Shown in pieces: positions 1 to 64,000 of a DNA stretch of 64,000 nucleotides. Location: contig NZ_SPUW01000002.1 in the NCBI RefSeq assembly GCF_004959925.1, forward strand, positions 558,001 to 622,000. Reading direction: 5' to 3'. The stretch is from Pseudooceanicola onchidii. GTDB taxonomy: Bacteria; Pseudomonadota; Alphaproteobacteria; Rhodobacterales; Rhodobacteraceae. The notes below the pieces were generated by a model that saw only the letters and a list, made by a program, of their open reading frames with translations, had not been told where the DNA came from and did not search any database. A program made the translations under genes and the position numbers. Every line of letters begins with the position of its first letter. The stretch's first letter is position 1.

Positions 1-204
1 CAGCATCTTGCGGTCGAATCGCGTGGTCAGCATCGCCAGGATCGGGCCGCAGATCGCGCAGGTGATCGAAAAGATCGACTGCAGCTGTCCGGCCGCGCCG
101 ACGCTGGTGTTCAGATCCTGTGCCATCGGGGTCAACACCCCGGCAAAGACGAAGACGCCGGTGGTGAAGGCCAGGGGCGCCAGCATGAGGGCGAAGAAGC
201 GCAT
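1..204 (-). CDS. MFS transporter, N-terminal part (cut by window edge)
   Basis: Only the first 68 codons are visible; the gene runs off the left edge. The translation starts MRFFALMLAPLAFTTGVF and has two hydrophobic stretches (about residues 4-25 and 42-62) separated by a polar segment. It ends in TRFDRK, resembling the motif-A loop after TM2 of drug-efflux MFS proteins. The start lies 4 bp after the stop of the thioesterase upstream, so the two are one operon, divergent from the MarR regulator. This suggests a MarR-controlled exporter. The substrate cannot be told, and another polytopic transporter is possible because most of the protein is missing. Confidence 0.7.
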   Translation of the reverse strand, partial: MRFFALMLAPLAFTTGVFVFAGVLTPMAQDLNTSVGAAGQLQSIFSITCAICGPILAMLTTRFDRKML

Positions 205-208
205 GATC

Positions 209-703
209 TCAGCCTTCGATCTTCTGGATGAAACAGGACGTGGTGCCGGTGGCCAGGATACGGCCCTGCTGATCTTCGATCACGCCCTCGGCGGTGGCGA
301 TGCGGCGGCCCCGGGTCTGTACCCGACCGATACAGCGGACCTGTCCGGTCTTCGCCGTGATCGCGCGCACGAACCGCACCGAGGTATCGAGCGAGACATA
401 GCCTTCGCCCGCGTCCAGCATGGTGTGCACCGCGCAGCCAAGCGCGCTGTCCAGCAGCGTCATCGCCCATCCGCCGTGCACGATCCCGGCGGGGTTCAGA
501 ACATCTGCGGTCGGGTCGCCCCGGAATTCGACCGTGCCTTCCCCGACCTCGTGGATCCATTGCGTCATCGTGCGGGCCATGCTGGGCGCGGGGGTTCGAC
601 CGTCCAGGATCCCCTGCATCAGGTCCAGGCCATTGCGGGTCAGGACATCGGTCATGTCCGCAAGGCCGACGTTGTATTCGGGGATTGGCGTAGGCTGGAA
701 CAT
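209..703 (-). CDS. PaaI/YdiI-type hotdog-fold thioesterase
   Basis: 164 residues, the usual size for a single hotdog thioesterase that hydrolyses acyl- or aroyl-CoA. The family core NPAGIVHGGWAMTLLDSALG is visible near residues 70-89, with the HGG turn and the acidic residue on the central helix. An in-frame ATG eight codons upstream (727) would put the start inside the palindromic operator, so the internal ATG at 703 is preferred. The gene is followed after 4 bp by an MFS permease and faces a MarR regulator, an arrangement typical of detoxification of aromatic or fatty acids. Family is secure; substrate is inferred only. Confidence 0.85.
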   Translation of the reverse strand: MFQPTPIPEYNVGLADMTDVLTRNGLDLMQGILDGRTPAPSMARTMTQWIHEVGEGTVEFRGDPTADVLNPAGIVHGGWAMTLLDSALGCAVHTMLDAGEGYVSLDTSVRFVRAITAKTGQVRCIGRVQTRGRRIATAEGVIEDQQGRILATGTTSCFIQKIEG

Positions 704-719
704 CGGGTACTCCGTGGAT

Positions 720-754
720 ATATGCATATGCAGCTAATTCCATGCATATGCATG
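720..754. promoter_or_regulatory. Double palindromic operator between MarR gene and thioesterase operon
   Basis: The decamer TGCATATGCA occurs at 723-732 and again at 743-752, exactly 20 bp apart (two helical turns). The second copy extends to a perfect 14-bp palindrome (741-754). The first overlaps another palindrome, ATATGCATAT (720-729). MarR dimers usually bind such AT-rich palindromes in their own divergent promoter. Binding by the adjacent regulator is inferred. Confidence 0.7.
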
Positions 755-772
755 AGTCAAGGAGAGATGCCG

Positions 773-1237
773 ATGGATCGCCGCCCGCCAGAAACACCCG
801 CCCTTGCAGAATTGCTGACGGGTTCATGCTATTGCCTTGCCACGCGGCGGGCGTCGCGGCGGTTGGTGCGGCTGTACGATGCGGCGCTGGCCGATCATGA
901 CTTGACGATTTCGCAGCTTGCGACCCTGGCCTGGATCCGCCACCTGCGGCATCCCACGGTGCAGCGCATCGCCGATCTGATGGAGATGGACCAGTCCGCC
1001 CTGTCGCGCGGGTTGATGCCGCTGGAACGCGCGGGGCTGGTCAGTTCGGCGCCCGACGAAAAGGACAAGCGCAAACGGGTGCTGCGCCTGACCGAGGAAG
1101 GCGACCAGCGGCTGATCGCGGCTTCGGCCGACTGGCAGAAGGCGCAGGACGAAGTGGCGCGACAGCAGGCCGATATTGGGGCCGATGTCACCAGATTGAT
1201 GGCGGGGATTAACAGGCTGGCGGCCAACGACGGCTGA
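773..1237 (+). CDS. MarR-family transcriptional regulator
   Basis: 154 residues, a normal MarR length. The winged helix runs from about residue 45 (LTISQLATLAWIRHL) through the recognition region PTVQRIADLMEMDQSALSRGLMPLERAGLV to the wing (DEKDKRKRVLRLTEEG). This is a strong match to the family. The start at 773 is chosen because AGGAGAG ends 6 bases upstream; an in-frame ATG at 767 is too close to that ribosome site. It is divergent from the thioesterase/MFS operon with paired palindromes between them, so it probably represses both and is released by an aromatic or fatty acid ligand (inference). Confidence 0.88.
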   Translation: MDRRPPETPALAELLTGSCYCLATRRASRRLVRLYDAALADHDLTISQLATLAWIRHLRHPTVQRIADLMEMDQSALSRGLMPLERAGLVSSAPDEKDKRKRVLRLTEEGDQRLIAASADWQKAQDEVARQQADIGADVTRLMAGINRLAANDG

Positions 1238-1250
1238 AGGAAACGCAAAA

Positions 1251-1272
1251 CGCCCCGGGTTTCCCCGGGGCG
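1251..1272 (-). terminator. Rho-independent terminator of the acyl-CoA ligase
   Basis: A perfect 9-bp GC stem (CGCCCCGGG with CCCGGGGCG) and 4-base loop. On the minus strand it is followed by TTTTGCGTTT, so it fits the ligase ending at 1302. It lies 13 bp past the convergent marR stop and may serve both. Confidence 0.75.
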
Positions 1273-1301
1273 CTTGTTCTGGGTCAGATCACCGCTGCCG
1301 G

Positions 1302-2945
1302 TCAGGCGGTTTCGCGCAGTTCCGGATGGACGTAATCGCCCAGTTCCTTGCGCAGGTTCAGCTTTGAGAACTTGCCGGTCGCGGTCAGCGGGATGGCGTC
1401 CAGCCAGACGATGTCATCGGGCAGCTGCCACTTGGCAAATTCGGCGCTCAGGTGATCGCGGACCTCCTCGACCGAGGGTTTTTCCGCCCCTTCGGCCAGC
1501 ACCGCGACAAGAATCGGACGTTCATCCCACTTGGGGTGTTTCACGCCGATGGCCGCCGCCTGGGCGATCGCCGGATGCGCCATGGCCATGTTTTCAAGGT
1601 CGATCGACGAAATCCATTCGCCTCCCGACTTGATCAGGTCCTTTGCGCGGTCCTGGATGGTCATGAAGCCGTTTTCGTCGATCGAGGCAACGTCGCCCGT
1701 GCCGAACCAGCCGTCGGCGTCCAGCGCCTTGGCGGTGGCTTCCTCGTTCCGGAAGTATCCCGACACGATGGTGTTTCCTCGTACGAACAGCTCTCCGATC
1801 GACTTGCCGTCGTGGGGCATCTTGTTGCCATCCTCGTCGACGATCTTGAGCTCGACGCCAAAGCACCGGCGGCCCTGCTTCGACTTGTAGTCGATGCGCG
1901 TATCAAAGGGTTCGTCGTCCATCCACTTGGGCATGATGCCATGGGTGCCGACGGGGGACATTTCGGTCATGCCCCAGGCGTGGCCAACCGAGACGTCCAT
2001 CTTCTCAAACGCTTCGATCATGGACCGCGGCGCGGCGGACCCGCCGATCACCACGTCGCCAAATCCTTCGGGCTTGCGGCCCTGCTTTCCGATCTCGGCC
2101 AGCAGACCCTGCCAGATGGTCGGGACGCCCCAGGCGGAGAAGACCTTTTCGTCGTCCATCAGCTTGTACAGGCTCGCGCCGTCCAGCGCGGCGCCGGGCA
2201 TGACCATGTTCATCCCCGACAGCAGCGCCGAATAGGGCAGGCCCCAGGCGTTGACGTGGAACAGCGGAACGACGGGCAGGACCGACAGGCCTTCGTTGAA
2301 GGTGGTGGTCTGCATCACCGACATCATCATCGCGTGCAGCACGGTCGAGCGGTGCGAATACAGCGCACCCTTCGGATTGCCCGTGGTGCCCGAGGTGTAG
2401 CACAGACCGCAGGCGGTGTTTTCGTCAAAGACCGGCCATTCGATTTCCTCGGGCTGGCCTTCCAGCAGCTCTTCGTAGCAGAGCGCATCGAACGAGGTGT
2501 CGGGCATATGCGCCCGGTCGGTCATGATGACGTAGACCAGATCCTTCGGCAGGTGGTCCTTCACCGCCTCGATGATCGGCACGAAGGTGGTGTCGAGGAA
2601 CAGCACCTTATCTTCGGCGTGGTTCACGATGTAGATGAACTGTTCGGCCGACAGGCGCGGGTTGATCGTATGGCACACGGCGCCCATGCCCGAGATGGCA
2701 TAGTACAGCTCCATGTGGCGATAGCCGTTCCAGGCCAGTGTCGCGATCCGGTCGCCCAGTTCGACGCCCTGCGCCTTGAGGCCGTGTGCCAGCTGGATGG
2801 TGCGCTTGCGGAATTCGACCAGTGTCTCGCGGTGGACGTCGCCCTCGGTGCGGACCGACACGATCTCGGCGCGGGGATAGGCTCCGGCGCCAAATTCCAG
2901 AATTTCTGACACCAGCAGTGGCTGGTGCATCATCATGCCTTTCAT
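1302..2945 (-). CDS. AMP-forming acyl-CoA ligase (AlkK/DmdB-like)
   Basis: 547 residues. It activates a carboxylic acid to its CoA thioester through an acyl-adenylate. The P-loop motif YTSGTTGNPKG lies at 183-193, the A5 region WGMTE at 324-328, the hinge region GWFGTGD at 412-418, and the catalytic lysine in TGKFSK near 525. The N-terminus and overall pattern resemble medium-chain AlkK ligases and the methylmercaptopropionate ligase DmdB of roseobacters, but residues alone do not settle the substrate. The start is set by CGGGAGGAA 6 bases upstream. It is divergent from a quinone reductase, and the shared promoter carries TATTCCGCA repeats also seen before the acyl-CoA dehydrogenase gene. Confidence 0.88.
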   Translation of the reverse strand: MKGMMMHQPLLVSEILEFGAGAYPRAEIVSVRTEGDVHRETLVEFRKRTIQLAHGLKAQGVELGDRIATLAWNGYRHMELYYAISGMGAVCHTINPRLSAEQFIYIVNHAEDKVLFLDTTFVPIIEAVKDHLPKDLVYVIMTDRAHMPDTSFDALCYEELLEGQPEEIEWPVFDENTACGLCYTSGTTGNPKGALYSHRSTVLHAMMMSVMQTTTFNEGLSVLPVVPLFHVNAWGLPYSALLSGMNMVMPGAALDGASLYKLMDDEKVFSAWGVPTIWQGLLAEIGKQGRKPEGFGDVVIGGSAAPRSMIEAFEKMDVSVGHAWGMTEMSPVGTHGIMPKWMDDEPFDTRIDYKSKQGRRCFGVELKIVDEDGNKMPHDGKSIGELFVRGNTIVSGYFRNEEATAKALDADGWFGTGDVASIDENGFMTIQDRAKDLIKSGGEWISSIDLENMAMAHPAIAQAAAIGVKHPKWDERPILVAVLAEGAEKPSVEEVRDHLSAEFAKWQLPDDIVWLDAIPLTATGKFSKLNLRKELGDYVHPELRETA

Positions 2946-3004
2946 GGCAGTTCCTCCCGTTTTGTTCCTAGATGTGTAACGGTCCGGAGGTGTCTGTGGA
3001 AGAG

Positions 3005-3070
3005 TATTCCGCAGAATGGACGTCGCGTTTTGTTCGCCTGTCGGAATATCACCGCCCGCAGTGCGGAATA
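3005..3070. promoter_or_regulatory. Divergent promoter with TATTCCGCA repeats (candidate IclR operator)
   Basis: The 237-bp gap between the ligase and the quinone reductase contains TATTCCGCA at 3005-3013, its exact reverse complement TGCGGAATA at 3062-3070, and a shorter CGGAATA at 3042-3048. The same nonamer occurs at 9254-9262 before the acyl-CoA dehydrogenase. An IclR regulator is encoded next to the quinone reductase gene. That it binds here is inference from repetition and position. Confidence 0.5.
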
Positions 3071-3182
3071 GTGGCAAAAAGGTGCTAAAGTATACGAAAT
3101 TCAATGGCCTAGCCTGTCGAAACCGTTAGGATTGGCCGCGAATGTCTGGCCGTTTCGGCCAGGATCCTGTGGGAGGTATGAG

Positions 3183-4148
3183 ATGAAAGCGATTATTTGT
3201 GATGAGTTCGGACCGCTGGACGATCTGCGCTATGGCGACGTGGCGGATCCGACGCCCGGGCCGGGGCAGGTTCTGATCCGGACCGAGGCGGCGGGCGTGA
3301 ACTATCCCGACGGGCTGACGGTGCAGGGGCTTTACCAGGCCAAGCCCGAACGGCCCTTCACCCCGGGCAGCGAAGTCGCGGGCGAGGTCGTGTCGATCGG
3401 TGAGGGCGTGACGCGGTTCCAGCCGGGCGACCGGGTGGTGACATATTGTTCGGGCGGCTACGCCGAGCTGGCGGTCGGGTCCGAACAGACCTGTTTCGCG
3501 CTGCCCGACGGCATGGATGCGGCGGATGCCTGCGCGATGATCATCGCCTGGGGCACGTCGCACCACGCGCTGAAGCAGCGCGCCAACCTGCAGCCGGGCG
3601 AAACGCTGGTGATCTTCGGCGCGGCAGGCGCGACGGGCACGGCGGCGATCCAGATCGGCAAGGTCATGGGCGCCCGGGTCATCGCGGTCTGTTCGTCGGA
3701 CGAAAAGCAGAAGATCGCGCTGGAGCAGGGGGCCGATCACGCCATCGGCTATGACAACCTGAAGGACGAGGTGAAGGCGCTGACCGAAGGGCGCGGCGCG
3801 GATGTGGTCTATGATTCCGTCGGCGGCGATGCCTTCAAGGCGGCATCGCGGTTCATGGCGCCGGACGGCCGTCTGCTGATCATCGGTTTCGCCAGCGGAG
3901 AGATCCCGCAGCTGCCGGTGAACCTGACGCTGGTGAAGGAATACGCCGTGGTCGGTGTCTTCTGGGGCAACTGGACCCGGCGCGATCCCAAAGCCTATCT
4001 CGCCAACATGGACGAGCTGTTCGGCTGGTACGCCGAGGGCAAGATCAAGCCGCTGATCGAAGGGCGCTATCCGCTGGCCGATGCGGCCGAGGTGCTCAAG
4101 CGGGTGCTGGGGCGCGGGGCGGTCGGGAAGATCGCGCTGGTGCCGTAA
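3183..4148 (+). CDS. NADPH:quinone oxidoreductase-like MDR protein
   Basis: 321 residues of the zinc-free medium-chain dehydrogenase/reductase family (QOR or enoyl reductase type). The GroES-like half covers about 1-120, with ERPFTPGSEVAGEVV and the PGDRV turn. The Rossmann half opens with IFGAAGATGTAAIQIGK at 144-160. No cysteine/histidine zinc set is seen. The start follows GGGAGGT by 5 bases; longer in-frame starts lack a ribosome site. It is divergent from an acyl-CoA ligase, so reduction of an enoyl-CoA or quinone in the same pathway is plausible but not shown. Confidence 0.85.
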   Translation: MKAIICDEFGPLDDLRYGDVADPTPGPGQVLIRTEAAGVNYPDGLTVQGLYQAKPERPFTPGSEVAGEVVSIGEGVTRFQPGDRVVTYCSGGYAELAVGSEQTCFALPDGMDAADACAMIIAWGTSHHALKQRANLQPGETLVIFGAAGATGTAAIQIGKVMGARVIAVCSSDEKQKIALEQGADHAIGYDNLKDEVKALTEGRGADVVYDSVGGDAFKAASRFMAPDGRLLIIGFASGEIPQLPVNLTLVKEYAVVGVFWGNWTRRDPKAYLANMDELFGWYAEGKIKPLIEGRYPLADAAEVLKRVLGRGAVGKIALVP

Positions 4149-4176
4149 GCGCGCCTGTCAAACGTCTGAAAGATTG

Positions 4177-4220
4177 CTCCCGCCGGATGCCTCCGGCGGG
4201 AGTATTTTGGGAAGGTGAAG
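4177..4220. repeat. Intergenic repeat A: hairpin plus GAGTATTTTGG tail
   Basis: A perfect 11-bp stem (CTCCCGCCGGA with TCCGGCGGGAG, 4-base loop) followed by TATTTTGGGAAGGTGAAG. It lies between convergent genes, so it could also end transcription. The right arm and tail match copies near 11341, 12437 and 30871. Confidence 0.7.
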
Positions 4221-4242
4221 ATCAGGGACAAGTCCCGGGGCG

Positions 4243-5064
4243 TCAGTAGCCGACGCGGTTCACCATGCGCACCAGTTCGACCAGTTGCGGACCAAGGTCA
4301 TCCTCAAGCCGTTGCTTGGGCAGGGCAAAGCTGTAGCCGCCAAGGTTGAAGGCCAGCATGGGCGTGTCGGGTTGCTGGCTTCGGTAGGGCACGGCGACGG
4401 CGTTCACATCCCGTTGCCAGCCGCCGATCATGGTGAAGAATCCCTTCGCGGCGACCTGTTCGCGCGCGTCCTCAAGGCTTTCCAGCACCTCGTTCACGCG
4501 GTCGGGTTCATAGCGGGCGCGGATGCGTTCGACGATCTCGGCGCGCTCAGCATCGTTGGTGCCGACGATGTAGGCCTGCCCGATGGCAGACCGGGCGAGG
4601 GAGATCCGCGAGCCGACCGACAGCTGGAGGGAAATCACGCCCTTGGATCGCGCCGCCGCGATATAGGTCATCGACATGTCGTCGCGCCCGCCAAGCGCGA
4701 CCAATACGCCGTCGCCGGCGCGATCGGCCAGTTCCTGCATGTAGACCTGCGCGGTTTCCCGCACCTGCATGCCCGCAAGGCAGGCATAGCCGAGCGACAG
4801 GACCGGCACGCCCATACGGTAGCGTCCGGTGCCATCGTCATAGACGAGGTAGCCGGACTTGAGCAGCGTGAAGGTCAGGCGCGACACGGTGGAGTTGGGC
4901 AGGCCGGTGCGTTCGGCCAGTTCCGAATTGCCAAGCCCCGCCTTGTCGGACGGGCGGAAGGCACGCAGGATTTCCAGCCCGCGGTGCAGCGCCGTAACGA
5001 ACTGGCGATCCCCGTCGGGACGTTCGGCGGCGTCCGGGCTCATGTCGGTTGCTCTTTTGCGCAC
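4243..5064 (-). CDS. IclR-family transcriptional regulator
   Basis: 273 residues. An N-terminal winged helix (about 25-85; NSELAERTGLPNSTVSRLTF is the recognition region) is followed by the effector-binding GAF-like domain to the end. The GTG start at 5064 follows AAGGAG by about 8 bases; an internal ATG at 5043 is the alternative. It is encoded 49 bp after, and on the same strand as, an SDR-ligase pair. IclR proteins usually control nearby catabolic genes and sense a pathway carboxylate. The TATTCCGCA repeats in the block's promoters are its likely sites (inference). Confidence 0.88.
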   Translation of the reverse strand: MRKRATDMSPDAAERPDGDRQFVTALHRGLEILRAFRPSDKAGLGNSELAERTGLPNSTVSRLTFTLLKSGYLVYDDGTGRYRMGVPVLSLGYACLAGMQVRETAQVYMQELADRAGDGVLVALGGRDDMSMTYIAAARSKGVISLQLSVGSRISLARSAIGQAYIVGTNDAERAEIVERIRARYEPDRVNEVLESLEDAREQVAAKGFFTMIGGWQRDVNAVAVPYRSQQPDTPMLAFNLGGYSFALPKQRLEDDLGPQLVELVRMVNRVGY

Positions 5065-5113
5065 CTGTCCGTCTCCTTGTTTTACGCCCGGAGGGTCCGG
5101 GCGTCGGCGTGTC

Positions 5114-6790
5114 CTATGCGTCCGTCTGTTCGGCGGCGGCGGCTTCTGCTTCGGCCAGCGCCCGCCACTGTACCTTGCCGGTCCCCGATTTGGGGAGGGC
5201 ATCGACGAAAACGATCTGTCGGGGGCATTTATATGCGGCCATCGTGGCGTGGCACCACTGTATAATGCTTTCCTCGGTCACATTCTGCGATGCTGCGCGT
5301 TTCACGACATAGGCCTTGACGGTTTCGCCGCGCCGCGGGTCGGGCGCGCCGATGACGCAGGCTTCGGCGATGTCGGGGTGATGATGCATCAGCGCCTCGA
5401 CCTCGGCAGGCCAGACCTTGTACCCGGAGGCGTTGATCATCCGCTTGATCCGGTCGGTCATGAAGAAATAACCGCCCTCATCGTAGTATCCGATGTCACC
5501 GGTCTTGAAGAAACGCTTGCCGTCGAGGGTCAGGAAGGCATCCCGCGTCGCCGCGTCATTGCGCCAGTAGCCCTCGAAGACCTGCGGTCCGTGCATCACG
5601 ATCTCGCCGGGCTGGTTCGGCCCAAGCTCTGCGCCGGTGTCGACATCAAGGACGCGCGCGTCGACGTCAAACAGCGGAATGCCGAGGCATTGCATCTTGG
5701 GCGCGTGGGGCGGGTTGATGTGGGTCGCGGCGATGGTTTCCGACATGCCGTAGCCTTCGATGAACTCAAGCCCCGTTTCCGATTTGAGACGGGCCGCGAT
5801 GGCTTCGGGCATGGCGGCGCCGCCGCCGCCCATGGAGGTCAGGCTCGACAGGTCGTAGCTGGCGAAATCGGGGGCGTTGAGGATGTCGATGACCATCGTC
5901 GTGATCGACCTGAACATCGTGACCCGGTGGCGCGCGATCAGCCTTGCCGCCAGGTCGCGGTCCCACCTTGTCATCAGGACAAGCGTCGACCCGGCGCAGA
6001 TCGGCGCGTTCATCGAATTCTGCATGCCGGTGACGTGGAAGTAGGGCATCACCGCCAGCAGCGTGTCCTCTTCGGTGAAGGGGCTCCAGCGAACGTAGGC
6101 GTGGACCGTCGCCTGCACCGTGCGGTGGCGATGGACACAGCCCTTTGGATTGCCCGTCGTGCCCGAGGAATAGGGGATCACCGCCAGGTCGTCCGGCCCG
6201 GCCAGATGCGGGGCGGGCGTCAGATCCTGCGCGATCGCGGCGGACCAGGGGGTGACGCCGGGGCCGGTCGCGGTGGTATCGGTCAGGCCGCCCAGCCCTG
6301 CGGGCAGGGGTTCGTCGGCCGAGGGGTGGGCCATGTCGGCGTAGGCGGCCGCGAGGATGTGGTCGAGATGCCCGCCGGTGACCAGCGGGGTGATGTGATC
6401 GACCAGCTCGGACCCGACGATGGCGACGCGGGCGCCGGTGTCGCGGGCCAGGTGTTCCAGTTCGGCCTGCCGGTTCATCGGGTTGACCGGGATCACGGCG
6501 GCGTCTGCGCGCAGGATCGCGTAGTAGCCGATGACCCATTGCGGCGCGTTCTGCGCGTAAAGCAGCACCCGGTCGCCGCGCGCGACGCCCTGCGCCTGCA
6601 GCCAGGCGGCGATGCGGTCGACATCGGCGGCCAGCTCTCGATACGTGATCGCGCGGCCGTAGTAGTGGATCGCGACCTTGTCGGGCAGGCGGGCTGCCGT
6701 TTGGCTCAGGTTCTGCGCCAGGCTTTGGGCCGGCACGTCGATGTGGTGCGGCAGGCCCGGAGGCCAGTTGGCGAAATGAAGCGTGGTCAC
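5114..6790 (-). CDS. AMP-forming acyl-CoA ligase 2
   Basis: 558 residues with a complete adenylate-forming fold: P-loop YSSGTTGNPKG at 207-217, EGYGMSE at 345-351, FFKTGD at 427-432, GYKVWPAEVE at 456-465 and catalytic lysine 539 in SGTGK. The GTG start overlaps the stop of the upstream SDR by 4 bp (GTGA), so translation is probably coupled. The open frame continues upstream as a shadow of the SDR gene and does not belong to the protein. It resembles long-chain fatty-acyl or aryl-CoA ligases; the substrate is unknown. It sits between SDR and iclR and is probably part of an IclR-controlled catabolic operon. Confidence 0.88.
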   Translation of the reverse strand: MTTLHFANWPPGLPHHIDVPAQSLAQNLSQTAARLPDKVAIHYYGRAITYRELAADVDRIAAWLQAQGVARGDRVLLYAQNAPQWVIGYYAILRADAAVIPVNPMNRQAELEHLARDTGARVAIVGSELVDHITPLVTGGHLDHILAAAYADMAHPSADEPLPAGLGGLTDTTATGPGVTPWSAAIAQDLTPAPHLAGPDDLAVIPYSSGTTGNPKGCVHRHRTVQATVHAYVRWSPFTEEDTLLAVMPYFHVTGMQNSMNAPICAGSTLVLMTRWDRDLAARLIARHRVTMFRSITTMVIDILNAPDFASYDLSSLTSMGGGGAAMPEAIAARLKSETGLEFIEGYGMSETIAATHINPPHAPKMQCLGIPLFDVDARVLDVDTGAELGPNQPGEIVMHGPQVFEGYWRNDAATRDAFLTLDGKRFFKTGDIGYYDEGGYFFMTDRIKRMINASGYKVWPAEVEALMHHHPDIAEACVIGAPDPRRGETVKAYVVKRAASQNVTEESIIQWCHATMAAYKCPRQIVFVDALPKSGTGKVQWRALAEAEAAAAEQTDA

Positions 6791-7557
6791 ACCTTCATTC
6801 CCGGCAGGTTGAGCGACGCGGTGTTGCCGCCATCCACCGGCAGCGCCTGCCCGGTGATGTAGGAGGCATCGTCCGACGCCAGGAAACAGATCGCGGCGGC
6901 GATTTCCTCGGGGCGGCCATAGCGGCGCAATTCGCAGCGCGAACCCAGTTTCTCTTCCTTGCCCTTGTCGCGTGCCATGTCGAAGATCGGCTTGGTCATG
7001 CCCGTCTCGATCAGGCCCGGGCAGACCGCGTTGACCCGCACGTTGAAGCCGCCAAGGTCGCAGGCGGCGGTCTGGGTCAGGTTGATGACCCCGGCCTTGG
7101 AGGCCGAATAGGCGTTGCCGCCCGCGCCCGACCGGATGCCCGCCACCGAGGCCGTGTTGACGATCGCGCCGGATCCCTGGCCGGTCATGACGCGTCCCGC
7201 GTGCTTGATGACATTGGCCACGCCGATCAGGTTGACGCCCAGAACCTTCTGCCAGATCTCGGGGGTGTTTTCCGTGATCGGTTCCTTGGTGCAGGAGATG
7301 CCGGCATTGTTCGCCACGGCATCGACCCGGCCCCATTTCGCGACGACGGCCGACACCAGCGCCTCGACCTGCGCCTCGTCCGACACATCGCAGGTCATGG
7401 TCATGTGGTCGCCCTCGGGCAGGCTTTCGGCCAGCCCGGCCTCGTTGACGTCGACAAGGCAAACGCGTGCCCCTTCGGATGCGAAACGACGGGCCGTGGC
7501 GCGGCCGATGCCGCTGCCTGCGCCGGTCACGATGGCGACCTTGCCTTCAAATCTCAC
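6787..7557 (-). CDS. SDR-family oxidoreductase
   Basis: 256 residues, a classical short-chain dehydrogenase. The NAD(P) motif TGAGSGIG is at 11-18, NNAG follows the fourth strand, and the catalytic set shows in NTASVAG and YSASK. The C-terminus ITGQALPVDGG is typical. Asp in the sequence VCLVDVNEA after the second strand suggests NAD rather than NADP. The GTG start at 7557 follows GGGAGGACACATC; the longer frame has no good ribosome site. It is coupled by GTGA to the ligase downstream. A role oxidising a hydroxyacyl-CoA or alcohol intermediate is inferred from context. Confidence 0.87.
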   Translation of the reverse strand: MRFEGKVAIVTGAGSGIGRATARRFASEGARVCLVDVNEAGLAESLPEGDHMTMTCDVSDEAQVEALVSAVVAKWGRVDAVANNAGISCTKEPITENTPEIWQKVLGVNLIGVANVIKHAGRVMTGQGSGAIVNTASVAGIRSGAGGNAYSASKAGVINLTQTAACDLGGFNVRVNAVCPGLIETGMTKPIFDMARDKGKEEKLGSRCELRRYGRPEEIAAAICFLASDDASYITGQALPVDGGNTASLNLPGMKV

Positions 7558-7635
7558 GATGTGTCCTCCCGATGGAACGATGGCACAGCCGGGCGTGCCG
7601 ATCAATATTTTTGGAATTAGCTTCCGCGATGCGGA

Positions 7636-9189
7636 TTATGCCGGCTGGCCTTCCCAGTAGGGTTCGCGCAGCTCGCGTTTCAGGATCTTGCCGATCTCGG
7701 ACCGGGGCAGGTCGTCGCGGAATTCGACCGCCGACAGGCGCTGAGTCTTGCCCAGCTGGCCGTTGGCCCAGTCGCGGATCTCGTCCGCGTCGGCCTCGCC
7801 CTTGGGCACCACCAGTCCAAGCGGGGTTTCCCCCCACTGGCGCGAGGGCACGGCGATCACGGCCACGTCGGCCACGGCGGGATGCTTGCGCAACACGGCC
7901 TCCAGGTCAGCGGCATAGATGTTGAACCCGCCCGAGATGATCATGTCCTTTTTGCGGTCCAGCAGGTGCAGGAAGCCGTCTTCGTCGAACCGGCCCATGT
8001 CGCCGGTGCGGACGAAGTGCAGGCCATCGGGGCTGACCCAGGTGGCTTCGCGGGTCTTTTCGGGGTTGTTGTGATAGCCGGGCATCATCGCGCCCGACCG
8101 CCCCACGACCTCGCCATAGCTGCCATAGGGCAGTTCATTGCCGTCTTCGTCGATCACGCGCATGTCGGCGCCGGGCTGCGGCTGGCCGACGGTGTCCCAC
8201 TTGTCGGGATGGGCCGCGCAATCCAGCACGGTGGCCGGGCCGCCTTCGGTCATGCCGTAGAATTCCATGATGTTTCCGGGCCAGCGTTTCATCACCTGCG
8301 CGATCAGCTGGCCGGGCAGGGGGGCAGAGGTCGACATCTTGTTCTGATAGGCGCTGAGGTCGAAGTCGTCGAAGCGCGGTTCGTCCATCAGGCGCATGTA
8401 TTGCACCGGCACCAACATGGCGTGGGTCGCGCTGTGCTGTTCGCTCAGTTCAAGGAACCGGACGGTGTTGAAGCGCGACATCGACACGATGGTCGCGCCG
8501 CGGGCCAGCGCGGCCATGACGGCCACCAGCGTTGTGTTGGAATAAAGCGGTGTCGACATCATCAGAACGCCGTCCGATTCCAACCCGTAAGAGGAATTGC
8601 GCGAGAACTGCCGCGACCGGAACCGGTGGTCATGCACGATGCCCTTCGGCGTGCCGGTCGTGCCGCTGGAATAGATCATGTCGAAAAGGTCGTCGTCGCC
8701 GACCGCCACCGGGTCGATCGCCGGGGCATCGCCCACCCAGGCGCGCAGCTCGGCCAGGTCGACGATCTCCGAGGCGCCCAGCTTTTCCGCCGTCTCGCGG
8801 AACTGCTTTGATGCAAACAGCAGCGTGGCGCCGCAGTCGTTGCGCTCTTTGATCAGCGCGTCTTCGGTGGCGGAAAACGGCAACGGCACCATGCAGGCGC
8901 CGGACCATAATACGCCGGCGTACATCACCACGTTCATGGCCGAGTTCTCGGCCAGCGACGCGACCATGTCGCCCCGGCCGATCCCCATGCCCCGCAGCCT
9001 GCCCGCCACGCGCGCGGCCAGATCGCCGAATTCAGCCCAGCTCAGGGTTCCGGTCTCGTCGATGATGCAGGGCTTGTCGCCGAAGGTCGCCGCGTTTTCC
9101 GCCATGCGGGGGCCGAAGCGGACCAGCTCCTCTCCCTCGATCTGCATGGGCGTCAGTTTTGCCACACCGGCTGATGCGTTCTGGGTCAT
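7636..9189 (-). CDS. AMP-forming acyl-CoA ligase 3
   Basis: 517 residues with P-loop YSSGTTGTPKG at 173-183, EFYGMTE at 309-315, VRTGD at 393-397, GGFNIYAADLE at 420-430 and catalytic lysine in SEIGK near 501. It is the third ligase in 8 kb and is not a close copy of the other two, so they probably act on different acids or at different steps. GGGAGGAGG lies 8 bases before the ATG. The gene is divergent from the acyl-CoA dehydrogenase, and the promoter between them carries two direct TTCCGCA repeats. The substrate cannot be read from the sequence. Confidence 0.88.
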   Translation of the reverse strand: MTQNASAGVAKLTPMQIEGEELVRFGPRMAENAATFGDKPCIIDETGTLSWAEFGDLAARVAGRLRGMGIGRGDMVASLAENSAMNVVMYAGVLWSGACMVPLPFSATEDALIKERNDCGATLLFASKQFRETAEKLGASEIVDLAELRAWVGDAPAIDPVAVGDDDLFDMIYSSGTTGTPKGIVHDHRFRSRQFSRNSSYGLESDGVLMMSTPLYSNTTLVAVMAALARGATIVSMSRFNTVRFLELSEQHSATHAMLVPVQYMRLMDEPRFDDFDLSAYQNKMSTSAPLPGQLIAQVMKRWPGNIMEFYGMTEGGPATVLDCAAHPDKWDTVGQPQPGADMRVIDEDGNELPYGSYGEVVGRSGAMMPGYHNNPEKTREATWVSPDGLHFVRTGDMGRFDEDGFLHLLDRKKDMIISGGFNIYAADLEAVLRKHPAVADVAVIAVPSRQWGETPLGLVVPKGEADADEIRDWANGQLGKTQRLSAVEFRDDLPRSEIGKILKRELREPYWEGQPA

Positions 9190-9253
9190 TGACCTGGCCT
9201 CCTCCCTGAGTCCGGATTGAGCGCCAGCTTACCGCCCGGAAAGATGAGGTCAA

Positions 9254-9282
9254 TATTCCGCATATCGAAAACGTGTTCCGCA
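9254..9282. promoter_or_regulatory. Tandem TATTCCGCA/TGTTCCGCA operator
   Basis: Two direct repeats, TATTCCGCA (9254-9262) and TGTTCCGCA (9274-9282), are exactly 20 bp apart in the 149-bp divergent promoter of ligase 3 and the acyl-CoA dehydrogenase. The first is identical to a motif at 3005-3013. Two-turn spacing suggests binding of a dimer pair on one DNA face. The adjacent IclR regulator is the likely binder (inference). Confidence 0.5.
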
Positions 9283-9338
9283 TGTTGACATGCCCCGGAA
9301 AGGCGTGTCCATTACCGCCAAAGAGGAGGAGGACGATT

Positions 9339-10562
9339 ATGCTTTACGATCATTTCCCGATTTCGGACCGCGCCAAGAAGATGCGCGAACAGCTTCTGAA
9401 ATTCATGGATGACCACATCTACCCGGCTGAAAAAGAATACAAGAAACAGGTCGATGAAGGTGATCGCTGGCAGCCCGTCCCGATCATGGAAGAGCTCAAG
9501 GCCAAGGGTCGCGAGTCGGGCCTTTGGAACATGTTCCTCACCCACGAGGCCGGCGGCTACAAGGGCGCTGGTCTGACCCAGCTTGAATACGGCACGCTCT
9601 GCGAGATCATGGGCCGCTCCTCCATCGGGTCCGAACCCTTCAACTGTTCCGCACCCGACACCGGCAACATGGAAACGATTTTCATGTACGGCACGGACGA
9701 ACACAAGGCGACCTGGCTGCAGCCGCTGCTGGACGGCGAAATCCGGTCCTGCTTCGCGATGACCGAACCGGCGGTGGCGTCCTCGGATGCGACCAACATC
9801 GAAACCCGGATCGTCCGCGATGGCGACGACTACGTCATCAACGGCCGCAAGTGGTGGTCTTCGGGCGCGATGGACCCGCGTTGCAAGATCGCGATCCTGA
9901 TGGGCAAGACGGACCCGGATGCACCGACGCACAAGCAGCAGTCGATGATCCTCGTGCCCTTCGACACGCCCGGCGTGAAGGTGATCCGCCCGCTGACCGT
10001 GATCGGCTATGACCACGCGCCGCACGGCCATGCCGAGGTCGAATACACCGACGTGCGCGTGCCCGCCTCGAACATCCTGCTTGGCGAAGGCCGCGGGTTC
10101 GAGATTGCCCAAGGCCGTCTTGGGCCGGGCCGCATCCACCACGCCATGCGCTCGGTCGGTCAGGCGGAACGCGCGCTTGAGATGATGTGCGAACGTGCGA
10201 TGGCCCGGACCGCCTTTGGCAAGCCGCTGGCCGATCACGGCGTGACCCGCCACAACATCGCCGAAAGCCGGATGGAGATCGAACAGGCCCGCCTGCTTGT
10301 CCTGCACGCCGCCTACATGATGGACACCGTTGGCAACAAGGTCGCGCGCAAGGAAATCGCGATGATCAAGGTGGTCGCGGCCAACATGGTGCAGCGTGTG
10401 ATCGACCGCGCCATGCAGGTCCACGGCGGTGCGGGCGTGTCGCAGGACACCACCCTGGCTTCGGCTTTTGCCCATGCGCGTACCATGCGCCTGGTCGACG
10501 GCCCGGACGAGGTGCACCGCGAAGCCATCGCCAAGATGGAACTGAAGCCCTACCGGAACTGA
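9339..10562 (+). CDS. Acyl-CoA dehydrogenase (ACAD10/11-like)
   Basis: 407 residues. An FAD enzyme that introduces the alpha-beta double bond into an acyl-CoA. The flavin/substrate motif [15 protein letters not shown] lies at about 139-153, and the C-terminal half shows [12 protein letters not shown] and the end signature [17 protein letters not shown]-terminal, middle and C-terminal ACAD domains are all present at normal length. The strong ribosome site GAGGAGGAGG precedes ATG 9339. An SDR starts 4 bp after its stop, so the two form an operon. No electron-transfer flavoprotein genes lie in the window. Confidence 0.9.
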
Positions 10563-10566
10563 TCGG

Positions 10567-11331
10567 ATGACCGACTTGCTTGATCTCAAAGGCAAGGTCG
10601 TCCTCATCACCGGGTCATCGCGCGGCATCGGTCGCGCGATGGCGGAAATGTTCGCAGAGGCGGGGGCCAAGGTCGTCGTCTCCTCGCGCAAGCGCGAGGC
10701 CTGCGACCCGGTGGCCGAGGCGATCCGTGAAAAGGGCGGAGAGGCGCTGGTCGTCCCCTGCCACATCGGCAATCCCGAAGATCTGCAGAACCTGGTCGAC
10801 ACGACCATCCGCGAATGGGGCCGCATCGACGTGCTGGTCCCCAATGCGGCGATCAATCCGGTCTATGGCCCGATGCAGGATCTGGACGACGCGGTCTTCG
10901 ACAAGATGCTGGTGACCAACGTCCGCACGATCAATACGATGTGCAAGATGGTGCTGCCGCAGATGGCCGACAACGGCGGCGGATCAGTCGTCATCATCTC
11001 GTCCGTGGCGGCGATCAAAGGCTCGACCACGCTTGGCGCCTACGGGGTGACCAAGGCCGCCGATGCGGCGGTGGCCCGCGCGCTGGCGCTGGAATGGGGG
11101 CCGCGCAAGATCCGGGTCAACGCCATCGGGCCCGGCCTGATCAAGACCGATTTCGCCCGGGCGCTCTGGGAAGATCCCGAGCGGATCGAGCGGATCAACA
11201 GCGCCAACCCGATGCGCCGCATGGGCACGGTCGAGGAGATCGCGGGCACCGCGCTCTGGCTCGCCTCGCCCCTGTCGGGCTACGTCAATGGCCAGTTGAT
11301 CATCGCTGACGGCGGCCAGTCACTCGCCTGA
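10567..11331 (+). CDS. SDR-family oxidoreductase 2
   Basis: 254 residues. The cofactor motif TGSSRGIG at 15-22 with SSRK after the second strand favours NADP. PNAAIN replaces the usual NNAG and stands where the NNAG loop is expected. The active-site serine (VIISSVAA) and YGVTK are present, and the C-terminus has NGQLIIADGG. It starts 4 bp after the acyl-CoA dehydrogenase stop and is surely co-transcribed. It could act as a 3-hydroxyacyl-CoA or ketoacyl reductase in the same pathway; the substrate is unknown. Confidence 0.87.
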   Translation: MTDLLDLKGKVVLITGSSRGIGRAMAEMFAEAGAKVVVSSRKREACDPVAEAIREKGGEALVVPCHIGNPEDLQNLVDTTIREWGRIDVLVPNAAINPVYGPMQDLDDAVFDKMLVTNVRTINTMCKMVLPQMADNGGGSVVIISSVAAIKGSTTLGAYGVTKAADAAVARALALEWGPRKIRVNAIGPGLIKTDFARALWEDPERIERINSANPMRRMGTVEEIAGTALWLASPLSGYVNGQLIIADGGQSLA

Positions 11332-11340
11332 CGGCCCCTG

Positions 11341-11402
11341 CTTCCCCTGGTCGAATATCCTCGGGGGGAGCGCGGCACGCGCCGGGGGGCAGACAGCCCC
11401 CC
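11341..11402. repeat. Intergenic repeat D, minus orientation, with GC hairpin
   Basis: The minus strand reads CCGAGGATATTCGACCAGG followed by GGAAG, a diverged match to the tail of repeats A and B. Next to it lies GGGGGGC-5-GCCCCCC (11384-11402), a hairpin analogous to the one adjoining copy C near 30903. It lies in the 159 bp between the SDR and fbp and may double as a terminator. Confidence 0.55.
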
Positions 11403-11490
11403 GTCCGCCCCGGCCAGTCCCGATGCCGTTTGAGGTTTTGCGCCCGCCCGGAATGGGGCATAAGCACCGCGACAGCAGCCGGAGACGCCC

Positions 11491-12432
11491 ATGCCCGCCA
11501 TCGACCCCGCCCTGATTCCCGAAAACCTGCGCCCCGCGATCGAGGCGATGTGCGCGACCGGCGCGAAACTGTCGCGCGTGATCGCGCGCGGGCCCCTGGC
11601 GGGTGCTCTGGGCGCCGGGGTTGGCGAAAACTCGGACGGCGACCAGCAGAAGGCGCTGGACGTCATGGCGGACGAGATGTTCGAGGCCGCGCTCAGGGGC
11701 ACGGGCGTCAAATACTACGCCTCGGAAGAACAGGAAGACGTGCTGACGATCGACGAGGGCGGCACACTGGCCCTGGCGACCGATCCGCTGGACGGATCTT
11801 CGAATATCGATGTGAACGTGACCATCGGCACGATCTTTTCGATCTTCGAGGCCGCGGGCGGTGCGCAGGCCAGCTTCCTGCGCCCCGCCTCTGACCAGAT
11901 CTGCGCGGGCTACATCGCGTATGGTCCGCAGACCCTGTTGGCGGTGACCTTTGGCGCGGGCACGATGCTGTTCGTGCTCGACCCCGAAACAGGCGCCTTC
12001 GTGCTGGCAGACAAGGCGATGGACCTGCCGGCCGCGGCCAAGGAATTTTCGATCAACGCCTCGAACCGGCGCCACTGGACGCAACCCGTGCTGGCCTATG
12101 TCGAAGAGAACGAGACCGGCAAGGATGGGCGCAAGGGCAAGGACATGAACTTCCGCTGGGTCGGATCGCTGGTGGCGGAAACGCACCGGATCCTGACGCG
12201 GGGTGGTACGTTCCTTTATCCGTCGGACGCCCGGAAGGGATACGAAAATGGCCGGTTGCGCATGGTCTACGAGGTCGCGCCGATGGCCTTCCTGGTCGAA
12301 CAGGCGGGCGGCAAGGCGACGGATGGCGTTGCGCCGATCATGTCGCTGACGGCCGAAGAGCTGCACGAGAGACGGCCCTTTGTCTTCGGATCGGCTGAAG
12401 AGGTCGACCGCATCGCCGCGTTGCACGGGTAA
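11491..12432 (+). CDS. fbp: Fructose-1,6-bisphosphatase, class I
   Basis: 313 residues. Hydrolyses fructose 1,6-bisphosphate to fructose 6-phosphate in gluconeogenesis or the Calvin cycle. The class I metal signature DPLDGSSNID is at 98-107, followed by TIGTIFSIF. The substrate region GGTFLYP and GRLRMVYEVAPMAFLVEQAGG sits in the C-terminal half. This rules out the GlpX (class II) family. GGAGA precedes the ATG by 5 bases. It is followed after a repeat element by rpe on the same strand. A cbb role cannot be claimed, because no Rubisco or phosphoribulokinase gene is nearby. Confidence 0.93.
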   Translation: MPAIDPALIPENLRPAIEAMCATGAKLSRVIARGPLAGALGAGVGENSDGDQQKALDVMADEMFEAALRGTGVKYYASEEQEDVLTIDEGGTLALATDPLDGSSNIDVNVTIGTIFSIFEAAGGAQASFLRPASDQICAGYIAYGPQTLLAVTFGAGTMLFVLDPETGAFVLADKAMDLPAAAKEFSINASNRRHWTQPVLAYVEENETGKDGRKGKDMNFRWVGSLVAETHRILTRGGTFLYPSDARKGYENGRLRMVYEVAPMAFLVEQAGGKATDGVAPIMSLTAEELHERRPFVFGSAEEVDRIAALHG

Positions 12433-12436
12433 TCCG

Positions 12437-12469
12437 CCTCCGGCGGGAGTATTTCTGGAAAGATGAAAG
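12437..12469 (+). repeat. Intergenic repeat B between fbp and rpe
   Basis: CCTCCGGCGGGAGTATTTCTG followed by GAAAGATGAAAG matches the right arm and tail of repeat A at 4191-4220. Its end supplies both an in-frame ATG (12463) and the AAAGGG that precedes the preferred rpe start, so the repeat forms part of the rpe leader. Confidence 0.65.
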
Positions 12470-12477
12470 GGACGGGC

Positions 12478-13164
12478 ATGAGCTTTGACCGCAACCTCAA
12501 GATCGCGCCGTCGATCCTGGCCGCAGATTTCGCCAACTTCGGAGCCGAGATCGAAGCGGTCGAGGCGCAGGGCGCGGACTGGATCCACGTCGACGTCATG
12601 GACGGGCATTTCGTGCCGAACCTGACCTTCGGTCCGCCGCTGGTGAAGGCGATCCGCAAGCACATCAAGACTGTCATGGACGTGCACCTGATGATCGCGC
12701 CGGTCGATCCCTATATCGACGCCTTCGCCGACGCGGGCGCGGATATCCTGACCGCCCATGTCGAGGCCGGGCCGCATATCCACCGGACGCTTCAGGCGAT
12801 CCGGGGCGCGGGCATGAAACCGGGCGTGGCGCTGAACCCCGGCACGCCGGCAGGCGCCATTGCCGAGGTGCTGGATCTTGTCGACCTGGTCTGCGTGATG
12901 ACGGTGAACCCGGGCTTCGGCGGTCAGAAGTACATCGACATGACCGCCAAGGTCCGCGAGCTGCGGTCGATGATCGGGGACCGCCCGGTGCATATCGAGA
13001 TCGACGGCGGTATGGATCCCAAGACCGCGCCCGCCATGTGGGAGGCCGGGGCGGATGTCCTGGTTGCCGGGTCGGCCGTCTTCAAGGGCGGTTCGGTGGC
13101 CGATCCCGCTCCCTATGGGGCGAACATCAAGGCGATCCGTACGGCCTGCGACACGCTGGTCTGA
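12478..13164 (+). CDS. rpe: Ribulose-phosphate 3-epimerase
   Basis: 228 residues, a TIM barrel that interconverts ribulose 5-phosphate and xylulose 5-phosphate. Family motifs are complete: APSILAADF, HVDVMDGHFVPNLTFG with metal-binding His and Asp, DVHLMI, MTVNPGFGGQ and the phosphate-binding EIDGGM. The ATG at 12478 is preferred, as AAAGGGACGGG lies just upstream and MSFDRN fits family N-termini. An in-frame ATG at 12463 lies inside the preceding repeat. It is probably co-transcribed with fbp, which makes biochemical sense in pentose-phosphate regeneration. Confidence 0.93.
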   Translation: MSFDRNLKIAPSILAADFANFGAEIEAVEAQGADWIHVDVMDGHFVPNLTFGPPLVKAIRKHIKTVMDVHLMIAPVDPYIDAFADAGADILTAHVEAGPHIHRTLQAIRGAGMKPGVALNPGTPAGAIAEVLDLVDLVCVMTVNPGFGGQKYIDMTAKVRELRSMIGDRPVHIEIDGGMDPKTAPAMWEAGADVLVAGSAVFKGGSVADPAPYGANIKAIRTACDTLV

Positions 13165-13180
13165 CCACCGGGGTCCGGGG

Positions 13181-14275
13181 TCAGGCCGCAGGCTCCGGCG
13201 CGATGGTCAGCTGGATCGTCGTGCCACCCGCGTCCGAGTGACGTTCGGCCCGACCGCCAAGCTGCTGGGCCGAGGCCTCCATGATCGTGAAGCCAAGCCC
13301 GCCCTTCGCGGTGTCGGCGTCTTCTATCCCGCGACCGTTGTCGGAGCAGGTCAGCAGCGCGCCGCCATCGTCCTGCGTCTGAAGCCGGAAGGCGATCGTT
13401 CCCTTTTGGCCGTCGGTGAAGGCGTGCTTGAAGGCGTTGCTGGCGAATTCGTTCAGCACAACGCCCACGGCCGCCGCACGCGCCGAGGAGAGCGTGAAGG
13501 GCGCGACATCCGTGGTGAGCAGGATGTTGGCAGGGGCGGCCTGTTGCAGCAGGTTGGCGACGCGGGGCAGGAAGTCCTCCATCGCGATGCGGCCCTGCGC
13601 GCGGGGCGCATAGAGGTGTTCGTGCAGCAGCGCGACGGTGTCGATCCGGCGCCCCGTCAGGTTCAGCGCCTCGCGCGTTTCGGGGTGGGTCGCGGTGCGG
13701 GCCTGGATGCGCGTCAGTGCGGCAACGGACTGAAGCGAATTCTTGACGCGGTGGTCGACCTCGCGCCGCAGCAGGTCGGCTTCGGATACCACGCGGCGCA
13801 GCTCAAGCTGCGCCATCACCTGTTTCGCAAGCACCCGCAGGGTTTCGCGCTGCAGATCGGTCAGGGAATTGGGCTGCTTGTCCAGCACGCACAACGTACC
13901 GACCGCATGGCCGTTCGAGGTGCGCAGGACCGCGCCGGCGTAGAACCGCAGCGCGTCGTCGGCCGTGACCAGGGGATTGTCGCGCGTGCGCGGGTCGGTC
14001 AGCGTGTCGCCGATTTCGAGATAGTCGTCCTCGAGGATCGCATGGGCACAGATCGCCTGTTCCAGCGGAGTGGAGGTGTCGTTCATGCCCTTGCGGGCCT
14101 TGAACCACTGCCGGTCTTCGTCAACCAGCGAAATAAGAGAGATGGGCATGCCACAGATGCGCGACGCCAGTTGCACGACGTCGTCGAAATCTTCTTCTGG
14201 CGCGGTGTCCAGAATGTCGAGGTCCCGAAGCTCCTGCAGGCGGTCCTGCTGATCATCGGGCGGGATTGCCAGCAT
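13181..14275 (-). CDS. GAF-domain sensor histidine kinase (HWE/HisKA_2 type)
   Basis: 364 residues, soluble, with no membrane segment. A GAF sensor spans about 25-160. The phospho-acceptor box EVDHRVKNSLQ lies at 172-182 (His175). The catalytic domain shows NEFASNAFKHAF at 275-286, DNGRGI at 312-317 and GGLGF at 325-329. The DHRVKNSL box places it in the HWE/HisKA_2 group common in alphaproteobacteria and often linked to light or general stress signalling. No response regulator with a receiver domain is encoded in the window, so its partner is elsewhere. The AT-rich palindromic promoter upstream (14342-14353) separates it from the luxR-type gene. Confidence 0.88.
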   Translation of the reverse strand: MLAIPPDDQQDRLQELRDLDILDTAPEEDFDDVVQLASRICGMPISLISLVDEDRQWFKARKGMNDTSTPLEQAICAHAILEDDYLEIGDTLTDPRTRDNPLVTADDALRFYAGAVLRTSNGHAVGTLCVLDKQPNSLTDLQRETLRVLAKQVMAQLELRRVVSEADLLRREVDHRVKNSLQSVAALTRIQARTATHPETREALNLTGRRIDTVALLHEHLYAPRAQGRIAMEDFLPRVANLLQQAAPANILLTTDVAPFTLSSARAAAVGVVLNEFASNAFKHAFTDGQKGTIAFRLQTQDDGGALLTCSDNGRGIEDADTAKGGLGFTIMEASAQQLGGRAERHSDAGGTTIQLTIAPEPAA

Positions 14276-14341
14276 CTTGGGTCTCCTTCATCCGGAAGGC
14301 GGAAATATGCATGTTACAGCGGCGTTCACAATATCTGCAGT

Positions 14342-14353
14342 TAACTATAGTTA
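14342..14353. promoter_or_regulatory. AT-rich palindrome in kinase promoter region
   Basis: TAACTATAGTTA is a perfect 12-bp palindrome in an unusually AT-rich patch (about 14325-14365) of otherwise GC-rich DNA, 67 bp upstream of the kinase start. It contains a TATAGT-like -10 on both strands. It may be an operator or core promoter; the binder is unknown. Confidence 0.4.
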
Positions 14354-14375
14354 CACTTCTATACCCGGGGTCTGT

Positions 14376-14921
14376 TCAAAAGGCCGGGCCCGACAGCCGG
14401 GCCAGCAGTTCAGCGGCATTGCGGACCCCGAAGCGGCGCAGAAGGCGGGCGCGGACATCTTCGACGGTGCGTGGGGACAGGCCCAGATCGCGGGCGATTT
14501 CCTTACTGGTGCGGCCGCGAGTGAGGCCTGCGATCACGGTGCGTTCGCGCGGCGTCAGGTGGCGGTCCTGCGTGGTGTCCGTCAGGGGCGCAAAGGTCAT
14601 CACCAGCCGGGCCAGGGGGCGGTCCGGCGTCAATGTTCGCGCGCGAAACCGCACCAGGATCGCCCGGCCCGTGGCATGGCGCAGCAGCCGTTCATCGGTG
14701 AAGTCGCGCCCGTCCCGCAACGGGTCAAGCCCGACATCGCGGATGCCGTCGAAGGCGCGGTCGCTGTCGTAGAAGATGCGAAAACTTTGGCCTGGCAACA
14801 GGTTGGCGTCGTGTCCGGTCATCCGTGCGAAACTTTCGTTGACCGCACGGATGATGCGGTCTTCGGTCAGGCAGATGCCGACCGGGGCCATGTCGAAGGC
14901 AAGCGAGGCGAGGTCGGGCAA
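14376..14921 (-). CDS. PAS-LuxR transcriptional regulator
   Basis: 181 residues from a TTG start that follows GGGAG by 6 bases. An N-terminal PAS fold (about 1-110; FDMAPVGICLTEDR, NESFARMTGHD) is followed by a GerE/LuxR helix-turn-helix (LTPRERTVIAGLTRGRTSKEIARDLG, SPRTVEDVRARLLRRFG). There is no receiver domain and no autoinducer-binding domain. An ATG at 14972 is in frame but has no ribosome site and would put the coding region over the 20-bp inverted repeat upstream. It is divergent from the M20/ABC-transporter operon and is its likely regulator (inference). Confidence 0.82.
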   Translation of the reverse strand: MPDLASLAFDMAPVGICLTEDRIIRAVNESFARMTGHDANLLPGQSFRIFYDSDRAFDGIRDVGLDPLRDGRDFTDERLLRHATGRAILVRFRARTLTPDRPLARLVMTFAPLTDTTQDRHLTPRERTVIAGLTRGRTSKEIARDLGLSPRTVEDVRARLLRRFGVRNAAELLARLSGPAF

Positions 14922-14938
14922 GGGGGACTCCCGTGAAA

Positions 14939-14958
14939 CTACGGTATTGAGACCGTAG
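14939..14958. promoter_or_regulatory. 20-bp inverted repeat, LuxR-type operator candidate
   Basis: CTACGGT and ACCGTAG separated by 6 bases form a perfect 20-bp dyad. It lies between the TTG start of the PAS-LuxR gene and the ATG of the M20 hydrolase. Size and symmetry match boxes bound by LuxR-type helix-turn-helix dimers. Confidence 0.5.
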
Positions 14959-14981
14959 CGGGTGCGGCGCATCCTGTCACC

Positions 14982-16289
14982 ATGACACAGACCCCTCAAT
15001 TGACTGATCTGCAGGCGAAGATCTCGGCCGAGGTCGAGGCGCGGCGCGACGACCTGATTGCCCTGACGCAGGAGCTGATCCGAATTCCGACGCTGAACCC
15101 GCCGGGCGAGAACTATCGCGAGATCTGCGAATATCTTGACCGTCGACTGAAGGCGTCGGGGTTCGAGACCCAGCTGGTGCGCGCGGTCGGTGCTCCGGGC
15201 GACAGCGAGGTCTATCCGCGCTGGAACATCGTGGCGCGGCGCGAAGGCGCGCGGGCCGGAGAGTGCGTGCATTTCAATTCGCACATCGACGTGGTCGATG
15301 TGGGCAAGGGCTGGACGACCGATCCCTTCGGAGGCGAGCTGAAGGACGGCAAGGTCTATGGCCGCGGAGCCTGTGACATGAAGGGCGGGCTGGCGGCGTC
15401 GATCGTCGCGGCCGAGGCCTTCCTGGCGGTGGTGCCGGACTGGCAGGGCGCGATCGAGATTTCCGGCACGGCGGACGAGGAATCGGGCGGGTTCGGCGGT
15501 GTCGCCTACCTGGCCGAGCAGGGGTTCTACCAAAAGGTCGATCACGTCATTATCCCGGAACCGCTGAACGTCGACCGCATCTGCCTGGGCCATCGTGGTG
15601 TCTGGTGGGCCGAGATCGAGACGCACGGAGAGATCGCCCACGGGTCGATGCCCTTCCTTGGTGATTGTGCCGTGCGCCACATGGGGGCCGTCCTGCACGA
15701 GATGGAGGCGACGCTGTTTCCGGCATTGGCCCAGAAGCGGACCGACATGCCGGTGGTACCGGAAGGGGCCAAGCAATCGACTCTGAACATCAATTCGCTG
15801 CATGGCGGGCAGGAGGAGATCCCTTCGGACAGCACCGGGCTGCCGTCGCCGGTCGTGCCCGACAGCGCGCGCATGGTGATCGACCGCCGGTTCCTGATCG
15901 AGGAAGACATCGACGAGGTGCAGGCTGAAATCCGCGACGTGCTGGAACGGGTGAAGGCCGGGCGTGCGGGGTTCGATTATGGCATCCGCGAGATGCACAG
16001 GGTCCTGCCGACCATGACCGAACGCGATGCGCCGGTCGTCACCACGGTGACGGAGGCGATTCGCCAGACGCTTGGCAAGGATCCGTCCTACGTGGTTTCG
16101 CCGGGCACCTACGATCAGAAGCACATTGATCGGATCGGAAAGTTAAAAAATTGCGTGGCTTATGGCCCGGGCATTCTGGACCTTGCGCACAAACCGGATG
16201 AATATGTGGGGGTCGATGACATGGTGGCCTCTGCACAGGTGATGGCTCTCAGCCTTCTGTCGCTTCTCGGGTCGCCCCAAAGCCCTTGA
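14982..16289 (+). CDS. M20-family amidohydrolase (ArgE/DapE type)
   Basis: 435 residues, zinc-dependent. Metal-binding signatures are FNSHIDVVD near residue 100, GRGACDMKGG near 126-135 and the catalytic DEESGG. The dimerisation domain covers about 200-320. Members deacylate N-acyl amino acids or cleave small peptides in the cytoplasm. It is the first gene of a run leading into a binding protein, two permeases and a double ATPase, so it probably cleaves the compound these import. It could be annotated argE or dapE, but the context argues for a catabolic peptidase or N-acyl amino acid hydrolase. Confidence 0.87.
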   Translation: MTQTPQLTDLQAKISAEVEARRDDLIALTQELIRIPTLNPPGENYREICEYLDRRLKASGFETQLVRAVGAPGDSEVYPRWNIVARREGARAGECVHFNSHIDVVDVGKGWTTDPFGGELKDGKVYGRGACDMKGGLAASIVAAEAFLAVVPDWQGAIEISGTADEESGGFGGVAYLAEQGFYQKVDHVIIPEPLNVDRICLGHRGVWWAEIETHGEIAHGSMPFLGDCAVRHMGAVLHEMEATLFPALAQKRTDMPVVPEGAKQSTLNINSLHGGQEEIPSDSTGLPSPVVPDSARMVIDRRFLIEEDIDEVQAEIRDVLERVKAGRAGFDYGIREMHRVLPTMTERDAPVVTTVTEAIRQTLGKDPSYVVSPGTYDQKHIDRIGKLKNCVAYGPGILDLAHKPDEYVGVDDMVASAQVMALSLLSLLGSPQSP

Positions 16290-16316
16290 AAAACGGGCGT
16301 GAACAGGGAGTGGACT

Positions 16317-17801
16317 ATGACCTTTAAACCCTTGACTGCCGGGCTTGCCAGCGTGCTGGCATTGTCGGCGACGATGGCCTTGGCCGAGAAGACGGACCTT
16401 GTCCTGGGGATGCAGCTTGAACCGCCGCATCTGGACCCGACCTCTGCCGCTGCGGGGGCCATCGATTCGGTTGTGTATTCCAACGTGTTCGAAGGGCTGA
16501 CCCGGTTCGGCCCCGACGGGTCGGTCGGCCCGGGTCTCGCACAAAGCTGGGACATCTCGGAAGACGGCAAGACCTATACCTTCCACCTGGCCGAAGGCGT
16601 CAAGTTCCACGACGGCACCACGATGGACGCCGAGGATGTGAAATTCTCGCTCGACCGGGCGCGGGCCGAAGACAGCGCCAATGCGCAGAAGGCCCTGTTC
16701 GCGGGGATCGAGTCGGTCGAAGCGACCGATCCGCAGACCGTGACCGTGATGCTGAAGAACCCGGACGGGAATTTCCTGTTCAACATGGCCTGGGGTGATG
16801 CCGTCATCGTGGCACCCGAAAGCATCGACAACATCAAGACCACGCCCATTGGCACCGGCGCCTTCATGTTCGACAGCTGGGCGCAGGGCGACCGGATTGA
16901 ACTGAAGAAGAACCCCGAATACTGGGGCACCCCCGCGATGCTTGATGCGGTGACCTTCAAGTTCATCAGCGACCCGACGGCGGCCTTCAACGCGATGATG
17001 GCCGAAGACCTCGATGTCTTCGCGGCTTTCCCGGCGCCCGAAAACCTGCCGCAGTTCGATGCCGACCCGCGCTTCAAGGTGCTGATCGGATCGACCGAGG
17101 GCGAGACGATCCTGGCGATGAACAACAAGATGCCGCCGCTGGACAACGTCAAGGTGCGCGAAGCCGTGGCCCATGCGATCAACCGTCAGGATATCATCGA
17201 CGGTGCGATGTTCGGCTATGGCACCCCGATCGGCACGCATTTCGCGCCGCATCATCCCGACTACCTGGATCTGACGGGCCTGTCCGAATACGATCCCGAG
17301 AAGTCCAAGGCGCTGCTGGCCGAGGCCGGTGTGACCACCCCGGTCAAGCTGAAGATGACCCTGCCGCCGCCGTCCTACGCGCGTCGCGGAGGCGAGATCG
17401 TGGCGGCCCAGTTGCGCGCTGTCGGTATCGAGGCCGAGATCGAGAATGTCGAATGGGCCCAGTGGCTTGAGACGACCTTCCGTGGGGCGCACGATTTCGG
17501 CTTCACGATCATCAGCCACACCGAACCGCTGGACATCAACATCTACGCGCGGCCCGATTACTACTTCCAGTATGACAATCCCGAACTGCAGAAGCTGATG
17601 GAAGATCTGAGCGTCGAAAGCGATCCGGCCAAGCGGTCCGAGATGCTGAAGACCGCGCAGACCACCATCGCCGAAGACTACGTCAATGCGTATCTGTTCC
17701 AGTTGCCGCTGCACACGGTTGCCAAGACCGGGGTCGAGGGCCTTTGGATCAACGCGCCGACGCAGGCTGCGGACGTGACCGGGGTGTCCTGGTCCGAATG
17801 A
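16317..17801 (+). CDS. Peptide/nickel-type ABC transporter substrate-binding protein
   Basis: 494 residues of the SBP_bac_5 family. The signal peptide MTFKPLTAGLASVLALSATMALA is cleaved before EKTD. Family motifs include DPTSAAAGAIDSVVYSNVFEGL, the region LAQSWDISEDGKTYTFHLAEGVKFHDG, and KVREAVAHAINR. GGGAG stands 7 bases before ATG 16317; a GTG six codons earlier is less likely. It works in the periplasm with the permeases and ATPase encoded downstream. The adjacent M20 hydrolase suggests peptides or N-acylated amino acids as ligands. Confidence 0.92.
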   Translation: MTFKPLTAGLASVLALSATMALAEKTDLVLGMQLEPPHLDPTSAAAGAIDSVVYSNVFEGLTRFGPDGSVGPGLAQSWDISEDGKTYTFHLAEGVKFHDGTTMDAEDVKFSLDRARAEDSANAQKALFAGIESVEATDPQTVTVMLKNPDGNFLFNMAWGDAVIVAPESIDNIKTTPIGTGAFMFDSWAQGDRIELKKNPEYWGTPAMLDAVTFKFISDPTAAFNAMMAEDLDVFAAFPAPENLPQFDADPRFKVLIGSTEGETILAMNNKMPPLDNVKVREAVAHAINRQDIIDGAMFGYGTPIGTHFAPHHPDYLDLTGLSEYDPEKSKALLAEAGVTTPVKLKMTLPPPSYARRGGEIVAAQLRAVGIEAEIENVEWAQWLETTFRGAHDFGFTIISHTEPLDINIYARPDYYFQYDNPELQKLMEDLSVESDPAKRSEMLKTAQTTIAEDYVNAYLFQLPLHTVAKTGVEGLWINAPTQAADVTGVSWSE

Positions 17802-17807
17802 TCTGCT

Positions 17808-17843
17808 GCCCGCCGGATACCGGGGTTACCCCATTCGGCGGGC
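17808..17843 (+). promoter_or_regulatory. Stem-loop between binding-protein and permease genes
   Basis: GCCCGCCG pairs with CGGCGGGC across a 20-base loop that itself contains GGGGTTACCCC. No T-run follows. Such hairpins after a binding-protein gene often protect the upstream mRNA or partly stop transcription, giving more binding protein than permease. Confidence 0.55.
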
Positions 17844-17896
17844 CGTCTTTCGGCGCGGGGCGGGTCGTATCTGCGCGGCAGGACGGGTAAGACCCC

Positions 17897-18841
17897 ATGC
17901 TTCGCTACACCCTCTCGCGCCTTCTGTCCCTGTCGATCAGCCTTGCGGTCGCGTCGCTGGTCATCTTCCTTGTCATCGAAATCCTGCCCGGCGATCCCGC
18001 CGTACTGATGCTGGGCGTCAACGCGCAGGAAGACACGCTGGCCGCGCTGCGGGACCAGCTGGGCCTGAACGGGTCGATGCTGACGCGCTATGTCGACTGG
18101 GTCGGGGGCATGCTGGTCGGGGATTTCGGCACGTCCTACACCTACCGGACGCCGGTGGCGGACATGGTGGGCGACCGGCTTTGGGTGTCCCTTCCGCTGG
18201 CGATCTATGCGCTGACCCTGTCGACGGTGATCGCCTTTCCGGCGGGCATCTGGGCAGCCTCGCGTCGTGGATCGGCGGCGGACGTGGGCGTGATGGGCAT
18301 CACGCAGCTGGGCGTTGCGATCCCGAATTTCTGGTTCGCCATGCTGATGGTGGTCGTCTTCGCGGTGAACCTGCGCTGGTTTTCAGCCGGCGGCTTTCCC
18401 GGCTGGGACGAAGGGTTCTGGGTGTCGATCAAGGCGCTGACCCTGCCGGCCGTCGCGCTGGCGCTGCCGCAGGCGTCGATCCTGGCGCGGGTGATGCGGT
18501 CGGCGCTGGTCGACACCCTGTCCGAGGATTTCGTGCGCACCGCCCGCGCCAAGGGGCTGACCCGAAGCCAGGCCCTGTGGCGACATGCGCTGCGCAATGC
18601 GCTGATCCCGGTGCTGACCATCATCGGGATGCAGTTCGCCTTCCTGCTGGCGGGGGGTATCATCATCGAAAACGTCTTCTTCCTGCCCGGCCTCGGTCGC
18701 CTGATCTTCCAGGCGATTTCGGCGCGTGACCTGATTGTGGTGGAATCGGTCGTGATGCTGCTGGTCTTTGCCGTGGTCATGGTCAATTTCATGGTCGAGA
18801 TCGCCTATGCGCTGGTCGATCCGAGGCTGCGGCGGCGATGA
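17897..18841 (+). CDS. ABC transporter permease, DppB type
   Basis: 314 residues with about six membrane helices. The first is at about 9-30 (SISLAVASLVIFLVIEILPGDPA, the typical DppB N-terminus). The EAA loop that docks the ATPase reads DFVRTARAKGLTRSQALWRHALRNALIPV near 215-245. It forms the inner-membrane channel with the next protein. Its last codons overlap the next start by 4 bp (ATGA), so the two are coupled. It belongs to the M20/SBP operon. Confidence 0.92.
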   Translation: MLRYTLSRLLSLSISLAVASLVIFLVIEILPGDPAVLMLGVNAQEDTLAALRDQLGLNGSMLTRYVDWVGGMLVGDFGTSYTYRTPVADMVGDRLWVSLPLAIYALTLSTVIAFPAGIWAASRRGSAADVGVMGITQLGVAIPNFWFAMLMVVVFAVNLRWFSAGGFPGWDEGFWVSIKALTLPAVALALPQASILARVMRSALVDTLSEDFVRTARAKGLTRSQALWRHALRNALIPVLTIIGMQFAFLLAGGIIIENVFFLPGLGRLIFQAISARDLIVVESVVMLLVFAVVMVNFMVEIAYALVDPRLRRR

Positions 18842-19719
18842 CGGATCTGCGGACGGATAGCCTGCCGCCCTCGGGTGCGCCGGTGCGGCTGTGGGGCCGC
18901 GCGCTGCGGTCGCGCAACCTGGTGATCGGGGCCATGCTGACGCTGACCTTTGCGCTGGCCGCGCTGGTCAGCTTTGCCTGGACGCCCTTTGACGTGACCG
19001 GCATGGATATCGCCAACCGGATCAAGCCGCCCTCGGCCCGCAACCTGCTGGGCACGGATCATTTCGGGCGTGACATCCTGTCGATGATCATGGTCGGCGC
19101 GCGCGTGTCGATCGCCGTGGCCTTTGTCGCGGTCGGCATCGGGCTGGTCTTCGGTGTGCCGCTTGGCCTTTGGGCGGCGGCGCGCAAGGGGTCGCTTCTG
19201 GACGAGGTCATCATGCGGGCGAATGACCTGGTCTTCGCCTTTCCATCGCTGGTCATCGCCATCCTGATCACCGCGATCTTCGGACCTTCGGCGCTGAACG
19301 CGATCATTGCCATCGGCATCTTCAACATCCCCGTCTTTGCCCGCCTGACACGATCCGGCGCGCTGACGCTGTGGCAGCGCGATTACGTGCTGGCGGCGCG
19401 TGTCGCGGGCAAGGGCGCAGCGCGGATTTCGGTGGAACACATCCTGCCGAATGTGACCAACCTGCTGATCGTGCAGGGGACAATCCAGTTCTCGCTTGGC
19501 ATCCTGGCCGAGGCGGGGCTGTCCTATGTCGGTCTTGGCGTACAGCCGCCCACGCCGTCCTGGGGCCGGATGCTTGCGGAAAGCCAGACGATGATTTCCT
19601 TCGCGCCGCACATGGCGCTGTTTCCCGGCCTCGCGATCCTGCTGACGGTGCTGGGGCTCAACCTGATGGGCGACGGTTTGCGCGACCTTTTCGATCCGAA
19701 GTTGCGGGGCCGGTCATGA
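18838..19719 (+). CDS. ABC transporter permease, DppC type
   Basis: 293 residues. A polar N-terminal segment precedes TM1 (NLVIGAMLTLTFALAALVSFAW). The DppC hallmark GTDHFGRDILSMIMVGARVS lies at about 64-83, and the ATPase-docking loop is RDYVLAARVAGKGAARISVEHILPN near 180-205. It pairs with the DppB-like protein. Both ends overlap neighbours by ATGA, showing tight translational coupling through the permease and ATPase genes. Confidence 0.92.
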   Translation: MTDLRTDSLPPSGAPVRLWGRALRSRNLVIGAMLTLTFALAALVSFAWTPFDVTGMDIANRIKPPSARNLLGTDHFGRDILSMIMVGARVSIAVAFVAVGIGLVFGVPLGLWAAARKGSLLDEVIMRANDLVFAFPSLVIAILITAIFGPSALNAIIAIGIFNIPVFARLTRSGALTLWQRDYVLAARVAGKGAARISVEHILPNVTNLLIVQGTIQFSLGILAEAGLSYVGLGVQPPTPSWGRMLAESQTMISFAPHMALFPGLAILLTVLGLNLMGDGLRDLFDPKLRGRS

Positions 19720-21302
19720 GCCTTCTTCGGATCGAGAAACTGAGCCTCGACATCGGGCGGCACCACATCCTGCGCGACGTGTCGCTGTCGGTCGATCCGG
19801 GCCAGATCGTGGGCGTCATCGGCGAGTCGGGGTCGGGCAAGTCGATGACGGCCTTCACGGTGATGCAGCTGTTGCCCGAAGGCGCACAGGCCTCGGGGCG
19901 CGTGATCCTGTCCGGCCATGACATGCTGTCGCTGCCCGAGGCGGCGCTGTGCGACCTGCGCGGCAACGAAGTCGGCATGGTGTTCCAGGAACCGATGACG
20001 GCGCTGAACCCGATCCGCACCATTGGCGACCAGGTGGCCGAAACCATCCTGATCCACGAGCGGGTGTCGAAATCCGAGGCGATGGCCCGTGCGCGCGAGG
20101 CGCTGAACCGGGTCGAACTGCCCGAGGATCGGTTTCCCCTGTCGCGCTATCCGCACGAGCTTTCGGGCGGGCAGCGTCAGCGGGTCGTCATTGCCATGGC
20201 CATCGCCCTGCGACCCAAGCTGTTGATTGCGGACGAACCGACCACGGCGCTGGACGTGACGACGCAGGCGCAGATACTCGACCTGCTCAAGCGGCTGGTG
20301 CGCGAGGACGGGATGGGGATGCTCATGATCTCGCACGACCTTGCGGTCGTGGCGGACATGGCGGATGAGATCGTCATCATGCAGAACGGCGTGGTGGTCG
20401 AACGCGGGCCGTGCCCGGGCATCTTCGGCGCGCTCAAGCATCCCTATTCGATCTCGCTTCTTGCCGCCTCGACCCATGCGCCGGACCGTGCCGTGCATGT
20501 CGAAGAGGCGCCGCTGCTGCGGGTGCGTGACGTGCGCCGGACCTATCGCCTGCCGCGCAAGACGCTGTTCGGCCCGGCCGGAGAGGTCGAGGCCGTGAAG
20601 GGCGTCTCCTTCGATCTGAAAAAGGGCGAAAGCCTGGGGCTGGTCGGGGAATCCGGCTGCGGCAAGTCCACGCTGACCCGCGCGATCCTGGGTCTGGAGG
20701 AGGTCCAGGGCGGAGAGATCCTGCTGGACGGCGAACCGGTCTTCACCGGCCACAAGCCCAACCGCGACGTCCGGCGGCGGATGCAGGTTGTGTTCCAGGA
20801 CCCCTATGGGTCGTTCAACCCGCGCCACCGGGTCGACCGGCTGATCTGCGAGCCGTTCCACTTGCTCGACACGCCTCCGACGGGGGCCGACCGCGACCGC
20901 GCGATTGCCGAGGCGCTGACCTCGGTCGGGCTGAGCGAGGCGGACCGCTACAAGTACATCCACGAATTTTCCGGCGGGCAGCGGCAACGGATCGCCATCG
21001 CTCGCGCCCTGATCATCAAGCCCGACCTGATCCTGCTGGACGAGGCCGTGTCGGCGCTGGACGTGCAGGTGCGGGCGCAGATCCTCGACCTGCTGGCGGA
21101 TCTGTCGAAACGCTTCGGGCTCAGCTACCTGTTCATCAGCCACGATCTGTCGGTGGTGCGGGTCATCACCGACCGCTGCCTTGTGATGAAGTCCGGTGAG
21201 ATCGTCGAGCAGGGCCCGACCGATCAGGTCTTTGCCAACCCGCAGCATCCCTACACCCAGCAACTGATCGCCGCCGCGCCCGACCTGCCCGAGATCGCCT
21301 GA
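19716..21302 (+). CDS. Fused double ATPase of the peptide ABC transporter (DppD-DppF)
   Basis: 528 residues holding two complete ABC domains in one chain. Domain 1 has Walker A GESGSGKS at 36-43, signature LSGGQRQR at 149-156 and DEPTTALD. Domain 2 has Walker A GESGCGKS at 311-318, signature FSGGQRQR at 418-425 and DEAVSALD. The oligopeptide-family C-terminal extension (HPYTQQLIAAAPD) is present. It powers uptake through the two permeases. Domain 2's DEAVSALD departs from the usual DEPTSALD, as is common in DppF-like halves. Confidence 0.93.
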   Translation: MSLLRIEKLSLDIGRHHILRDVSLSVDPGQIVGVIGESGSGKSMTAFTVMQLLPEGAQASGRVILSGHDMLSLPEAALCDLRGNEVGMVFQEPMTALNPIRTIGDQVAETILIHERVSKSEAMARAREALNRVELPEDRFPLSRYPHELSGGQRQRVVIAMAIALRPKLLIADEPTTALDVTTQAQILDLLKRLVREDGMGMLMISHDLAVVADMADEIVIMQNGVVVERGPCPGIFGALKHPYSISLLAASTHAPDRAVHVEEAPLLRVRDVRRTYRLPRKTLFGPAGEVEAVKGVSFDLKKGESLGLVGESGCGKSTLTRAILGLEEVQGGEILLDGEPVFTGHKPNRDVRRRMQVVFQDPYGSFNPRHRVDRLICEPFHLLDTPPTGADRDRAIAEALTSVGLSEADRYKYIHEFSGGQRQRIAIARALIIKPDLILLDEAVSALDVQVRAQILDLLADLSKRFGLSYLFISHDLSVVRVITDRCLVMKSGEIVEQGPTDQVFANPQHPYTQQLIAAAPDLPEIA

Positions 21303-21396
21303 CGTCCCGCGGCTGCAGGGGCGGGTATGTGACGCCGAGGCTTGTCTTTACCGCGCGGTCAGTGGATCGTCGCGCCGATCATCGAGGGAGGAACGG

Positions 21397-21498
21397 ATGA
21401 CACGGGACGACAGGATCGTCGGCCTGCGCAGGCTTGTGCAGGGGCCGGATGCGACGGGCGGCATCGCCCTGACCGTGACCACCCGGCGGGGCGGATGA
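21397..21498 (+). CDS. Small ORF (33 aa) translationally coupled to MFS gene
   Basis: ATG 21397 follows the strong ribosome site GAGGGAGGAACGG and reads MTRDDRIVGLRRLVQGPDAT, ending in TTRRGG. Its stop overlaps the MFS start as ATGA. The peptide is basic with no membrane segment, and I do not recognise it. The good ribosome site here, and the weak one before the MFS ATG, suggest a real leader peptide that loads ribosomes for the MFS gene. It could also be a remnant of a longer gene. Confidence 0.5.
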   Translation: MTRDDRIVGLRRLVQGPDATGGIALTVTTRRGG

Positions 21499-22649
21499 TG
21501 CGTCTCGATCTTGTCCTTCTCGTGCTGGCCTATGTGCTGAGCCAGTTCTTCCGGTCCTTCCTGCCGGTCCTGACCAACGTCCTGAACCAGGACATCGGGG
21601 TCGAGGCGACGCATCTGTCCTGGGCTTCGGGCATCTGGTTTCTGGTCTTCGCGCTGTGCCAGATCCCCGTGGGCTGGGCGCTGGACCGTCTGGGACCGCG
21701 CCTGACGTCAAGCTGGCTGCTGCTGATCGGCGGTGGCGGCGGCGCGGCGCTTTTTGCGCTGGCACAGGCACCCTGGCACATCATCTTCGCTATGGGTCTG
21801 ATCGGGGTGGGCTGTTCGCCGGTCCTGATGGCGTCCTACTACATCCTGGCCCGGGTCTATCCGGCCGCCATGTTCGCGACCTTTGCGGCACTGGTCATCG
21901 CCTTCGGGCAGGCGGGGAACCTGGCCGGATCGCTGCCGCTTGCGCTGGCGGTCGAGGCCTTCGGCTGGCGGGTCAGCATGGCGCTTCTGGCCGTGGCCTC
22001 GGTCGTGGTGGCGCTGCTGCTGATGCGCCTGGTGCAGGATCCGCCGCATATTCTGGATGCGCCCCGGGGCAGTCTGCTGGACGTGCTGAAGATCCGGGGC
22101 CTGTGGCTGATCCTGCCGCTGACCATGGTGAACTATGCCCCCGCTGCAGGTCTGCGCGGCATGTGGGCGGGACCGTTCTTTGCGGAAACCTACGGCGCGG
22201 ATGCCCGGATGATCGGCTATGCCACGCTGATCATGGCCTCGGCCATGATCTTCGGCACCTTCGTCTACGGCCCGTTGGACCGGATCTTCGGCACCCGCAA
22301 GTGGATCAACGTCGGCGGAGCGACCATCGGGATCAGCCTGGTGACCTGGCTGGCGCTGATGCCGCCGCAGGGCCTGTGGACGGCGGCGGCGCTATTTGCG
22401 GTGATCGGGCTGATGCTGTCGAACTATCCGATGCTGATGGCCCATGGCCGGGCGTTCCTGCCGCCGCACCTCGTCGGGCGGGGGGTCACGTTGATGAACC
22501 TCTTCTCGATCGGCGGGGCCGGGCTGGCCCAGGTCATCACCGGGCCGCTTTACGAAGGTGGGGGGTTCGTGCCGGTGCTGCTGTTCTATGCCGGGGCGCA
22601 GACCATCGGGCTGCTGATCTACCTGATGGCGCGGGACCGAACGGATTAA
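21495..22649 (+). CDS. MFS transporter
   Basis: 384 residues with about 12 hydrophobic helices. TM1 is LDLVLLVLAYVLSQFFRSFLP, and the motif-A region between TM2 and TM3 reads GWALDRLGPRLTSSW. The start at 21495 overlaps a 33-codon ORF by ATGA; ATG 21498 is the alternative. Longer upstream frames lack membrane character. It follows the peptide ABC operon on the same strand after a 93-bp gap, so it may be a separate unit. The substrate is unknown. Confidence 0.87.
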   Translation: MMRLDLVLLVLAYVLSQFFRSFLPVLTNVLNQDIGVEATHLSWASGIWFLVFALCQIPVGWALDRLGPRLTSSWLLLIGGGGGAALFALAQAPWHIIFAMGLIGVGCSPVLMASYYILARVYPAAMFATFAALVIAFGQAGNLAGSLPLALAVEAFGWRVSMALLAVASVVVALLLMRLVQDPPHILDAPRGSLLDVLKIRGLWLILPLTMVNYAPAAGLRGMWAGPFFAETYGADARMIGYATLIMASAMIFGTFVYGPLDRIFGTRKWINVGGATIGISLVTWLALMPPQGLWTAAALFAVIGLMLSNYPMLMAHGRAFLPPHLVGRGVTLMNLFSIGGAGLAQVITGPLYEGGGFVPVLLFYAGAQTIGLLIYLMARDRTD

Positions 22650-22664
22650 GGCGTTTCATCCGCG

Positions 22665-22723
22665 CCCTTGATACAAGGGATCATCGCATTACGCTTTGCA
22701 CCGGGCCGAGGCTGCGGTATACG
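22665..22723 (+). promoter_or_regulatory. asd promoter with upstream palindrome
   Basis: TTGCAC (22696-22701) and TATACG (22718-22723) with a 16-base spacer form a fair sigma-70 promoter 31 bp before asd. Upstream lies CCCTTG-ATA-CAAGGG (22665-22679), a perfect dyad that could bind a regulator. A near copy lies before a LysR gene at 38667-38679. Confidence 0.5.
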
Positions 22724-22754
22724 CCGCCGACCCGAGTGAAAGGAGATTTTCCAG

Positions 22755-23777
22755 ATGGGCTATAAAGTCGTCGTCGCCGGTGCCACGGGCAATGTGGGCC
22801 GCGAAATGCTGAACATCCTCGCGGAGCGTGAGTTCCCGGTGGACGAGATCGCTGCGCTTGCATCGCGCCGGTCGCTCGGAACTGAGGTCAGCTTTGGCGA
22901 GAAGACACTCAAGACCCAGGATCTGGATACCTTCGATTTCACTGGCTGGGACATCGCGCTCTTTGCCGTGGGCTCGGGCCCGACCAAGGAATACGCGCCC
23001 AAGGCCGCCGCGGCGGGCTGTGTCGTGATCGACAACTCCTCGCTCTATCGCTACGACCCGGACGTTCCGCTGGTGGTGCCCGAGTGCAACCCTGAAGCGG
23101 TCGACGGCTATGCCAAGAAGAACATCATCGCCAACCCGAACTGTTCGACCGCGCAGATGGTCGTGGCGCTGAAGCCGCTGCATGACCGCGCCAAGATCAA
23201 GCGTGTCGTGGTGTCGACCTACCAGTCCGTTTCGGGCTCGGGCAAGGAAGCCATCGACGAGCTGTGGGACCAGACCAAGGCGATCTACAACCCGACCGAT
23301 GAATACGAGGCCAAGGTCTATCCCAAGCAGATCGCCTTCAACGTGATCCCGCACATCGACGTCTTCATGGAAGACGGCTCCACCAAGGAAGAGTGGAAGA
23401 TGGTCGCCGAGACGAAGAAGATCATCGATCCGTCGATCAAGGTCACCGCGACCTGCGTGCGGGTGCCGGTCTTTGTCGGCCATTCGGAATCGATCAACAT
23501 CGAGACCGAGGATTTCCTGGACGAAGACGAAGCGCGCGACATCCTGCGTGAAGCGCCGGGCATCATGGTGATCGACAAGCGCGAAGACGGCGGCTACGTC
23601 ACCCCGATCGAATGCGTCGGCGATTTCGCGACCTTCATTTCCCGCATCCGTCAGGACAGCACGATCGAAAACGGTCTGAACCTGTGGTGCGTGTCCGACA
23701 ACCTGCGCAAGGGCGCGGCGCTGAACGCGGTTCAGATTGCCGAAACGCTTGGCAAGCGGGTGCTGAAGAAGGGCTGA
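22755..23777 (+). CDS. asd: Aspartate-semialdehyde dehydrogenase
   Basis: 340 residues. Reduces aspartyl-4-phosphate with NADPH to aspartate semialdehyde, the branch point to lysine/diaminopimelate, threonine and methionine. The nucleotide motif GATGNVGREM begins at 9. The catalytic cysteine is 130 in IIANPNCSTAQMV. The substrate arginine region KIKRVVVSTYQSVSGSGKEA and the histidine region FVGHSESINIE are also present. AAAGGAGA precedes the ATG. A GC hairpin with T-run ends the transcript 25 bp after the stop. Confidence 0.95.
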   Translation: MGYKVVVAGATGNVGREMLNILAEREFPVDEIAALASRRSLGTEVSFGEKTLKTQDLDTFDFTGWDIALFAVGSGPTKEYAPKAAAAGCVVIDNSSLYRYDPDVPLVVPECNPEAVDGYAKKNIIANPNCSTAQMVVALKPLHDRAKIKRVVVSTYQSVSGSGKEAIDELWDQTKAIYNPTDEYEAKVYPKQIAFNVIPHIDVFMEDGSTKEEWKMVAETKKIIDPSIKVTATCVRVPVFVGHSESINIETEDFLDEDEARDILREAPGIMVIDKREDGGYVTPIECVGDFATFISRIRQDSTIENGLNLWCVSDNLRKGAALNAVQIAETLGKRVLKKG

Positions 23778-23801
23778 GGCCTCTCTTCTGCAGGTACGAC
23801 A

Positions 23802-23828
23802 GGGGCGGTCCGGCGGGCCGCCCCTTTT
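23802..23828 (+). terminator. Rho-independent terminator after asd
   Basis: GGGGCGG pairs with CCGCCCC across a 9-base loop and is followed by TTTTCGTTTT. Confidence 0.85.
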
Positions 23829-23949
23829 CGTTTTGCCGGGGCCATGCAGCCTTTTCCTGCCGGTCACCAAAAATGAACGGGGATGTCACTTGGCCTTTGC
23901 GATGGTTCGCGCGACAGTGCGCCGACACTACGGACAAGTGAGGTTTCCG

Positions 23950-25572
23950 ATGCGCCGCCATGCTCTCGCCCTTTGCCTTCTGGCCATTCCCGCACCGCTC
24001 TGGGCTGATGACATCGCCGTCCCCAGCCGGGTGGCCGAGGCGACGGTTTTCCCGCAGGGGGCCACGCTGACCCGCGTGGCCAGCTACGAGATCCCCGCCG
24101 GGCGGCATCAGCTGATCCTGACCGACATGCCGCGCATCGATCCGGCCAGCCTGCGGCTGAATGCGCCCGGTCTGACCGTCGGCGCGATCCGCTACCGTGA
24201 CGATTTCGTGCCGCCGCGCACTGACAGCCAGACCGCCGAATACGAGGCCGCCGAGGCGCTGGTGGAAGAGCGCGAACGCGCGGTCGAGGTGGCGCAGGAC
24301 GCCGTCGCCTCGATCCAGATCGAAGCGGACACGGCGCGGGCACGGATCGCCTTTCTGGATGGCATCGGCCAGTCCAACGACCTCGCGCAGGTCAGCGCCG
24401 ACAAGCTGCGCGAACTTGCGACCCTGATCGGAGAAGAGGGGCTGACCGCCCGTCGCGCCGTGCAGGCCGCCGAAACCCGCGTGCGCGAGGCGCAGCGCGC
24501 CGTGAAGGACGCGCGCGAGGATCTGGCGGATGCGGAGCAGGCGCTGAAGGCGCTGTCGACCGGATCGGGCGACCGGGCCTACCTGTCCATCGACGTCAGT
24601 TCCGACGGCGGCGCACAGGGCGAGATGGTGCTGACCTATACCGTGGCCGAAGCCTCGTGGACGCCGACCTATGATGTCCGGCTGGTGACACAGGGCGATG
24701 CCGGGCTGACCCTTCAGAACGGCGCCTACGTCGAACAGTCGACCGGAGAGGATTGGCGCAACGTGGCGCTGACCCTGTCGACCGTGCGTCCGTCGGGGCA
24801 GGGCCAGCCGGGAGAGGTCTGGCCCTGGCTGCGCCGGGCCATCGATCCGCAACGTCCCGAGCCGATGACGCTGGCGCGTGGATCGATGAAAGCCGCCGAC
24901 ATGGCCGTACCCGCACCGGTGATGGAGGAAGTGACCGCGACGTCACAGTTCGACGGCCTGTCGGTCACCTACAGCTATCCCGACCGGGTCAGCGTGGCGA
25001 ACGAAGCCGATGCGGTGAAGATTTCCCTCGGCACGCTGGATTTCACGCCCGAGGTCTTTGCCCGCGCGGTACCGCTGTCGGACCCCACGGCGTTTCTTGC
25101 GGCCGAATTCACCAACGACAGCGGAGAGCTGATCCTGGGCGGCGGCGCGGCACAGTTCTATCTGGACGGCACCTTCGTCGGCCAGCGTTACCTTGACCTG
25201 ATCGCCAACGGCGACAAGGCCGAGCTGTCCTTCGGCCCGATCGAGGGGTTGCGGCTGGAACGCGTGGTGCTGGACCGGCAGGAAGGCGATCGCGGCGTGA
25301 TCACCCGCCGGAACGAACAGAACGAAGAGGTCCAGATCACCCTGCGCAACCTGACCGCGCGCAGCTGGTCGGTGCGCCTGCGCGACCGCGTGCCCTATTC
25401 GGAACAGGAGGATCTTGAGATTTCCTGGGATGCGCAGCCGGTGCCGACGGAAACCAACATCGACGATCTGCGCGGCGTGCTGGAGTGGCGCTTCGACATG
25501 GCGCCCAAGACAGACCAGCGGGTCGAGCTGAACCACCGCATCCGCTGGCCCGACGGCAAGGTCCTGCGCTAG
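23950..25572 (+). CDS. DUF4139/DUF4140 (MuiA-like) periplasmic protein
   Basis: 540 residues. The signal peptide MRRHALALCLLAIPAPLWA is followed by the DUF4140 N-terminal domain (VAEATVFPQGATLTRV). A long alanine/glutamate-rich coiled coil runs through about 95-205, and DUF4139 begins with VSSDGGAQGEMVLTYTVAEASWTPTYDVRL. The C-terminal end shows the beta-rich domain with DRVPYSEQEDLEISW. Such proteins are named mucoidy inhibitor A homologues, but their molecular role is not established. It stands alone between asd and the convergent carbonic anhydrase gene. Confidence 0.85.
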   Translation: MRRHALALCLLAIPAPLWADDIAVPSRVAEATVFPQGATLTRVASYEIPAGRHQLILTDMPRIDPASLRLNAPGLTVGAIRYRDDFVPPRTDSQTAEYEAAEALVEERERAVEVAQDAVASIQIEADTARARIAFLDGIGQSNDLAQVSADKLRELATLIGEEGLTARRAVQAAETRVREAQRAVKDAREDLADAEQALKALSTGSGDRAYLSIDVSSDGGAQGEMVLTYTVAEASWTPTYDVRLVTQGDAGLTLQNGAYVEQSTGEDWRNVALTLSTVRPSGQGQPGEVWPWLRRAIDPQRPEPMTLARGSMKAADMAVPAPVMEEVTATSQFDGLSVTYSYPDRVSVANEADAVKISLGTLDFTPEVFARAVPLSDPTAFLAAEFTNDSGELILGGGAAQFYLDGTFVGQRYLDLIANGDKAELSFGPIEGLRLERVVLDRQEGDRGVITRRNEQNEEVQITLRNLTARSWSVRLRDRVPYSEQEDLEISWDAQPVPTETNIDDLRGVLEWRFDMAPKTDQRVELNHRIRWPDGKVLR

Positions 25573-25586
25573 GGCGCGGGACTGCA

Positions 25587-25610
25587 GGGACAGGCCCGGC
25601 GGCCTGTCCC
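25587..25610. terminator. Bidirectional hairpin between DUF4139 gene and carbonic anhydrase
   Basis: A perfect 10-bp stem (GGGACAGGCC with GGCCTGTCCC, 4-base loop) lies between two convergent stops. There is no T-run on either side. Confidence 0.65.
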
Positions 25611-25620
25611 GGTCGATGTG

Positions 25621-26271
25621 TCAGACCGCTTCGAAGCGGTCCTTTTCGGGGATGTACTGTTCCAGTCCGCCTTCGCCGATGTCGTTCCACAGCCCGTGCA
25701 GCGACAGGTCGCCCTTGTCGACGGCCTCTTTCACGAAGGGGAAGGTCATCAGGTTGTCCAGCGACACGAGGATCGCCTGACGTTCCAGCGCCCGGGCCTG
25801 GGCATCGTAGTCGGCGATGTCCTTGACGCGCTCGTAGCCGGGGCGCAGCAGGTCCATCCAGCGGCCGACGAAGCTTGATTTCTCTTCAAGCTCGGGCGCG
25901 TTGCCGGAACACATGTCGAGGCAGCCCTTGACGCCGCCGCAGCTGGAATGGCCCACGACCACCACATGCGCCACCTTGAGAGCGGTGACGGCATATTCGA
26001 TCGCGGCCGAGGTGCCGTGCTGGTTGCCATCGGGTTCATAGGGCGGCACCAGCGCGGCGATATTGCGGTGAATGAAGAATTCGCCCTGATCCGCACCGAA
26101 GATCGCGGTGACATGCACGCGCGAGTCGCAGCAGGAAATGATCATCGCACGCGGGCGCTGTCCTTCGGTGGCAAGACGCTTGTACCACGACTTGTTGTCC
26201 GAAAAAGTCGTGGCCTGCCAGCCATGGAACCTTTGGACCAGATAGGCGGGGAGCGGCTTTGAGTGAGGCAT
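25621..26271 (-). CDS. Beta-class carbonic anhydrase
   Basis: 216 residues. Interconverts CO2 and bicarbonate in the cytoplasm. Zinc and catalytic residues show as SCCDSRVH (Cys47, Asp49, Arg51) and GHSSCGGVKG (His and Cys ligands). The usual CSDSR reads CCDSR here. The ATG at 26271 follows AAAGG by 7 bases; ATG 26277 is too close to it. It is divergent from a small helical protein gene. A 9-bp inverted repeat lies in the shared promoter. Confidence 0.92.
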   Translation of the reverse strand: MPHSKPLPAYLVQRFHGWQATTFSDNKSWYKRLATEGQRPRAMIISCCDSRVHVTAIFGADQGEFFIHRNIAALVPPYEPDGNQHGTSAAIEYAVTALKVAHVVVVGHSSCGGVKGCLDMCSGNAPELEEKSSFVGRWMDLLRPGYERVKDIADYDAQARALERQAILVSLDNLMTFPFVKEAVDKGDLSLHGLWNDIGEGGLEQYIPEKDRFEAV

Positions 26272-26331
26272 GATCATCCTTTCGTCTTGGCGTCGGCCTG
26301 TCGCGTATATAGCGCGGCGGCCGCGCGGTTG

Positions 26332-26368
26332 AAGCGAATTTGAAACGTATTCTGCCGAGAATTCGCTT
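26332..26368. promoter_or_regulatory. 9-bp inverted repeat in divergent promoter
   Basis: AAGCGAATT (26332-26340) and AATTCGCTT (26360-26368) form a perfect dyad with a 19-base spacer, between carbonic anhydrase and the Hpt-like gene. The half-sites are 28 bp apart start to start, so they could be paired operators or a hairpin. The binder is unknown. Confidence 0.4.
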
Positions 26369-26441
26369 GTGACGAAAGGTTTTGGGAAGAGATCCCAGTC
26401 ATAACCAGTGCTTGTGGGACGACGAACAAGGGTGTGAGAAC

Positions 26442-26822
26442 GTGGATCAAGTAAGGATTCTAGCGCAGAACGAAGATGTGCGCCTCGATCCGGACCGGCT
26501 GCAATCGCTCTATGACCAGCTGGGCGAAGTCGGGGCCGAAGACGTGGTGTGCCGTGCGATGGAAGAACTGGCCGTCCGGCTGTCTCTGGTCGAACGGCTG
26601 TTCCGGCAGGACCGCATGGGCGAGATGCGCAAGGCGGCGCGGTCGTTGACCGGCATCGCCGAACAGATCGGCATGCATACGTTGTGCCGTGTGGCCAGCG
26701 ACGTGACCATCTGCATCGATGACAACGACCGCGTGGCCTTGTCGGCGACCCTGTCACGTTTGCTGCGCATCGGGGAACGGTCACTGATGGAAATCTGGGA
26801 CATGCAGGGCGTGCGGGTCTGA
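26442..26822 (+). CDS. Small helical protein, possible Hpt-like domain
   Basis: 126 residues from a GTG (AGGGTGTGAGAAC upstream); a TTG at 26382 would lengthen it. The protein is nearly all helical and rich in Arg/Leu (LSLVERLFRQDRMGEMRKAARSLTGIAEQIG). Spacing and amphipathicity resemble a histidine phosphotransfer bundle, but the usual HxxKG phospho-site is absent at the expected place: KAARSLTG stands where HxLKG would be. No function is assigned. It is divergent from carbonic anhydrase and 68 bp before the aminopeptidase. Confidence 0.6.
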   Translation: MDQVRILAQNEDVRLDPDRLQSLYDQLGEVGAEDVVCRAMEELAVRLSLVERLFRQDRMGEMRKAARSLTGIAEQIGMHTLCRVASDVTICIDDNDRVALSATLSRLLRIGERSLMEIWDMQGVRV

Positions 26823-26890
26823 CCCCGGAAAGCCCTTGCGGCGGCGTTGCATCGGGCTAGGCTCTGGCCAAATTCCCTGCGGAGACACCG

Positions 26891-28276
26891 ATGCCCCTGA
26901 CCTTTGCCCAAGACCCCGACGCGGCCCTGCCGCTTCACGTGATCGATGCCGACGCGCTGGAGGGCTGGCTGTCCGGCCAGGAGGCCGCCGTTCAGACGTG
27001 GGTCAAGGCGACAGGCTTCGCGGCGGGTCTGGGCGAGGTGACGTTGGTGCCCGATGCCAATGGCGCCCCCGTGATGGCACTGGCCGGATACGGCGCCGCT
27101 GCGCGCCGCGCGCGGGGGCGGTTCACGCTAGCCGCTGCGGCTGCCAAGCTGCCGCAGGGCGATTATCGTCTTGCGGGGGACCTGTCGGGTATCGCGGTCG
27201 AGGAGGAGGCCCTTGGATGGCTTCTCTCGGGCTATGCCTTCGACCGCTACGCCCCGGCCCATGGCACAACCGCCCGGCTGGTCGCCCCCGACGGGATCGA
27301 CGCCGCGCGGATCGAGGCGATCGCGGCAGGCGAGGCTCTGACCCGCGACCTGATCAACACCCCGGCCAGCGACATGGGCCCGGAGGACCTGGAAGACGCG
27401 GCCGCTGGCCTTGCGACCGAATTCGGGGCGCGCTTCGACGTGATCCGGGGCGACGACCTGCTGGCGCAGAACTTCCCGATGATCCACGCGGTCGGCCGCG
27501 CCTCGCCCCGTGCGCCGCGCCTGATCGATTTCAGCTGGGGCACATCCGGGCCGAAGCTGACGCTGGTCGGCAAGGGCGTGTGTTTCGACACCGGCGGGCT
27601 GAACCTCAAGCCCGGTGCGTCGATGGGCCTGATGAAGAAGGACATGGGCGGGGCGGCCACGGTGCTGGGGCTTGCCCGGATGATTATGGCGCTGGATCTG
27701 CCGGTGCAACTGCGCGTGCTGATCCCGGCAGTTGAGAATTCGGTTTCCGGCAACGCCTTCCGCCCGCAGGACATCCTGACGGCGCGCAACGGGCTCACGG
27801 TCGAGATCAACAATACCGACGCCGAGGGGCGGCTGGTGCTGGCGGATGCCCTGGCACTTGGGGCCGAAGGCGAGCCGGACCTGATGCTGTCGATGGCGAC
27901 GCTGACCGGGGCCGCGCGGGTCGCCGTGGGGCCGGATATCGCGCCCTTCTATTCCGATGACGAGGGCGTCGCGGCTGCGATCACGGGGGCGGCGGCACGG
28001 GTCGCGGATCCGGTCTGGCGGATGCCCTTCCATGCGCCTTACGAGGCGATGATCGAACCGGGTATCGCCGATCTGGACAATGCGCCCAAGGGCGGCTTTG
28101 CCGGGTCCATCACGGCGGCGCTGTTCCTGCGCCGCTTTGCCGGAGAGACCGCGCGTTATACCCATTTCGACATCTACGGCTGGCAACCCGCCGCCGCGCC
28201 CGCCCGCCCGAAAGGCGGCGTCGGTCAGGGCGCCCGCGCCGTGCTGGCCGCGCTGCCCGAGGTTCTGGGCCTGTGA
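26891..28276 (+). CDS. M17 leucyl aminopeptidase-family protein
   Basis: 461 residues. A cytoplasmic hexameric metallopeptidase that removes N-terminal residues from peptides. The M17 signature NTDAEGRLVLADAL is present with metal ligands, and GKGVCFDTGGLNLKPG and KKDMGGAATVLG supply the catalytic Lys and Asp. The divergent N-terminal domain (about 1-150) is the usual variable one. Its stop overlaps the next GTG start (GTGA), pairing it with the NlpC/P60 hydrolase. This suggests joint turnover of murein peptides (inference). Confidence 0.92.
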   Translation: MPLTFAQDPDAALPLHVIDADALEGWLSGQEAAVQTWVKATGFAAGLGEVTLVPDANGAPVMALAGYGAAARRARGRFTLAAAAAKLPQGDYRLAGDLSGIAVEEEALGWLLSGYAFDRYAPAHGTTARLVAPDGIDAARIEAIAAGEALTRDLINTPASDMGPEDLEDAAAGLATEFGARFDVIRGDDLLAQNFPMIHAVGRASPRAPRLIDFSWGTSGPKLTLVGKGVCFDTGGLNLKPGASMGLMKKDMGGAATVLGLARMIMALDLPVQLRVLIPAVENSVSGNAFRPQDILTARNGLTVEINNTDAEGRLVLADALALGAEGEPDLMLSMATLTGAARVAVGPDIAPFYSDDEGVAAAITGAAARVADPVWRMPFHAPYEAMIEPGIADLDNAPKGGFAGSITAALFLRRFAGETARYTHFDIYGWQPAAAPARPKGGVGQGARAVLAALPEVLGL

Positions 28277-29142
28277 CCGACCGGCGTGTCCTGAAATCCA
28301 ACGGCCGGGTCGCCGACCGGTCGCTGGAAGGCCAGGTCGAGGCCGAGCGGTTCGTCGACCCGCAACGGCACCGTGTCATCAGCGAGGTTACCCCCATCCT
28401 GACCCGGGGCGACGGGGAGGGCGCGCGGGATCGCGAACTGGTGTTCGGAGAGGCCTTCATGGTGCTTGATCTCGGCGAGGATCACGTCTTCGGGTTTGCC
28501 GAACGCGACGGGTTCGTCGGCTATGTCGCGGCCGAGGATCTGTCGGATCAGGACCACCGGCCGACGCACCGCGTCGTGGCCCCGACCTACTGGTTTTCGA
28601 ACCCCGCGCTGAAGGATCCCGCGCCGGGTGTGCCCCTGTCGATCGGGTCGCTGCTGTCAGTGCGCGCGGTGACCCACGATCACTGCGACTGGGCCGAAGC
28701 CTGCCTGCCGGGCGAGGTTGGTGAGACCTGGGGGATCCACGTGCCGATGCCGCACCTCGCCCCGCTCGATCCGCCTGCGACCGATCCTGTGGCCGAGGCC
28801 GAGCGCTATCTGAACGTGCCCTACCTCTGGGGGGGCAACAGCAGCTTTGGCATCGACTGTTCGGGGCTGGTTCAGGCCGCCTGTCTCGCCTGTGGCATCC
28901 CCTGTCCGGGCGACAGCGACCAGCAGGCCGAAGGGCTGGGCCGCGAGTTGGAGGTCGGTGAACCGCTGGCACGCGGCGACCTGATCTTCTGGAAAGGGCA
29001 TGTCGCCTGGGTGGTCGGTGACGGCCGCATCCTGCACGCGAATGCCCATCACATGGCGGTGGCCTACGAGGATCTGAACGGCGCCATCGCCCGGATCGAG
29101 GCGGCCGAAGGGCCGGTCACGGTACGTCGAAGGGTGCTCTGA
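28273..29142 (+). CDS. NlpC/P60 cysteine peptidase with SH3-like domain
   Basis: 289 residues. The C-terminal NlpC/P60 domain has the catalytic cysteine in GIDCSGLVQAAC near residue 197, a histidine in FWKGHVAWVVG, and a second polar site in ILHANAHHMAV. The N-terminal half looks like the bacterial SH3 pair seen in dipeptidyl peptidases of the YkfC type. There is no signal peptide, so a cytoplasmic role in recycling cell-wall peptides is likely. It is translationally coupled to the M17 aminopeptidase, which would act on the products. Confidence 0.88.
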   Translation: MTDRRVLKSNGRVADRSLEGQVEAERFVDPQRHRVISEVTPILTRGDGEGARDRELVFGEAFMVLDLGEDHVFGFAERDGFVGYVAAEDLSDQDHRPTHRVVAPTYWFSNPALKDPAPGVPLSIGSLLSVRAVTHDHCDWAEACLPGEVGETWGIHVPMPHLAPLDPPATDPVAEAERYLNVPYLWGGNSSFGIDCSGLVQAACLACGIPCPGDSDQQAEGLGRELEVGEPLARGDLIFWKGHVAWVVGDGRILHANAHHMAVAYEDLNGAIARIEAAEGPVTVRRRVL

Positions 29143-29487
29143 TCAGTCGACGGCGCGGATCAGCTTGCGCTCCAGCACGCGCAGCACGGTCTTCAGGTCT
29201 CCGCCGCGCTTGAGCACCTGACCATCCATGCCCACCACCGAATACATCCCCTGCTTCAGCCGCAGCTTCGGCCGCTTTTCGATCCGGTAGAGCGGGTTCT
29301 CGGCCGTGCGACGAAAGACGGAAAAGACCGCCATGTCCGACAGGGTGGAAATGCCGTAATCGCGCCATTCCCCGGCGGCGACCATGCGCCCATACAGCGA
29401 CAGGATCACCGACAGTTCGGTCCGGTGAAACGCGACGCGCTCGGACTGCGGGGTATGGGGAAAGGGGGTCGGGTCTTGCACCGTCAT
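29143..29487 (-). CDS. DUF2794 protein
   Basis: 114 residues starting MTVQDPTPFPHTPQ. It matches the alphaproteobacterial DUF2794 pattern (VAFHRTELSVILSLYGRMVAAGEWRDYGIS, FSVFRRTAENPLYRIEKRPKLRL). Function is unknown in the family. The longer open frame upstream has no family similarity and runs into the promoter of the thiolase gene. Its stop lies directly against that of the NlpC/P60 gene on the other strand. Confidence 0.82.
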   Translation of the reverse strand: MTVQDPTPFPHTPQSERVAFHRTELSVILSLYGRMVAAGEWRDYGISTLSDMAVFSVFRRTAENPLYRIEKRPKLRLKQGMYSVVGMDGQVLKRGGDLKTVLRVLERKLIRAVD

Positions 29488-29630
29488 ACCCGAAGAGTTG
29501 ATCGGATGCAGACGGAAATCAAGGGGTTTCACCGGTCGGCTGTCCGCATCGCGGAACGACCTTCCATGGAACTTGACCGCAGGGTTAGTTTCTTTCAGGT
29601 TGCGCGCAAATTGACCAAGAGGGGATCCCA

Positions 29631-30824
29631 ATGACCGAAGCTTACCTGTGCGATGGCCTGCGTACACCGATCGGCCGCTATGGCGGAGGGCTGTCGACGG
29701 TGCGCCCCGACGACATGCTGGCCGGTGTCATGAAGGCCCTGATGGAGCGCAACCCGGGCGTCCAGATCGACGACGTCTACATGGGCTGCGCCAACCAAGC
29801 CGGCGAAGACAACCGCAACGTGGCCCGCATGTCGGCGCTGCTGGCGGGGCTGGGCGAAGATGTGCCGGGTGCCACCATCAACCGCCTGTGCGGTTCGGGC
29901 CTTGATGCCGTCGGCACGGCGGCCCGGGCGATCAAGTCGGGCGAGATGGAGGTGCTGATCGCCGGTGGCGTCGAATCCATGTCGCGCGCGCCGCTGGTCA
30001 TGCCCAAGGCCGACAGCGCCTTTTCCCGCAAGGCCGAGATCTACGACACCACCATCGGCTGGCGCTTCGTGAACCGCGCCATGCACAAGCATTTCGGCAC
30101 CGACTCGATGCCCGAGACGGCCGAAAACGTGGCGGACCAGTTCCAGATCGACCGCGCGGCGCAGGATGCCTTCGCCCTGCGCTCGCAAGAGCGTGCCGCC
30201 GCCGCCATCGCCTCGGGCCGCCTGGCCGAGGAAATCGTGCCGGTGACCATCCCGCAGCGGAAGGGTGACCCCAAGATCGTCGATACCGATGAACACCCCC
30301 GTGCGACCACGCTGGAGAAACTGGGCGCCCTGCCGACGCCGTTTCGTGAAAACGGGTCGGTCACGGCCGGCAATGCCTCGGGTGTGAACGACGGCGCCTG
30401 CGCGGTGATCATCGCGTCGGAAGCGGCGGTGAAGAAGTACGGCCTGACCCCGCGCGCCCGGATCACCGCCATGGCCACGGCCGGCGTGCCGCCGCGCATC
30501 ATGGGCATCGGCCCGGCGCCTGCGACCGAAAAGCTGCTGGCGATGACCGGCTACGGCATCGGCGACATCGACCTGATCGAGCTGAACGAAGCCTTCGCGG
30601 CGCAGGGCCTTGCCGTCACCCGCCAGCTGGGCCTGCCCGATGATGCCGATCATGTGAACCCGAACGGCGGCGCGATCGCGCTTGGTCACCCGCTTGGCAT
30701 GTCCGGCGCACGTCTTGCCCTGACGGCCGGTCTGTCGATGGGCCACATGGGTGCGAAGCGCGCGATCTGCACCATGTGCATCGGCGTGGGCCAGGGCATC
30801 GCCCTGATGCTCGAAGCAGTCTGA
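29631..30824 (+). CDS. Acetyl-CoA acyltransferase (thiolase; 3-oxoadipyl-CoA thiolase-like)
   Basis: 397 residues. Cleaves a 3-oxoacyl-CoA with CoA to acetyl-CoA and a shortened acyl-CoA. The nucleophile is Cys87 in NRLCGSGLDAVG. The C-terminal signatures NPNGGAIALGHPLGMSGAR and CTMCIGVGQG give His and the second Cys. Details such as the NRLCGSGLDAV core resemble PcaF/PaaE 3-oxoadipyl-CoA thiolases as well as FadA. AAGAGGGGATCCCA precedes the ATG. It stands alone, with a terminator after it. It could complete the pathway of the ligase cluster at 1302-11331, but it is 18 kb away. Confidence 0.88.
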   Translation: MTEAYLCDGLRTPIGRYGGGLSTVRPDDMLAGVMKALMERNPGVQIDDVYMGCANQAGEDNRNVARMSALLAGLGEDVPGATINRLCGSGLDAVGTAARAIKSGEMEVLIAGGVESMSRAPLVMPKADSAFSRKAEIYDTTIGWRFVNRAMHKHFGTDSMPETAENVADQFQIDRAAQDAFALRSQERAAAAIASGRLAEEIVPVTIPQRKGDPKIVDTDEHPRATTLEKLGALPTPFRENGSVTAGNASGVNDGACAVIIASEAAVKKYGLTPRARITAMATAGVPPRIMGIGPAPATEKLLAMTGYGIGDIDLIELNEAFAAQGLAVTRQLGLPDDADHVNPNGGAIALGHPLGMSGARLALTAGLSMGHMGAKRAICTMCIGVGQGIALMLEAV

Positions 30825-30847
30825 CAGACACCCTGCCCGAAAACACG

Positions 30848-30875
30848 AAAGGCGCGGTTGATCCCGCGCCTTTTC
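30848..30875 (+). terminator. Rho-independent terminator after thiolase
   Basis: AAAGGCGCGG pairs with CCGCGCCTTT and runs on into TTTTCTT. Confidence 0.85.
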
Positions 30876-30919
30876 TTCTCCTGGTCCGAAATACCTCGGG
30901 GTCCGGGGCAGCGCCCCGG
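30871..30919 (-). repeat. Intergenic repeat C, minus orientation
   Basis: The minus strand reads CCCCGAGGTATTTCGGACC followed by AGGAGAAG, matching the tail of repeats A, B and D. The adjoining hairpin CCGGGGC-3-GCCCCGG (30903-30919) has the same position as the GC hairpin of copy D. It lies between the convergent thiolase and map genes. Confidence 0.6.
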
Positions 30920-30929
30920 CGGGCCGGGA

Positions 30930-31733
30930 TCAATAGGTCGGGTGGAATTTGCCCGCAGGTGACAGGGTAAAGATCTCGACCCCGTTGGCCGTCACGCCGA
31001 CCGAATGTTCGAACTGCGCCGACAGCGACTTGTCGCGGGTCACGGCGGTCCAGTCGTCGGCCAGCACCTTGGTTTCCGGACGGCCCAGGTTCACCATCGG
31101 TTCGATGGTGAAGAACATCCCTTCCTCAAGCGTCGGGCCACTGCCGGGTCGGCCATAGTGCAGCACGTTCGGGGGCGCGTGGAACACCCGGCCCAGCCCG
31201 TGGCCGCAGAAATCGCGCACGACGGACATGCGGTTGGCTTCGACGAAGCTCTGGATGGCATAGCCGATGTCGCCGAAGGTGTTGCCGGGCTTCACCGCCT
31301 CGATGCCCTTCATCAGGGCGTCATGGGTGATTTCGATCAGCCGTTCGGATTTGCGCGACAGCTTGCCCGCGACGTACATGCGGCTGGTGTCGCCGTACCA
31401 GCCATCGACGATCACGGTGACGTCGATATTGAGGATATCGCCGTCCTTCAGCTTCTTGTCGCCGGGGATGCCGTGACAGACCACGTGGTTGATCGAGATG
31501 CAGGAGGCGTGCTTGTACCCCTTGTAGCCGATCGTGGCCGAAGTCGCGCCGGCCGCATTGACCTTCTCTTCGATCATGCGGTCGATCTCACCGGTCGTCT
31601 GGCCGGGGAAGACGTGTTCGGCGACCTCGTCGAGGATCTGCGCCGCCAGCTTTCCGGCGGCATGCATCCCGGCAAAATCCGCCTCCTGATAGATGCGGAT
31701 TCCGTCGCGGGTTATCTGGCCTTTGTCGTCCAA
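30930..31733 (-). CDS. map: Methionine aminopeptidase, type I
   Basis: 267 residues. Removes the initiator methionine from new proteins. All five metal ligands of the family can be placed: DVTVIVDGWYGDTSR (two Asp), GHGLGR (His), TIEPMVN (Glu) and QFEHSV (Glu). The start is TTG 31733, preceded by GAGAGGACCGCC; no ATG lies in frame before residue 23, which is already inside conserved sequence. It is a single gene with sfsA upstream on the same strand after 79 bp. Confidence 0.93.
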   Translation of the reverse strand: MDDKGQITRDGIRIYQEADFAGMHAAGKLAAQILDEVAEHVFPGQTTGEIDRMIEEKVNAAGATSATIGYKGYKHASCISINHVVCHGIPGDKKLKDGDILNIDVTVIVDGWYGDTSRMYVAGKLSRKSERLIEITHDALMKGIEAVKPGNTFGDIGYAIQSFVEANRMSVVRDFCGHGLGRVFHAPPNVLHYGRPGSGPTLEEGMFFTIEPMVNLGRPETKVLADDWTAVTRDKSLSAQFEHSVGVTANGVEIFTLSPAGKFHPTY

Positions 31734-31812
31734 GGCGGTCCTCTCGGCGTGGTTTGCGCCCTAGATAGGACGTTTTTCGCGCAGGTACAACGGATCGCAC
31801 CCGGGCCGCGGA

Positions 31813-32520
31813 TCAGGCGAAGGGCAAGGCCGGGCCTGCGGTGATCTCTTGCGCAGAGATGATCGAGGACAGGGCCAGCACCTCGACCCCCGAGGCCCGT
31901 GCCGCTGTGATGGCCGCCGCATAGGCCGGGTCGATGTCAGCCGCCACGGTGACGCGGTCGGCGTCCGACCGCTGCACAAGGAACAGCACCATGGCCCGGT
32001 GCCCCGCCTGCGTCATGGCGGCCAGCTCCTCCATGTGGCGGGCGCCACGGGCGGTGACGCTGTCGGGAAACTCGGCCAGGCCGGGCTGGCGGGACAGGGT
32101 GACGGATTTCACCTCGACATAGACATCGGGCAGGGTCGGCGTGGCCTCGGCCCGCAGCAGGAAATCGATCCGGCTTTTTTCGCCGTACTTCTGTTCCGGC
32201 AGCACCGTTGAATAGTCGCGCAGGGCCTCGATCCGGCCTGCCAGCAGCGCCTCTTTCACCACGCGGTTCGCGATGGCCGTGTCGACCACCGTGAAGGTGC
32301 CCGCCTGATCGACCAGCCGCCAGCCGTACTTCAGCTTTTTCTTCGGATCGTCGTTGGGTTCGACCCAGATCTTCGTGCCGGGATCGGCCAGCCCCAGCAT
32401 CGAGCCGGGGTTGGCACAATGGGCCGTCACCTCGGTCCCGTCCTCAAGCCGGATATCGGCGAGAAACCGTTTGTAGCGGCGGATCAGCGTGGCCGGAACA
32501 AGGGGGGTGGGAAAGCGCAT
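31813..32520 (-). CDS. sfsA: SfsA-family protein (sugar fermentation stimulation homologue)
   Basis: 235 residues. The family motifs are complete: AHCANPGSMLGL near 33-44, the nuclease-like VYVEVKSVTLSR and FPDSVTARGARHMEEL. The N-terminal OB-like DNA-binding part covers about 1-80. E. coli SfsA binds DNA nonspecifically and affects maltose metabolism, while the PD-(D/E)XK-like core suggests a nuclease; the role here is not known. It is divergent from the CinA-like gene with a 49-bp gap. Confidence 0.9.
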   Translation of the reverse strand: MRFPTPLVPATLIRRYKRFLADIRLEDGTEVTAHCANPGSMLGLADPGTKIWVEPNDDPKKKLKYGWRLVDQAGTFTVVDTAIANRVVKEALLAGRIEALRDYSTVLPEQKYGEKSRIDFLLRAEATPTLPDVYVEVKSVTLSRQPGLAEFPDSVTARGARHMEELAAMTQAGHRAMVLFLVQRSDADRVTVAADIDPAYAAAITAARASGVEVLALSSIISAQEITAGPALPFA

Positions 32521-32569
32521 GGGGCCGGCCTATACCTTTTCGCAGCCTGAAAACAAGCCGGAGCGCCCC

Positions 32570-33295
32570 ATGCCTAACCCTACTGCCGCCATGTTGGTCA
32601 TCGGGGATGAAATCCTGTCGGGCCGCACGCGGGATTCGAACATGCACCACCTTGCCAACGAACTGACCCGGGTCGGGATCGATCTGAAAGAGGTGCGCGT
32701 CGTGGGGGACGAGGCCGACCAGATCGTCGCGGCCGTGCAGGCGCTGTCGGGGGCGTTCGATCACGTTTTCACGTCCGGGGGGATCGGGCCGACACATGAC
32801 GACATCACCGCCGATTGCGTGGCGCAGGCCTTTGACCGCCACATCGACGTGCGCGACGACGCCCGCAAGCTGCTGACCGAGGCCTACACCGCCCGGGGCG
32901 TCGAGGTGACCGAGGCACGGCTGCGCATGGCGCGGATTCCCGACGATGCGGCGCTGATCGAAAACCCGGTGTCGACCGCGCCCGGTTTCACCGTGGAAAA
33001 CGTGCATGTCATGGCCGGGGTGCCCGCCGTGTTCGAGGCCATGGTCGCCTCGGTCCTGCCGAAACTGACCGGGGGCACGCCGCTGCTGAGCCAGACCTGG
33101 CGCGTGATGCAGCCCGAGGGTGACATCGCCGGGCCGCTGCGGGCGCTGGCCGAGGAATACGACGACCTGTCCTTCGGGTCCTATCCGTTCAGCCTCAACG
33201 GTGTCTTCGGCGCCAATGTCGTGGTGCGCGGCACGGATGGCGGGCGGCTGGACGCGGCGATGGTCAAACTGCAAGAGGTGTTTCCCAGTGCCTGA
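32570..33295 (+). CDS. CinA-like molybdopterin-binding domain protein
   Basis: 241 residues, corresponding only to the N-terminal MoaB/MogA-like domain of CinA. AMLVIGDEILSGRTRDSN opens the protein, and FTSGGIGPTHDDITADCVA is the hallmark loop. The C-terminal PncC deamidase domain of full CinA is absent, as in many alphaproteobacteria. The last 8 bp overlap the next GTG start, so it is coupled to the GNAT gene. It is probably a pyrophosphatase of NAD-related compounds or a cofactor-binding protein (family knowledge, not shown). Confidence 0.88.
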   Translation: MPNPTAAMLVIGDEILSGRTRDSNMHHLANELTRVGIDLKEVRVVGDEADQIVAAVQALSGAFDHVFTSGGIGPTHDDITADCVAQAFDRHIDVRDDARKLLTEAYTARGVEVTEARLRMARIPDDAALIENPVSTAPGFTVENVHVMAGVPAVFEAMVASVLPKLTGGTPLLSQTWRVMQPEGDIAGPLRALAEEYDDLSFGSYPFSLNGVFGANVVVRGTDGGRLDAAMVKLQEVFPSA

Positions 33296-34010
33296 GCTTT
33301 CCAAGATCTTCGACGCCGTCGACGTCACCTGGCCCGCCGAGGAAAAGATCGCCTGCGGGCCGATCACCCTGCGGCGCAGTTCCGGCGGTGGCAAGCGGGT
33401 GTCGGCGGCCACGGTCGACGACGCGATCACCACGCAGGACATCGAGGCGGCCGAGGCGCGGATGCGGGACATGGGTCAGACGCCTCTCTTCTCGCTTCGG
33501 CCCGGCGACACGGCGCTGGACGACCTGCTGGCCGCGCGCGGTTATGCCGTGGTCGACCGGACCAATATCTACAGCTGCCCGATCGGCCTTCTGTCGGCGA
33601 TGGAGACGGACGTCGAACAGGCCAGCCTCGCCGTCTGGGAGCCGCTGGCGATCCAGCTGGATTTCTGGGCGCGCGGCGGCATCGGACCGGATCGGATCGC
33701 GGTCATGGAACGGGCCGACTGCGCCAAGACCGCGATGATCGGGCGGCACGACAATTCGCCCGGCGGCACCTGCTATGTCGGTATTCACGGTGGCGTCGCC
33801 ATGATGCACGCGCTTGAGATCATCACCGAGGCCCGCCGTGTCGGCATGGGCCGCGCGATGACCGTGCAGGCCGCGCAATGGGCCAAGGACGAAGGCGCGA
33901 CCGACTTTACCTGTCTGTGCGTGGAACAGAACGCGGCGGCCAACGCCCTTTACAGCAAGCTCGGCATGGAAATCGTCGGGCAGTACCACTATCGCATCAA
34001 GGAGAGCTGA
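33288..34010 (+). CDS. GNAT-family N-acetyltransferase
   Basis: 240 residues from a GTG that overlaps the CinA-like stop by 8 bp; AAGAGG stands about 9 bases before. The GNAT acetyl-CoA loop is visible as ITEARRVGMGRAMTVQAAQWA (about 180-200), followed by CLCVEQNAAANALYSKLGME, the typical strand-helix end. The N-terminal 110 residues look like a degenerate second GNAT half. The target is unknown. The AhpD-like gene starts 1 bp after its stop. Confidence 0.85.
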   Translation: MPELSKIFDAVDVTWPAEEKIACGPITLRRSSGGGKRVSAATVDDAITTQDIEAAEARMRDMGQTPLFSLRPGDTALDDLLAARGYAVVDRTNIYSCPIGLLSAMETDVEQASLAVWEPLAIQLDFWARGGIGPDRIAVMERADCAKTAMIGRHDNSPGGTCYVGIHGGVAMMHALEIITEARRVGMGRAMTVQAAQWAKDEGATDFTCLCVEQNAAANALYSKLGMEIVGQYHYRIKES

Positions 34011-34011
34011 T

Positions 34012-34581
34012 ATGAGCCGCGACCTGCCGACCGCCCTGGACCTGCCGATGGTCGATCCACTGCCTGCGAGCACGCAGAAGTATTTCGACATCTGCGACGA
34101 AAAGCTGGGGATGGTGCCGAACGTGCTAAAGGCCCATGCCTTCGACATCGACAAGCTGAACGCCTTCACCGCGCTCTACAACGACCTGATGCTGGCCGAC
34201 AGCGGGCTGACCAAGTTGGAGCGTGAGATGATCGCGGTGGTCGTCTCGTCGATCAACGGGTGCTTCTACTGCCTGACCGCCCATGGCGCGGCGGTGCGCG
34301 AACTGTCGGGCGATCCCAAGCTGGGCGAGATGATGGTGATGAACTACCGTGTCGCCGATCTGGACGCGCGGCAGCGGGGCATGCTGGATTTCGCCGCAAA
34401 GGTGACCGAGGCCTCGCGCAAGATCGAGGAAGCCGACCGGCAGGCCCTGCGGGACGTGGGCTTCTCGGACCGGGACATCTGGGACATCGCCAATGTCGCC
34501 GCCTTCTTCAACATGACCAACCGGGTCGCCAGCGCCACCGACATGCGGCCGAACGACGAATACCATTCGCAGGCGCGCTAG
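34012..34581 (+). CDS. AhpD/CMD-family peroxidase-related protein
   Basis: 189 residues. The carboxymuconolactone decarboxylase-like core has the redox motif NGCFYCLTAHGAA (CxxC with a nearby His) at about 83-95, as in AhpD alkylhydroperoxidases. The N-terminal extension (PLPASTQKYFDICDEKLGMVPNVLKAH) is typical of the uncharacterised peroxidase-related subgroup. It probably reduces peroxides or recycles a thiol partner (inference). It starts 1 bp after the GNAT gene and is directly followed by the OmpA-like gene. Confidence 0.88.
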   Translation: MSRDLPTALDLPMVDPLPASTQKYFDICDEKLGMVPNVLKAHAFDIDKLNAFTALYNDLMLADSGLTKLEREMIAVVVSSINGCFYCLTAHGAAVRELSGDPKLGEMMVMNYRVADLDARQRGMLDFAAKVTEASRKIEEADRQALRDVGFSDRDIWDIANVAAFFNMTNRVASATDMRPNDEYHSQAR

Positions 34582-35514
34582 GTGCGGCTGGCCCTCGCGG
34601 CATACCTTGCGCTTGGCGTCGCGACCCCGGTGATGGCGTTCGAGCCGGGCAGCCTGCCCGAGGCGGCCGAGCCGACGCATGACCGGCAGGAAACCCCGGC
34701 GGCGCTGTCCGTTCCGGTTGGCGTGTATGATGGCACCCTGCCGATGCTCGAGGTCGAGGGCGCGCTGCGTGAACGGGCCTGGCGGGTGCCCTCGGCCGCC
34801 TTGTCGACCCTGCGGATCATCGAAGGGCTGCGGGTGGACCTGGCGCAGGGCGGCTATTTCACCATCCTCGACTGTCGCACGCAGGCCTGCGGCGGGTTCG
34901 ATTTCCGCTTTGGCCTGCCGGTCCTGCCGGCCCCGGCTATGAACGTCGATCTCTTCGACTTCCGCGTGCTGGTCGCGCAGAAGGGCGAGGGGCCGGGCGC
35001 GGAATATGTCTACATCCTTGTCAGCCGGGGCCGCAGCAATCGCTTTGTCCAGGTGATGGAGGTCGTGACGACCCCCGAGGATCAGCCCGCGCCCGAGGCC
35101 TTGGCCATCACCCCGGCCGAGTCGCCACCCGAGACGCCCGAGATCATCACGCGCCTACAGGACTCCGGTCACGTCGTTCTCAAGGACCTCGACTTCGCAT
35201 CGGGCGCGGGCACCCTGTCGGACCGCAGCTATGCCACGCTCGAGGCACTGGCGGGCTACCTCAAGGCCAACCCCGCCCGGATCATCGCTCTGGTCGGCCA
35301 CACCGACGCGACCGGATCGCTCGAGGCGAACACCGCCCTGTCCCGCAAACGCGCCGAGGCCGTCCGCGCGAGGCTGATCGGCAAGTACGAGGTGCCGGGC
35401 GGGCAGGTGGTGGCACAGGGCGCGGGCTATCTGGCGCCGGTGGCGTCGAACCTGACGCAGGCGGGACGGGAAGCGAACCGCCGGGTCGAGGCGGTGCTGC
35501 TGGCGGCGGAGTGA
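34582..35514 (+). CDS. OmpA-family exported protein
   Basis: 310 residues from a GTG placed directly after the previous TAG. The signal peptide MRLALAAYLALGVATPVMA is cleaved before FEPG. The middle has one likely disulfide (CRTQAC). The C-terminal OmpA/MotB domain spans about 195-305 with IALVGHTDATGSLEANTALSRKRAEAV, the peptidoglycan-binding signature. It probably anchors in the periplasm against the cell wall. It has no beta-barrel and no lipobox. Confidence 0.86.
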   Translation: MRLALAAYLALGVATPVMAFEPGSLPEAAEPTHDRQETPAALSVPVGVYDGTLPMLEVEGALRERAWRVPSAALSTLRIIEGLRVDLAQGGYFTILDCRTQACGGFDFRFGLPVLPAPAMNVDLFDFRVLVAQKGEGPGAEYVYILVSRGRSNRFVQVMEVVTTPEDQPAPEALAITPAESPPETPEIITRLQDSGHVVLKDLDFASGAGTLSDRSYATLEALAGYLKANPARIIALVGHTDATGSLEANTALSRKRAEAVRARLIGKYEVPGGQVVAQGAGYLAPVASNLTQAGREANRRVEAVLLAAE

Positions 35515-35601
35515 GGGGGGGTGAGGAACAGGTGAGGGTTGTGGTGAAGGTCGGCATCGAGCCCATCCAAGACATTCGCATCATCCTCGGAGCAGCATTG
35601 G

Positions 35602-36528
35602 TCAGCCAGAAATGGTGTCAGCACTGATGCTCAAGATTTCGCTTCGAAGCCAATTTCGCAACGCACTGATGCGTGGGTCGTCCGCCTCGCCATCCCGATA
35701 GACCAGGTCATAACCGCGCCCGGCAGGCAGCGTGATGTCGGGAAAAAGCGCCACCAGTCGCCCTGCGGAAATGTCGTCCGTGACAAGGGCGCTGCGCCCC
35801 AGGGCCACGCCTTCACCACGCAATGCAGCTTCGATGACAAGACTGCCATGGCTGAGCGTCGGCCCCTTGCGATGGTGCCCTGTTACACCTGCGGTGGCGA
35901 ACCATCGTTCCCAGTTCGGCAGGCGGCGGTCGTCGTGAAGCACCCGCTCCTCCCGGATCAGGTTGCAGGCCAGCAGGTCGGCGGGGGTGGCAATGCCTCC
36001 CACGCGCGCCCGATAGTCCGGCGCGCAGACAGGCCCGATCGTCTCGTCCAGCAGACGTTCCCAAGTTGCGCCGGGGTAAGGCCCGTTGCCGTAGCGGATC
36101 GCCGCATCGACGCGTCCGTCGGTCAGATCCACGTTGATGTCGCTCACGTCCAGCCGCACATCGACCTCGGGCATCTGTTGCATCAGACCGGCGAGGCGGG
36201 GGGCAAGCCATCGGCTGAAGGAGACGCTGGTCGTGAGGGTGAATCGCGTGCCGGTGTCCCTGGCGCGCAGGCGCTCGGCTTCTCGCGTCAATTCGGCAAG
36301 GCTTCTGCTGACCACCTGATGAAGGGCCGCGCCGTCTTCGGTCAATGCCAAGCTCCGTGTCATCCGGCGGAACAGTCTGACGCCAAGATCGTCCTCAAGC
36401 GTCCTGATCTGGCGGCTGACCGCGCCGGGGGTCACGTTCAGCTCCGCCGCCGCCAAGGCCATGCTGAGCAGCCGTCCGGTCGCCTCGAAGGCTCTGAGCG
36501 TCTGTAGCGGCGGGGGCAATGCGGGCAT
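35602..36528 (-). CDS. LysR-family regulator (GcvA-like)
   Basis: 308 residues. The N-terminal helix-turn-helix reads LRAFEATGRLLSMALAAAELNVTPGAVSRQIRTLEDDLGVRLF, and the effector domain follows from about 90. RYGNGPYPG and the PNWERW region are typical of the GcvA group. ATG 36528 is chosen because GAGG lies 6 bases upstream; ATG 36540 has none. It is divergent from an EamA permease. The inverted repeat ATGATT-11-AATCAT just upstream is a likely LysR site. Confidence 0.88.
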   Translation of the reverse strand: MPALPPPLQTLRAFEATGRLLSMALAAAELNVTPGAVSRQIRTLEDDLGVRLFRRMTRSLALTEDGAALHQVVSRSLAELTREAERLRARDTGTRFTLTTSVSFSRWLAPRLAGLMQQMPEVDVRLDVSDINVDLTDGRVDAAIRYGNGPYPGATWERLLDETIGPVCAPDYRARVGGIATPADLLACNLIREERVLHDDRRLPNWERWFATAGVTGHHRKGPTLSHGSLVIEAALRGEGVALGRSALVTDDISAGRLVALFPDITLPAGRGYDLVYRDGEADDPRISALRNWLRSEILSISADTISG

Positions 36529-36538
36529 CCTGGGCCTC

Positions 36539-36561
36539 ATGATTGATCTGAGCGCAATCAT
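36539..36561. promoter_or_regulatory. LysR-type operator candidate (ATGATT-N11-AATCAT)
   Basis: A perfect 6-bp inverted repeat with an 11-base spacer, the classical LysR box geometry. It begins 11 bp upstream of the lysR start and lies in the divergent promoter with the EamA gene. Confidence 0.55.
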
Positions 36562-36642
36562 AACAGGAAAAATGATCGTTTGTCAGTTGGGTATATGGCG
36601 CGCCATAGGTGATCGAAACGCAACCAATACTGGGGGGCAGCC

Positions 36643-37560
36643 ATGTCTGACGCCACGATCACGCCAACATCACTCAACGTCAGCCGCATCACTTTGCTCA
36701 GCGTGGCCGGGATGCTGCTTCTGGCGGTGATCTGGGGGCTGTCCATCCCGATCACGAAGCTCGGCCTTGAGACCATGCCGCCGATGGTGCTGACTGCGCT
36801 GCGGTTCGGTGTCGCTGTGCCCTTCCTGTTTCTCTTCGCGATCGGGCGTCACCGCATTCCCCTGCGCGTCCTGCCCAAGGTCGCCGCCCTTGGATTGCTG
36901 GGGATCGGCGTCGGCCAGGTGTCCCAGACTTTCGGCATTGCAGAGGCGTCTGCCTCTGTCAGCACGATCATCTCGGCGATGATCCCGATCTTCATCGTGA
37001 TTTTCGCGGCCATTCGTCTGGGGCAGTCCGTGTCCCTGCGGCAGAAACTGGGTCTCGCGGGAGCCTTCGGTGGCATCGCCCTTGTCGCGCTGGATCGTGG
37101 CGGGGCGGCTGCCGGAGTCATTGAGACCACACTCGCAGGCGCGGCGCTCGTCCTGCTCTCGGCGCTGACCATTGCGTTCTACTATGTCTGGAGCGTAGAG
37201 CAGACCAACCGCTACGGAACGGTTACGGTGGCAGCATGGAGCACTCTGGCGGGCTTCCTGGCCATCGTGCCATTCGCCCTGCATGAGGCCGCCACGACGC
37301 CGTTCACAGTCGAGCCCAAGGCGATCGCGTCGGCCGTCTACCTTGGGCTGGCCGTGACGGCTGCGGGGCTGTTCCTGTGGCTCTGGTTGCTGCGCACCAT
37401 CCCGGCCCGGATTGCGGCCAGTGTCCAGTTCCTTCAGCCAGTCTTCGGGATCGGGGCCTCGGCGGCGCTCTTTGGGGACCGTATGGGCGGTCTTTTCCTG
37501 ATCGGAGTTGCGTTTGTTCTTGCCGGCGTCGCGCTCACCGTCATCGCGCAGCGAAAGTGA
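36643..37560 (+). CDS. EamA/DMT-family transporter
   Basis: 305 residues with about ten membrane helices in two EamA repeats (roughly 15-150 and 160-300). ISAMIPIFIVIFAAIRLGQSVSLRQKLGLAGAFGGIALVALD ends the first repeat, and FLQPVFGIGASAALFGDRMG is the matching motif in the second. It is probably an exporter of amino acids or small metabolites controlled by the divergent LysR protein (inference). Third-position GC looks lower than in its neighbours, so the LysR/EamA pair may have been acquired together. Confidence 0.88.
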   Translation: MSDATITPTSLNVSRITLLSVAGMLLLAVIWGLSIPITKLGLETMPPMVLTALRFGVAVPFLFLFAIGRHRIPLRVLPKVAALGLLGIGVGQVSQTFGIAEASASVSTIISAMIPIFIVIFAAIRLGQSVSLRQKLGLAGAFGGIALVALDRGGAAAGVIETTLAGAALVLLSALTIAFYYVWSVEQTNRYGTVTVAAWSTLAGFLAIVPFALHEAATTPFTVEPKAIASAVYLGLAVTAAGLFLWLWLLRTIPARIAASVQFLQPVFGIGASAALFGDRMGGLFLIGVAFVLAGVALTVIAQRK

Positions 37561-37654
37561 AGGTAGGGCAACGGCAGCTTTGTTCGCACAGCAGGCCTTC
37601 GTCCCGCGTTTGGCGGAAATCAAACACCCATCCCCCATCCTACTCCCCCCAAGG

Positions 37655-37679
37655 AAAAACCCCGGCGAGTCCGCCGGGG
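37655..37679 (-). terminator. Rho-independent terminator of the second LysR gene
   Basis: On the minus strand CCCCGGC pairs with GCCGGGG across a 6-base loop and is followed by TTTTT. It lies 49 bp after the lysR stop. The EamA gene converges on it from the other side. Confidence 0.8.
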
Positions 37680-37727
37680 TCCAGGTGGCCTGATGTCAGG
37701 CAGGGGAAGGAAATCGTCAGGTGGGGC

Positions 37728-38633
37728 TCACCACTTGTCGGGGCCTTTTTCGTTGAAGCTCCGGACAAGGAAATCGATGAAGGCACGGACCTTGGGCTGG
37801 GTGAACCGGCCCGGCGGGTAGACCGCGTAGATGCCCTGGGTCTCGACCGGCAGGTCGGGGATCGCGTCCTCGACCAGGCCCTGCGCCATGGCGTCGGCAT
37901 AAAGGAACGACGGCAGGTAGGCGATGCCCAGGCCCGAGATCGCGGCGTTCAGCAGCGACTGCCCGTCGTTGACCGACAGCCAGCCGGCGGTGCGGACCTG
38001 GCGCTTTTCGCCCGAGGGCGCGGTCAGTTTCCAGACGTTGCCCGAAGCCTGCGACGAGTAGTGCAGAAGCTTGTGTTCGTTCAGGTCGTCGATCTTGCCG
38101 GGGCGTCCGTATTTCTCGAAGTACGAGGGCGCCGCGATCATCCGCTTGTTGGTGTCGGTCAGCTTGCGGGCGCGCAGGGTGCTGTCCTCGAGCTCGCCGA
38201 TGCGGATGGCCATGTCGAACCCTTCGGAGATCAGTTCGACGTAGCGGTTGTTCAGCACCATGTTGACGGTGATGTCGGGGAACTCGGCCAGAAACTCACC
38301 CAGCACGGGGCTTAGATGATTCACGCCAAAGTCGGTCGCGACCGAGATGCGCAGCAGGCCCGAGGGGGCGGACTGCATCGAGGTGACCAGCGCATCCGCT
38401 TCGCCCGCGTCGTTCAGGACGCGGCGGGCGCGGTCGTAGTAGGCCAGGCCGATCTCGGTCGGGGACACACGACGCGTGGTCCGGTTGAGAAGACGTGCGC
38501 CCAATCGTGCTTCCAAGGAGGAAACATGCTTGGACACGGCGGATTTCGAGATCCCCATCTTCTTGGCCGCGTCGGTGAAACCACCTTGATCCACGACCGT
38601 CGCAAATGCTTCCATTTCTGTCAGACGGTCCAT
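37728..38633 (-). CDS. LysR-family regulator (CrgA/DsdC-like group)
   Basis: 301 residues. The helix-turn-helix begins MDRLTEMEAFATVVDQGGFTDAAKKMGISKSAVSKHVSSLEARLG. The effector domain has GFDMAIRIGELEDSTLRARKL and GIAYLPSFLYADA. AGAAAGG stands 8 bases before the ATG. No obvious target gene lies next to it: the minus-strand gene upstream is a conserved hypothetical. It could act as a distant regulator. A short palindrome (38667-38679) in its own promoter hints at self-control. Confidence 0.88.
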   Translation of the reverse strand: MDRLTEMEAFATVVDQGGFTDAAKKMGISKSAVSKHVSSLEARLGARLLNRTTRRVSPTEIGLAYYDRARRVLNDAGEADALVTSMQSAPSGLLRISVATDFGVNHLSPVLGEFLAEFPDITVNMVLNNRYVELISEGFDMAIRIGELEDSTLRARKLTDTNKRMIAAPSYFEKYGRPGKIDDLNEHKLLHYSSQASGNVWKLTAPSGEKRQVRTAGWLSVNDGQSLLNAAISGLGIAYLPSFLYADAMAQGLVEDAIPDLPVETQGIYAVYPPGRFTQPKVRAFIDFLVRSFNEKGPDKW

Positions 38634-38666
38634 TGCTCTAACCTTTCTGCCTCATAGTTTCGGTTG

Positions 38667-38679
38667 CCTTGACGCAAGG
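38667..38679. promoter_or_regulatory. CCTTG-ACG-CAAGG palindrome upstream of lysR-type gene
   Basis: A perfect 5-bp dyad with a 3-base centre, 34 bp upstream of the LysR start and overlapping a possible -35. Its arms are identical to those of the palindrome before asd (22666-22678). Confidence 0.4.
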
Positions 38680-38761
38680 TATCGACGCCAATTCGGGCGC
38701 AATCCGGGCGGGGCATCGTCAATTACGGGGTAATGTCGGGATCGTTTATGGACGGGAAACA

Positions 38762-38780
38762 GGGAAACAGGGCGTTTCCC
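38762..38780 (-). terminator. Hairpin after the 38798-39970 gene pair
   Basis: GGGAAAC pairs with GTTTCCC over a 5-base loop, and a second GGGAAAC copy (38754-38760) offers an alternative fold. It lies 17 bp past the stop of the minus-strand gene. No strong T-run. Confidence 0.4.
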
Positions 38781-38797
38781 GCCACATTTGAAACGAT

Positions 38798-39169
38798 CTA
38801 GGCGGTTTCGACGCAATGTCGCCGGAAAGCCCGCTTGAGCATGTCCAGTTCGGCCCGCAGCAGGTCGATCTCGGCCTGCATTGTTTCGTCCGCGGTCTCG
38901 CCTGCGATTATGGCAGCACTGTTCAGAACGTCGCCGGTCTTGGCCTCGACGATGGTGATTGTCTGGATTCCGTCACAGATCGCGTTGACCGGGATGGCGA
39001 AGGACAGGCGCCAGTCGCCGTTGCCCGCCGGGCTGACCGTGACATCGTCAAGCGGCTTGTCGCGGAACCGGACCGCGACGCCGGGGCGGATGCCGTCGGG
39101 GACATCGGTGATGACGCCTTCCCACTGGCCGTTGGCAAGGCGTGTCTTGGTGACGGTCAGGACGCTCAT
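38798..39169 (-). CDS. Conserved hypothetical protein (123 aa)
   Basis: 123 residues, MSVLTVTKTRLANGQWEGVI onward. The first 90 residues look beta-rich (alternating VTVSPAGNGDWRLSFAIPV). The last 30 form an amphipathic helix with heptad leucines (MQAEIDLLRAELDMLKRAF), so it could dimerise by a coiled coil. There is no signal peptide. I do not recognise the family. It starts 12 bp after the 262-residue protein gene upstream and belongs to that operon. Confidence 0.65.
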   Translation of the reverse strand: MSVLTVTKTRLANGQWEGVITDVPDGIRPGVAVRFRDKPLDDVTVSPAGNGDWRLSFAIPVNAICDGIQTITIVEAKTGDVLNSAAIIAGETADETMQAEIDLLRAELDMLKRAFRRHCVETA

Positions 39170-39181
39170 CGCTCTCTCCTG

Positions 39182-39970
39182 TCAGAATTCCGCGCGCGGG
39201 CAGCGGGCAAAGGTGATGTCGCGCAGGGTGATCTGGTTCATCTGCGGGTCCTCAAAAATCAGGTCCAGCCAGGCCTTCTCAAGCCGCTTTTCGTTGAGGT
39301 TGGTGTAGGCCAGGTCGAATTCGACCATGGTTTCCGGCCCGGTCAGGGGCAGCTCTCGGACCACCTGTTCGGTGTTGGGGCCATGGACGATGTTGAGCCG
39401 GGCAAAGACCTCGAGCGGTTTTTCCAGCTCGATCGTGGCGGACAGGCGGACCAGGTGGGTCTTCTGCAGGCCGGTCAGGATGTCGCCGGGCAGGTCGATG
39501 GCCAGCGACAGGAAGGTGCCGTCGAAAGCGAAGACATCCATGCGCAACGAATAGGGGGCCAGGTCTTCCTCGCGGTCGTTGCGGATCTGCCTGAGCGACA
39601 GTTCCGAGCGGACGCAGTCATGATGCAGCGCAACCTCGTCGCCCAGGCGGGTGCGGGCGGGCACGGCCGCCATCCCGGTGACGGGCAGGGGCGCGCGCCA
39701 CAGGTGCGGACGCCAGGACCAGTCGGTGCCGTGGGGTGTCGGAAAGATCGTCGATCCGACCGCCGGAAGCGCCAGGCGTTCGTCTGCCGTATGGATCACC
39801 TGGTCCAGCGTCTGCCGCAGGCTGCGGGCGCGGGTGCGCAGGGTGCGCAGGGCCGGGATGGGAAGGGTGCGGGCCGCGCGGGCCTCGGCGCGCCACAGAC
39901 GTTGTTCGCGTTTGAGGAAGAGCTTTCGCAGTATCGACCGTATCGCCGTCGCCATGGGTGCCCGTGCCAA
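39182..39970 (-). CDS. Conserved hypothetical protein (about 262 aa), possibly DUF6478
   Basis: 262 residues (257 if ATG 39955 is used). A basic, arginine-rich N-terminus (SILRKLFLKREQRLWRAEARAARTLPIPALRTLRTRARSLRQ) precedes a domain with strands and conserved tryptophans (HGTDWSWRPHLWRAPLP) and the acidic end LIFEDPQMNQITLRDITFARCPR. I associate it with a protein family common in Rhodobacterales (perhaps DUF6478), but from memory only. No enzymatic motif is visible. It is co-directional with the next small gene. Confidence 0.65.
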   Translation of the reverse strand: MARAPMATAIRSILRKLFLKREQRLWRAEARAARTLPIPALRTLRTRARSLRQTLDQVIHTADERLALPAVGSTIFPTPHGTDWSWRPHLWRAPLPVTGMAAVPARTRLGDEVALHHDCVRSELSLRQIRNDREEDLAPYSLRMDVFAFDGTFLSLAIDLPGDILTGLQKTHLVRLSATIELEKPLEVFARLNIVHGPNTEQVVRELPLTGPETMVEFDLAYTNLNEKRLEKAWLDLIFEDPQMNQITLRDITFARCPRAEF

Positions 39971-40060
39971 GCCTGTTGCCGTCCTGTGTGTCGCCGGTCG
40001 TGCCGCCGTTGGCCGTTTATGGCACGGAAACCCCTGCGGGACTATTGCCTAATCCGGGGC

Positions 40061-40720
40061 TCAGCCGTCGGGCTTCTGGACCGCGATGCTGTCGCCGGTC
40101 ACGGTCCCCGTGGTGGCCTGCCGGATGTTTGTAACGAGCGACATCAGCAGATCGCGCCCGCCACGCCCGCTGGCGGCGCCGCCTTCGGTCGAATAGGCGG
40201 CAAGGCCAAGCGTATGGCCCGCGACCTGCATCACCCCGCGCCAGTGGACCGGCGTGGCGTTGCGGGTCGCCCGCTGGCCGCCGTCGGACAGCTGGACGTA
40301 GATCACCCCGTTGCGGGTGGTCTGGTTCAGAACCTTGGCGGGGCCGAAGGTGGCGGCGATCTGGCTGGCCGTGGGCAGGGGCGTATCGTCCGAGGACCGC
40401 ACGGCGGTCACGGTCATGAAGGACAGCGAACTGACGCCCTCGATCTCGCCCCGGGTCAGAAGATCGCATTGCGCGACAAGGGCGAACTGGCGTGCGCCGG
40501 ACGACCGCAGGGACTTGGCGTCGATGCAGTAGCCCGCCGGGCCGCGCACCGTGATCTGGCCCGCGTCGAGTTCCGCCATGGGCAGGGCATTGCCGTTGCC
40601 CGAGGCCGTGGGCAGGGCCATCTGGCAGCCCGACAGGGCCAGCGCGGCGCAGGCAAAAAGGGCCGGGATCGCCTTGGCGCGCCCGGCCCCCTTGGGGTCT
40701 GTCCGATCAGAGATCGGCAT
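40061..40720 (-). CDS. Putative lipoprotein
   Basis: 219 residues. The N-terminus has a positively charged stretch, a hydrophobic core and the lipobox ALSGC, so lipid attachment at Cys32 is expected. The mature protein is unrecognised; it has a conserved-looking [11 protein letters not shown] segment and a glycine-rich [11 protein letters not shown] stretch. Its ATG lies inside the last codons of ilvD (14-bp overlap) with only a distant AAGG, so it may be translated by coupling. An unrelated role to ilvD is likely. Confidence 0.68.
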
Positions 40721-42464
40721 AGATGTGTTTTTCGGCCTTGCCGCCGGGATGCGTCACCGCGCCCAGATAGGTCTTGCCGACCAGCTGCGCATATTTCCAC
40801 AGCGCGCCAGAGGCATAGATCGTGTCACGCGGACCGGCCCAGTCAGCCTTGCGCTGTTCCATCTCGGCGTCCGAGAGGTCCACGTCGATGGTGCCCGCGA
40901 CCGCGTCGATGGTGATCATGTCGCCGTTCTTCAGCATGGCGATCGGACCGCCGTGGGCGGCCTCGGGCCCGACGTGACCGACACAGAAGCCACGGGTCGC
41001 ACCCGAGAAGCGGCCGTCGGTGATCAGCGCGACCTTTTTGCCCATGCCCTGACCGGACAGGGCGGCGGTGGTGGCCAGCATTTCGCGCATGCCGGGGCCG
41101 CCGGCGGGGCCTTCGTTGCGGATGACGATGACCTCGCCTTCCTTGTATTCGCGCTTCTGCACGGCGGCGAAGGCATCCTCTTCACATTCGAAAACGCGGG
41201 CCGGGCCGGTGAACTTCTGATCCTCGGGCTTGATGCCCGCGACCTTCACGATGGCACCTTCCGGGGCGAGGTTGCCCTGCAGGCCGACGACGCCACCGGT
41301 CTTGGTGATCGGGGTCTCTACGGGGAAGATGACCTTGCCGTCCGCCTTGCGCTTCACGGTGTCCAGCTCTTCGCCCATGGTCTTGCCGCTCGCGGTGATG
41401 CAGTCCTCGTGAATGAGGCCCGCCTTGCGGAGTTCGTTCATCACGACGGGGATGCCGCCGACATCGAACAGGTCTTTCGCCACATAATCGCCGCCCGGCT
41501 TCAGGTTCACGAAATAGGGCGTGTCGCGGAAGATCTCGCAGACGTCCTGCAGGGTGAACTCGATCCCGGCCTCGTGGGCGATGGCGGGCAGGTGCAGACC
41601 GGCGTTGGTCGATCCGCCGGTGCAGGCCACGACACGCGCCGCGTTTTCCAGCGACTTGCGGGTCACGACGTCCCGGGCGCGGATGTTCTTTTCGATCAGG
41701 TTCATGACCGCGCGGCCCGAGGCTTCGCCGTACTGGTCGCGCGATTCATAGGGCGCCGGCATGCCAGACGAGTTCAGCAGCGCAAGGCCGATCGCTTCGG
41801 AGACACATGCCATGGTGTTGGCGGTGAACTGACCGCCGCAGGCCCCCGAAGACGGGCAGGCGACGCGTTCGAGGATGTCGAGGGCCGCGTCCGAAAGTTC
41901 GTTGTTCTGGTGACGGCCGACCGCTTCGAACATGTCCTGCACGGTCAGGTCGCGGGTGCGGAAATCCTCGGGGATCTCGTCGATCTGGGGCGCCTTGCCC
42001 GGCAGGATCGAGCCGCCGTAGATGAAGACCGACGGCACGTTCAGACGCACCATCGCCATCATCATGCCCGGCAGCGACTTGTCGCAGCCCGCAAGGCCGA
42101 CGATCGCATCGTAGCAATGGCCGCGCATGGTCAGTTCGACCGTGTCGGCGATGGCTTCGCGCGAGGCGAGCGAGGACCGCATGCCTTCGTGGCCCATGGC
42201 GATGCCGTCGGTCACGGTGATGGTGGTGAATTCGCGCGGCGTGCCTTCGGCGGCTTTGACGCCCAGCTTCACGGCCTGCGCCTGACGGCTCAGCGCGATG
42301 TTGCAGGGGGCGGCTTCGTTCCAGCAGGTCGCCACGCCGACGAGGGGCTGGTGAATTTCGTGCTCGGCAATGCCCATGGCATAGAGGTACGACCGGTGCG
42401 GCGCGCGCTCCGGGCCTTCGGTGACATATCGGCTGGGCAGCCGGGATTTGTCGAACTTGGTCAT
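40707..42464 (-). CDS. ilvD: Dihydroxy-acid dehydratase
   Basis: 585 residues. Dehydrates 2,3-dihydroxy acids in valine and isoleucine synthesis with an iron-sulfur cluster. Cluster and substrate motifs are present: [21 protein letters not shown] and [17 protein letters not shown]. The C-terminal half has [19 protein letters not shown]. The ATG at 42464 is set by GGGGAGG 6 bases upstream. Length is normal for the 2Fe-2S form. It is divergent from the first CPBP protease gene. Confidence 0.95.
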
Positions 42465-42567
42465 GATAAGCCTCCCCGGTGTAACTGGCTGGCATCGGGA
42501 TAAATGACGCCACCCGGGCAGACAAGGCCGATTGCGGCTGTCGCAACAGCGGGATAGCGTCTCGCGC

Positions 42568-43425
42568 ATGACCTATGACGCGCAGGACATCCTGACCGAG
42601 CGGGCCCGTCCCCGCGCCGAAGCATGGCGGACCGCCGTCGGGATTGCCCTTCTTGCGGCCGGCACGCTGGCGCTGACCGCGCTGTGGGTGGCCGTGGTGC
42701 CCTTTTTCGGCATCCGGGGGATCGAGCCGGGCACGACGCCCGCCGGCATGATCTGGATCCTGTCGTCCTTCCTGTGCCCGATGCTGACCCTGTGGCTGGT
42801 GATGCAGCTTTTGCACCATAGGACGCTTCTGTCGCTGGTCGGGCCGCTTGGGCCGGCGGTCTACCAGTTCGGGCGCGTCCTGATGGTGCAGGCGGCGGTG
42901 CTGACGCTGGCGCTGATCCTGCCCTCGCCACAGGGGATGGAGCCGGTGGCGCATCTGGCTTTCTCGCGCTGGCTGGTCTGGTTGGGGCCCGCGGTGGTGC
43001 TGCTGATGGTGCAGATCGGAGCGGAGGAGCTGATCTTCCGCGGCTACCTTCAATCGCAGCTTGCGGCGCGGGTCCGGTCACCGATCGTCTGGCTGGGCCT
43101 GCCTGCCGTTCTGTTCGCCCTGCTGCATGTCGATCCGTCGGCGGGCGACAACAAGTGGGGCGTCGTCGGGGTGACGCTGCTGTTCGCGCTTGCGGCGGGC
43201 GATCTGACCGCGCGGACCGGCACGCTTGGACCGGCGCTGGCGATGCATCTGTCCAACAACTTCGGGGCGCTGATGCTGGTCGGAGCCAAGGGGCCGATGC
43301 AGGGGCTGGCGCTGTACCTGATGCCGGTCGACATGGCCGACCCGTCGCTTGCGCCGATGCTGGCGCTCGAGGCGCTGCTGATCCTCGTGTCCTGGCTGGG
43401 CGCGCGGATCGTGCTGAGGGTCTGA
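42568..43425 (+). CDS. CPBP-family intramembrane metalloprotease 1
   Basis: 285 residues with about seven to eight membrane helices. The CPBP (Abi/CAAX-like) motifs are in place: [13 protein letters not shown] (EExxxR), LLHVD (second metal site) and AMHLSNN. Such proteins cleave membrane-bound peptides or act in bacteriocin self-immunity. The ribosome site is weak. The second family member starts 2 bp after its stop, a tandem pair from duplication. Substrates are unknown. Confidence 0.85.
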
Positions 43426-43427
43426 AG

Positions 43428-44330
43428 ATGTCGGGCTACGCGCCGCATGCCGGGTACGTGGCGCCGGCCCGCCGGTCGTCGGCGCTGTTTTATACGCTGA
43501 TCGGGTTCCTGGCGGTCGAATTCTTCTACCGGATCGGCCGGGATGCCCTGGATTTCTTCGCCTTCAACCTTGCCCCCGACCGGATTGGCCAACTGCTGGC
43601 GCCCGACACGGCGGCCGGCGCGCTTTACGACCTGTTTGCCTTCGGGGTGCTGGGGCTTGCCGTGATCTTCGTGGTCTGGATGACGCATCACCGCGGGCCG
43701 CGCAGCCTGCTGGGCGATGCGCAGGTCTGGAAACACGACATGCTCCGCGCGACCGTGGGTGGGGCACTGCTTTACCTCGTGCTCGAGATCGTGGTGCCGT
43801 GGTGGACCCCGTCCGAGGCGACGTTGAACCCGCTTGGTCCGTGGCTGTTGTATCTGCCCTGGGCGCTGGTGGCGCTGCTGATCCAGACCGGGGCAGAAGA
43901 GATCTTCTATCGTGGCTACCTGCAACAGCAGATCGCGGCGCGGTTTTCCTCTCCGCTGGTCTGGCTGACGGTGCCCAATATCGCCTTCGCGTCGGTGCAT
44001 TGGTACAACGGCGACGGCTATGCGGATTCCGTACAGTACGTCATCTGGGCCTTCCTGTTCGGCCTGGCGGCCAGCGACCTGACCGCGCGGACCGGATCGC
44101 TTGGGGCGGCGATCGGGTTTCACATGGCCAACAACATCTTTGCCTTTCTCGTGGTCGAAGAGGTCGGGGCGCCCGACAGCGGGCTGGCCCTGTTCCTCGT
44201 GTCGCCCCTGCCGGACACCGGTGAGCTGGTGTTGCCGGACCCGTCGCCGGTGGTCACGCTTGGCTTCGGAATCGACCTGGCGATCCTGGCCCTAGCCTGG
44301 CTTGCGGTGCGGGTGGCGGTCAGGCGTTGA
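43428..44330 (+). CDS. CPBP-family intramembrane metalloprotease 2
   Basis: 300 residues, with motifs aligned with its neighbour: TGAEEIFYRGYLQQQIAARFSSPLVWL, SVHW and GFHMANN. The shared stretch from GAEE through the LTARTG segment (about 70 residues) is clearly similar, while the N- and C-termini differ, so the duplication is old. GAGGGTCTGAAG precedes the ATG. accD follows after 60 bp on the same strand, which may be simple proximity. Confidence 0.85.
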   Translation: MSGYAPHAGYVAPARRSSALFYTLIGFLAVEFFYRIGRDALDFFAFNLAPDRIGQLLAPDTAAGALYDLFAFGVLGLAVIFVVWMTHHRGPRSLLGDAQVWKHDMLRATVGGALLYLVLEIVVPWWTPSEATLNPLGPWLLYLPWALVALLIQTGAEEIFYRGYLQQQIAARFSSPLVWLTVPNIAFASVHWYNGDGYADSVQYVIWAFLFGLAASDLTARTGSLGAAIGFHMANNIFAFLVVEEVGAPDSGLALFLVSPLPDTGELVLPDPSPVVTLGFGIDLAILALAWLAVRVAVRR

Positions 44331-44390
44331 TTGCATTCCGGGCGGCAAGGGCCTATCTGGACAGAAATCCGCAACCGCTCTGGACGCGAC

Positions 44391-45332
44391 ATGAACTGGA
44401 TCACCAACTACGTCCGCCCGAGGATCAACTCGATTTTCTCGCGCCGCGAAGTCCCCGAAAACCTCTGGTCGAAATGCTCGGAATGCGGAACGATGCTGTT
44501 CCACCGCGAGCTGGCCGAGAACCTGAACGTCTGCACCTCGTGCGGGCATCATATGGCGATTTCGCCACGTGACCGGTTCAAGGCGCTGTTCGACGGCGGG
44601 GTGTTCGTCGAGGTGAAGGTGCCCGACCCGGTGGCCGACCCGCTGCATTTCCGCGATCAGAAACGCTATCCCGACCGGATGAAGGCGGCGCAGCGCGACA
44701 CCGGCGAACACGAGGCCATGCTGGTCGCCGAGGGCGAGATGGGCCAGACCGGTATCGTCGCCGTGGCGCAGGATTTCTCGTTCATGGGCGGCTCCATGGG
44801 GATGTACGTCGGCAATGCGATCATCGCCGCCGCCGAACGTGCGGTGAAGCTGAAGCGGCCGCTGGTGCTGTTTTCCGCCGCCGGGGGCGCGCGGATGCAG
44901 GAAGGCATCCTGTCGCTGATGCAGATGCCGCGGACGACCGTGGCCGTGCAGATGCTGAAAGAGGCTGGTCTGCCCTATATCGTGGTGCTGACGCATCCCA
45001 CGACAGGCGGCGTGACCGCATCCTACGCAATGCTGGGGGACGTGCAGATCGCCGAACCCAATGCGCTGATCTGCTTTGCCGGGCCGCGCGTGATCGAACA
45101 GACGATCCGTGAAAAGCTGCCCGAAGGGTTCCAGCGGGCCGAGTACCTGCTGGATCACGGCATGCTGGACCGCGTGACCAAGCGGACCGACATGCGGGAC
45201 GAACTGATCACGATCACCCGGATGCTTCTGGGGCTGCCGCCGGCGGTCAAGGGCACCCTGCCGAAACCCGAGGCAGAGGCCCCCGCGATCGAAGCCCCCG
45301 CCACGCCGGCCACACCGGGCGCCAAGAAGTGA
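44391..45332 (+). CDS. accD: Acetyl-CoA carboxylase carboxyltransferase subunit beta
   Basis: 313 residues. Forms malonyl-CoA with AccA for fatty-acid synthesis. The N-terminal zinc ribbon is complete (CSECG at about 29-33 and CTSCG at about 48-52), and the crotonase-like core has GGSMGMYVGNAI and SAAGGARMQEG. The C-terminus has an Ala/Pro/Glu-rich tail (EAEAPAIEAPATPATP), variable in the family. Start MNWITNYVRP is the standard family N-terminus. Its stop overlaps the folC GTG start. Confidence 0.95.
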   Translation: MNWITNYVRPRINSIFSRREVPENLWSKCSECGTMLFHRELAENLNVCTSCGHHMAISPRDRFKALFDGGVFVEVKVPDPVADPLHFRDQKRYPDRMKAAQRDTGEHEAMLVAEGEMGQTGIVAVAQDFSFMGGSMGMYVGNAIIAAAERAVKLKRPLVLFSAAGGARMQEGILSLMQMPRTTVAVQMLKEAGLPYIVVLTHPTTGGVTASYAMLGDVQIAEPNALICFAGPRVIEQTIREKLPEGFQRAEYLLDHGMLDRVTKRTDMRDELITITRMLLGLPPAVKGTLPKPEAEAPAIEAPATPATPGAKK

Positions 45333-46612
45333 CCTCGCCGTCCTCGGATGTCATCCTTGAACGGATGATGTCGCTGCATCCCAAGGTGATGGACCTTGTG
45401 CTGGATCGCGTCTGGCGGCTTCTGGACGCGCTTGGCAATCCGCAGGACCGCCTGCCGCCGGTGATCCATATCGCCGGCACCAACGGCAAGGGATCGACGC
45501 AGGCGATGATCCGGGCCGGTCTGGAAGGGGCGGGGAAACGGGTGCATGCCTACACCTCGCCGCATCTGGCACGGTTTCATGAACGCATCCGTCTGGCCGG
45601 GGACCTGATCACCGAAGCGCATCTGACCGAAGTGCTGGACGAATGCTATGCGGTGAACGGCGGCGAACCGATCACATATTTCGAGATCACAACCTGCGCC
45701 GCGATCCTCGCGTTTTCGCGGACGCCCGCGGATTACACCCTGCTCGAGGTCGGGCTGGGCGGACGGCTGGACGCAACCAACGTGGTCGCCAAGCCCGCGC
45801 TGACGGTCATTACTCCGGTGTCCATCGACCACACCCAGTACCTTGGCAACACGATCCAGGCGATCGCCGGCGAGAAAGCCGGGATCATCAAGCGCGGGGT
45901 GCCTTGCGTTGTGGGGCCGCAGATGGAGGCAGGCCTTGAGGTGATCGAGGCGACCGCCGAACGGCTGGGCGCGCCGCTGATCGCGCAGGGCCAGCACTGG
46001 CATGTCTGGGAAGAACGCGGTCGGCTGGTGTTCCAGGACGAAACCGGACTGCTGGATCTGCCGCTGCCCGCCCTGCTCGGGGCGCATCAGATCGACAACG
46101 CGGGCGCGGCGCTGGCGTCGTTACGCGCGCTCGGCTTCGGCGAAGATGCTGCCGAAGCCGCGATGACCCGGGTCAGCTGGCCCGCCCGGATGCAACGCCT
46201 GCGCGCCGGTCCACTGGTCGAGGCCGCGGGCACTGCCGAACTGTGGCTGGACGGCGGGCACAACGCCTCGGCCGGCGAAGCTTTGGGTCGGTATCTGGCC
46301 GGACTGCCGGATCGCCCGACGCACCTGATCTGCGGCATGCTGAACACCAAGGACGTGCGCGGATACCTGCGACCCCTGGCAGCGCAGGCGGCGTCGCTGC
46401 ACGCTGTGTCCATCCCCGGAGAGGCGGCCACGCTGTCAGCCGAGGAAACCGCAACCGCCGCGCGGGACGTCGGTATGGTCGCAACCGAAGCCGAAACCGT
46501 TCGCGCGGCGCTGGATGACATCGTGGCGCAGGACCCGCAGGCCCGGATCCTGATCTGCGGTTCGCTGTACCTGGCCGGTGAAATTTTGCGCGAAAACGTG
46601 CAGCCGGGTTAA
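45329..46612 (+). CDS. folC: Folylpolyglutamate / dihydrofolate synthase
   Basis: 427 residues. Adds glutamate to folates, and in bacteria usually also makes dihydrofolate from dihydropteroate. The Mur-ligase P-loop HIAGTNGKGSTQAMI lies near 49-63, followed by YTSPHLARFHERIRL and GLGGRLDATN. The C-terminal domain has WLDGGHNASAGEAL. The GTG start overlaps the accD stop (GTGA), the accD-folC order seen in many alphaproteobacteria. No terminator with a T-run follows; a separate promoter lies 70 bp downstream. Confidence 0.94.
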   Translation: MTSPSSDVILERMMSLHPKVMDLVLDRVWRLLDALGNPQDRLPPVIHIAGTNGKGSTQAMIRAGLEGAGKRVHAYTSPHLARFHERIRLAGDLITEAHLTEVLDECYAVNGGEPITYFEITTCAAILAFSRTPADYTLLEVGLGGRLDATNVVAKPALTVITPVSIDHTQYLGNTIQAIAGEKAGIIKRGVPCVVGPQMEAGLEVIEATAERLGAPLIAQGQHWHVWEERGRLVFQDETGLLDLPLPALLGAHQIDNAGAALASLRALGFGEDAAEAAMTRVSWPARMQRLRAGPLVEAAGTAELWLDGGHNASAGEALGRYLAGLPDRPTHLICGMLNTKDVRGYLRPLAAQAASLHAVSIPGEAATLSAEETATAARDVGMVATEAETVRAALDDIVAQDPQARILICGSLYLAGEILRENVQPG

Positions 46613-46655
46613 GGCGAAGTTTCAAAACTGCGGGGCTGCACAAAAAATGTGGTCC

Positions 46656-46713
46656 GATTCGTCAAGAAACGAATCGCAACCGGTTGACCGATTCGCGATG
46701 ATTCGCCTATCTT
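46656..46713 (+). promoter_or_regulatory. Sigma-70-like promoter with four clustered GANTC sites
   Basis: TTGACC (46684-46689) and TATCTT (46708-46713) with an 18-base spacer. GANTC sites occur at 46656 (GATTC), 46671 (GAATC), 46690 and 46700 (both GATTC); the last two lie in the spacer 10 bp apart. The first two form the dyad GATTCG-8-CGAATC. GANTC is the CcrM methylation site, and GcrA activates promoters with such sites near -10/-35 in related bacteria. No coding sequence follows. Confidence 0.6.
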
Positions 46714-46719
46714 GGGTTT

Positions 46720-46849
46720 AGTTGTTAGACAGGCAATCCTCCACCCGGGACCTCCGCCCTCACGTCTTCATACACGCGGCAGTCTGAATATCGGTGGTGT
46801 TTAGAAATACGTCGGGCACAATATGAGGGGGCCGATTCAACGGTCCCCC
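46720..46849 (+). ncRNA. Candidate small RNA downstream of the GANTC promoter
   Basis: About 130 bases without a credible ORF lie between the promoter and the zapE 3' end. The predicted transcript has two pyrimidine-rich CCTCC segments (CAATCCTCCACCC and GACCTCCGCCC), which are anti-Shine-Dalgarno-like. It ends in a hairpin (GGGGGCCG with CGGTCCCCC, one bulge, 46827-46849). There is no T-run. It could instead be antisense to zapE mRNA or a leader with no gene. Boundaries are estimates. Confidence 0.4.
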
Positions 46850-46864
46850 AATTGTGGCGCAGCG

Positions 46865-47935
46865 TCAGTCCTTCCCCCAGTCCGCATCCTGCATCTCGCG
46901 CAGGCGGCTTGCCGTACGTTCGAATTCGAACGCGCCGTCACCTTCGATATAAAGCGATTCGGGTTCGTCCGCGGCCGAGCAGATGAATCGCACCTTTGCC
47001 TCGTAAAGCGCGTCGATCAGCGTGACGAAGCGCTTTGCCTCGTTGAAGTTCGACCGGCCGAGACGCGGGATATCCTCCATGATCAGCACGCGCACGGCAT
47101 CGGCGATGGCCAGGAAGTCGCCGGGGCCCAGCATCTGGCCGCAGACCGCGTGGAAGGTCGTCCGCCCGACGCCGTTGCGGTAGGCGGGCAGCGTGACCTG
47201 ACGCCCCTTGACGGTCAGCACCAGCGGTTCGCCTCCGCCGCCGGTCAGGTCTTTCCAGATCGCGTCGATCTCGGCCCGGGCGGCGGCATTGGCGGGGGTG
47301 AAGTAGACCTTGCTGCCGGACAACCGGTTCTGCCGGTAATCGCGGGGGCTGGCCAGTTCGTGCACCACCAGCCGGTCCTTGATCAGGTCGATGAAGGGCA
47401 GGAACAGCTGCCGGTTCAGGCCGTTCTTGTACAGGTCATCCGGCACCCGGTTCGAGGTCGTCACGATGACCACGCCCCGGTCCATCAGGGCCTGGAACAG
47501 CCGTCCGACGATCATCGCGTCGGCGATGTCGGTGATCTGCATCTCGTCGAAGGCCAAGACGCGCAGGCCGTCGGCCACCTGTTCGACAACGGGCGCAAGG
47601 CTGTCTTCGACATTGGCCTTGCGCGCTTCGTGCAGGCCTGCCTGGATTTCCTGCATGAAGGCGTGGAAGTGCACCCGCCGCACCGGCACGTCGAGGCTTT
47701 CGACGAACAGGTCCATCAGCATCGACTTGCCGCGCCCGACCCCGCCCCAAAGGTACAGCCCATCCGGTGCGTCGACCTGCGTCTTGCGCCGGAACAGGCC
47801 CCGCTTTTCGGGTTTCGCCTCAAGCCCTGTGAGGATGCGGTCGAACTCGGCCAGCACCGCCTCCTGGGCGGGGTCGGCGTGCAGCTCTCCGGAGTTCAGG
47901 CGGGCGGTGTAGAGATCGCGCATTTTCTGGCTCAT
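46865..47935 (-). CDS. zapE: AFG1-like ATPase, cell division protein ZapE
   Basis: 356 residues. A P-loop ATPase that associates with the FtsZ ring in E. coli and is homologous to mitochondrial AFG1. Walker A GGVGRGKS lies near 64-71, HFHAFMQEI is the family signature, and Walker B is LAFDEMQITD near 127-136. TSNRVPDDLYKNGLNRQLFLPFI is also diagnostic. It is a single gene with a GC hairpin after its stop. The MFS gene starts divergently 131 bp away. Confidence 0.92.
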   Translation of the reverse strand: MSQKMRDLYTARLNSGELHADPAQEAVLAEFDRILTGLEAKPEKRGLFRRKTQVDAPDGLYLWGGVGRGKSMLMDLFVESLDVPVRRVHFHAFMQEIQAGLHEARKANVEDSLAPVVEQVADGLRVLAFDEMQITDIADAMIVGRLFQALMDRGVVIVTTSNRVPDDLYKNGLNRQLFLPFIDLIKDRLVVHELASPRDYRQNRLSGSKVYFTPANAAARAEIDAIWKDLTGGGGEPLVLTVKGRQVTLPAYRNGVGRTTFHAVCGQMLGPGDFLAIADAVRVLIMEDIPRLGRSNFNEAKRFVTLIDALYEAKVRFICSAADEPESLYIEGDGAFEFERTASRLREMQDADWGKD

Positions 47936-48066
47936 ACTGACTAGTTACCTTGCGGCCCGGGCAGGGAAAAGAGCAGCAATGCAAATGCGGGACATCACAA
48001 AGGATGAATTGCCTCGGGGCAGGGTTTCGGATTGTATGCGCCTGCATTTATCTCCCGGAGCCTCCG

Positions 48067-49305
48067 ATGTCCTCTGCCCGTCTGATGACGCCTGTCCTGA
48101 TCTCTGCCTGCGTGATCATCCTGATCAGTTTTGCTGTGCGTGCCTCGTTCGGGGTGTTCCAGATCCCGATCGCCGACGAGTTCGGCTGGGCGCGCGCCGA
48201 ATTTTCGCTGGCGATCGCGATCCAGAACCTGGCCTGGGGGATCGGGCAGCCGATCTTCGGGGCCTTCGCGGAAAAGCTGGGGGACCGGCGGGCCATCATC
48301 CTGGGCGCGATCACCTATGCCGCCGGGCTGGTCCTGTCATCTTTCGCCGTGTCGCCGGTCCAGCACCAACTGCTTGAGATCATGGTGGGCTTCGGCATCG
48401 CGGGGACCGGGTTCGGCGTGATCCTGGCCGTGGTTGGCCGGGCCTCATCGGGCGCGAACCGGTCGATGTCGCTGGCCATCGCCACGGCGGCAGGCAGCGC
48501 GGGGCAGGTCGTCGGCGCGCCCTTTGCGGAATACCTGCTGGGCATGATGCCCTGGCAAAGCGTCTTCCTGGTCTTCGCGGCGCTGATCCTGAGCGTGATC
48601 CTGTTCCTGCCGTTCATGCGTGCCCCGATCACGGCGACCAAGACCGAGCTGGAGGAAAGCCTGGGTCAGATCCTGTTGCGCGCCGGCAAGGATCCGTCGT
48701 TCACGCTGATCTTCCTTGGCTTCTTCTCCTGCGGCTACCAGCTGGCCTTCATCACCGCGCACTTCCCGGCCTTCGTGACCGAAATGTGCGGGCCGATCAT
48801 GCCGGGCGGCGTGCTGCATTCGATCGGGATCACCACGACCTCGGCGCTTGGGGCGATCTCGATCTCTCTCATCGGGCTGGCCAATATCGCGGGCACGCTG
48901 CTGGCGGGGTGGCTGGGCAACCGGTTCACCAAGAAGTACCTGCTTGCGGGCATCTACACCCTGCGCACCTTCGTCGCCGCCGCCTTCATCCTGCTGCCGA
49001 TCACACCGCTCAGCGTGCTGCTTTTCTCGGCCGCCATGGGATCGCTGTGGCTGGCCACCGTGCCGCTGACCTCGGGTCTGGTCGCGCATATCTGGGGGCT
49101 GCGCTACATGGGCACGCTCTACGGCATCGTCTTCTTCTCGCACCAGCTGGGCGGGTTCCTGGGGGTCTGGCTTGGCGGGCGGATGTACGACGTCTATGGC
49201 GATTACACGATGGTATGGTGGATCGGCGTCGGGGTTGGCGCGTTCAGCGCGATCGTCCACCTGCCGGTGAAGGAAAAGCGAACGCCGGTGGCGGTGCCTG
49301 CCTGA
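48067..49305 (+). CDS. MFS transporter (monocarboxylate/oxalate-formate antiporter-like)
   Basis: 412 residues with 12 hydrophobic helices. TM1 region is VLISACVIILISFAVRASFGVFQIPI with EFGWARAEFSLA after it, the hallmark of the OFA/MCT-like group. Motif A is AEKLGDRRAI, repeated as GNRFTKKY in the second half. GGAG stands 7 bases before the ATG at 48067; earlier frames are not membrane-like. It probably carries an organic acid (inference). A bidirectional terminator follows. Confidence 0.88.
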   Translation: MSSARLMTPVLISACVIILISFAVRASFGVFQIPIADEFGWARAEFSLAIAIQNLAWGIGQPIFGAFAEKLGDRRAIILGAITYAAGLVLSSFAVSPVQHQLLEIMVGFGIAGTGFGVILAVVGRASSGANRSMSLAIATAAGSAGQVVGAPFAEYLLGMMPWQSVFLVFAALILSVILFLPFMRAPITATKTELEESLGQILLRAGKDPSFTLIFLGFFSCGYQLAFITAHFPAFVTEMCGPIMPGGVLHSIGITTTSALGAISISLIGLANIAGTLLAGWLGNRFTKKYLLAGIYTLRTFVAAAFILLPITPLSVLLFSAAMGSLWLATVPLTSGLVAHIWGLRYMGTLYGIVFFSHQLGGFLGVWLGGRMYDVYGDYTMVWWIGVGVGAFSAIVHLPVKEKRTPVAVPA

Positions 49306-49326
49306 TCTGCGGATCATGCCTTTGAT

Positions 49327-49353
49327 AAACCCCGGCCTCGCGCCGGGGTTTTT
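49327..49353. terminator. Bidirectional terminator between MFS gene and hydrolase operon
   Basis: AAACCCCGGC pairs with GCCGGGGTTT over a 5-base loop. The T-run (TTTTT) follows on the plus strand; on the minus strand the stem ends in TTT. Confidence 0.85.
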
Positions 49354-49366
49354 CGTTTGGGGCTGG

Positions 49367-50287
49367 CTATTCGCGTCCGTCCTGGAAGGCCCTGAGAACC
49401 TCGTCCGGGTGGGTCAGGGGCAACCAGTGTGTCGCCCCTTCGACCTGGGACTGGATGGCAAGACGGTTCCAGCGGGTGAGGTTGCCCATGCCCGACAGGG
49501 GGATCGCGTCATCCTCTGTCGCCCAGATCGACAGCACCGGCACGTCGACCCGGCTGAGCTTGCGGTGTTCGTATTCCCGTTCGTCCCTTAGCACATGGCG
49601 CAGCGACGACAGGACCGCGGGAATGAACCCGCGCCGGTCCGACTCGGCGGCCTGACCGGCGGCAACGTCGGCCAGGTCGGGATGCTGGCCCGCCAGGGAT
49701 TGTGCGCCCTTGCGGATCACGCGGGGCAGGCGGGCGTGGGCCAGCCAGTCGCCAAGGCGGCCCATGTCGCGGATCTGGCGATAGAAGCCTTTGGGAAAGC
49801 CGCCGAAACCGGCGGGGGCCACGAGGACAAGCTGCCGGATCTGGTCGGGGTGTTTGGCCGCATGGCAGGTGGCGATTACGCCGCCCATGGAATAGCCGAA
49901 CAGAGTGATGTCGTCGGGGATCTTCTCGTGCGCCAGAAGGTCTTCTAGCTGCTGCACGAAGAAGGCGTCGTCTTGCACACCGTCGGGCCGATCCGAAAAC
50001 CCGCGCCCGTAAAGGTCGTAGGTCAGGACGCGGAAGCCCATGTGGGTCAGGCCCTCGGCGATCTGGTCCCAGACGAACCCGGGGGTGGTGAGGCCGTGGA
50101 CCAGCACCGCCACCGGGCCGCGCGTGCCGCCGAACCAGCGATAATGCGTGGTGCCCTGCGACAGTTCGGCAAAGCTGCCGGGCGCATCGACGCGGGCGGC
50201 GTCATTCATCTGAGTGCGGCGCTGTTCGACCACGAAGGGGGCGATGGCCACGGCGGCCGCGAGGACCAGAAGGATAAGCCAGATCAT
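49367..50287 (-). CDS. Alpha/beta-hydrolase with N-terminal membrane anchor
   Basis: 306 residues. The N-terminal helix MIWLILLVLAAAVAIAPFVV is an uncleaved anchor or signal. The hydrolase core follows: VLVHGLTTPG (oxyanion loop), nucleophile elbow GYSMGG near 150, an aspartate in IWATEDDAIP, and histidine in GATHWLPL. Substrate unknown; it may be a lipase or esterase. It is last in a four-gene minus-strand run, and its ATG overlaps the stop of the cyclodeaminase-like gene. Confidence 0.87.
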   Translation of the reverse strand: MIWLILLVLAAAVAIAPFVVEQRRTQMNDAARVDAPGSFAELSQGTTHYRWFGGTRGPVAVLVHGLTTPGFVWDQIAEGLTHMGFRVLTYDLYGRGFSDRPDGVQDDAFFVQQLEDLLAHEKIPDDITLFGYSMGGVIATCHAAKHPDQIRQLVLVAPAGFGGFPKGFYRQIRDMGRLGDWLAHARLPRVIRKGAQSLAGQHPDLADVAAGQAAESDRRGFIPAVLSSLRHVLRDEREYEHRKLSRVDVPVLSIWATEDDAIPLSGMGNLTRWNRLAIQSQVEGATHWLPLTHPDEVLRAFQDGRE

Positions 50288-51198
50288 TGTGCAGCGGTCC
50301 AGGCGGTCAGGATGTGGCGGGCCGTCATCAGATCCAGATGCGCCCCGCCGCCGTTCTTGAACAGCGTGATGTCGTCGGGCGCACGGGTGAAGGCGGCGAG
50401 CTGGTAGTAATCGGCCAGGATCGCGTCTTCGGTGATCGCGCCCGAGGCGATGGCCAGCGCGATTTCCCCGATGTGGTGGATCGTCGTGTCGCGGCTGTCG
50501 ACGAAGACCCGGGCGCGGCGCAGGGCCTCGTCGTCGGCTTCGCGCATGTCGGGGCGGTAGGCACCGATCAGGTCGATATGCTGGCCCGGGCGCAGCCAGG
50601 CCCCGTTCAGAACCGGCACATGGCCCGAGGTCGCGCAGCTGACGATATCGGCCTCGGCGACCGCATCGGGCAGATCCATCGCGCAGGTGGTGCGGGGGAA
50701 GTCTGCAGCCAATGCCTCGGCCTTGGCGGCGGTGCGGTTCCAGATGGTGAAGTCTGCCTCGGGGAAGGCCGCGCCATAGGCTTCGCGCAGGGATCGCGCA
50801 ACCGCACCTGCGCCGACGATCAGGATTCTGCGGCTGTCGGGCCGGGCCAGGCGGCGGGCGGCCAGCAGGCTGTCGGCGGCCGTCTTCCACTTGGTGACAA
50901 GGTGAAAATCGATCATCGCCTCAAGCGTGCCGTCGGTATCGGACATCAGGCTCATCATGCCGTTGACGGTGCCAAGTCCACGCTCGGGGTTGCCGGGAAA
51001 GATCGTGGCGGCCTTGATCGCCAGGCCCAGCCCGTCGATCCAGGCAGACCGCGTCAGCAGCGTGTCGTCGCCGCGATAGAGGAAGGTATCCGAGACCTCG
51101 GCCCTGGGCAGGTCGTGCCCCGCCGCGATGGCGTCGGTCAGGGCGATCCAGTCCAGAACCTTTTCTCCTTCGTCGAACGAGATGCTGGGAATGCTCAT
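50284..51198 (-). CDS. Ornithine cyclodeaminase / mu-crystallin family protein
   Basis: 304 residues. The family covers NAD(P)-dependent cyclodeaminases and imine/ketimine reductases. The Rossmann motif is ILIVGAGAVARSLREAY at about 125-141, and the substrate-binding part includes KAATIFPGNPERGLGTVNGMM with the conserved Lys. DIVSCATSGHVPVLNGAWLRPGQHIDLIGAYRPDMRE is typical. The exact reaction is not clear. Both ends overlap neighbours by 4 bp. Confidence 0.88.
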   Translation of the reverse strand: MSIPSISFDEGEKVLDWIALTDAIAAGHDLPRAEVSDTFLYRGDDTLLTRSAWIDGLGLAIKAATIFPGNPERGLGTVNGMMSLMSDTDGTLEAMIDFHLVTKWKTAADSLLAARRLARPDSRRILIVGAGAVARSLREAYGAAFPEADFTIWNRTAAKAEALAADFPRTTCAMDLPDAVAEADIVSCATSGHVPVLNGAWLRPGQHIDLIGAYRPDMREADDEALRRARVFVDSRDTTIHHIGEIALAIASGAITEDAILADYYQLAAFTRAPDDITLFKNGGGAHLDLMTARHILTAWTAAQ

Positions 51199-51815
51199 GC
51201 CGCTTGCTCCTGCGCCAGCAAGCCTTCGGCGACCAGCCGGTCGGCCCAGCCCTGCGGTCCGTCGAACAGGTGCGTCTGCCAGCCGCGCGAGGCGGCCATG
51301 GCGATGTTGTCGGCGCGGTCGTCGGCAAACAGCAGGCTCTCGGGGGGCAGGCCGCTGTCGTCTTCGAGGATGCGATAGATCTCGGGGTCGGGCTTGATCA
51401 CGCCCAGGTGGCCCGAGATGTAAGGGCGATCGAATTCGTGCAGGAAGTCATAGACCGACTGCGCCTGGGCGAAAGTGCCGATCCCGAAGTTCGACAGGGC
51501 GAAGACGGGCACGCCATTGGACCGCAGGGCGCGCAACAGCTGGACCGATTGGTCTATCGCGGGCGAGGCCATGTCGATCCAGCGGTCGTGCCACAGGCGG
51601 ATGGCGTCGCGATAGGCCGGGTGCCGTTCGGCGGCGTCATAGATCGTGGTTCGGAAATCCTCGCCCATGTCGACGCGGTCGTTCATCGCGTGCAGGTCAA
51701 CCTGGGCGAACAGCTCTTCCCGCCGCTCGCGGCCGATTTCGGCGTCATAGAACCGTTCGGGGTTCCATTCGATCAGAACGTTTCCGATGTCGAAGACGAC
51801 GGCCTGAATGCCCAT
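51195..51815 (-). CDS. HAD-family hydrolase
   Basis: 206 residues of the haloacid dehalogenase-like superfamily, probably a small-metabolite phosphatase. Motif I is VVFDIGNVLIEW (Asp nucleophile; the second Asp position is Asn, as in YihX-like phosphatases). Motif II is ALSNF, and motif III/IV are KPDPEIY and LFADDRADNI. ATG 51815 follows GGGGCAGCA. Its stop overlaps the cyclodeaminase-like start by ATGA, so the two are coupled. Confidence 0.88.
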   Translation of the reverse strand: MGIQAVVFDIGNVLIEWNPERFYDAEIGRERREELFAQVDLHAMNDRVDMGEDFRTTIYDAAERHPAYRDAIRLWHDRWIDMASPAIDQSVQLLRALRSNGVPVFALSNFGIGTFAQAQSVYDFLHEFDRPYISGHLGVIKPDPEIYRILEDDSGLPPESLLFADDRADNIAMAASRGWQTHLFDGPQGWADRLVAEGLLAQEQAA

Positions 51816-51846
51816 TGCTGCCCCTGTTCCAGCCCCCGTGCGGGGC

Positions 51847-52299
51847 CTAGCTTTCACGCTCTGCGGCGCGGATTTCGCGTTCCAATGCGTCCAGAAAACG
51901 GGAGCGGTCGGCCTTTGTAAAGCCCTTGCCCGAGCCTTGGGCAAAGGGGTCGGCGGCGCGGATGTCGGTCATCAGGTCGCGCATGGCCAGCTGGGCGCCG
52001 ATGTTGGCCTGCGTCAGCCGTTCGCCGTTGTGACGCAGGACGCGCGCGCCACTGGCCACGCATTTCGCGGCCAGCGGCATGTCCGAGGTCACGACGACGT
52101 CGCCCTTGCCTGCATGGTCGGCGATCCACTTGTCGGCCTCGTCCGGGCCCGCATCGACGATCACAAGTTCGACCAGCGGGTTCTGCGAGGGACGCAGGCC
52201 GCCGTTGCAGACCAGCTTCATGGGAAGCTTGTTGCGGGTGGCGACCCGCTCGGCCTCGGCCTTGACCGGGCAGGCGTCTGCATCGACGTAAAGCGTCAC
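51847..52299 (-). CDS. YaiI/YqxD-family protein (DUF188)
   Basis: 150 residues. [17 protein letters not shown] at the N-terminus and [14 protein letters not shown] are the DUF188 signatures, and the acidic residues fit a PIN-like nuclease fold. GTG 52299 overlaps the stop of fghA by GTGA, showing coupling. The family's function is unknown; an RNA- or DNA-acting role is inferred from the fold. The HAD gene starts 31 bp after its stop, so the run may be one long operon. Confidence 0.87.
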
Positions 52300-53126
52300 G
52301 CGTAAAGCGCCTCGGCGTGGAAGGCGACGTGGTCTTCCATGAAGGTCGAGACGAAGAAATAGCTGTGATCATAGCCGGGCTGCATCCGGAACTGGATCTG
52401 CTGGCGCCGTTTTGCGGCGGCTTCGGCCAGCGTTTCGGGGCGCAGCAGGTCAAGGAACTGGTCCGAGGTGCCGGTGTCGACCAGAACCGGGCCGTCGAAA
52501 CCCTTGTCAGCCATCAGGATCGACGCATCGTGTGCTTTCCACGTGGCTTCGTCCGTCCCAAGGTAGGCGGTGAACTGCTTGCGGCCCCAGTCGCCCCCCG
52601 TCGGGTTGCAGATCGGCGAAAAGGCCGAGACGGAGCGGAACCGGCCCGGCAGCGACATGGCCAGCGTCAGCGCACCATGGCCGCCCATGGAATGGCCGGT
52701 GATCGCCTGGCGATCGGGGTCGATGGCGAATTGGTCGGCCAGCAGGGCGGGTAGCTCGTCTGCCACGTAATCCCACATCCGGTAATGCGGCGCCCAGGGA
52801 TCCTGCGTGGCGTTCAGGTAGAACCCCGCGCCCTTGCCCAGATCAAAGGCCTCGTCATCCGCCACGTTGTCGCCACGCGGCGAAGTGTCGGGGAAACAGA
52901 TCGCGATGCCCTGTTCGGCGGCCCATTGCTGCGCCCCCGCCTTGGTCATGGCGTTTTCGTGGGTGCAGGTCAGGCCCGACAGGTACCACAGGATCGGCAC
53001 GGGGCCGTCCTGCGCCTCTTCCGGCAGGAACAGGCCGAAAGTCATGTCGCAGGCGGTGGCAGAGGAGGCGTGCTTGTAGACGCCCTGGGTGCCGCCGAAG
53101 CAGCGGTTCTCGGACAGGGTTTCCAT
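52296..53126 (-). CDS. fghA: S-formylglutathione hydrolase
   Basis: 276 residues. Hydrolyses S-formylglutathione to formate and glutathione, the second step of glutathione-linked formaldehyde oxidation. The nucleophile elbow is [12 protein letters not shown] near 143-154; the N-terminal [17 protein letters not shown] and [11 protein letters not shown] are family hallmarks, and the catalytic His is in GYDHSYFF. Its ATG follows the nitroreductase stop with no gap. The partner dehydrogenase gene lies 4 kb away on the same strand (57110-58240). Confidence 0.94.
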
Positions 53127-53828
53127 TCAATTACTTTCGGGATTGAGGGTTAGGATTTCGGACAGGGGCTTCTTCTGAAGCGCCTTCTGCGGCACGGTCG
53201 CGTCTTTCGATGCGTGTCCGACCGCGAGGATCATCGTCGGTTTCTCGTGATCCGGCCTGCCGCAGATTTCGGTCAGGAATTTCATCGGGTTCGGGGTGTG
53301 CGTCAGGCAATAGAGCCCCGCGTGATGCAGCGCCGCGATCAGGAAGCCGGTCGAAATGCCGGTGCTTTCGGGCACATAGTAGTGCTTGAAGCGTGTTCCA
53401 TCGGGGCGCAGGCCGTAGCGCTGTGCGAAGATGATGATCAGCCAGGGTGCGTCGGTCAGGTGCGGCTTGGACACGCCGGTGCCAATGGGTTCCAGCGCCG
53501 ACAGCCATTCATCGCCCGCGCCGCCGTCGTAGAACTTCTGCTCCTCCTCCTCGGCGGCCTGACGGATCTTTGACTTCGTCTCGGGGTCGGAAATCGCCAC
53601 GAAGTGCCAGGGCTGGTGGTTCGCCCCCGAGGGCGCGAGCCCGGCTGTCGCGATGGCGCTTTGGATGACCGCCAGATCGACCGGAGTGTCGGCAAAATCC
53701 CGCACCGTGTGGCGGGTCTTCATGCGGTCGTGGAAGGCGCGGGCGCCGTGCAGGCTTTGGTCCTGCGTGACCTCCTGCCGGTCGGGCAGGGGAACCGGGT
53801 GATAGGTGGTCGAGGTTTGGGCTGTCAT
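53127..53828 (-). CDS. Nitroreductase-family flavoprotein
   Basis: 233 residues. The FMN-binding N-terminal motif is MKTRHTVRDFADTPV; APSGANHQPWHFVAI is the second hallmark and CGRPDHEKPTMILAVGH the end. GGGAGGACACC stands before ATG 53828. Members reduce nitro-compounds, quinones or enones with NAD(P)H, and some remove iodine. It heads the operon with fghA and is divergent from a TetR regulator, which probably controls it (inference). Confidence 0.88.
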   Translation of the reverse strand: MTAQTSTTYHPVPLPDRQEVTQDQSLHGARAFHDRMKTRHTVRDFADTPVDLAVIQSAIATAGLAPSGANHQPWHFVAISDPETKSKIRQAAEEEEQKFYDGGAGDEWLSALEPIGTGVSKPHLTDAPWLIIIFAQRYGLRPDGTRFKHYYVPESTGISTGFLIAALHHAGLYCLTHTPNPMKFLTEICGRPDHEKPTMILAVGHASKDATVPQKALQKKPLSEILTLNPESN

Positions 53829-54000
53829 GGTGTCCTCCCTTTCCCGGGTTGTCCCTGACGGGACGTGGCGGGTCAAGGGCGGCGGCGGGGCGCTCATATC
53901 TGCGTGACCCGGCGCACACATGCCGGAATCGCGATTTCAGCCGCTTGAACCAGGTGAACGGAACAGTTTAGATTTGTCAGGATCTGTGAGGGAGGAAAAC

Positions 54001-54618
54001 ATGGGTGTCACCCGCCCCGTCATGCGGACCGGACGCAAGTTCGGCCAGGTGCTTGAAGGTGCGCGCGAAGTCTTCGTGGCCGAGGGCTACGAGGGCGCGA
54101 ACGTGGACGACATCGCCCGGGTCGCGGGCGTGTCCAAGGCGACGCTCTATAGTTATTTTCCCGACAAGCGGCTGCTGTTCATGGAGGTCGCGCGCAGCGA
54201 ATGCCAGCGCCAGGCCGACGCGGCGATGGAGCTGGTGCAGCCCGACCTGCCGCCGCGCGACGTGCTGCTGTTCGGGGCGCGCCGGATCGCCGAATTCTTC
54301 AACTCTCCAATGTCGCTGTCGATCTTCCGCATGTGCGTGGCCGAGGCCGAACGCTTCCCGGAGCTGGGGCGCGAATTCTACCGCACCGGGCCGATGATGG
54401 CGCGGAACATGATGGCGGATTACCTGCGCTGCGCGACTGAGGCGGGCAACCTGAAGGTCGAGGACCCCGAGCTGGCCGCTGACCAGTTCGCCGAGCTGTG
54501 CAAGGCGGGGATCTTTACGCAGCGCCTGTTCGGCGTGGCCGGGGAACTGTCGCCGGAGTGGTGCGAGAAGGTCGCCAATTCCGCCGTCGACATGTTCCTT
54601 GCCCGCTACGGCGCCTAG
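54001..54618 (+). CDS. TetR-family transcriptional regulator
   Basis: 205 residues. The TetR DNA-binding domain is complete (ILEGAREVFVAEGYEGANVDDIARVAGVSKATLYSYFPDKRLLF-like, at about 14-60), followed by the helical ligand domain. GAGGGAGGAAAAC precedes ATG 54001. It is divergent from the nitroreductase/fghA operon across 172 bp, so it probably senses an electrophile or aldehyde and controls that operon. Its stop overlaps the convergent NYN gene's stop in the palindrome CTAG. Confidence 0.88.
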   Translation: MGVTRPVMRTGRKFGQVLEGAREVFVAEGYEGANVDDIARVAGVSKATLYSYFPDKRLLFMEVARSECQRQADAAMELVQPDLPPRDVLLFGARRIAEFFNSPMSLSIFRMCVAEAERFPELGREFYRTGPMMARNMMADYLRCATEAGNLKVEDPELAADQFAELCKAGIFTQRLFGVAGELSPEWCEKVANSAVDMFLARYGA

Positions 54619-55325
54619 TCGAGCCGCCGCACCATCAGCTGATTGCCCGGGCCGCGCTTGGATTCGAGGATCTTGATGTCGGCGATCAGGTCCGACAGCT
54701 TGCGCTTGCCGTAGGACCGCGTGTCGAAATCCGGGTTCTCTGCCGTCAGGTACTGGCCCAGCTGGCCCATGGTGACCCATTCGTCGTCGGTGTCGATCTT
54801 GTCCATGGCCCGCAGGATCAGCGGCTGCGCCTCGGCCGGTTTCAGCTTTCCGGTCGGCTTTTCGGCGCCTTTTGCCGGGGCCGAATCCTCGACGATGTTC
54901 TCGATCAGGATGAACCGGTTGCAGACGTTGCGCAGGCTTTCCGGGGCCTTGGATTCCCCGATGCCGATGACGTCGAGCCCCTGTTCCCGCACCCGGTTGG
55001 CCAGCGCGGTGAAATCGCTGTCGGACGACACAAGCACGAACCCGTCGAAGCGGCCGGTGTGCAGGATATCCATCGCGTCGATCACCAGCCCGATGTCGCT
55101 GGCGTTCTTGCCCTTGGTGTTCGCAGTTTCCTGATGCGCCACCAGCCCCAGTTCGCGCACCTGTTCCGTCCAGGGGCGCAGGCGGTCCGATCCCCAGTCG
55201 CCATAGACCCTGCGCAGGGCGGGCTCGCCGATGCTGGTGATCTCTTTCAGGATCGCCTTGGCGTATTTCGCCGGGATGTTGTCGGCGTCGATCAGAACGG
55301 CATAAAGCGGGCGGGTGTCGGGCAT
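54615..55325 (-). CDS. NYN-domain (PIN-like) ribonuclease candidate with OST-HTH/LOTUS tail
   Basis: 236 residues. The NYN domain shows acidic active-site positions in YAVLIDADNIPAKY (Asp), ASDIGLVIDAMD and LVSSDSDFTAL. The C-terminal part (about 165-236) fits an OST-HTH/LOTUS RNA-binding domain: MGQLGQYLTAENPDFDTRSYGKRKLSDLI. AAAAGGAGGCCCC precedes ATG 55325. LabA/DUF88 proteins of this build are thought to cleave RNA, but their targets are unknown. It converges on the TetR gene with a 4-bp overlap. Confidence 0.86.
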   Translation of the reverse strand: MPDTRPLYAVLIDADNIPAKYAKAILKEITSIGEPALRRVYGDWGSDRLRPWTEQVRELGLVAHQETANTKGKNASDIGLVIDAMDILHTGRFDGFVLVSSDSDFTALANRVREQGLDVIGIGESKAPESLRNVCNRFILIENIVEDSAPAKGAEKPTGKLKPAEAQPLILRAMDKIDTDDEWVTMGQLGQYLTAENPDFDTRSYGKRKLSDLIADIKILESKRGPGNQLMVRRLD

Positions 55326-55383
55326 GGGGCCTCCTTTTGCCTTCACATAGGGCGCGGCGGCGGGGAAGACCACCGCTGATCGG

Positions 55384-56304
55384 TCAGGTGCCGGTGCGGG
55401 TATAGGTGCGCTTGATATGCGCCGTAAGCGCGTCGGCCAGGTGGTCAAAGACCGTGCGGATCCGGCGCGAGGAATGCAGTTCGCGGTGCGTGACCAGCCA
55501 GATGGGAAAGGCAAAGACCGGCTCGTTCGGCAGGATCAGGTCGACATCGGGCGTGGTGCGGCCGGTGTCGTCGCTCATGATGCCGATGCCAAGGCCCGCG
55601 CGCACCAGTTCCCACAGCACCAGCCCGCTGTCGGTGCGGTACCGGATGTTCTGGGCGGTGATCTGGATGTCGCGCTGCGCGAGGAAGGCGCACATTTCGT
55701 CGGAATCCAGAAAGCCGACGAAGTCATGGCGGGACAGATCGGCGCGGGTTTCGGGCCGCCCCCGGCGATCGATATAGGCGGGCGCGGCATAGAACCGCCC
55801 GGTGCCTTCGCCCAACAGCCGCGCGGTCAGGTTCGGGTCTTCGGGGCGGACATGGCGGATGGCGATGTCGGCCTCGCGCCGCGAGAGGTCGCGCAGGTCG
55901 TTGGCGGCAATGACCTCGATATCGATCTCGGGTGTCTTGCGGCCCAGATCGGCGATCACGCGGGGCAGCAGGTTGGCCGAGGAGACGTCGCTCGCGGTGA
56001 TCGACACGGTGCCGCGTAGGGTCTGGCTTTGACCGGTCGCGGTCAGGGCGGCCCGTTCGGCCGCCGCCCCCATTTCCCGCATGTGGATCAGCAGCTCGCG
56101 CCCGGGGTCCGTCAGGATCAACCCGCGCCCGGCCCGGTCGAAGAGCGCGACGCCCAGTTCGTCCTCCAACGCAGTGACCTGCCGCCCGACCGTGGGCTGG
56201 GTCTGGCCAAGCGCGCGCGCGGCCGCCGAGAGCGATCCGTGTTCGGCCGTCGCCAGAAAGGCGCGGGCCTGGTTCCAGTCAAAACTCGCAGCGGGCCAAT
56301 TCAT
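55384..56304 (-). CDS. LysR-family regulator
   Basis: 306 residues. The helix-turn-helix reads ARAFLATAEHGSLSAAARALGQTQPTVGRQVTALEDELGVALF, and the effector domain begins near 95 (GTVSITASDVSSANLLP). ADIAIRHVRPEDPNL is the usual strand region. It is divergent from the class I methyltransferase with a 76-bp gap, so it may control that gene. No clean T-N11-A dyad was found in the gap. Confidence 0.88.
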   Translation of the reverse strand: MNWPAASFDWNQARAFLATAEHGSLSAAARALGQTQPTVGRQVTALEDELGVALFDRAGRGLILTDPGRELLIHMREMGAAAERAALTATGQSQTLRGTVSITASDVSSANLLPRVIADLGRKTPEIDIEVIAANDLRDLSRREADIAIRHVRPEDPNLTARLLGEGTGRFYAAPAYIDRRGRPETRADLSRHDFVGFLDSDEMCAFLAQRDIQITAQNIRYRTDSGLVLWELVRAGLGIGIMSDDTGRTTPDVDLILPNEPVFAFPIWLVTHRELHSSRRIRTVFDHLADALTAHIKRTYTRTGT

Positions 56305-56380
56305 GCGTTTTTGTATGCCGTTTCTGCGAATTCAGGCAATTCTTATGTGGTCCGCGCATGGGTAAACAGGATCAACAGAG

Positions 56381-57016
56381 ATGACGGAGAGCGATATGCA
56401 AGCGGAAGCCTTCTGGGACGGCATGGCCCAATCCTATGCCAAGCGGCCCATTCAGAACATGGATCAGCATGACCGGACGGTCGAACGATCAGCGGCCTAC
56501 CTGACGCCCGAAGCCGAGGTGCTTGAGGTCGGCTGCGGCACCGGGACCATCGCGATGCGGCTGGCGCCTCACGCGGGGCATGTGCTGGCCACGGATATCA
56601 GCGGCGCGCTTCTGGACATCGCGCGGCAGCGGCAGGCCGAACAGGCGGTCGACACTGTCAGCTTTGCGCGCCACGGTCTGTTTGATCTGCCCGAGGGGCA
56701 GTTCGACATGGTTGCGGCCTACAACCTGCTGCACCTGATCGAGGATTTCGATGGCGCGGTCGCGTCGCTGGCCGCGCGGGTCAAGCCGGGCGGCGTGCTG
56801 GTGACCAAGACCGGTGCGCTGGCCGAGAACTGGCGCGGCTGGCCGCTGCGGCTGGTGATCGGGGCGATGCGGATGATCGGCAAGGCGCCCTACGTCGGCT
56901 TCCTGTCGAGCCGCGATATCGACGCCGCCATGGCGCGGCACGGGCTTGAGATCGTGGAATCCGAAACCATGGGGAAGGGCGTGGTCACGCGGTTCCTCGT
57001 GGCGCGGAAGGTGTAG
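56381..57016 (+). CDS. Class I SAM-dependent methyltransferase
   Basis: 211 residues (206 if the second ATG at 56396 is used). Motif I is VLEVGCGTGTIAMRL at about 47-61, the acidic loop after strand 2 is ATDISGALLDIA, and motif post-I/II is MVAAYNLLHLIEDFDGAVASL. The C-terminal hydrophobic stretch GWPLRLVIGAMRMIGKAPYVGFLS is typical of small-molecule methyltransferases in this group. The substrate is unknown. The flanking LysR gene points to inducible expression. Confidence 0.87.
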   Translation: MTESDMQAEAFWDGMAQSYAKRPIQNMDQHDRTVERSAAYLTPEAEVLEVGCGTGTIAMRLAPHAGHVLATDISGALLDIARQRQAEQAVDTVSFARHGLFDLPEGQFDMVAAYNLLHLIEDFDGAVASLAARVKPGGVLVTKTGALAENWRGWPLRLVIGAMRMIGKAPYVGFLSSRDIDAAMARHGLEIVESETMGKGVVTRFLVARKV

Positions 57017-57041
57017 GGCAGGCCTTGGTGGATGGCCGCGG

Positions 57042-57100
57042 GGCGGGGTGAACCCCGCCCTACGGGGATGGTCCTGCGGTAGGGCGGGGTTCACCCCGCC
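57042..57100. repeat. REP/BIME-like inverted pair headed by GTAG
   Basis: Two 22-bp arms are perfect reverse complements (57042-57063 and 57079-57100) with a 15-base spacer. Each arm is itself a hairpin (GGCGGGG-TGAA-CCCCGCC) with GTAG at one end, the layout of REP elements arranged as a BIME. It fills the gap between two convergent genes. A related pair lies at 61148-61206. Confidence 0.75.
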
Positions 57101-57109
57101 GCTCCGTCG

Positions 57110-58240
<1,131 letters not shown>

Positions 58241-58364
58241 CAAGGGATCCTCCTGAAATTGGCTTCGCGCCACCTTGGTCCGGTTCGGGCCTGGGATCAA
58301 CGGCGGAACTTGTTCGGCGGGCCGGGAATTTCCATTTAAGACATCTGGTAAAGGAGTGCCCTTC

Positions 58365-58643
58365 ATGAAGACTCTTATCATGGCCCTGATGACGGCCACG
58401 CCGGTTGCGGCGCTGGCCGACACCGGTGGTCTCGCGAATTATTACGAAAGCTACGAATGCCGCCCGTCGGCCTACAAAGCGCTGGTCGGCAAGTCCCTTG
58501 GAACCGCCGAACAGACCATCGCCGAAGGGCCCAAGGTGCGCATCTTCGGTCCCGGCGCGATCCTGACGGACGAGTTCAACCCAGAACGGGTCAACATCGT
58601 GTCGGATGACGGGAAGATCGTCACGCGGGTCTACTGCGGATGA
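58365..58643 (+). CDS. Peptidase inhibitor I78-like exported protein 1
   Basis: 92 residues. The signal peptide [18 protein letters not shown] is followed by a small domain with a cysteine near each end ([12 protein letters not shown]). The core KALVGKSL and [19 protein letters not shown] matches the I78 family, whose members inhibit serine peptidases. AAGGAGTGCCCTTC precedes the ATG. It is coupled by ATGA to a second family member. Confidence 0.82.
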
Positions 58644-58912
58644 GGGGCGCGGTTGTCCTGTGTGCGGCGCTGGCCCTTGCCGGATGTCGTGAAACCGGCG
58701 TGACCGAGGTGGCGGATGACCCCTGTGGCGCGACGCAATACCAATCACTTGTCGGTCAGGATCGCGCTGCGATCGCGGCGGCCGGGCTGGAGGCCGGGCG
58801 GGATCTGCGGATCCTCGGGCCGGACGACATGGCGACGATGGATTACCGTGCCGACCGGCTGAATATCGACCTTGATGACGCGGGCGTTGTGACGCGCCTG
58901 CGCTGTGGCTGA
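58640..58912 (+). CDS. Peptidase inhibitor I78-like lipoprotein 2
   Basis: 90 residues. A lipoprotein signal with lipobox ALAGC (Cys16). The I78 core follows: CGATQYQSLVGQDRAAI, LRILGPDDMATMDYRADRLNI and a final RLRCG. It is a paralogue of the preceding protein but membrane-anchored, so the two may guard different places in the periplasm. The ATG overlaps the previous stop by 4 bp. Confidence 0.83.
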   Translation: MRGAVVLCAALALAGCRETGVTEVADDPCGATQYQSLVGQDRAAIAAAGLEAGRDLRILGPDDMATMDYRADRLNIDLDDAGVVTRLRCG

Positions 58913-58916
58913 CGGA

Positions 58917-59345
58917 TCAGAGGCGGTAGGGCTGGTGGCAGGCGCCACAGGCCCCGCCGATCGCCAGCATTCCGGCGGCGACGCCCTCGGCCGAGCCTGC
59001 ATCCATGTCCTGCGCGGCGGATTGCAGGGCGGCCGCCTTGGCGGTGAAGTCGTTCCAGTTGTCCCAGATCGCCGGGCTTGATTCAGATTGCGGATCGGTG
59101 GCGGCATCTTCGAACGCCGCGGGGATCCGCCCGGCCAGATCTGCCAGCTTGGCCGCCGCAGCCTCGGCGTCGGCCTGGGAATAGCTGGCGGGCTGCTTGG
59201 CCATGTTTCCCAGCACACCGGTCGCGGCCTTGATGTCTTTCATCATCTGCATCCGGGCTTGAACCGAGGGGTTCTGGACGTTGTCATGTGCCAGGGCGCC
59301 CGTCGCAATCAGGCATAGGGCGAGGGCAAGGTGGCGAACTGTCAT
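58917..59345 (-). CDS. Cytochrome c' (class II c-type)
   Basis: 142 residues. The signal peptide MTVRHLALALCLIATGALA precedes the helical bundle. The heme site CGACH lies near the C-terminus (GGACGACHQPYRL), as in cytochrome c'. Members bind NO or CO in the periplasm; some pass electrons. ATG 59345 follows AAGGAGATACCG; ATG 59360 is closer to no ribosome site. It converges on the I78 pair with a 4-bp gap and is divergent from imuB. Confidence 0.9.
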   Translation of the reverse strand: MTVRHLALALCLIATGALAHDNVQNPSVQARMQMMKDIKAATGVLGNMAKQPASYSQADAEAAAAKLADLAGRIPAAFEDAATDPQSESSPAIWDNWNDFTAKAAALQSAAQDMDAGSAEGVAAGMLAIGGACGACHQPYRL

Positions 59346-59434
59346 CGGTATCTCCTTCATTTTGTTGAACCATGGCGGTTTGGCGGGGGTGAGGCCAGCA
59401 GACTCGACTCCCGTTCACGTGAGGTTTATCTTTG

Positions 59435-59449
59435 GAACATATCATGAAC
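59435..59449 (+). promoter_or_regulatory. LexA (SOS) box before imuB
   Basis: GAAC-ATATCAT-GAAC, the reverse-complement form of the alphaproteobacterial LexA box GTTC-N7-GTTC, lies 17-31 bp upstream of the imuB ATG. It is an exact match to the consensus. The leader after the box is very short. Confidence 0.85.
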
Positions 59450-59465
59450 ATTACCTGACCGACTC

Positions 59466-61127
59466 ATGCCTGCTCCACGCCGTCGCATCCTCTCGCTGTG
59501 GTTTCCCCGGATGGGGGCCGACCGTCTGCTGCGGCAGATCGGCGGCGATCCGGAGATGCCCTTTGCGGTGGTGGCGACGCAGGGTCCGGCGCAGGTGCTG
59601 CATTCGCTTTCGGCCGGGGCGAGCGTGGCGGGATTGGTGCGGGGGCAGCCGCTGCGGGATGCCCTGGCCATGTGCCCGGACATGATCACGCGCCTGCGGA
59701 ATCCGCAGGCCGAAGGGGTCTTCCTTGCCTCCCTGCGCAGGTGGGCGGGGAAATATTCGCCCTGGGTCGGCATCGCGGGGGAAGAGGGGCTTTGCCTCGA
59801 CATCACCGGCTGCGCCCACCTGTTCGGCGGAGAGGAGGGGCTGCTCGACTCCGTCGATGCCGATTGCGCGGGTCTGGGGCTGACGGTGCGCGCGGGTGTC
59901 GCCGACACGATCGGCGGGTCCTGGGCGCTGGCGCGGTTTGCCGGCATCGGCGCGGGGCATCACCGCAGCGGTGACGCCGTGGACCAGGAGGCGCGGGCCA
60001 CCCGGTCGCGGGCGGCCAAACGGCGGCATTGGGAACGGGGCGGCGCGGCCCCCCGGATCAAGACCGCCGGGGTCGAGGCGCAGCGGATCGCCGCGCCCGG
60101 CCAGACCCGCAGCGCCATCGCCGGGTTGCCGCTGGCCGCCCTGCGGCTTGAGCCTGACGTGGTGACGCAGCTGTCGCGGCTGGGGCTGCGGCGGGTGTCG
60201 GACCTGATCGACCAGCCGCGCGGGCCGCTGTCGCGCCGGTTCGGTCCCGGGGTCGTGCTGCGGATCGACCAGGCGCTTGGCCAGGTGCCCGAACCGGTGT
60301 CGCCGGTGGCCGAAGCGCGGCCCTTTGCCGTGCGGATGACCCTGCCTGACCCGATCGGGCTGACCGATGACCTCCTGGCCGGGCTCGACCGGCTGCTGCC
60401 GCGCCTGTGCGATACGGTCGGCAAGGCGGGGCGCGGGGTGCGGCTGATCCGGTTGCAGGCTTACCGGACGGATCACACCATGCAATGGGTGTCCGCCGGG
60501 GTGGCGCGCCCGACGGCGGATCCCGAACGGATCCGTCCCCTGCTGGCCATGAAGGTCGAAGAAATCGACGCAGGCCACGGCATCGACATGCTGCGGCTTG
60601 AGGCGGTGCAGACCGAACCCGTGTCGGCCCGCCAGCCCGTCGGACATCTTGAGGCCGGCAAGGTGATCGCGGACCGGTTGGCGGCCAGCACGGGGCATGA
60701 TGATCTGATCGCCCGGATCGGCGCCCGCGTCGGGATGGAGCAGATCACCCGCTGGCACCCGGCGTCCTCGCACATCCCGGAAAAGACCGCGCTTGTGCTG
60801 GCCGCCGCCTGGTCTGAGCCGGTGACCGAATGGCCCGACCCGCCGGTGCCGCGTCCGCTTCTGCTGTGGCGGCCGGAACCGGTGACCGCTCCGGAGGTGC
60901 CGCGCCTGAATGGACCGTTCCGCTGGCGCGGGCGGGATCTGACGCCGGTTGAGACCCTGGGCCCGGAACGCATCGCGCCGGAATGGTGGCTGGACGACCC
61001 GGCCTGGCGGTCCGGCATCCGCGACTACTGGCGGGTGACCGTCGAGGGGGGCGAAAGGCTGTGGCTTTTCTTTGCCCACGGGGCGGCGATGTCGGCTGGG
61101 TGGTTCTGCCAGGGGCGGTTCGGGTAA
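59466..61127 (+). CDS. imuB: ImuB, Y-family polymerase-like mutagenesis protein
   Basis: 553 residues. The N-terminal Y-family-like fold begins ILSLWFPRMGADRLLRQ; the metal-binding acidic residues of active DinB/UmuC polymerases are absent (LSLWFP replaces the catalytic VDMDxF-type site), as known for ImuB. It probably acts as an adaptor to the beta clamp for DnaE2 in SOS mutagenesis. The C-terminus has the family end (ERIAPEWWLDD, RDYWRV, WFCQGRFG; DUF6504-like). Neither imuA nor dnaE2 is adjacent, which is unusual because the three usually form one cassette. A perfect LexA box precedes it. Confidence 0.88.
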   Translation: MPAPRRRILSLWFPRMGADRLLRQIGGDPEMPFAVVATQGPAQVLHSLSAGASVAGLVRGQPLRDALAMCPDMITRLRNPQAEGVFLASLRRWAGKYSPWVGIAGEEGLCLDITGCAHLFGGEEGLLDSVDADCAGLGLTVRAGVADTIGGSWALARFAGIGAGHHRSGDAVDQEARATRSRAAKRRHWERGGAAPRIKTAGVEAQRIAAPGQTRSAIAGLPLAALRLEPDVVTQLSRLGLRRVSDLIDQPRGPLSRRFGPGVVLRIDQALGQVPEPVSPVAEARPFAVRMTLPDPIGLTDDLLAGLDRLLPRLCDTVGKAGRGVRLIRLQAYRTDHTMQWVSAGVARPTADPERIRPLLAMKVEEIDAGHGIDMLRLEAVQTEPVSARQPVGHLEAGKVIADRLAASTGHDDLIARIGARVGMEQITRWHPASSHIPEKTALVLAAAWSEPVTEWPDPPVPRPLLLWRPEPVTAPEVPRLNGPFRWRGRDLTPVETLGPERIAPEWWLDDPAWRSGIRDYWRVTVEGGERLWLFFAHGAAMSAGWFCQGRFG

Positions 61128-61147
61128 GGGGCGACGTTACGCGGGCG

Positions 61148-61206
61148 GTAGGGTGCGTGCTTGCACGCACCGCCGCAGGTGACGGCGCGCGCGGACACCT
61201 ACCCTA
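61148..61206. repeat. Second GTAG-headed inverted repeat pair
   Basis: GTAGGGTGCGTGC-TT-GCACGCACC starts at 61148 (a 9-bp perfect stem). On the other strand GTAGGGTAGGTG reads back from 61206 into an imperfect GC hairpin. Opposed GTAGGG heads flank two hairpins, as in the pair at 57042-57100, though the hairpin sequences differ. It fills the gap between imuB and rsmD. Confidence 0.6.
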
Positions 61207-61764
61207 CGGGGTGGCCATGAGCAGCGTCATCACTGTGTCGCCATAGGTCTTGTGTTCCAGCAGGGTGAACCCTTCGGGCGCGAGTTGCGGGCCGCGTTCT
61301 TCCCAGATCACCAGCGCCTCGGCCGTGATCCAGCCCTGGGATCGTGCACCCGTCAGCGCCTTGGCGCCCAGGTCCTTGCCATAGGGCGGGTCGAGGAACA
61401 CCAGCGTGGCAGGGGCCTCGGCCACCGGCAGGCGCAGGGCCGTGGTCCGAAGTACGCGCACCCGGTCCTTCACCCCAAGCGTCGCGATGTTCTCGGCCAG
61501 AAGCTTTTGCGCCACCCGGCCGTCGTCGACAAAGGTCACATGATCCGCGCCGCGCGACAGCGCCTCGAGCCCGAGGGCCCCGGTTCCGGCAAACAGGTCC
61601 AGCACCCGGGCGCCGTCGATCGGATCCCCGAACCGGCCCCCTTCCAGCATCGAGAACAGGCTTTCGCGCACCCGGTCCGCCGTGGGTCGCAGGTGGGCGC
61701 CCGCATCCCCCTTGCCGACGGCGGCAAGGCGGCGGCCGCGAAAGGCGCCTCCGACGATCCGCAT
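61204..61764 (-). CDS. rsmD: 16S rRNA (guanine(966)-N2)-methyltransferase
   Basis: 186 residues. MRIVGGAFRGRRLAA and RPTADRVRESLFSML are the RsmD N-terminal hallmarks, VLDLFAGTGALGLEALSRGA binds SAM, and VFLDPPYG is the catalytic N-methyltransferase motif. It modifies G966 of 16S rRNA during 30S assembly. ATG 61764 overlaps the stop of the ferredoxin reductase by ATGA, so it is coupled to an apparently unrelated gene. The repeat pair described at 61148 abuts its stop. Confidence 0.92.
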   Translation of the reverse strand: MRIVGGAFRGRRLAAVGKGDAGAHLRPTADRVRESLFSMLEGGRFGDPIDGARVLDLFAGTGALGLEALSRGADHVTFVDDGRVAQKLLAENIATLGVKDRVRVLRTTALRLPVAEAPATLVFLDPPYGKDLGAKALTGARSQGWITAEALVIWEERGPQLAPEGFTLLEHKTYGDTVMTLLMATP

Positions 61765-62966
61765 CAGCGCATCAGGGTCTTGAGGTCGATGGAGGCATCG
61801 GCGACCGCCGCCGCATCCGGGGATTTCCCCGCCGCCAGCAGACGCTTGGCCACCATGAAGGCGCGCGGGTCGTTCATCGCGTCCACGGCCAGCAGGCGAT
61901 CGCCCGCGTAATACCAGTGCGACCGCGACCCTTCGCCCTCGCGGATCACCACGCGGTCGTAGCCGGTGTTCAGCCCCGCGATCTGCAGCTTCACATCGTA
62001 CTGATCCGACCAGAACCACGGCTCGGGCACATACTCCCGGTCCCCGCCCAGCATGTTCAAGGCGACGCATTCCGCCATGTCGATGGCGTTCGGCACGCTT
62101 TCCAGCCGCAGGCGGGCGGACCCGTGCGGGAAACTCGCGCAATCGCCCGCAGCCCAGATCCCTTCGGCCGAGGTGCGGCCGTGAGTATCGGTGGCGATGC
62201 CGTTGTCGCAGGCGATCCCGGCGGTCTCGGCCAGCGCGGTGTCAGGCAGGATCCCGGCCCCGACGATGGCAAAATCGATGTCCAGCGTCGTGCCGTCGGA
62301 CAGTTCGGCCTGCGCCACTTGGCCGTCGCCGATCAGCCGCGACAGGCCGACGCCTTCCCGGATGTCGACGCCGTGCGCGCTGTGCAGCGCGCGGAAAAAG
62401 TCCGAGGTCTCGGGCGCGGCGACCCGTTGCAGGATCCGGTCGGCCAGTTCGACCAGCGTGACCTCCAGCCCCTGTTTGGCCGCGACCGCAGCCGCTTCGA
62501 GCCCGATATAGCCGCCGCCGATGATCAGGACCCGACGTCCCGGGCGGACCTGCGGTTCCAGCGCGTCGATGTCTGCCAGCGTCCGCACGGTGAACAGCCC
62601 CGCCAGATCGCCGCCGATCGCGGCGGGCAGGCGGCGCGGGACCGACCCGGTGGTCAGCGCCAGCTGGTCGTAGGACAGAACCTCGTCTCCAAACGTCAGG
62701 GTCCGGGCTGCGGGGTCGATGCGGGTGACCGGGGTGCCGGTGCGCAGCACGATCCGGCGGTCGGTGTAGAAGCTGTCGGCGCGCAGAAACAGGCGGTCGC
62801 GCGGCATCTTGCCCAGCAGGTAGTCCTTGGACAGCGGCGGGCGCTGATAGGGCGGGGCGGTTTCATCCCCGATCAGCGTGATGTCGCCGTCAAAGCCGTC
62901 GTCGCGCAGTTTCGCGGCCAGAGAGGATCCGGCCTGCCCGGCCCCGACGATAACGATATGTGACAT
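61764..62966 (-). CDS. FAD-dependent NAD(P)H:ferredoxin/rubredoxin reductase
   Basis: 400 residues. The FAD motif is IVIVGAGQAGSSLA at 4-17, the PPYQRPPLSKDYLLGKM stretch is typical of oxygenase-coupled ferredoxin reductases, and the NAD(P) motif VLIIGGGYIGLEAAAVA follows near 145. The second FAD motif is GIWAAGDCASFPH. It passes electrons from NADH to a ferredoxin, probably for a P450 or Rieske oxygenase not in the window. It starts 84 bp from the divergent peroxiredoxin gene. Confidence 0.9.
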   Translation of the reverse strand: MSHIVIVGAGQAGSSLAAKLRDDGFDGDITLIGDETAPPYQRPPLSKDYLLGKMPRDRLFLRADSFYTDRRIVLRTGTPVTRIDPAARTLTFGDEVLSYDQLALTTGSVPRRLPAAIGGDLAGLFTVRTLADIDALEPQVRPGRRVLIIGGGYIGLEAAAVAAKQGLEVTLVELADRILQRVAAPETSDFFRALHSAHGVDIREGVGLSRLIGDGQVAQAELSDGTTLDIDFAIVGAGILPDTALAETAGIACDNGIATDTHGRTSAEGIWAAGDCASFPHGSARLRLESVPNAIDMAECVALNMLGGDREYVPEPWFWSDQYDVKLQIAGLNTGYDRVVIREGEGSRSHWYYAGDRLLAVDAMNDPRAFMVAKRLLAAGKSPDAAAVADASIDLKTLMR

Positions 62967-63050
62967 GTGCGCCTCTTCTTTTGCTCTGGCAGCGTCCTGT
63001 CCGGGCGCTATGGTGTCCCCGGAACAAATGGATAGCGAGAGGCTCCTCCA

Positions 63051-63539
63051 ATGGCAATTTCCCAAGGCGACACACTTCCCGACGCGACGCTGGTCGAAAA
63101 CACCGACAAGGGGCCCGCGCAGGTTTCGCTGACCGAACGGCTCAAGGGGCGCAAGGTCGTGATCTTCGCGCTGCCCGGCGCCTTTACCGGTACCTGCACC
63201 ACGGCACATGTGCCCAGCTTTATCCGCACGGCGGACCAGTTCCGCGCCAAGGGTGTGGACGAGGTGATCTGCCTGTCCGTCAACGACCCCTTCGTCATGG
63301 GCGCGTGGGACCAGCAGACCGGCGCAGGCAAGGCGGGCATCACCATGATGGCGGACCCGTCGGCCGAGTTCACCAAGGCCGTGGGCATGGATTTCTCGGC
63401 CCCGCCGGTCGGTCTGATCGACCGCTCCAAGCGCTATGCGATGTGCGTCGAAGACGGCAAGGTCACCGTGATCCAGGCTGAAGAGAACCCCGGTGTCTGC
63501 GACACGTCCGGCGGTGAAGCTCTGCTGGAATCCATCTAA
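63051..63539 (+). CDS. Peroxiredoxin (Prx5/AhpE type)
   Basis: 162 residues. Reduces hydrogen and organic peroxides. The active-site stretch PGAFTGTCTTAHVPSF contains the peroxidatic Cys49 with the conserved Thr and Pro. Additional cysteines lie at about 127 and 145, as in Prx5-like proteins that use glutathione or glutaredoxin. GAGAGGCTCCTCCA lies before the ATG. A strong hairpin follows. It is divergent from the reductase gene. Confidence 0.92.
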   Translation: MAISQGDTLPDATLVENTDKGPAQVSLTERLKGRKVVIFALPGAFTGTCTTAHVPSFIRTADQFRAKGVDEVICLSVNDPFVMGAWDQQTGAGKAGITMMADPSAEFTKAVGMDFSAPPVGLIDRSKRYAMCVEDGKVTVIQAEENPGVCDTSGGEALLESI

Positions 63540-63548
63540 GAACGGACG

Positions 63549-63580
63549 AGGCCCGCAGCACTTCTGTCCTGCGGGCCTCA
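63549..63580 (+). terminator. Hairpin terminator after peroxiredoxin
   Basis: GAGGCCCGCAG pairs with CTGCGGGCCTC (11 bp, 10-base loop). No T-run, but it lies 10 bp after the stop. Confidence 0.75.
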
Positions 63581-63702
63581 AGGTTGCGTCTTGCGACGCC
63601 CGTAAACCCTACAATCCCCCAGCCACGGTTGGCCTTCTGGCCGGTATGCAGCAGGTCCGGTTGATCCGGAGTTGTCGAACGGTAGTACCGTCGGGTTATG
63701 CA

Positions 63703-64000
63703 TTATCTATGTGTGGTGCCGAAATCTACGTCAAGAGTCTGCGAATCATCTTTTAACCGGCGTGAAACCCCTTGTAGCCAAGACATTTGTGACTCGGTTT
63801 CGATGGCCTCGGCGAAATGGCTGCGCACCAGATCTACGGCGTCGGGCAGATCCATCCCGTCATGAAGCAGCACGTTGGCCGCCATCAGCCCCGACCGGCC
63901 GGCGCCGTGTCGACAGGTGAAGGCCACCGTCCCGCCGGTGTTGGGCAGATCTTGGCGCGAGGCCAGAAGATCGTGCCACCGGCCTATCGTGGGGTCGTCG
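63703..64000 (-). CDS. Tyrosine/dual-specificity phosphatase, C-terminal part (cut by window edge)
   Basis: About 98 residues of the C-terminus are visible, and the frame stays open to the right edge. The phosphatase P-loop TCRHGAGRSGL (C-X5-R) is present, followed by a helix (MAANVLLHDGMDLPDAVDLVRSHF). The residue before the catalytic Cys is Thr rather than the common His. The loop resembles bacterial phosphatases close to the DSP/PTP-like group. The start lies outside the window; a GTG at 63927 is internal. Substrate unknown. Confidence 0.75.
   Translation of the reverse strand, partial: DDPTIGRWHDLLASRQDLPNTGGTVAFTCRHGAGRSGLMAANVLLHDGMDLPDAVDLVRSHFAEAIETESQMSWLQGVSRRLKDDSQTLDVDFGTTHR

Follow-up and report, generated by a model that had tools for sequence, protein, structure and literature searches.

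The gap between folC and zapE in Pseudooceanicola onchidii raises the question of why four GANTC sites, the motif methylated by CcrM, should crowd around a promoter that no evident gene follows. A first-pass annotation of the 64-kb stretch of DNA analysed here (the window) had taken the arrangement for CcrM/GcrA control of an orphan promoter whose target would be an RNA. Our analysis indicates that the cluster is probably the regulatory part of a predicted small noncoding RNA gene, itself the remnant of an emptied operon. The features on which this reading is built are as follows (window coordinates).

45329 to 46612, plus strand: folC (TIGR01499, 366 bits), its end directly before the promoter
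46656 to 46660, unstranded: GANTC site 1 (GATTC), left dyad arm, about -65 from the predicted start, YGAKTCK type
46671 to 46675, unstranded: GANTC site 2 (GAATC), right dyad arm, 13 bp before TTGAC, filled in 50/57 promoters
46684 to 46689, plus strand: -35 hexamer TTGACC, promoter match
46690 to 46694, unstranded: GANTC site 3 (GATTC), first spacer position, filled in 50/57 promoters
46700 to 46704, unstranded: GANTC site 4 (GATTC), also a spacer site, 10 bp downstream of site 3, filled in 34/57 promoters
46708 to 46713, plus strand: -10 hexamer TATCTT, promoter match
46719 to 46849, plus strand: predicted noncoding RNA, ∼130 nt, with its 5′ end placed from the -10 and its 3′ end placed from the hairpin, matched by the covariance model at 46723-46856
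46730 to 46735, plus strand: 5′ CAGGCA motif, conserved RGGCA type
46813 to 46818, plus strand: 3′ CGGGCA motif, conserved RGGCA type, shortly upstream of the hairpin
46827 to 46848, plus strand: terminator-like hairpin GGGGGCCG-attcaa-CGGTCCCC, with covariation among relatives and lacking a clear T-run here
46865 to 47935, minus strand: zapE (NF040713, 401 bits), convergent with the predicted RNA

The window contained 65 GANTC sites against 300 in dinucleotide shuffles; the motif is thus avoided here, in agreement with its description as normally sparse. The four sites at 46656-46704 (49 bp) formed the tightest group of four in the window, the next, once these were left out, spanning 268 bp, and a cluster this tight arose in 0.08% of 20,000 draws when 65 sites were placed uniformly. 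Avoidance combined with an intergenic cluster is in line with the pattern given in the accessible part of PMC3973325, namely that GANTC is depleted in the genomes of alphaproteobacteria and enriched in their intergenic sequence. Sites 1 and 2 make up a perfect 8-bp inverted repeat with a gap of 6 nt. Sites 3 and 4 lie, as first described, 10 bp apart within the 18-nt spacer of a sigma70-like promoter match (TTGACC/TATCTT), the only promoter-like match in 46500-47000, where shuffles gave an expectation of 0.3. All four sites fit YGAKTCK, the extended GcrA consensus given in the available portion of PMC7987155, as did 20 of the 65 sites window-wide, these four included. A fifth site, at 46834, falls on the terminator-like hairpin. 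Elsewhere in the window, two abutting GACTC sites and a third occur within 65 bp at 59401-59465, close to where two divergent open frames begin and not of the array type, and three GANTC sites fall within 61 bp at 63735-63795, close to the window's end.

The statement that no ORF follows the promoter was borne out, in that the folC-zapE gap wholly contains just one listed frame, a 30-aa TTG frame (46712-46804). From 46823 a further frame, of 373 aa, extends antisense through zapE; a frame of at least 150 aa starting in the RNA was found in just 9 of the 21 genus genomes, that of the window among them, with differing starts, and was therefore taken as chance in GC-rich DNA. A hidden small protein was accordingly rejected, the 28 predicted transcripts having no common ORF and the antisense frame not being consistently open. 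In relatives the order was folC, a GANTC array, TTGAC, a GANTC-bearing spacer, the -10, then 96 to 142 nt of sequence closed off by a GC-rich hairpin, and zapE, and across 28 loci the 96 to 142-nt stretch held no ORF common to all. The middle of the RNA was highly variable. CAGGCA was present in 23 and CGGGCA in 19 of the 28 RNAs, against 4.0 and 3.2 expected from shuffles, the 28 RNAs being related. The hairpin showed compensation at stem positions 5 to 8, with one non-standard cell of 176 among 22 distinct hairpins, a count biased toward covariation by the choice of stems for pairing. A T-run followed the hairpin in several relatives; in this genome there was no clear one and a strict terminator scan gave no match to the hairpin, so the 3′ end of the RNA is a predicted one, and the hairpin may possibly be shared with zapE on the opposite strand. 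The idea of RGGCA as an exposed loop was not supported by folding, which predicted the motifs to be no more unpaired than the rest (0.45 vs 0.47). Rfam at gathering thresholds gave 0 matches in the 64-kb window, and a literature search, conducted largely without subscription journals, returned nothing on this RNA or on a GANTC promoter behind folC by title or abstract start.

Conservation of the predicted RNA was assessed with a covariance model built on 22 predicted transcripts, 21 of them found via the promoter and one (L136) via zapE. The model matched in 21 of 22 Pseudooceanicola genomes, the sole miss being a 66%-complete genome, which agrees with the original expectation of an RNA target. 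At least three GANTC sites stood in the 100 bp upstream of the RNA in 20 of 21 genus genomes, with a mean of 4.24 compared with 0.069 per 100 bp elsewhere in the same loci; at a contig end in G004, the RNA was kept with just one site. In G010, which was not in the set used to build the model, zapE lies ∼12 kb away and the RNA, with its hairpin and GANTC promoter, is still found behind folC. By ZapE, the three named loci nearest to that of the window all come from Pseudooceanicola. The gap sequence alone was insufficient to recover such loci, since blastn matched only 8 of 60 genomes, all Pseudooceanicola, and relatives' loci were recovered through ZapE orthology and the RNA model. Across the 394 genomes of the family, the model gave matches in 146 with E no higher than 0.1; matches below ∼25 bits were not counted as RNA, as those among the matches listed covered the hairpin end only or were thinly spread over the model, some of the weak hairpin-end matches listed falling on both strands of one hairpin. 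RNA-only loci were also present in genera other than Pseudooceanicola, among them Thalassovita and Shimia.

The promoter was additionally traced by the pattern GANTC-N8-TTGACNGANTC, which was found in 36 of 394 family genomes as opposed to 7 for a reversed control pattern; folC was within the stretch in 22 of the 30 loci fetched, and some of the 8 without it look like chance matches. Among 57 distinct promoters, 50 had a GANTC site 13 bp ahead of TTGAC and 50 had one at +6; position +16 was occupied in 34 and position +11 in 8. These counts describe layout and not frequency because the promoters were selected for GANTC in the spacer and upstream. Spacer positions 13 and 14, between the GANTC sites, carried almost no information. 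The outer site of the dyad, 27-28 bp before TTGAC, was filled in 16 of the 57, so that the upstream dyad of the first-pass annotation, perfect in this genome, proved the least conserved part of the array, the remaining sites between folC and zapE being conserved in relatives as had been proposed for checking. Among 80 named loci, the folC end was visible in 60 (59 distinct), and 17 of these 59 had TTGAC with GANTC in the spacer; the promoter is thus absent from many genera. The genome itself contained 8 matches to TTGACNGANTC, compared with 11 for the reversed control, and only the one at this locus sat in a dense array, six of the other seven having no further GANTC in 220 bp and one having a second site ∼60 bp on.

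Several lines of evidence make putative CcrM/GcrA control of this promoter likely. The genome encodes GcrA (PF07750, 162 bits) and a CcrM with a PF01555 methylase and RAMA domains. The match of this CcrM to the solved CcrM 6pbd begins at residue 14 and reaches the end (E 9e-169), and its score with the NCBIfam CcrM model is 632 bits, under the cut-off of 830. A stricter form of the promoter occurred in 2 of 385 genomes of the class, here and in a genome of another alphaproteobacterial family (G489), where GAATC and TTGACCGATTC-N5-GATTCG stand directly before ccrM (L258); the CcrM encoded there is 58% identical to the one in this genome (E 7e-151). The ccrM gene of our genome is itself preceded by a related layout (L140:614-652), with GANTC 15 bp before TTGACC and at +8 and +19. 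These arrays before ccrM are the best circumstantial evidence that such arrays may be promoters of the CcrM system. In Caulobacter, according to the accessible part of PMC3667746, GcrA binds methylated GANTC and protects the -35 to -10 region of ctrA P1, and changing GANTC to GCNTC lowered several promoters by 60-80%, though not every tested one. A link from the RNA to gcrA was considered and set aside, as no CTGCC, TGCCT, or TGCCC was present in the 260 nt around the gcrA start.

In other genera of the family, the same promoter lies right behind folC and is followed by a leader of ∼40 to 75 nt, a rhodanese gene, a LysM gene, and AGGCA with a hairpin. The description of the promoter as orphan therefore did not hold: a conserved predicted RNA with a hairpin lies downstream of it here, and two protein genes lie behind it in relatives. 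The first protein has a rhodanese domain (PF00581) and a signal-like N-terminus, the second has its LysM domain (PF01476) at the C-terminus and a hydrophobic stretch at the N-terminus, the N-terminal features being read by eye from the protein letters. The gene pair was seen between folC and zapE at L209:1588-3094 and like loci in several genera, and the literature search returned nothing on such a pair at this position. The rhodanese had no match in 19 of the 22 genus genomes, that of the window included; of the other three, two carried a 47%-identical relative elsewhere and one gave a weak match. The hairpin at the 3′ end of the operon is of the same kind as that of the RNA and in most cases lies near zapE.

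The last 45 nt ahead of the hairpin contained RGGCA in 27 of 28 RNAs, 10 of the 28 having AGGCA, and all 8 operon 3′ UTRs carried AGGCA. As controls, none of 14 other terminator-like sites in the window had RGGCA, and of 61 in the named loci 7 had it (AGGCA in 4), these control sites having required a T-run that was not asked of the RNAs and operon UTRs. The 3′ module of RGGCA plus hairpin thus appears specific to the RNAs and the operon 3′ UTRs. Leaders of the operon, of which the script extracted 10 from 16 loci tried, contained CTGCC in 8 of 10 (0.57 expected), most predicted to be largely unpaired, and this CTGCC is complementary to GGCAG of the 3′ module. The same motif was absent from all 28 RNA-only transcripts. 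On the grounds of this complementarity, GGCA motifs may act in trans on CUGCC loops.

The reading we favour is that the RNA represents an operon emptied of its genes that has kept its promoter and 3′ module, judging from its operon-like position, its 3′ module, and coding remains in one genome. In that genome (G419, locus L216), the promoter and terminator-like hairpin are intact and the frame between them ends IRIGQGRTIPAL, compared with IRIGQRLTIPAL in an intact LysM protein; these remains were read by eye and were not reported by tblastn. We interpret the locus as a decaying operon stage with the remains of a LysM C-terminus, which would place a loss in that lineage. A ZapE tree of 97 rows placed the RNA-only state in Pseudooceanicola (19 rows, SH-aLRT 97), in Shimia/Cognatishimia (8 rows, 98), and also among operon-bearing rows, so that at least four changes between operon and RNA-only states are needed. 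The rows include loci taken from the promoter pattern, and state frequencies are accordingly not representative; many forks are weak, and counts of changes on this tree do not separate gain from loss. In Pseudooceanicola, we infer the direction of change to have been from operon to RNA. One chromosomal place offers the operon intact, the operon in decay, and the RNA by itself, so that the change from an mRNA to a noncoding RNA can be traced.

Four other readings were weighed against this one. The reverse order of events, in which the RNA came first and other genera later acquired the rhodanese-LysM genes by insertion between promoter and hairpin, would fit both the flanking of the genes on either side by promoter and 3′ module and the indifference of the tree to gain and loss; we regard it as unlikely, given that the coding remains in L216 point to loss in at least that lineage and that CTGCC is present in 8 of 10 operon leaders (16 loci tried) yet in none of the 28 RNAs. 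A decaying relic, with recent loss of the coding genes and a promoter and UTR still uneroded, has a visible example in L216, and many genera are without both genes and promoter. It is very improbable here, however, since the RNA-only state extends over 19 Pseudooceanicola rows whose ZapE identity to that of the window falls to 73-75%, the site array is kept in 20 of 21 genomes, and three to six GANTC sites are hardly to be expected in unselected sequence at a background of 0.07 per 100 bp.

The remaining two readings concern function. The array could be a methylation-sensitive DNA site (e.g., for replication timing), the hairpin the terminator of zapE, and the RNA inert, as would suit the poorly conserved middle of the RNA, a hairpin that could serve both strands, and RGGCA motifs not predicted to be especially exposed. 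Against this, TTGAC is kept along with the GANTC sites, CAGGCA and CGGGCA are retained far above shuffled expectation in these related RNAs (23 and 19 of 28 vs 4.0 and 3.2), and RNA and hairpin persist in G010 with zapE 12 kb off; we hold an inert RNA to be unlikely. It is quite improbable that the promoter is a plain sigma70 promoter in which GANTC is fortuitous and CcrM/GcrA control is absent. Spacer bases are normally free for sigma70, and here the spacer retains GANTC in a fixed phase and the bases between the sites vary, among 57 promoters chosen for their sites and among RNA-anchored ones too, and all four sites are of the YGAKTCK type. For a plain promoter speaks the rarity of GANTC in ctrA promoters of this order relative to the other orders examined, as given in the accessible part of PMC8116508.

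On the preferred reading, the ancestral operon would have consisted of promoter, leader, rhodanese gene, LysM gene, and 3′ UTR, and the coding genes would have been lost while promoter and 3′ module were kept. Sigma70 polymerase, aided by GcrA on CcrM-methylated GANTC in the spacer and just upstream of the -35, would start at ∼46720, and the RNA would run for ∼130 nt to the GC-rich hairpin before zapE. By analogy with Caulobacter, its synthesis may depend on how the locus is methylated and, through that, keep step with replication. Transcription, methylation, GcrA dependence of the promoter, and action of the RNA in trans via RGGCA are all inferred from sequence. The fuller proposal, that the operon was emptied in several lineages and that selection kept the methylation-dependent promoter and the 3′ UTR because the latter was already a regulatory RNA whose GGCA pairs with CUGCC loops, is put forward tentatively, at somewhat less than even chances. 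If true, the RNA would be an autonomous, replication-timed descendant of an mRNA. The locus also offers a compact, conserved test promoter for CcrM/GcrA methylation timing in the large marine roseobacter group and argues for a second look at such control there, the literature search having found little on GcrA/CcrM promoter control in this bacterial family.

Comparison with known systems shows both likeness and difference. The GcrA/CcrM-dependent sigma70 promoters of Caulobacter mipZ, podJ, tipF, and ctrA P1, as described in the accessible text of PMC3667746, have GANTC in the promoter as here; the mipZ promoter has two juxtaposed sites there, whereas the promoters described here have three to six at largely fixed positions, and all four drive protein genes, whereas the promoter here precedes a predicted product without an ORF. 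Caulobacter CcnA is likewise an alphaproteobacterial noncoding RNA and is tied to the cell cycle, but according to the available part of PMC8959179 it is putatively activated by CtrA and acts through a CCCC loop on the ctrA and gcrA leaders, a description that sets it apart from an RNA with a GANTC promoter and RGGCA motifs. UdsC and UpsM of Rhodobacter sphaeroides, from the same order as the host here, are UTR-derived sRNAs that, as far as the accessible descriptions go, stem from mRNAs of existing genes, whereas at the present locus the coding genes are gone and the operon promoter is kept.
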